DNA of 33,920 nt from Verrucomicrobiota bacterium (GTDB lineage: Bacteria > Verrucomicrobiota > Kiritimatiellia > CAIQIC01 > JAGNIJ01). Where the stretch lies: the NCBI GenBank assembly GCA_018823105.1, contig JAHJJH010000021.1, positions 1 to 33,920 of the forward strand, written 5' to 3'. The translations under genes and the position numbers were made by a program. Below, piece by piece: positions 1 through 33,920 of the stretch (positions are counted from its first letter, which is position 1; the number at the start of each line of letters is the position of its first letter). The notes below the pieces were generated by a model. The model was not told the origin of the DNA and made no database searches. It saw only the letters and a program-made list of their open reading frames with translations.

Positions 1-109
1 CGTTGTCGTTCGTGTTTATTACCGTCGTCGTCAGGCCCTCACACACCTCCGGGGACAGCGCGAGCATGGGGATGACAAGAACCAGCGGCAGATACACGCG
101 ATATCTCAT
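1..109 (-). CDS. N-terminal fragment of a predicted secreted protein (3' end lies outside the window)
   Basis: Reverse-strand ATG at 109; translation MRYRVYLPLVLVIPMLALSPEVCEGLTTTVINTNDN... shows a signal peptide (basic N-terminus plus hydrophobic core) and stays open to the window edge. Confidence 0.55.
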   Translation of the reverse strand, partial: MRYRVYLPLVLVIPMLALSPEVCEGLTTTVINTNDN

Positions 110-115
110 GATAAG

Positions 116-125
116 CCCCCCCCCC
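116..125. repeat. C10/G10 homopolymer, 6 nt upstream of the minus-strand ATG at 109
   Basis: Direct reading: ataagCCCCCCCCCCattg. Confidence 0.9.
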
Positions 126-432
126 ATTGCGGCCCCCAAAGCAACTACTGCACAACACAGTTAATGGGGCCACTCCATTCGTCCGCTCCGAACAGCGTAC
201 TAAGCAGAAGTGTTGAATAGCGTGCCAACAGATGCGGGATGGCCCCCTGTTCCACGCGCCGACCGTTCCTCCAAACCGTGCTGTGGCCAAGAATAGTTTG
301 GGCCAACCGAGCGGGGCTGACAAGGGAAAACAGAGCGGCCTGTCGAAGCTGCATGCCTACGCCCGCACGATGTCGCTGGATTCCGGGCCGGATACGGACT
401 GCGGCGGCATCCCCGACGCTTGTCCATTGCTT

Positions 433-490
433 GTAGGGCCTTCGCTCGTCGAAGGCCGACAAGACGGCCGCCGATAAACGGCGGCTCTAC
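433..490. repeat. Cloverleaf-like palindromic extragenic element (copy A)
   Basis: Outer stem GTAGGGCC (433-440) / GGCTCTAC (483-490) with one G-U pair; inner hairpins GGCCTTCG-CTCGT-CGAAGGCC (437-457) and GCCGCCG-ATAAA-CGGCGGC (467-485). Confidence 0.6.
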
Positions 491-625
491 GGCTGACGCA
501 GCGGCACTGTCTTGCGCGGCGGGGTCGCCGCGCCTCCACCTTCGTTCTGAATAACGCTTGCGCCCCGGCCCATCGCCGGATAAGCTGCCGCGGCTTTTTC
601 AAGATAAAGAAAGAGGAGAGCACCC

Positions 626-817
626 ATGGGCCAGACCAAGAGCCTTCGCGATAAGAACCTGAACCGTCCGAAGAAAAAACCCGCCGCCCGCCGCCGCCGG
701 GAGAAGGTCCAACGCAAGCGCCTGATCGCGCTGGGCCTGCCCGAGGATCGGGTCAACAAGCTGGATCCGTCGGCCGTGCGGAAGTTGCTGGTGCGACCGG
801 CCAGGATAAAGACCTGA
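626..817 (+). CDS. Small, highly basic 63-aa protein of unknown function, possibly ribosome or RNA associated
   Basis: ATG with upstream AAAGAGGAG; MGQTKSLRDKNLNRPKKKPAARRRREKVQRKRLIALGLPEDRVNKLDPSAVRKLLVRPARIKT. Confidence 0.75.
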   Translation: MGQTKSLRDKNLNRPKKKPAARRRREKVQRKRLIALGLPEDRVNKLDPSAVRKLLVRPARIKT

Positions 818-901
818 CCAGCCAACGGGCCCATTTTACGGGGGAAAACGTTCAGCGTTGATTCCAGGTTGGTGATTTCAAGTTTTTTGGCAAAAAAGCT
901 G

Positions 902-929
902 TTGACGCAGTTTGTTTTTGGGGTATTCT
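902..929 (+). promoter_or_regulatory. Candidate sigma70-type promoter for the tRNA-Thr/tuf transcription unit
   Basis: TTGACG (902-907), 16-nt spacer, TATTCT (924-929); preceded by an A/T-rich tract (AAGTTTTTTGGCAAAAAAGC) that could act as an UP element. Confidence 0.45.
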
Positions 930-1150
930 GGCTTGTGAAAAATAGATTCCGGGAAGTGCCGGGGTCTTAAAAATTGAAGAGACGGACACTTCCATCTTTC
1001 TGGAAGAGAAGGGAAAGTGGAAGAGGGGAGTGTTGTAGTCTGTTTTTATTTATTGTCGGGAAGTCACTTGATCCGGCACTTTTTTATGGATTTGTTGTCG
1101 GGCGTCAGGTCTAGAAAAGGCGGGACATGGGATAGAAGGCCCGTCGGCGC

Positions 1151-1226
1151 GCCCATGTAGCTCAGTTGGTAGAGCACGTCCTTGGTAAGGACGAGGTCAG
1201 CGGTTCGATCCCGCTCGTGGGCTCCA
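1151..1226 (+). tRNA. tRNA-Thr (anticodon GGT), CCA encoded
   Basis: Acceptor stem gcccatg/cgtgggc, D-arm tagctcagttggtagagc, anticodon loop ttGGTaa, T-loop gttcgatcc, terminal CCA. Confidence 0.95.
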
Positions 1227-1386
1227 TTCGACGCGTCCCGCAGTGCGGGTTTGCTCATGGCAGACCATCGCGCCGAATGAAGTGAGAAGCGGGGGGAAAA
1301 ATATTTTGCAAATGCGGGAAACCGTGCGGAAGAAGCAGAAGACGAAATAAGGAACGGGAAAGAAGCCATACAGGCAGGAGGAAACC

Positions 1387-2595
1387 ATGGCCAAGGAAAA
1401 ATTCGAACGAACAAAACCACACGTGAACGTGGGCACGATCGGTCACGTGGACCACGGCAAGACCACGTTGACCGCCGCCATTACGAAGGCGCAGGAGGCC
1501 AAGGGGCTGGGCAAGTTCGTCTCTTACGACGAGATCGCCAAGGCCTCGGAGTCGCAGGGGCGACGCGATGCGACCAAGATCCTGACGATCGCCACGTCGC
1601 ACGTGGAGTACCAGAGCGACAAGCGCCATTACGCGCATGTGGACTGCCCGGGCCACGCCGACTACATCAAGAACATGATCACCGGCGCGGCGCAGATGGA
1701 CGGCGCGATCCTCGTGGTGAGCGCTTCCGACGGGCCGATGCCGCAGACCCGCGAACACATCCTGCTCGCGCGCCAGGTGGGCGTGCCGGCGATCGTGGTC
1801 TTCCTGAACAAGGTGGACACGGTGGATGATCCGGAGTTGATCGAGCTGGTCGAGATGGAAATCCGCGACCTGCTGAACAAGTACGAGTTCCCCGGCGATA
1901 CGACGCCGATCATCCGCGGCTGCGCGCTGGCGGCCATGAAAGCCGAGAAGGCGGACGCCCCGGAGGCCAAGTGCATCCAGGAGTTGATGGACGCCATTGA
2001 TTCGTTTATCCCGGAGCCGGTCCGCCTGATTGACCAGCCGTTCCTGATGCCGATTGAGGACGTGTTCTCGATCGAAGGGCGCGGCACGGTGGTGACGGGG
2101 CGCGTGGAGCGCGGCGTCGTCAAGGTGGGCGAGGACATCGAGGTCGTCGGCCTTCGGCCCACGGCGAAGACCGTCGTGACCGGAGTCGAGATGTTCCGCA
2201 AGCTGCTCGACCAGGGGCAGGCGGGCGACAACATCGGCTGTCTGCTGCGCGGCTTCAAGAAAGAGGACGTTGAGCGCGGCCAGGTGCTGGCCAAGCCCGG
2301 GTCGATTACGCCGCACACGAAGTTCAAGGCGGAAGTGTACGTCCTGAGCAAGGAAGAGGGCGGGCGGCATACGCCGTTCTTCAAGGGATATCGGCCGCAG
2401 TTCTACTTCCGGACGACCGACGTCACCGGCGACATCACGTTGCCGGCGGGCGTGGACATGGTCATGCCGGGCGACAACATCAGCATGGACGTGGCCCTGA
2501 TCACGCCCATCGCGATGGAGAAGACCATGCGGTTCGCCATCCGCGAGGGTGGCCGGACGGTGGGTGCGGGCCGCGTGACGGAAATCATCGAGTAA
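1387..2595 (+). CDS. tuf: Elongation factor Tu
   Basis: [33 protein letters not shown]..., [12 protein letters not shown]; 402 aa. Confidence 0.98.
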
Positions 2596-2671
2596 GCCAG
2601 GCAGAACACGCCGGAGGTCGGGCGGGCGGCGATGAGCAGCCCGACCGATCATCCCGCGGACGGAGCCCAGC

Positions 2672-2824
2672 ATGCCCAGGGAAATTATTACGCTCGCGTG
2701 CACCGAGTGCAAGCGGCGCAACTATACGACGACGCGCAACAAGCGGAAGACCACCGAGCGGTTGGAGTTGAAGAAGTATTGCCGCTTCGAGCGGAAGCAT
2801 ACGGCGCACAAGGAAATCAAGTAA
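2672..2824 (+). CDS. rpmG: 50S ribosomal protein L33 (bL33), 50 aa
   Basis: Missing from the ORF track (too short); [50 protein letters not shown]. Confidence 0.93.
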
Positions 2825-2841
2825 CGAAGGTCCGAACCGGC

Positions 2842-2917
2842 AGGCCAGTAGCTCAATTGGCAGAGCACCGGTCTCCAAAACCGGTTGTTGAGGGTTCAAG
2901 TCCCTCCTGGCCTGCCA
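2842..2917 (+). tRNA. tRNA-Trp (anticodon CCA), CCA encoded
   Basis: Acceptor stem aggccag/ctggcct, discriminator G plus CCA, anticodon loop ctCCAaa in stem ccggt/accgg. Confidence 0.95.
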
Positions 2918-2939
2918 TGATATCCGACGGGGGAACCGC

Positions 2940-3143
2940 GTGAGCAAAGTGCAGCAGAGCCTGGCGCAGGTGCGGACGTTCATCGAGGAAGTCCGCATGG
3001 AGATGAAGAAGTGCTCGTGGCCGTCCCGTTCCGAGCTGGCGGACTCGACGATGGTGGTCATCGTGTCGGTGGTGATGATAGCGATTTTCGTGGGCCTCAG
3101 CGACCTGGTGTTGACGGGCCTCCTGCGGACGGTGATCCGGTAG
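2940..3143 (+). CDS. secE: Preprotein translocase subunit SecE
   Basis: 67 aa, GTG start; FIEEVRMEMKKCSWPSRSELADSTMVVIVSVVMIAIFVGLSDLVLTGLL, single C-terminal TM; lies before nusG. Confidence 0.93.
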   Translation: MSKVQQSLAQVRTFIEEVRMEMKKCSWPSRSELADSTMVVIVSVVMIAIFVGLSDLVLTGLLRTVIR

Positions 3144-3178
3144 GGCGCACGCCGAGGAGCAAGGGACAGGTGGCGGTC

Positions 3179-3727
3179 ATGGAAAAACAATGGTTCGTAT
3201 TACATACGCTCTCCGGGCAGGAAGCCAAGGTCAAGGAGAACATCGAACGAAGAATGCTGCAGGAGGAAATGCAGGACTACATCGGGGAGGTCCTGATCCC
3301 CACGGAGAAGGTTTCCGAGGTCAAGCAGGGCCGGAAGACCACCACGACGCGCAAGTTTTTTCCGGGCTACGTCCTGGTGCACATGCGGCTCTACGACGAA
3401 GAGAAGCGGCTCGTGGACAAGACCTGGTACTTCACCCAGCAGACGCCGGGGCTGATCGGGTTCATCGGGGGCGACCGGCCGGTGCCCCTGCGGCCGCAGG
3501 AAGTCGAGATCATTCTACACCAGATCGAGGAGAAGAAGGAAAAGATCAAGCCCAAGGTCGTGTTCGAGCCGGGCGAGACCGTCAAGATCAACGACGGGCC
3601 GTTCTTGAATTTCAGCGGAGTGATCGAAGAAGTGGATCCCGACCGCGGCAAACTGAAGGTATCGGTGGCCATCTTCGGCCGGACCGCGCCCGTGGAATTG
3701 GAATATTGGCAGGTGGAAAGGGCCTGA
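3179..3727 (+). CDS. nusG: Transcription termination/antitermination protein NusG
   Basis: MEKQWFVLHTLSGQEAKVKENIERR..., FFPGYVLVHM, KOW-type region FEPGETVKINDGPFLNFSGVIEEVDPDRGKLKV; the track start at 3011 is an upstream extension. Confidence 0.96.
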   Translation: MEKQWFVLHTLSGQEAKVKENIERRMLQEEMQDYIGEVLIPTEKVSEVKQGRKTTTTRKFFPGYVLVHMRLYDEEKRLVDKTWYFTQQTPGLIGFIGGDRPVPLRPQEVEIILHQIEEKKEKIKPKVVFEPGETVKINDGPFLNFSGVIEEVDPDRGKLKVSVAIFGRTAPVELEYWQVERA

Positions 3728-3755
3728 GCAGAGGGATCGGGAATGAAGCCCGGGG

Positions 3756-3797
3756 CCTGAAACCTGAACACCGAAAACTGAACACTGAAACCCGAGT
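3756..3797 (+). repeat. Degenerate 7-nt tandem repeat, about 6 units
   Basis: CCTGAAA CCTGAAC ACCGAAA ACTGAAC ACTGAAA CCCGAGT read directly in the nusG-rplK spacer. Confidence 0.75.
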
Positions 3798-3803
3798 GTA
3801 GCC

Positions 3804-4226
3804 ATGGCAAAGAGAGTCACAGGCATCATCAAGCTGCAGATCCCGGCGGGCCAGGCCAACCCGGCGCCGCCGGTGGGGCCGGCGCTCGGTCAGCAGGGCG
3901 TCAACATCATGGAGTTCTGCAAGGCCTTCAACGCGGCCACGCAGAGCCAGGCCGGCCTGATCATCCCGGTGGTCATCACCGTCTATCACGACAAATCGTT
4001 CACGTTCATCACGAAGAGCCCACCGGCCGCGACGCTGCTCAAGCGGGCGGCGGGCATCGCCACCGGCTCCGGACAGCCGAACCGGATCAAGGTGGGCAAG
4101 GTGACCCGCCAGCACGTCCTCGAGATCGCCAAGACCAAGCAGAAGGATTTGAACGCGCGCGACCTGAACCGGGCGGTGAAGATCATCGAAGGCACGGCGC
4201 GCAGCATGGGGATCGAGGTGGAATGA
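3804..4226 (+). CDS. rplK: 50S ribosomal protein L11
   Basis: [43 protein letters not shown]. Confidence 0.97.
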
Positions 4227-4924
4227 CCATGGCCTATCACGGGAAAAAATATCGTCAGGTTCGGGAAAAACTGGATCCGTCGGCGACCTGGGAACTCGAA
4301 AAGGCCCTGGAGTTCCTGAAGGCCAGCGCCGCGGCCAAGTTCGACGAGACCGCGGAGCTGGCGGTTCGCCTGGGGGTGGATCCCACGAAGTCGGAGCAGA
4401 TGGTGCGCGGCACGGTGGTGCTGCCGCACGGCACGGGCAAGAAGGTGCGCGTGCTGGTCTTCGCCAAGGGCCCGCCCGCCGAGGCGGCCAAGGAAGCCGG
4501 CGCGGACTACGTCGGGTTCGAGGAGCTCGTGGCCAAGGTAACGGGAGGCTGGATGGATTTTGACGTGGCGGTGGCCACGCCCGAGGCGATGAAGGAAGTG
4601 CGGAAACTCGGCAAGGTACTCGGCCCGCGCGGCCTGATGCCGAATCCGAAGACCGGAACGGTTACGGACGACACGGCCACGGCCGTCCAGCAATGCAAGG
4701 CCGGGCGCGTGGAGTTCCGCATGGACCGGAACGGCAATGTCCTGGTGCCCTTCGGAAAGCTGTCCTTCAGCCTGGAAGCGCTGGCGGCGAACTGCCGGGC
4801 CATCCTGGCCGCGATCGGCGCGGCGCGTCCCTCCACGGCCAAGGGCGTGTTCATCAAGCGCTGTACCGTCAGTTCGACGATGGGGCCGGGGCTGCGGTTG
4901 GATTTCAAGGAAGCCGCGGCCTGA
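4223..4924 (+). CDS. rplA: 50S ribosomal protein L1
   Basis: [10 protein letters not shown]..., [12 protein letters not shown]; possible alternative start at 4229. Confidence 0.97.
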
Positions 4925-4950
4925 CAGCGGCCGCGCGAAGGAGCCTTACC

Positions 4951-5469
4951 ATGAGACCGGAAAAGGTAGTGATCGTGGAGGAGCTGCGGAGCAAACTTCG
5001 GGATGCCCTGTACGTGATCCTCGCCGATTATCGGGGCATGAGCGTGGCCCGAACCGAGAATTTGCGGCGCCAGTTACGCGGCGTGGGGGCGGAGGCCCAG
5101 GTGGTGCCCAACCGCCTGTTCAAGCGCGCGGGCCAGGACCTGGTCCCTCCGGGGTTCGAAGAGGGACTGAAGGGGCCCTCGTTGATGGTCTATGGCAAGG
5201 GGGACCTGTCCCAGGCCGCGAAGGTGCTGCGGACCTTCATCAAGGAAAACGAGATGCCGGCGATCAAGCTGGGCGCGATGCAGGGCGCGTTGCTGTCGAA
5301 GAGCGACGTGGACGCGATGGCCCTCCTGCCGTCCCGCGAGGTGCTGCTGGCCCAGCTCGTCGGACTCCTGGCCGCGCCGATGGTGCAGCTGGTCGGCGTA
5401 TTGCAGGCCAAGACGGCAAGCATTTTGTATGTGCTGAGGGCCATACAGGAACAGAAGGAAAAGGCGTAA
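4951..5469 (+). CDS. rplJ: 50S ribosomal protein L10
   Basis: [43 protein letters not shown]; position before rplL. Confidence 0.95.
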
Positions 5470-5495
5470 ACCCAACGGATGTGAGGAGAACGAAC

Positions 5496-5930
5496 ATGGC
5501 TGAGCAGGTACAGGAAGCGGTGGCGGAGCAAACGAAGGAGAAGGGCGTGAAACTGGAAGGCAAAGCGGAAGAATTTGCGAAGTGGATCGAGGGCATTTCC
5601 GTCCTCGAACTTTCCCATCTGGTCAAGGGGCTGGAAGAGCGTCTGGGCGTGTCGGCGGCGGCTCCCATGGTCATGGCGGGCCCGGCGGCCGGAGCGGCGG
5701 CGGCCCCGGCCGAGGAGAAGACGGAGTTCACGGTGGTACTGGCCGCGGTGGGCGCCCAGAAGATCCAGGTGATCAAGGAAGTCCGGGCGGTCACCTCCCT
5801 CGGACTCAAGGAAGCCAAGGATCTCGTGGAAGGCGCGCCCAAGCCGGTGAAGGAAGGCGTCTCGAAGGAAGAGGCCGATAAGATCAAGGCCCAGTTGGAA
5901 GCGGCGGGTGCGAAAGTGGAAATCAAGTAA
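5496..5930 (+). CDS. rplL: 50S ribosomal protein L7/L12 with N-terminal extension
   Basis: [52 protein letters not shown]..., C-terminal domain [49 protein letters not shown]. Confidence 0.96.
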
Positions 5931-5954
5931 CGTCTGAAACGTCTTCCCCTTTAG

Positions 5955-5978
5955 GGGTCCGCCCGCGCGGGCGGACCC
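5955..5978 (+). promoter_or_regulatory. Perfect GC-rich palindrome in the rplL-rpoB spacer (candidate attenuator or RNA processing hairpin)
   Basis: GGGTCCGCCC-GCGC-GGGCGGACCC, no downstream T-tract. Confidence 0.6.
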
Positions 5979-6006
5979 GGTGATGCACTGCGTCGGAAGG
6001 TGTGGC

Positions 6007-9753
<3,747 letters not shown>

Positions 9754-9784
9754 CCCTGCGCGCGCGGCGAGGCGAAGGAGTCCC

Positions 9785-13948
<4,164 letters not shown>

Positions 13949-13953
13949 TTCAG

Positions 13954-13982
13954 TTGCCACCGGCGCGCGGGTCTGCTATCGT
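13954..13982 (+). promoter_or_regulatory. Candidate internal promoter ahead of rpsL
   Basis: TTGCCA (13954-13959), 17-nt spacer, TATCGT (13977-13982) in the rpoC-rpsL gap. Confidence 0.35.
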
Positions 13983-14022
13983 GCCGCGCTCGTGCCAACG
14001 GAAAAATTAAGGAAATAGACGT

Positions 14023-14397
14023 ATGCCGACGATCAACCAACTGGTGAGAAAAGGGCGAAAACCCACGCGCTTCAAGAGCAAGTCGCCGGCCCTGCGGGAA
14101 TGCCCGCAGCGGCGGGGGGTCTGCCTGCTGGTCAAGACCCAGACACCCAAGAAACCCAACTCCGCCCTGCGGAAGGTCGCCCGCGTGAGGCTGACCAACG
14201 GCGAGGAAATCACCGCGTACATCCCGGGCGTGGGACATAATTTGCAGGAGCACAGCATGGTTTTGGTGCGCGGCGGGCGCGTGAAGGACCTTCCGGGCGT
14301 TCGGTACCACATCATCCGGGGCACGCTGGATTGTCTCGGCGTGGACGCCCGGCGGCGCAGCCGCTCGAAGTACGGAGCCAAAACACCCAAACCGTAG
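14023..14397 (+). CDS. rpsL: 30S ribosomal protein S12
   Basis: [13 protein letters not shown]..., [38 protein letters not shown]. Confidence 0.98.
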
Positions 14398-14407
14398 GGG
14401 ATGAACC

Positions 14408-14878
14408 ATGGCCAGAAGGCACAGGGCACAAAAGCGGAAGATCATACCGGATCCCCGGTATCGCAGCCTGCTTGTGGCAACGGTGATCAACAGCCTGATG
14501 GAGCGCGGCAAGCGCTCCGTCGCGGAGCGGATCGTCTACGACGCGCTGGAACAGATCCGCGCGGCCGGAAACGAGGATCCGCTGCAAGTCTTCACGCAAG
14601 CGATAGACAACGTTAAGCCGAGGCTCGAGGTCAAGTCCCGCCGCGTCGGCGGCGCGACCTACCAGGTCCCAGTGGAAGTGGCCCCGGAACGGCAGATCAG
14701 CCTCGCCTTGCGCTGGATTATTGATTTTTCCAAGGGTCGCAAGGGCGTCCCGATGAACCGCGCACTGGCGATGGAAGTACTGGAAGCCTTCAAGAACCAG
14801 GGCAACGCGGTCAAGAAACGCGAAGACACGCACAAGATGGCGCAGGCGAACAAGGCCTTTGCCCATTATCGCTGGTAG
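14408..14878 (+). CDS. rpsG: 30S ribosomal protein S7
   Basis: MARRHRAQKRKIIPDPRYRSLLVATVINSLMERGKRSVAERIVYDAL. Confidence 0.97.
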   Translation: MARRHRAQKRKIIPDPRYRSLLVATVINSLMERGKRSVAERIVYDALEQIRAAGNEDPLQVFTQAIDNVKPRLEVKSRRVGGATYQVPVEVAPERQISLALRWIIDFSKGRKGVPMNRALAMEVLEAFKNQGNAVKKREDTHKMAQANKAFAHYRW

Positions 14879-14897
14879 AAAAGAATCGGCAGTCTTC

Positions 14898-17033
14898 ATG
14901 GGTACCGTGGTTGAACAGTCCAGAGAGCGGAAGGGACCGGAGTCGCAGGCCGTTCGCGAAGCGAAGGGCCGCCGGCGGAGTCTGCCCCGGCTCCGGAACC
15001 TCGGCATCATCGCCCACATCGATGCCGGCAAGACGACGGTCACCGAGCGCATGCTGTATTACACCGGCCGCGTGTATAAGATGGGCGAAGTCCACGAAGG
15101 CACCGCGACCATGGACTGGATGATCCAGGAACAGGAGCGCGGGATCACCATCACCAGTGCCGCCACCACTTGTTTCTGGCGTGACCACCAGGTCAACATC
15201 CTCGACACCCCGGGCCATATTGATTTCACGGTGGAAGTTCAGCGCTCCTTGCGCGTTCTCGACGGCGCCATCGGCGTGTTCTGCGGCGTGGGCGGCGTGC
15301 AGCCCCAGTCCGAAACCGTCTGGCACCAGGCCAAGAAATTCAATGTGCCCTGTCTCGCCTTCGTCAACAAGCTGGACCGGCCGGGCGCGAAGTTTGACGC
15401 CGTGATGCAGCAAATGCGCGAGCGACTGGCGGCCCCCGTGGTCGCCCTCCAGATCCCCTGGGGGAGCGAAGAGTCGTTCCGGGGCCTGGTGGACCTGGTC
15501 CGGATGCGAGCGCTGGATTTTGACGCCGACTCGCTGGGCTCCAAGGTCGTGGAATGCGATATCCCCGCGGAACTGGCCGCCGCCGCCGAGAAGGCCCGGC
15601 ACACCCTGGTGGAGGTCGTCGCCGACAAGGACGAGGAAGTCATGCAGGCGTTCATGGAGAACATGGACGTCCCGGCGGAAATCCTTCGCGCCGGCCTGCG
15701 CCGCGCGACGTTGGCATGCACCTTGGTTCCCGTGCTGGGCGGCGCCGCCCTGCGCAACCGGGGCATCCAGCCGCTGCTGGATGCCGTGGTGGAGTACCTG
15801 CCTTCCCCGCTCGATGTGGCCGCCGTCCAGGGGCATCATCCGCGAAGCAATGAGAACGAGACCCGTGAGACGAGCGATCTGGTTCCCATGAGCGCGCTGG
15901 CTTTCAAGATCGCCACCGACCCGTACGTCGGGCGGTTGACTTTCGTGCGCGTGTACTCGGGCATACTGAAGAAGGGTCAGAACGTTTTCAACCCGCGCAC
16001 CCGGACCCGCGAACGCGTCGGGCGGCTCGTGCTGCTGCACGCCAACCACCGCGAGGACGTGGAGGTGCTGTACGCCGGCGAGATCGGCGGCATCGCCGCA
16101 TTGAAGCAGATTACCACGGGCGACACCCTGTGTGCCGAGAACCAGCCGATCGTCCTTGAACGCATCGAGTTCCCGGAACCCGTGATGGCCATGGCCATCG
16201 AGCCCCGCACGCAGGCTGACCGCGCGAAGCTGGCGGAGACGCTAGTCGCCCTGTCCGAAGAGGACCCGACCTTCAAGGTGGCGACGGATGCGGAGACCGG
16301 GCAGACGCTCATCAAGGGGATGGGCGAGCTGCACTTGGAGATCATCCGCGACCGGATGAACCGCGAGTTTCATGTCCAGGCCAACGCCGGCAAGCCGATG
16401 GTCGCCTACCGCGAGACCATCCGGGCGCCGGCCCGCGCGGAGCACCTGTTCCAGCGCGAAATCGGCGGGCACGGCCAGCAGGGGCACGTGGTGATCGAGA
16501 TCGAGCCGCAGCCGAGGGCGGTCGGCAACACGATCGAATTCAAGGTCACGGCCACCCAGATCCCCGGTACCTTCCGGGAGGCTGTGGAGCAGGGATTACA
16601 GGACGGACTGATGACCGGCATCGTGGGCAATTATCCCCTCACCGACGTCAAGGTTCGGGTAGTGGGCGGCAGTTTCCATCCCGTGGATTCCAGCGAACTC
16701 GGTTACCGGACCGCCGCGGTCCTCGCACTGCGCGAGGCCGCCCAACATGCCGAGCCGACGCTGCTGGAACCCATCATGAAGATGGAGATCATCACCCCCG
16801 AGGAGTTCCTCGGCGACGTCCTCGGCGACGTGAACAGCCGTCGCGGCCAGGTTCGGAAGATGGAGGCGCGCGAAGGCGTGCAGATCGTCCAGGCCGAGGT
16901 GCCGCTGGCCGAGTTGTTCGGGTACACGACGTCGCTGCGCTCCCTCACGAAGGGCCGCGCCAGCTGTTCCATGGAACCCTTCCATTTCGAGATCGTGCCG
17001 GACTCGCTGCAGAAGAATATCTTAAACCGGTGA
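14898..17033 (+). CDS. fusA: Elongation factor G with basic N-terminal extension
   Basis: [61 protein letters not shown] 14898 chosen because the track start at 14859 lies inside rpsG. Confidence 0.93.
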
Positions 17034-17040
17034 AACACGC

Positions 17041-17349
17041 ATGAGCGGACAACGCATACGCATCAGACTCAAAGGATTCGACCACAGGATACTGGATCAG
17101 TCCGCGGGGGACATCGTCGAGACCGCCAAGCGCACCGGCGCGCGGGTGGCCGGCCCGATTCCCCTGCCGACCCGGATCGAGCGATATAGCGTAAACCGCA
17201 GTCCGCATGCGGATAAGAAATCCATGGAGCAGTTTGAAATCCGGATTCACAAGCGGTTGCTGGACATCATTGACCCGACGGCCCGGACGGTGGACGAGTT
17301 GAAGAAGCTCAACCTCCCGGCCGGCGTGGACATCACCATCAAGATTTGA
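17041..17349 (+). CDS. rpsJ: 30S ribosomal protein S10
   Basis: [41 protein letters not shown]. Confidence 0.98.
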
Positions 17350-17357
17350 GCACGACC

Positions 17358-18008
17358 ATGCAAGGCTTACTCGCCAGAAAAATCGGACAGACCGAAATCT
17401 TCGACGACCGGGGCGTGCAGGTGCATGTCACCGTGCTCCAGGTGGGACCCTGCGTCGTGGTGCAGCGCAAGAACGTCGCCAAGGACGGATACGAGGCGGT
17501 GCAGGTGGGCTTCGAGGAGCAGAAAGAATCGCGCATGACCAAGCCCGTGCGGGGGCATTACGCGAAGAGCGGGGTGCCTGTCCGGCGCGTGCTGCGCGAG
17601 TTCCCGCTGGACTCCGGCGAGGACCTGAAGCCCGGCGAGGCGGTAACGGTTTCGATTTTCGACGGCGTCTCGCACGTGGATGTGACCGGCGTCACCAAGG
17701 GCAAGGGGTTCCAGGGCGTGGTCCGGCGGCACGGCATGACGGGCGGCTTGGCGGGCCACGGCTCGATGATGCACCGGCGGATTGGCGCCATCGGGAATCG
17801 AACCTGGCCGGCGAGAGTTTTCAAGAACAAGCGCATGCCCGGCCAAATGGGGAACGTGCAGATGACCGTGCAGAACCTCAAGGTCGCGCAGGTGCGCCTG
17901 GAAGATAACGTCCTGCTGGTGCGCGGCGCGGTGCCGGGGCCGGTCGGCGCCCTGCTGGTGGTGCGCAAGGCCTTGAAGAAGACGGCTAAGGCGGCGACGA
18001 AATCATGA
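17358..18008 (+). CDS. rplC: 50S ribosomal protein L3
   Basis: MQGLLARKIGQTEIFDDRG..., KGKGFQGVVRRHGMTGGLAGHGSMMHRRIGAIG. Confidence 0.96.
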   Translation: MQGLLARKIGQTEIFDDRGVQVHVTVLQVGPCVVVQRKNVAKDGYEAVQVGFEEQKESRMTKPVRGHYAKSGVPVRRVLREFPLDSGEDLKPGEAVTVSIFDGVSHVDVTGVTKGKGFQGVVRRHGMTGGLAGHGSMMHRRIGAIGNRTWPARVFKNKRMPGQMGNVQMTVQNLKVAQVRLEDNVLLVRGAVPGPVGALLVVRKALKKTAKAATKS

Positions 18009-18649
18009 GCAAACTACCTCTTTATAATATGAAAGGGGAGCGGGTGGGCGAGGTCGGCCTGGCCGACGACCTGCTCCCGAAGGGAAAAGGCCTCCAGGCC
18101 GTGCATGATGCTGTGACGGCGCACTTGGCCGCGCGGCGGGCCGGGACGGCTTCCACCAAGAAGCGCGGCGAGGTCGCGGGCGGCGGCGCGAAGCCGTTCA
18201 AGCAAAAGGGCACCGGCCGCGCGCGGGCGGGCTCGATCCGTTCTCCCATCTGGCGCGGTGGCGGCATCGTGTTCGGCCCGCATCCCCGCGACTATGAGAA
18301 AAAGCTGACTCGCAAGGCGGCACAGCTGGCCTTCTGTCGCGCGTTCGCGGAGAAAGCCGCCGCCGGCCAGGTCGCCGTGCTGGAGCGCCTCGCGCTGCCC
18401 GAGCCGAAGACCCGGCACGTGCAGGCGCTGCTGGACGCCCTGAAGGCGAAACGGGGGGCCCTGCTGGTGCTGGATGCCGCGGACCCGAACGTCACGCGCG
18501 CCGCGCGCAACATCGCCGGCGTGGCCGTGACCACCGCAACCTCCCTGCACACCTACGAAATCATGGCCAGCCCGCTGCTCGTGGTTTCGCGCCCGGCGAT
18601 GGCGCTGATCGAACAGCGGATGCAGAAACGCCTCGGAGACGCGTCATGA
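18005..18649 (+). CDS. rplD: 50S ribosomal protein L4
   Basis: [43 protein letters not shown] overlap with rplC. Confidence 0.97.
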
Positions 18650-18930
18650 AGGACCCGCGCACGATCATCCAGCAGGTACTGCTGACCGAGAAGGGCACCA
18701 CGCTCAAGGAGAAGGAGAACCAGTACCTGTTCCGGGTGCGCCCGGATGCCAACAAGATCGAAATCCGGCAGGCGGTGGAGAAGCTCTTCAAGGTGAAGGT
18801 CACCCGGGTGAACACCATGAACCGGTCCGGCAAGCAGAAGCGGCTGCGCTCCATGAAGTACGGCTGGACCGCCGATTCCAAGCGCGCCGTCGTGACGCTC
18901 CGGGAGGGCGACAAGATCGAGTTCAGTTGA
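18646..18930 (+). CDS. rplW: 50S ribosomal protein L23
   Basis: [52 protein letters not shown]. Confidence 0.96.
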
Positions 18931-18943
18931 AAGGATTGATCTC

Positions 18944-19768
18944 ATGGCTTTGAAAACGCACAAACCCGTCACGCCCAGCGAGCGCTCCACCTCGCTGCTG
19001 AGCCGGGAGGGCCTCTCAAAGAAACGGCCCGAGCGTTCCCTGCGCATTTTCCGCAAGTCGAATGCGGGACGGAACAACGCGGGCCGGATCACCATCCGGC
19101 ACCGCGGCGGCGGCCACAAGCGGTTCTTGCGGAAGATTGATTTCAAGCGGGAGAAGTCCGGTATTCCCGCGACGGTCGCGGCGATTGAGTACGATCCGAA
19201 CCGCTCGGCCCGCATTGCCCTGCTTCACTACCGGGACGGCGAGAAGCGCTACATCCTGGCGCCCCTCGGCCTCGCGGTAGGCCGGACGGTGGTCTCGGGA
19301 CCCGGCTCGGAGCCCCTCGAGGGCAACGCCATGCCGCTGATCGAGATTCCCCTCGGCATGCCCGTGCATGCCATCGAAATGGTCCCGGGCAGAGGGGCCC
19401 AGCTCGTTCGCGGCGCCGGGATGTCGGCCCAGATCATGGCCCGCGAAGGGGACTATGCGCACATCCGGCTGCCCTCCGGCGAACTCCGGAGGATCTTCAT
19501 CCGCTGCATGGCGACCATCGGTCAGGTAGGCAACCTGGAGCATGAAAGTGTTTCGCTTGGCAAGGCAGGCCGGAAGCGCTGGAAGGGGATACGTCCGACG
19601 GTGCGCGGGGTGGCGATGAATCCTGTGGACCACCCGATGGGTGGGGGCGAGGGCCGGACCTCCGGCGGCGGGCACCCGGTGTCGCCGTGGGGCGAGCTGG
19701 CCAAGGGCAAGAAGACCCGGAAGCGCCGGCGGACATCGAGCCGGATGATCCTCAAGCGGAGGAAATAA
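18944..19768 (+). CDS. rplB: 50S ribosomal protein L2
   Basis: [15 protein letters not shown]..., [47 protein letters not shown]. Confidence 0.98.
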
Positions 19769-19771
19769 TAC

Positions 19772-20056
19772 ATGTCGAGATCTCTGAAAAAAGGGCCATA
19801 CGTCGGAGGCCGGCTGTTGAAGAAGGTGGAACTGCTGAACCGGTCCGGCGCGAAGACGCCGATCAAGACCTGGTCGCGCCGTTCGATGATCATGCCGGAA
19901 TTTCTTGGGCATACCTTTGCCGTGCACAACGGTAAGACCTTTATAAATGTTTTTGTGACGGAGAATATGGTGGGACACCGCCTGGGCGAGTTTTCACCCA
20001 CGCGGATATTCCGCAAGCACGGCGCCGCCACCGATAAGACCGTGGCGCTGAAGTAA
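19772..20056 (+). CDS. rpsS: 30S ribosomal protein S19
   Basis: [20 protein letters not shown]..., [46 protein letters not shown]. Confidence 0.98.
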
Positions 20057-20068
20057 GAGAGGCGCAAG

Positions 20069-20701
20069 CTGGATGGGCAGGCCAGAGCGCCGGGGCGCAA
20101 GGCCGGGTGGGCGTTCACCGGCGGTGTGGCGTTGGGTGCGCTGGCCGCGGTGCTCGTCGGCTGGTGGGCGGGGAAAGAACGTTCTTTGATTGGAAAAGCG
20201 GGGCCGTACCTGGAGCTTCGTCCCGGGGCTTCGGAGGCCGGGGAGTCGGTGGAAAGCCGCGAGGCGCGGCTGGCGACCTTGTCGTTGGCGGATCAGAATG
20301 TCTCGCTGCGCCAGGATCTGGGAGTCCTGAAAAAACAGGTGCGCTACCTGTCGGAAGCACTGGCGGTGGTGCGGATCGAGGCCGATTTATACAAGGCCCG
20401 GCTCGACCAGAGCGGGCTGGAAGCGGAGTGGCAGCCGGCCGGAGACCTGGACGGGGAGTTGAGGATCCGCGAGGTCAACCCGGAGCTCCGGATGGTGATC
20501 CTGGACGGGGGGGCCCGGCGCGGGTTGCGGAACGGCATGCCGCTGGTCGTCGTCCGGGAAGGCAAGCCGGTGGCCCGGTTGATTGTCGTGGATGTGCGGG
20601 CCGCGGTGGCCGGGGCGGTGATTGAGGAGACGCGGATTCGGAAAGAACCCGCCGCTGGCGACCGGGTGATCCCGGCGCCGCCGGGACGGACGTTGAGGTA
20701 A
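20069..20701 (+). CDS. Extra ORF inside the S10 operon: predicted N-terminal TM, coiled coil, C-terminal beta-rich domain; function unknown
   Basis: Open frame runs from the rpsS stop (20054-20056) to TAA 20699-20701. Translation (LDGQARAPGRK)AGWAFTGGVALGALAAVLVGWWAGKE...NVSLRQDLGVLKKQVRYLSEALAVVRIEADLYKARL...ELRIREVNPELRMVILDGGARRGLRNGMPLVVVREGKPVARLIVVDVRAAVAGAVIEE. First conventional start is GTG 20126, inside the TM; CTG 20069 follows GAGAGG. The start is uncertain. Confidence 0.65.
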   Translation: MDGQARAPGRKAGWAFTGGVALGALAAVLVGWWAGKERSLIGKAGPYLELRPGASEAGESVESREARLATLSLADQNVSLRQDLGVLKKQVRYLSEALAVVRIEADLYKARLDQSGLEAEWQPAGDLDGELRIREVNPELRMVILDGGARRGLRNGMPLVVVREGKPVARLIVVDVRAAVAGAVIEETRIRKEPAAGDRVIPAPPGRTLR

Positions 20702-20707
20702 GAAGCC

Positions 20708-21055
20708 ATGGATATTGTAGCGAAAACGAGATTCGTGAGGATCAGCGCCTCGAAGGCGGTGGATCTCGCCCGGGCGATTCGCGGGCTGCCGGTGGACCAG
20801 GCACAGCAGAAGCTGTCGTTCAGCCGGCGCAAGGGCGCGGTCCTGATGCTGAAGACGCTGAAATCCGCCATCGCCAACGCCAAGAACAACGCGAAGTTGG
20901 AGGTCGATAAGCTTTATGTCCGGGAATCGGCAGTGGAGCAGGGGCCGGCGATGAAACGGTTCTGGCCCCGCTCGCGCGGCATGGTCAGCCCGGTCTTGCG
21001 GAGGATGAGTCACTTCAGGATTGTATTGACGGACGAAAAACCGTCGGCAAAATAA
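20708..21055 (+). CDS. rplV: 50S ribosomal protein L22
   Basis: AKTRFVRISASKAVDLARAIRGLPVDQAQQKLSFSRRKGAVLMLKTLKSAIANAKNN. Confidence 0.96.
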   Translation: MDIVAKTRFVRISASKAVDLARAIRGLPVDQAQQKLSFSRRKGAVLMLKTLKSAIANAKNNAKLEVDKLYVRESAVEQGPAMKRFWPRSRGMVSPVLRRMSHFRIVLTDEKPSAK

Positions 21056-21084
21056 GGCGGCTTTTGCTGGAAAGGAGACCGGTC

Positions 21085-21747
21085 TTGGGTCAGAAAGTCA
21101 ATCCCATCGGGTTCAGGCTATGCGTCAACAAGGACTGGCGTTCGCGGTGGTATGCCGAGAAACGTCAGTTCGGCGACCTGCTGCACGAGGATCTGCTGAT
21201 CCGCGAGCTGGTCAAGAAAAAGCTGAAGGATGCCGCCGTGCCGGAGGTGCTGATCGAGCGCTATGCCAATCGCGCGCGAATAACCATCTACACGGCGCGG
21301 CCGGGCATTGTCATCGGGCGGAAGGGCGAGGCCATCGAGCAGGTGCGCGCGGCGATTGCGGACCTGACGAAGAAGGAAATCTACGTGGAGATTCGCGAGG
21401 TCAAGAGCCCGGATACCAACGCGCAGCTCGTGGCGGAGAACATCGGGCTGCAACTGGAGCGTCGAGTGTCGTTCCGGCGGGCGCTGAAGCGGGCGGTCCA
21501 GATGGCGATGGAACTCGGCGTGCTGGGGATCAAGGTGCACGTGAGCGGGCGGCTGGGCGGCTCGGAGCTGGCCCGGCGCGAGTGGTACAAGGAGGGCAAG
21601 GTGCCGCTCCATACCCTGCGCGCCAACATCCAGTACGGCTTCACCGAGGCGCACACCCTGACCGGCAAGATCGGCGTGAAGGTCTGGATTTGCAAGAAGG
21701 AAGAGGACGATTCGTTGAAGGAGAAGACCCATGCCGCTTATGCCTAA
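21085..21747 (+). CDS. rpsC: 30S ribosomal protein S3 (TTG start)
   Basis: (L)[25 protein letters not shown]..., TTG 21085 preceded by AAAGGAG. Confidence 0.96.
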
Positions 21748-22144
21748 AAGGGTGAAGTACCGCAAGGCACAACGTGGCAGTCGCGCTGGATTCTCGCAGT
21801 CGGGCAACTCGCTCGAATTCGGCGAGTACGGGCTCAAAGCGCTGGAGCGGGCCTGGGTTACCGCGATCCAGATCGAGGCCTGCCGCGTCGCGATCAACCG
21901 CGAGATGAAGCGCAAGGGCAAGATGTGGATCCGCATCTTCCCCGACAAGCCTATCTCGAAGAAGCCGCTGGAAGTGCGCATGGGCAAAGGCAAGGCGGCC
22001 GTGGACAAGTGGGTCGCCGTGGTCAAGCCGGGCCGGATGCTGTTCGAGGTGGACGGCATCACCGAGGAGCAGGCCCGGGAGTCGTTGCGGCTGGCGGCGA
22101 CCAAGCTCCCGATCCGCACACAATTTATCCGGCGCGGCCGTTAA
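21731..22144 (+). CDS. rplP: 50S ribosomal protein L16
   Basis: [20 protein letters not shown]..., [46 protein letters not shown]. Confidence 0.98.
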
Positions 22145-22164
22145 CGCCCGGGGATGGAATCGGC

Positions 22165-22362
22165 ATGAAAACAAGTGAAATCAAGGAATTAACCGCCGAC
22201 GAGTTGCGGCAGCGGCTGGACGAGACGCGACAGGAACTGTTCAACCTGCGCGTGCAGCAGGCGACGGGGCAGATCGAGAAGGCCTCCCGCCTGCGCCTCT
22301 TGAGGCGGGATGTCGCCCGATACCTCACCCTGCTGCAGGAACGGCAAAAGGCGGGCAGGTGA
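22165..22362 (+). CDS. rpmC: 50S ribosomal protein L29
   Basis: MKTSEIKELTADELRQRLDETRQELFNLRVQQATGQIEKASRLRLLRRDVARYLTLLQERQ. Confidence 0.96.
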   Translation: MKTSEIKELTADELRQRLDETRQELFNLRVQQATGQIEKASRLRLLRRDVARYLTLLQERQKAGR

Positions 22363-22364
22363 TT

Positions 22365-22652
22365 ATGGCCATCAACAGGAAAAGTGTTCGGAAACAGCGA
22401 GAGGGCGTCGTCGTGAGCGATGCCATGGACAAGACGGTCGTCGTGCGGGTGGAGCGTCGCTTCCATCATTCCGTGTACGGCAAGGTTATCCGGCAGCACG
22501 CCAAGCACTACGCCCACGATGAGAAGAACGAGGCGCGGAAGGGCGACGTGGTGCGGATCCAGGAGGTGCGCCCCTTGAGCCGTCTGAAGCGCTGGCGTCT
22601 GCTGGAGATCATCCGGCGGGGTGGGGTGACGGCGCCCGTGGAGTCCACATGA
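22365..22652 (+). CDS. rpsQ: 30S ribosomal protein S17
   Basis: [82 protein letters not shown] 22359 is an alternative start. Confidence 0.96.
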
Positions 22653-23014
22653 TAGCGATGCGCACCAGTTTGGACGTGGCGGATAACACCGGCGCACGCC
22701 GGGTGCAATGCATCCACGTGCTCGGGCAGCGGAAACGCTACGCCCATATCGGCGACCTGATCAAGGTCGCCGTCAAGGAAGCCCAGCCGGTCGGCATGGT
22801 CAAAAAGGGCGAGGTGCACAACGCCCTGGTCGTCCGCACCAAGCAGGGCATCCGCCGTCCCGACGGCTCCCTGCTGCGGTTTGACCATAACGCCGTGGTC
22901 CTGGTGGACGAGCAGATGAACCCGCGCGGTACGCGGATCTTCGGCCCCGTGGCCCGCGAGCTGCGCGAGAAGAACTTCATGAAAATCATCTCCCTGGCAC
23001 CCGAGGTCATCTAG
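22649..23014 (+). CDS. rplN: 50S ribosomal protein L14
   Basis: [26 protein letters not shown]..., [30 protein letters not shown]. Confidence 0.98.
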
Positions 23015-23304
23015 TGAAAAAACCAGCGGAAAGAGTGAAAATGCACGTCAAGCGGGGCGACACGGTGCTCGTCCTCTCCGGGGCCGACGCCGGAAAGACC
23101 GGGAAGGTCCTGCAGGTGTTCCCCTCGCAGGCCCGTGCGATCGTCGAGGGCATTCGCCAGGTGACCCGGCACCTGCGCAAGAGCCAGGATTATCCCAAGG
23201 GCGCCATCATCAAGAAGGAAGCGCCCCTCCACGTATCGAAGCTGAAGCGGCAGGCGTCCGCGGCGAAAAGCGTGCCGCCCCGGCCGGAAAAGAAGGCGAA
23301 GTGA
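23014..23304 (+). CDS. rplX: 50S ribosomal protein L24
   Basis: MHVKRGDTVLVLSGADAGKTGKVLQVFPSQARAIVEGI; GTG 23014 or ATG 23041 start. Confidence 0.95.
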   Translation: MKKPAERVKMHVKRGDTVLVLSGADAGKTGKVLQVFPSQARAIVEGIRQVTRHLRKSQDYPKGAIIKKEAPLHVSKLKRQASAAKSVPPRPEKKAK

Positions 23305-23327
23305 ACCACGACGCCAGGCGGTGAATC

Positions 23328-23891
23328 ATGTCGAGTTTGAGAGAACGGTATAAAACGGAAGTGGTCAAGGCCCTGCGGGAGGCGCGCGGCTACCGCAATC
23401 TTATGCAGGTGCCGCGCCTCCTCAAGATCGTGGTCAACATGAGCATCAAGGCCACGGAGGAAAAGGACGTACTCAAGGGGGTGGCCGAGGACCTGGCCCG
23501 CATCACGGGCCAGAAGCCGGTGATCACGAAGTCCCGCAAGAGCATTTCCAATTTCAAGCTGCGCGCGGGGATGCCGATCGGGGCCAAGGTGACCCTGCGC
23601 GGGGCGATGATGTTCGATTTCCTCGAGCGGCTGATCGGCGCCGTGCTGCCGCGCATCCGCGACTTCCGCGGTGTGCCGCGCTCGTTCGACGGGCGGGGCA
23701 GCCTCACGATGGGCCTGAAGGAGCAGACCTTGTTTCCGGAGATCCAGGCGGACCACGTGAAACGGACCCAGGGCATGGATGTCACCATCGTCACCAGCGC
23801 CGCCACGGACGAGGAAGCCATGGAACTGCTGCGGCTCCTGGGCGTGCCGTTCGCAAACGCACCCGCGGGAAAGGAAGGACGCGTTGGCTAA
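23328..23891 (+). CDS. rplE: 50S ribosomal protein L5
   Basis: [35 protein letters not shown]..., [32 protein letters not shown]. Confidence 0.97.
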
Positions 23892-24069
23892 GAAATCGTT
23901 GATCGTCAAGGCGAACCGGAAACCGAAATTCGCCGCGCGCACGGTGCGGCGTTGCCGCAAGTGCGGACGGCCCCGCGCCTACATGCGGAAGTTTCAACTG
24001 TGCCGAATCTGTTTCCGGGAACTGGCCCTGGAGGGCAAAATCCCCGGCGTCGTGAAAGCGAGCTGGTAG
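23884..24069 (+). CDS. rpsN: 30S ribosomal protein S14, zinc-binding type (TTG start)
   Basis: (L)[60 protein letters not shown]; two CxxC motifs; overlaps the rplE 3' end. Confidence 0.95.
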
Positions 24070-24090
24070 GGCCGCGGGAGAGAGAAGACT

Positions 24091-24489
24091 ATGAGCGTAT
24101 GTGATCCTATTGCCGATATGCTGACGCGGATTCGCAATGCCGGCCGGGCGGGGCTGGCGACGACCGAGATGCCGCATTCCCGGTTGAAAAACGAGATCGC
24201 CCGGATTCTGAAAAAGGAAGGCTATATCGCCGACTACGTGTCCGAGGGACAGGCGGGCAAGAAACTACTCCGCGTGTACCTGAAATACGCGGCAAACCGG
24301 ACCCCGGTGATCCGGGGCCTGCGGCGCATCAGCAAGCCGGGCCTGCGCCGGTACACCGGCGCGGCCAAGCCCCCCCGGGTCATCGGCGGTATGGGCATCG
24401 CCATCATCAGCACCTCCAAGGGCCTTATGACGGATCAGGAAATACGACGGGGCCGCCTCGGGGGCGAAGTCCTGTGTTACGTCTGGTAA
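24091..24489 (+). CDS. rpsH: 30S ribosomal protein S8
   Basis: MSVCDPIADMLTRIRNAGRAGLATTEMPHSRLKNEIARILKKEGYI..., STSKGLMTDQEIRRGRLGGEVLCYVW. Confidence 0.98.
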   Translation: MSVCDPIADMLTRIRNAGRAGLATTEMPHSRLKNEIARILKKEGYIADYVSEGQAGKKLLRVYLKYAANRTPVIRGLRRISKPGLRRYTGAAKPPRVIGGMGIAIISTSKGLMTDQEIRRGRLGGEVLCYVW

Positions 24490-24548
24490 ATCTTGAACAG
24501 CATTCGCGCAAGTAGCGGCAACAAAAGCAGAGCATTGAGGATTTGATC

Positions 24549-25085
24549 ATGTCCAGAATCGGCAGACAACCGGTGACCATCCCTCAAGGGGTTACCGTAA
24601 CGGTCCAAGGCCGGAAGATCCTGGTGAAGGGCCCCAAGGGTGAACTGGCCTGGGAATGCGTCCCGTACGTGCAGGTGGCCGTCAAGGACGGCCGGGTCGA
24701 GGTGGCCTGCGAGCGGACGGACAAGCAGGGGAAGGCCGTCTTCGGGACCACGAGAAGCCTGATCGCCAACATGGTACAGGGCGTGAAAGAGGGGTATTCC
24801 AAGACGCTGGAAATCCAGGGCGTCGGCTTCCGTGCCGCCTTGCAGGGACGGAAACTGGTCCTGACGCTCGGATACTCGCACCCCATCGAGTACATCGTGC
24901 CGGCGGGCATTGACGTGAAACTGGCGGAGAACAATACCATCATCGTCAGCGGTGCCGACAAGCACCTCGTGGGCGACGTCAGCGCGCGCCTTCGCTCCTT
25001 CTACCCGCCGGAGCCGTACAAGGGTAAGGGCGTACGCCTGAAGGGCGAGTACGTGCGGCGCAAAGTGGGCAAGACGGTGGCTTGA
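24549..25085 (+). CDS. rplF: 50S ribosomal protein L6
   Basis: [33 protein letters not shown]..., [25 protein letters not shown]. Confidence 0.97.
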
Positions 25086-25090
25086 TCATC

Positions 25091-25456
25091 ATGAAACTGA
25101 AAACCAGGAAAGATTACGTGGTCCGGCGGCACCTGCGGGTGCGCCGGAAGGTCAGCGGTACGGCGGAACGCCCGCGCTTGTGCGTGCACGTTTCCAACAA
25201 GCACATGCGCGTGCAGTTCGTGGACGACGTGAAGTCGCGCACCCTGGCGGCGGTCTCTACGCTGACGCCGGCTGTTCGGGAAAGCGTGAAGGGCAAGAAC
25301 AACCTCGCCGCCGCCAAGGAACTGGGCACCTTCGCCGGGAAGGCCGCCCGCGAAAAAGGCATCGCGACGGTCGTTTTCGACCGCGGCGGGTTTGCCTACA
25401 AGGGGCGCGTCAAGGCCATTGCCGAGGCCGCCCGCGCCGCCGGTTTGAAGTTCTGA
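25091..25456 (+). CDS. rplR: 50S ribosomal protein L18
   Basis: [46 protein letters not shown]..., [26 protein letters not shown]. Confidence 0.97.
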
Positions 25457-25470
25457 AAGGAGCGAAGCGC

Positions 25471-25974
25471 GTGAGAAAGCCAGCCATGCGGGAAGTCAGA
25501 GAGCCCTCGGACATGGAGGAGCGGGTGGTGAACGTCAACCGCTGCGCCAAGGTCGTCAAGGGCGGGCGTCGTTTCAGCTTCAGCGCGCTGGTGGTGGTCG
25601 GCGATCGCAAGGGCCACGTGGGCTATGCCCTGGGCAAGGCCAATGAAGTGGCCGATGCCATTCGCAAGGCCACGGAAGCGGCCCGGCGCAACATGTTCCC
25701 CGTCACCATGCGGGAGAAGACCATTCCTCACGCCGTCGTCGGGCGGATGGGGGCGTCGCGGGTGATGTTGCGGCCGGCCTCGCCGGGCACCGGCGTCATC
25801 GCCGGGGGCGGCGTGCGCGCGATCCTGGAACTGGCCGGCGTGCGCGACGTCCTGGCCAAGTCGCTCGGCGCAACCAATGCCCTGAATGTCGTCAAGGCGA
25901 CCGTTAACGGTCTGCAGCAACTGCGCTCCCGCGAGGAGGTCGCGGCGCTGCGTCAAATGGAAAACGTATCATGA
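25471..25974 (+). CDS. rpsE: 30S ribosomal protein S5 (GTG start)
   Basis: [52 protein letters not shown] upstream of GTG 25471; the track ORF from 25180 is over-extended. Confidence 0.97.
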
Positions 25975-26432
25975 GCCTGACCCTGTCGAATCTCTCCAAT
26001 ACCCCCGGCGCCCGGCATCGGCCGATCCGCGTGGGACGTGGCCGGTCCTCCGGCAAGGGCAAGACTTCCGGAAAGGGCCACAAGGGCCAGATGTCCCGCA
26101 CCGGGCACAAGCGCAAGCCGACCTTCGAGGGCGGACAGATGCGCCTCGTGCGGCGCATGCCGAAGCGTGGATTCACCGGCGGCCGCCATGGACGGTTCAT
26201 TCCGGTCAACGTGGGCGCGCTGGACCGTTTCCCGGACGGCGCCGTGGTCAACGTGGATGCCCTGTGCGAGGCCCGGCTGGCCCATCGCGGCCCGGGCGTG
26301 CGCGGCGTCAAGGTGCTGGGCACCGGTAAACTGGCGAAGAAGCTGACCGTTCAAGTGCAGGCCTTCAGTGCCTCCGCGCGCGCGCGGATCGAAGCCAGCG
26401 GCGGCATCTGCGAAGCGGTCCCCTTTAAATAA
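25971..26432 (+). CDS. rplO: 50S ribosomal protein L15
   Basis: [64 protein letters not shown]. Confidence 0.97.
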
Positions 26433-26447
26433 TGCCAGGAACGTCTC

Positions 26448-27794
26448 ATGTTTTCCGCCTTCGTTAACAGCCTGAAAATCCCGGAACTCCGCACCAGGAT
26501 TTTTTATACCTTGGGCCTGATCTTCGTGGTCCGCATCCTGGCGATCATCCCCACCCCGGGGGTGGACGCGGTCGCGCTGCGCGAGTTCGTCGCGCAGGCG
26601 CGGGCCACGGCCGGCGGCGGCTTCGTGGGGCTCTTCGACCTGTTCAGCGGCGGCGCGTTGGAGAACGTCGCCATCGGCGCGCTGGGCATCATGCCCAACA
26701 TCAGCGCTTCGATCATCATGCAGCTCATGACCGCGGTCGTGCCGTCCCTCGAGCGGTTGGCGCGCGAGGGCGATGCGGGCCGCCAGAAGATCAACCAGTA
26801 TTCGCGCCTCCTCACCGTCATCCTCTGCATCGTCCAGGGCTACGCGATGGCCGTGGCGTTGGAACATCCCGAGGGGCTGGGCATTACGCGGCAGATCGTC
26901 ATGATCCCCGGCCTGCGCTTCCGGATTCTCTCGGTGGTTACGATGACCACGGGCACGATGCTGTTGATGTGGCTGGGCGAGCAGATCACCGAGCGCGGCA
27001 TCGGCAACGGCATCTCGCTGATCATTACGATCAGCATCACCAGCCGCCTGCCCGGCGCCGTGCAGGCGGGCCTGACGATGTTCAAGCCGGTGGACGGTGT
27101 GGCGCAATTCGGCGTGTTCCACCTGGTCGGCATGATGGTCATGCTGTTCCTGGTCATCGCCGGCGTGGTGGCGGTCACCCAGGCGCAGCGGAAGATCCCC
27201 GTCCAATACGCCAAGCGCGTCATCGGGCGCAAGGTCTATGGCGGTCAGAGCACCTACATGCCCCTGCGCGTCAATTACTCCGGCGTCATGCCCATCATCT
27301 TTGCCCAGGCGATTCTCATGTTCCCCTCGCGCCTGCTGAACATGATCCCTGTGGACTTCTTCAAACGGGTGGCCGTCGCCCTCCAGGTGGGCTCGACGCT
27401 CTACAACGTCTTGTATGCCCTGATGATCCTGTTCTTCTCCTACTTCTGGGTGGCCACGCAGTTCAATCCCATCCAAATCGCGGACGACCTGAAGAAATAC
27501 GGAGGCTATGTCCCTGGCATCCGTCCGGGACGGCCAACCGCCGAGTTCCTGGACCGGACCATGACTCGCATCACGCTGGCGGGCGCCATTTTCCTGACCG
27601 TCATCGCCGTCCTGCCCACCGTCATGGCCCAGCAGTTCGGCATTCCCTGGATCGTCTCTTCCTTCTTCGGCGGGACCAGCCTGCTGATCATCGTGGGCGT
27701 CATGCTGGATACCATGCGCCAGGTCGAGGCGCACCTGATCACCCGTCACTACGACGGATTCCTCAAGAAGGGCCGCCTGCGATCGCGACGATAG
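26448..27794 (+). CDS. secY: Preprotein translocase subunit SecY
   Basis: Multi-TM; FDLFSGGALENVAIGALGIMPNISASIIMQLM, GERGIGNGISL-like ERGIGNGISLIITISI, AQRKIPVQYAKRV. Confidence 0.97.
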   Translation: MFSAFVNSLKIPELRTRIFYTLGLIFVVRILAIIPTPGVDAVALREFVAQARATAGGGFVGLFDLFSGGALENVAIGALGIMPNISASIIMQLMTAVVPSLERLAREGDAGRQKINQYSRLLTVILCIVQGYAMAVALEHPEGLGITRQIVMIPGLRFRILSVVTMTTGTMLLMWLGEQITERGIGNGISLIITISITSRLPGAVQAGLTMFKPVDGVAQFGVFHLVGMMVMLFLVIAGVVAVTQAQRKIPVQYAKRVIGRKVYGGQSTYMPLRVNYSGVMPIIFAQAILMFPSRLLNMIPVDFFKRVAVALQVGSTLYNVLYALMILFFSYFWVATQFNPIQIADDLKKYGGYVPGIRPGRPTAEFLDRTMTRITLAGAIFLTVIAVLPTVMAQQFGIPWIVSSFFGGTSLLIIVGVMLDTMRQVEAHLITRHYDGFLKKGRLRSRR

Positions 27795-27804
27795 GCACAC
27801 GGAC

Positions 27805-28467
27805 ATGGAAGCCATTATTTTTCTCGGCGCCCCGGGCGCGGGCAAGGGCACGCTGGCCGATGGCGTGAAGACGGAGGCCGGCTATGAGCACGTCTCGACA
27901 GGGGACATGCTGCGCGCCGCGGTCAAGGCAGAGCGGCCGGTCGGACTGGAGGCCCGTGCCTACATGGAGAAGGGGGAATTGGTCCCCGACGCGGTCATCA
28001 TCCGTATCGTGACGGAGCGGTTGGACGCCGGATCGAAGGACGCGCGGTATCTCTTCGACGGTTTCCCGCGGACGCCCGAGCAGGCCCGCATGCTGGATCA
28101 GGTGCTCGCGGAGCACGGCACGCGGGTTCGCTACGTGTTTCTGCTCGATGTGCCGCGCGATGTGCTGGTGGACCGCCTGGCGGGCCGCCGGATTTGCCGC
28201 GGCTGCGGTGCGGTCTATCACGTGCATAACATCCCTCCGCGGGTGGCCGGGGTCTGTGACGCCTGCGGCGGCGAGCTCTACCAGCGAGCGGACGACACGG
28301 AGGAAACCGTGCTCAACCGCCTGGAAGTGTTTCGGAAGCAGACGGAAAGCCTGATCGAGTACTACGAGAAAAAGGGCGTGCTGGTCAGGATCAACGCCGG
28401 TCGCCACCGGGAGCTGGTCCAGGCGGAAATCCTGGCCGCTCTGCGGAAGCCGGCAGCCGGAACATGA
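27805..28467 (+). CDS. adk: Adenylate kinase with Cys4 lid
   Basis: IIFLGAPGAGKGTLADGV, STGDMLRAAV, YLFDGFPRT, CRGCGAVYHVHNIPPRVAGVCDACGGELYQRADD. Confidence 0.96.
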   Translation: MEAIIFLGAPGAGKGTLADGVKTEAGYEHVSTGDMLRAAVKAERPVGLEARAYMEKGELVPDAVIIRIVTERLDAGSKDARYLFDGFPRTPEQARMLDQVLAEHGTRVRYVFLLDVPRDVLVDRLAGRRICRGCGAVYHVHNIPPRVAGVCDACGGELYQRADDTEETVLNRLEVFRKQTESLIEYYEKKGVLVRINAGRHRELVQAEILAALRKPAAGT

Positions 28468-29219
28468 TCGTCATCAAGACCCCAGAGGAACTGGCCCGGA
28501 TGCGGGTCAGCGGACGCTTGGCGGCCGAGGTGCGCGATGAACTGGCCCGGCGAATTGGGCCCGGAGTCACGACGGCGGAATTGGACGATCTGGCCCGGGA
28601 GCTGATCGCCCGCCACGGCGGGCACAGCGCGTTCTTTGGATACCGGGGCTATCCCGGACATATTTGCGTGTCGGTCAATGACGAGGTCGTGCACGGGATT
28701 CCCGGCCCGCGCCGGATTCAGGTGGGCGATATCGTCAGCCTGGACGTTGGCGTGGTCTATGAAGGGTATATTGGCGACACGGCCGCGACGGTGATGGTGG
28801 GTGTCAGCGATCCCGAGGTCATGCGCCTGGTGAGCGTGGGGCGCCGGGCGTTGGAAGCCGCTATTGCACAGGCGGTGGCGGGCGGCCGGCTGTCGGATAT
28901 TTCGCACGCGATCGAGTCCACGGCGAGCGAGGCCGGGTACAGTGTCGTCCGGGATTTCGTGGGCCACGGGGTCGGGAAAACGATGCATGAGGATCCCCAG
29001 ATCCCCAATTTCGGACCGCCCGGCCACGGCCCGCGGCTCAAGCCGGGCATGACGCTGGCCCTGGAGCCCATGATCAACCGGGGGCGGTTCGAGGTGGACG
29101 TGATGCCCGACGGCTGGACGGTGCGCACGCGGGACCGTGGCCTCTCCGTGCATTTCGAGCACACGATCGCGATCGGGGAAGGGGCGGCCGAGGTGCTGAC
29201 ATGTCCGGGCCCGAAATAA
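28464..29219 (+). CDS. map: Type I methionine aminopeptidase
   Basis: HICVSVNDEVVHGIPGPRRIQVGDIVSLDVG, VGHGVGKTMHEDPQIPNFG, MTLALEPMIN, HFEHTIAI. Confidence 0.96.
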   Translation: MIVIKTPEELARMRVSGRLAAEVRDELARRIGPGVTTAELDDLARELIARHGGHSAFFGYRGYPGHICVSVNDEVVHGIPGPRRIQVGDIVSLDVGVVYEGYIGDTAATVMVGVSDPEVMRLVSVGRRALEAAIAQAVAGGRLSDISHAIESTASEAGYSVVRDFVGHGVGKTMHEDPQIPNFGPPGHGPRLKPGMTLALEPMINRGRFEVDVMPDGWTVRTRDRGLSVHFEHTIAIGEGAAEVLTCPGPK

Positions 29220-29428
29220 TTCGGCTGGACGCGAGGGTCGTTTCTGTGATAGCCAGTGCGGTTCTGCGGGTGGAACTGGCCAACGGCCACCGCTTGGTGG
29301 CGTACGCGGCCCCCGCGGAAAAGGGCCGGGCCGGCGGGCTGGAGCCGGGGGATCGGGTGCGCGTGGAATTGTCGCCCTGCGATATGTCGAGGGGGCGGTT
29401 GATTTTCAGTGAAGAGGTAACGAAATGA
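29201..29428 (+). CDS. infA: Divergent translation initiation factor IF-1-like protein
   Basis: [62 protein letters not shown]1/OB-fold IF-1 signature and position between map and rpmJ; overlaps map by 19 nt. Confidence 0.85.
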
Positions 29429-29538
29429 AGGTACGAAGTTCGGTCAAACGAATCTGCGAGCGGTGCAAAGTGGTGCGCCGGAAACGGGTGGTGCGGGTGA
29501 TCTGCAATAACCCCCGCCACAAGCAGCGCCAGGGTTAA
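29425..29538 (+). CDS. rpmJ: 50S ribosomal protein L36 (zinc-binding form), 37 aa
   Basis: Missing from the ORF track; [37 protein letters not shown]. Confidence 0.96.
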
Positions 29539-29549
29539 CGGAGGAAGTC

Positions 29550-29945
29550 ATGCCCAGAGTGCTCGGCATCGAGATACCCGGAAAGAAACGGGTCGAGTTT
29601 GCGTTGAGGTATATTTACGGCATCGGTCCGACGCGGGCGCGCCAGGTCGTGGCGCAGGCCGGTGTGGACTCGGCCAAGAAGGCGGACGATCTGACGGACG
29701 AGGAGATCACCGCCATCTCCAACGCGCTGCAGTCCTTCAACCTGGAGGGCGACCTGCGGCGGGAAGTGGCCGCCAACATCCGCCGGTTGATCGGTATCGG
29801 GAGCTACCGTGGGTCGCGGCACCGCAAGGGCCTTCCCGTGCGCGGCCAGCGGACCAGCACCAACGCCCGGACCCGCAAGGGCCCGCGCAAGACGGTCGGC
29901 GCCGTCCGCGGCAAGGATGCCCGCTCGGCGGTAAAGACGGGATAA
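29550..29945 (+). CDS. rpsM: 30S ribosomal protein S13
   Basis: [33 protein letters not shown]..., [33 protein letters not shown]. Confidence 0.98.
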
Positions 29946-29972
29946 TAACTTATTTTGAAGGGCGAGGTGGGT

Positions 29973-30482
29973 ATGGCGGAAGAAAAAGAGAAGCAGGATG
30001 TAAAGGAACAGCCGGCGGCCCCGGAGGGGCAGGCGGCCGCCGCGACGCCGGCAGAAAGCGCCGCCCCCGTGGCGGTGGGCGCGGAGGGCGAGGCTGCCAA
30101 GCCCGTCAAACGGAAGATCGCCAAGGGCGCGCGCAACGTGCCGCTTGGAATCGTGCACATCCGGGCGACGTTTAACAATACGATGGTCACGATCACGGAT
30201 ATGCGCGGGGCCGTGATCTGCTGGAGCACTTCGGGTCGCTGCGGATTCAAGGGGTCGCGCAAAAGTACAGCCTATGCCGCCACCGTAGTGGCCCAGGAGG
30301 CCGCCCGGCAGGCCGTCGGGTACGGCATGCACGAGGTGGAAGTGCGCATCCAGGGCCCGGGCGCCGGGCGGGAGTCGGCGATCCGCGCCATCCAGTCGGC
30401 CGGACTAACGGTCACGGTCATCCGGGACGTGACGCCGATCCCCCACAATGGCTGCCGGCCGCCCAAGCGCCGGCGCGTGTAA
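29973..30482 (+). CDS. rpsK: 30S ribosomal protein S11 with low-complexity N-terminal extension
   Basis: [76 protein letters not shown]...; core S11 is unmistakable. Confidence 0.96.
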
Positions 30483-30512
30483 GGCCCGCCGGGAGAAAGC
30501 GAGGAATCGTTC

Positions 30513-31139
30513 ATGGGTAGATATACCGGACCAGCGTGCAGGATATGCCGACGTGAGGGCATGAAGCTCTTTCTCAAGGGCGATCGCTGTTTCATGGCCA
30601 AGTGCGCCATCGAGACCGGCCGGACCGCGCCCGGCATGCATGGACAGCGCCGCGGCAAGATGTCGGATTACGGGGTGCAGTTGCGGGAAAAGCAGCGCCT
30701 GCGCCGCATGTACGGCATGCAGGAAGGACAGTTCCACCTTTTCTTCACCCGTGCCCTGCGTAAACGCGGCGTCACGGGCGAAACGCTCCTCCAATCGCTC
30801 GAGTGCCGGCTGGACAACGTGGTCTTCCGGTTGGGTTTCGCCTTGTCGCGCCGTGCGGCCCGCCAGTTCGTGCGGCACGGGCACGTGCAGGTCAACGGGA
30901 AGAAAGTGGACATCCCCTCCATGGTGCTCAAGGCGGGGGATGTCGTGCAGGTGCGCGACCGCGAGCAGAGCCGCGCATACGCCAACCTTCACATGGAAGT
31001 TGCCGAGAGCCGGGGTATCGTCAGCTGGTTGTCGCTGGACCGGGCCAACGCCCGGGGCGAGGTGCTCCATATCCCGACGCGCGATGAAATCGCGCCCGTG
31101 GTCCGCGAACAATTGATCGTCGAATTGTATTCGAAGTAG
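30513..31139 (+). CDS. rpsD: 30S ribosomal protein S4
   Basis: MGRYTGPACRICRREGMKLFLKGDRC..., KQRLRRMYGMQEGQFHLFF, LECRLDNVVFRLGFALSRRAARQFVRHGHVQVNGKKVDIPS. Confidence 0.97.
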   Translation: MGRYTGPACRICRREGMKLFLKGDRCFMAKCAIETGRTAPGMHGQRRGKMSDYGVQLREKQRLRRMYGMQEGQFHLFFTRALRKRGVTGETLLQSLECRLDNVVFRLGFALSRRAARQFVRHGHVQVNGKKVDIPSMVLKAGDVVQVRDREQSRAYANLHMEVAESRGIVSWLSLDRANARGEVLHIPTRDEIAPVVREQLIVELYSK

Positions 31140-31195
31140 AAAGTCGCAGTTAACACCATACGAGTCGGCTAACGCCCGGCTCTGGGAGGTATGTC

Positions 31196-32215
31196 ATGCC
31201 GGTACGTTTGGCTCGTTTCGAAATGCCGAAGCGCATCCTGAAGGATGAAGCCGAGGCGTCCACCACCTATGGCAAGTACGTCGCGGAACCTTTCGAGGCC
31301 GGTTATGGCCGGACCCTCGGGAATTCGCTGCGCCGCGTGCTGCTTTCCTCGATCGAGGGCGCGGCCATCTCGTCCATCAAGATCGAGGGCGTCCAGCATG
31401 AGTTCAGCACCTTGCCCGGCATGGTCGAGGACGTCACCGACGTCATCCTCAACCTCAAGCAGGTGCTCCTCAAGATGTATTCCCGCGCGCCCCGCAAGTT
31501 GCGGATCAGCGTCAAGGGCCCCGGCGAGCTGAAGGCGGGGGACATCCAGGTGGATAACATGGTGGAGATCCTCAATCCCGACCACCGGATCGCCACGCTC
31601 GACAAGGACGGGAAGTTCGAAGCCGAAATTGAAATCAAGATCGGCCGCGGGTATTGCCCTGCCGAATGGAACAAGAAAGATGAGCAGGAGATCGGGCTGA
31701 TCCCCATAGATTCGCTCTTTTCGCCCGTCCGCCGCGTCAAATACACGGTCGAAAATACGCGCGTGGGCCGGCGCACCGACTACGACCGTCTCATCCTGGA
31801 GATCTGGACGGACGGGCGCCAGACGCCCGACGAGGCGCTGGCCGTGTCCGCCGCCCTCCTGCGTCATCACCTGGACGTCTTCGTCAGCGCCGAGCTGGAG
31901 GAGATCGAGATCGCGGAGGCCACGCCCGAGGTCAATCCGGAGCACGAAGAGCTGCGCCGGCGCCTGAATATCAGCGTCAACGAGATCGAGTTGAGCGTGC
32001 GGGCTGCGAACTGCCTGAACAACGCCAACATCACCACCGTGGGTCAACTCGCCCAGAAGACCGAGGCCGAGATGCTCAAGTATCGCAACTTCGGACGGAA
32101 ATCCCTCAACGAGATCAAGCAGAAGTTGAGCGAGATGGGCCTTTCGCTGGGCATGACGTTCGATGCCGACCTGCTCAAGCCCATGGAAGTCGAGCCCGAG
32201 GAACCGGTCGAGTAA
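31196..32215 (+). CDS. rpoA: DNA-directed RNA polymerase subunit alpha
   Basis: EPFEAGYGRTLGNSLRRVLLSSIEGAAISSIKIEGVQHEFSTLPGMVEDVTDVILNLK; alpha-CTD LSVRAANCLNNANITTVGQLAQKTEAEMLKYRNFGRKSLNEIKQKL. Confidence 0.98.
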   Translation: MPVRLARFEMPKRILKDEAEASTTYGKYVAEPFEAGYGRTLGNSLRRVLLSSIEGAAISSIKIEGVQHEFSTLPGMVEDVTDVILNLKQVLLKMYSRAPRKLRISVKGPGELKAGDIQVDNMVEILNPDHRIATLDKDGKFEAEIEIKIGRGYCPAEWNKKDEQEIGLIPIDSLFSPVRRVKYTVENTRVGRRTDYDRLILEIWTDGRQTPDEALAVSAALLRHHLDVFVSAELEEIEIAEATPEVNPEHEELRRRLNISVNEIELSVRAANCLNNANITTVGQLAQKTEAEMLKYRNFGRKSLNEIKQKLSEMGLSLGMTFDADLLKPMEVEPEEPVE

Positions 32216-32238
32216 GATCCGCCGAGAAGGAAGCCCTT

Positions 32239-32727
32239 ATGCGACATCGCAAAGATACATTGAAGCTGGGCCGAACCTCGGCCCATTTGCAGGAGCTGCT
32301 GGGCAGCCTGGTCTGCAATCTGGTCCTGGTGCGCCGCATCCGCACTACCGTCGTCAAGGCCAAGGCCGCCCGGCGGCTGGCCGAACGGATGGTGACGCTG
32401 GCCAAGCGCAACACCCTGCCGTCTCGGCGCGCGGCCGTGGCCCGCCTCCATCGTCAGGACGTGGTCAAAAGTTTGTTCGAGCAGGTCGGGCCCGCGTTCA
32501 AAGACCGCGCCGGCGGCTATACCCGCATCGTCCGCCTGGGCCAGCGCGCCGGGGACGGCGCCGAGATGGCTATTCTGGAATGGGTGAATTACGTTCCCCA
32601 GCCCAAGGCGAAGAAGAAAGAGAAGAAGGAAAAGCCCGGGGAGAAACCCGAAGCCAAGGCGCCGGAAAAGAAGACCGAGAAGAAGACCGAGAAAAAGGCG
32701 AAGGAGAAGGCCAAGGCAAAAGCCTGA
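32239..32727 (+). CDS. rplQ: 50S ribosomal protein L17 with Lys/Glu/Ala-rich C-terminal tail
   Basis: MRHRKDTLKLGRTSAHLQELLGSLVCNLVLVRRIRTTVVKAKAARRLAERMVTLAKRNTLPSRRAAVARL...; tail KAKKKEKKEKPGEKPEAKAPEKKTEKKTEKKAKEKAKAKA. Confidence 0.96.
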   Translation: MRHRKDTLKLGRTSAHLQELLGSLVCNLVLVRRIRTTVVKAKAARRLAERMVTLAKRNTLPSRRAAVARLHRQDVVKSLFEQVGPAFKDRAGGYTRIVRLGQRAGDGAEMAILEWVNYVPQPKAKKKEKKEKPGEKPEAKAPEKKTEKKTEKKAKEKAKAKA

Positions 32728-32756
32728 TTCCGACATCCGCAACTGACAATCCAAAC

Positions 32757-32792
32757 GCCCCTTGATTCATGGAATCAAGGGGCATTTTTTTT
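32757..32792 (+). terminator. Strong intrinsic terminator closing the cluster
   Basis: GCCCCTTGATTC-ATG-GAATCAAGGGGC (12-bp perfect stem) followed by A and T8. Confidence 0.95.
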
Positions 32793-32846
32793 AATCCGTG
32801 GGGTATATGGCAATCCGAGCACGGGGAACTTTTCACATCACTACGA

Positions 32847-32933
32847 GGTAGGGCGCGTTGGCCCAGCGCGCCGCGGCGGCTTCCGCCTTCGCGCTTTGCG
32901 CTTCGGCGGACACGTGAGCCAAGCCGCCCTACC
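32847..32933. repeat. Cloverleaf-like palindromic extragenic element (copy B)
   Basis: Outer stem GGTAGGGCG (32847-32855) / CGCCCTACC (32925-32933); inner arms GGCGCG (32852-32857) / CGCGCC (32867-32872) and GGCGGCTT (32875-32882) / AAGCCGCC (32921-32928). Confidence 0.65.
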
Positions 32934-32939
32934 CCCCCG

Positions 32940-33732
32940 CTACTCCTCGCGCAGCAGCTTCTGAATGGCTGGATACGAGGTTGGATCGTGCGGATTTTCT
33001 GGTAACGCCACAATGATTTCCGCGAGCGCCTTTCCGCCCTCGCCCTGGTAGTCGGCTACAAATGCCCGGAAAGTCTCCGAGGCGTTTTCATCGGCATGGT
33101 CGCTGATGATCTTCCACGCGAAGAGCGGCACACCATGATCCGCGCAAACCAGGGCCAGGCCGAAACTGTTCATGTCCACCGCGTCGGCGCCCGTGGTGGC
33201 GCGCAAACGATCGTGCTCGCTCGGTGAAGCCACAAATAATTCTCCGGAAGCTACGGAGATGGTGGAGGTTGATTGAAACAGCAGGGGGAAGTGTGGCGGC
33301 GGGGAAACGGCCCCAATCCGTTTCCCATGTTGAGGACTCCGACATGGACATACCGGTAGGTCTTGCGGTGCCACGCTGCCAGGCAATGACGCGGCCCACG
33401 CGATACCAGCAACCGCTATCCAACTGCTCGGACAAAGCCCCAGCCGGTCCCAGGGAAAAAGCCCAGTCGCATCGGAAACGAGAGAGTAAGGCTTGTGCTG
33501 ATGCGGCGGTCTCCACGCTGCCTGAACCCATCTTGACCGCCTGGATAGCATGGGGTCCAAGCGCAAAGCGATGAACTCTTCGCTCGCCCACCACCAAGGG
33601 CTGGCCCATTTCCCGCGCGTCCTTTTTCAGGGTCTGCAGATCGACGTCCAAGGCGTAAAAAAAAGCGATTGTGTCCGCCTTGGCCACAATCCAAGTGTGA
33701 GCTAAAAATATTCCGAGGAGGAAATAGCGCAT
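32940..33732 (-). pseudogene. Frameshifted PNP/MTAN-like (purine nucleoside phosphorylase superfamily) protein with signal peptide
   Basis: Frame 1 (33732 down to ~33305): MRYFLLGIFLAHTWIVAKADTIAFFYALDVDLQTLKKDAREMGQPLVVGERRVHRFALGPHAIQAVKMGSGSVETAASAQALL...; frame 2 (~33305 to 32940): SGELFVASPSEHDRLRATTGADAVDMNSFGLALVCADHGVPLFAWKIISDHADENASETFRAFV; the junction lies in a GGGG run at 33301-33304. Confidence 0.65.
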
Positions 33733-33779
33733 AACCTAATAATTATTATACAGATATAACAGTTAGTGCAATATATGTC

Positions 33780-33920
33780 CTAGTGTTGTGTCCCGGAAAT
33801 AATCATGCAAAGTCGTTCGAGTTTGGCGAGGATGGAGTCGGCGGAAGCGACCCACAGGAAAGGGTGAGGCTTGTGGTTGTACTGCTGAACGAAATGATCG
33901 ATGCGCTGAGTTAGTTCTGC
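33780..33920 (-). mobile_element. 3' end of an IS630-type transposase gene (5' part lies outside the window)
   Basis: Reverse translation AELTQRIDHFVQQYNHKPHPFLWVASADSILAKLERLCMIISGTQH*, matching the C-terminal pattern of IS630-family transposases (I..F...YN....PF.W....D.IL.K..R.C..ISGT.H). Confidence 0.65.

Follow-up and report, generated by a model that had tools for sequence, protein, structure and literature searches.

Few gene orders in bacteria are as well conserved as the string rplB-rpsS-rplV-rpsC, and an additional reading frame within it raises the question of whether that frame is a gene, what kind of protein it specifies and why it is kept at such a place. This question is posed by the window analysed here, a stretch of 33,920 nucleotides of contig C246 in a Verrucomicrobiota metagenome-assembled genome (MAG; designated G000, 3.56 Mb in 356 contigs), where the gap between the end of rpsS at 20056 and the start of rplV at 20708 is filled by an open frame in the phase of rpsS. 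The original prediction described an inserted frame of about 210 codons spanning 20057-20707, and both relatives and the ratio of nonsynonymous to synonymous substitution (omega) support a gene there, hereafter gene X. While the frame stood, its proposed extent as a coding sequence did not: the coding sequence runs from about 20069 to 20701, comprising 210 amino acids and a TAA stop codon at 20699-20701 (Table 1).

The 5' boundary required particular attention, as no in-frame ATG, GTG or TTG precedes the transmembrane segment in the window's X; the first canonical codon, GTG at 20126, lies inside that segment, and in the congener G001 (X 58% identical) it is a TTG past the segment. Both genomes, G000 and G001, carry a CTG 12 nt beyond the rpsS stop codon, behind a purine-rich Shine-Dalgarno sequence (GAGAGG and GCGAGG, respectively), and the homologues L009, L017 and L018 have an ATG at exactly that distance. 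Given the conservation of the CTG in the congener and the equal spacing of the relatives' ATG codons, the CTG at 20069 is, judging from sequence, the likely initiation codon. An ATG at 20073 was rejected as the start, being in another frame that stops after 38 codons and missing from the congener. At the 3' end, a GAGG directly abuts the TAA and precedes the rplV ATG by 9 nt, in agreement with the predicted double use of GAGG TAA as the Shine-Dalgarno sequence of rplV. No promoter- or terminator-like sites were recognised on the coding strand inside X.

Table 1. Features of gene X and its flanking genes, in window positions.
Feature	Position	Strand	Evidence
rpsS (uS19), 5' neighbour of X	19772..20056	+	ORF; same function in relatives
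GAGAGG, probable Shine-Dalgarno sequence of X, 6 nt ahead of CTG	20057..20062	+	Sequence; GCGAGG in the equivalent position of congener G001
CTG, probable start codon of X	20069..20071	+	Kept in G001; spacing as in relatives' ATG starts
Gene X, 210 aa plus stop; predicted exported or anchored coiled-coil protein with MreC/FlgT-type barrel	20069..20701	+	
Transmembrane anchor AGWAFTGGVALGALAAVLVGWW	20102..20167	+	Sequence; AlphaFold helix 14-41; N-terminus hydrophobic in almost every homologue
Long helix, predicted coiled coil, residues 61-114	20249..20410	+	AlphaFold, pLDDT mostly 85-95
C-terminal six-stranded barrel, residues 131-202 (~72 residues), conserved family core	20459..20674	+	AlphaFold, pLDDT above 90; Foldseek
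GAGG within the final X codons, Shine-Dalgarno sequence of rplV	20695..20698	+	Sequence
rplV (uL22), 3' neighbour of X, also in clusters split after rpsS	20708..21055	+	

A frame of this kind, GC-rich, lacking a canonical start and seen in a single MAG of 356 contigs, might be a chance ORF or a product of misassembly. A first contig scan with the window protein alone as query gave no match; a single-sequence search detected X in 32 of 57 relatives. The arrangement rpsS-X-rplV was found in 23 of the 25 loci fetched (the window's own included), and in the other two (L016 and L021) X lies directly upstream of rplV, with no rpsS seen within the short fetched locus. When a profile (A1) was run against 289 genomes of the class, strong matches fell in the S10 cluster and weaker ones, mostly of ~300 aa, elsewhere. 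Altogether, about 17 families within the window's class, which is of Kiritimatiellia type, have X at the rpsS-rplV junction. Named records with homologues are Lentisphaerae GWF2_57_35, Kiritimatiellae STCSWMC_75, SV3-B9.1 and RGIG6649, and Verrucomicrobia UBA1418 and bog_1451. Recurrence in relatives, proposed originally as a check, is thus borne out by dozens of independent assemblies, some with Mb-scale contigs, in which the same gene occupies the same place; together with omega values below 1, this rules out a spurious frame or a misassembled junction, whose probability is practically nil. Locus L021 (G037:C1:1735332-1735772) is peculiar in having three TGA codons in the X frame upstream of the coil, so that the gene may be truncated or recoded, and in having no rpsS within 1.5 kb of that frame.

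The distribution of X extends well beyond the class. A wider profile (A3) matched 270 of 394 genomes of the phylum, a count that takes in paralogues, and among the loci opened outside the window's class rpsS-X-rplV was found in families f55, f57, f58, f63, f64, f68, f73, f80, f85 and f86, as well as in bog_1451, a record of unassigned class, so that about 11 further lineages of the phylum carry the arrangement. The f55 genus g118 probably corresponds to Akkermansia, because its genome G305 encodes two GH20 enzymes near-identical to PDB entries 8pxu and 7cbn, which we take to be A. muciniphila enzymes. In six further families (f53, f62, f65, f69, f77 and f82; loci L229-L242), the S10 cluster is broken exactly after rpsS, such that rplW-rplB-rpsS terminates at one locus and X leads X-rplV-rpsC-rplP at another. 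X heads the rplV half of these split clusters and therefore keeps company with rplV.

Absences are also informative. Twenty-three genomes of the class have no match to X and an identifiable rplV, with rpsS-rplV junctions of 14-260 nt, and one of the genera in the window's own family (G002) lacks X and has a junction of 35 nt. Since X can be absent with a clean junction in these 23 genomes, it must be dispensable or replaceable. X appears to be old and to have been lost repeatedly, repeated gain at one site being less likely. The longest of these junctions, a 260-nt gap in G067 (L191:1840-2099), contains neither X nor any long frame and might be a decayed or a regulatory spacer.

Evolutionary rates provide a further line of evidence. 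Between G000 and G001, omega was 0.52 for X and 0.05-0.17 for six neighbouring genes, indicating that X evolves several-fold faster than the adjacent genes and faster than ribosomal proteins. Over 16 pairs of X sequences, omega ranged from 0.21 to 0.64, with a 95% confidence interval below 1 in 15 of the 16; X is under purifying selection, which is the outcome expected for a gene when dN/dS was proposed as a check. Pairwise identities of the X C-domain correlate with those of rpsC across 62 loci (Spearman 0.55, a value reached in none of 300 permutations), which is close to the 0.57 for rplV against rpsC in the same comparison, and X is co-inherited with rpsC. The distance from the X stop to the rplV start has a median of 11 nt and lies between -10 and +20 nt in 47 of the 62 loci, with a Shine-Dalgarno-like motif ahead of rplV in 46 of them.

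These observations bear on the possibility that X is a hitch-hiker, i.e., a gene with an envelope role unrelated to ribosomes that stays in the operon because its coupling to rplV makes removal costly. The tidy short junctions left by losses and the several times faster evolution of the X coding sequence than of its neighbours fit such a reading, but the position is held across the phylum, X remains with rplV where the cluster is cut, and the repeated clean losses demonstrate that removal is possible, so that retention of X has probably been selected. Hitch-hiking is accordingly entertained as a tentative alternative.

The protein itself has a simple modular layout, and the transmembrane segment, coil and C-terminal hydrophobic/glycine pattern recognised originally are all present in the X frame. 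Among 53 N-termini compared, strong hydrophobicity was found in 51 and a positive charge ahead of the hydrophobic stretch in 48; a predicted envelope location is therefore supported, as nearly every member begins with a positive start followed by a hydrophobic segment. The form of the N-terminus differs by lineage: members from the window's order have a membrane anchor, others a Sec-like signal peptide and a few a lipobox (e.g., VAAC in L077), according to assignments made by a simple pattern rather than a trained predictor. The coiled coil varies in length and is nearly gone in the shortest members (L167 and L170), which contain little beyond a signal peptide and the C-domain. This C-domain, with its G-(L/V)-R.GM turn and D/E-V-R motif, forms the core of the family, whose members lie directly upstream of rplV and combine an export signal or anchor with the homologous C-domain.

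An AlphaFold model built on a 15-sequence alignment (mean pLDDT 77.5, pTM 0.46) predicts the two helices and the six-stranded barrel listed in Table 1. Top Foldseek matches in the PDB were an LPHT ring structure (8z5n, 2.1e-4), MreC (9a5z, 3.5e-4; 2j5u, 7.2e-4) and FlgT (3w1e, 1.0e-3), followed by barrels of F1/V1 ATPase subunits, and the suspected C-terminal likeness to MreC and FlgT is thus correct at the level of fold. Because the barrel is a common small fold, with similar examples in F1-ATPase subunits, fold alone gives no function. A sequence search of the PDB returned coiled-coil noise and weak MreC matches only, and no Pfam or NCBIfam family scored above its cut-off for the X members scanned.

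The resemblance to MreC (PF04085) makes it conceivable that X belongs to the Rod (cell-shape) machinery as an MreC-like accessory whose barrel binds MreC or a PBP. Both proteins share the order of a short N-terminus, transmembrane helix, coiled coil and periplasmic barrel (for X, in the AlphaFold model), Foldseek retrieves MreC, NCBIfam MreC models match X at 2.4e-4, which is far below their cut-offs, and the profile of X aligns with that of the class's own MreC (82%, 1e-5), mostly in the coil and beyond it in a stretch around D-G...G-(L/V)-R.GM. However, MreC has two tandem barrels whereas X has a single six-stranded domain, and X is neither next to mreB and mreD nor in mreBCD. The PF04085 cut-off was not reached, the window protein having no match and one homologue an E-value of 0.046 (14 bits versus 28). 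MreC was found in 46 of 48 genomes of the class, whether X is present or not, and no correlation between the presence or absence of the two was seen, MreC being near universal. That X is the genome's own MreC was rejected, as MreC is separately encoded at G000:C312:10359-10811. Moreover, X is matched far better by a paralogous family, A6, and a role in the Rod machinery is consequently considered unlikely.

A6 is a second verrucomicrobial family, of ~300 aa, which shares with X a transmembrane segment, a long coiled coil and a clearly homologous C-domain, and by profile comparison it is the closest relative of X (hhalign, 98.8%, 1.4e-16), with MreC much further away. It differs in having a longer coil, a WNFVVLDIG motif and a gene located elsewhere in the genome. 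The A6-type gene of the window's genome lies beside an asd-like gene at G000:C25:838-1683 (L057; also given as 1243-1686), and this second family occurs in many of the genomes examined (also L058, L088, L090 and L091). In some families the longer ~300-aa paralogue forms a tandem pair (L092, L093, L096, L176 and L177), while family f22 (L094, L095, L163, L164, L165 and L175) has secreted-looking proteins of ~180 aa that combine a coil with a related C-domain and whose genes lie outside the S10 cluster.

A comparable picture emerges for FlgT and the flagellar H (LPHT) ring, in which an exported protein carries the same small C-terminal barrel and which gave the best Foldseek match. FlgT_C (PF16538) is the Pfam family touched by the largest number of members, albeit weakly (4 of 20 at E 0.1 or better, best 0.01); its cut-off was not reached, and the window protein had no PF16538 match. 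The N-terminal and middle domains of FlgT are absent from X, which has a transmembrane segment and a single long helix in their place, and the FlgT system is flagellar whereas X has no flagellar neighbourhood. There is no match at the curated cut-off, and the likeness of X to FlgT is one of predicted fold.

Taken together, X is rather likely to be an old envelope scaffold or adaptor of the Verrucomicrobiota, supplied in step with ribosome synthesis by virtue of its operon position and its coupling to rplV. In the proposed mechanism, the N-terminus, as an anchor, a cleaved signal peptide or a lipobox depending on the lineage, would carry X across the inner membrane, the coiled coil would probably make it oligomeric, and the MreC/FlgT_C-type barrel would be the working part, probably serving as a protein-binding periplasmic adaptor or scaffold. 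Translation of X may be coupled to that of rplV through the shared Shine-Dalgarno sequence. Since neither a promoter nor a terminator proper to X was recognised, and the rplV Shine-Dalgarno sequence lies within its final codons, synthesis of X should track that of the ribosomal proteins, presumably as part of a common transcript. The dose of X would then rise and fall with ribosomal-protein synthesis and with growth rate, as does that of SecY encoded in the spc operon. The gene secY offers a precedent for an envelope gene riding a ribosomal-protein operon, namely spc; SecY, however, is to our knowledge universal and of known function, whereas X is found in one phylum, with a patchy distribution.

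The coupling of ribosome and envelope suggested by the operon position and the Shine-Dalgarno overlap could also be conceived in more direct ways. X is unlikely to contact the ribosome directly where the N-terminus is only a signal peptide; most lineages keep no cytosolic part able to touch the ribosome. It is rather improbable that envelope growth is tied to ribosome production through this one polycistron, with translation and export of X either pulling S10 mRNA and its polysomes towards the membrane or signalling the capacity for export to the translation of rplV, thereby matching ribosome and envelope supply. A related alternative is that translation and export of X act on the S10 mRNA itself, either like SecM, by monitoring secretion and setting rplV translation accordingly, or as an anchor for transertion that brings S10 polysomes to the membrane. 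A predicted exported product encoded directly upstream of rplV and overlapping its Shine-Dalgarno sequence would suit such a device, as would the fact that the link to rplV is the most conserved feature of the position of X, but conservation is strongest in the folded C-domain and not in an arrest-like C-terminal peptide. An RNA element in the rpsS-rplV junction was rejected, as the region has no Rfam match, and a sensor or tether of this type seems very improbable.

No description of a gene between rpsS and rplV in Verrucomicrobia was found in the full-text open-licence literature, and the novelty of the X family is provisional, as the search covered open-licence papers only. The known signature protein of the PVC group, a CT421.2 homologue of 53-80 aa, is distinct from X (PMC3444138). 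For Verrucomicrobium spinosum, a TraDIS study (PMC12283558) reports 100 essential proteins of unknown function, and both targeted mutagenesis and a transposon library exist for this species. X may thus be testable in culturable bacteria, given that V. spinosum has genetic tools and Akkermansia probably carries the gene. The phylum-wide rpsS-X-rplV insertion is a marker of the gene-order history of the Verrucomicrobiota. In addition, the location of X between rpsS and rplV suggests a hitherto undescribed connection of ribosome supply with the supply of a cell-envelope part, and X offers a concrete, testable candidate for the means of matching the two.
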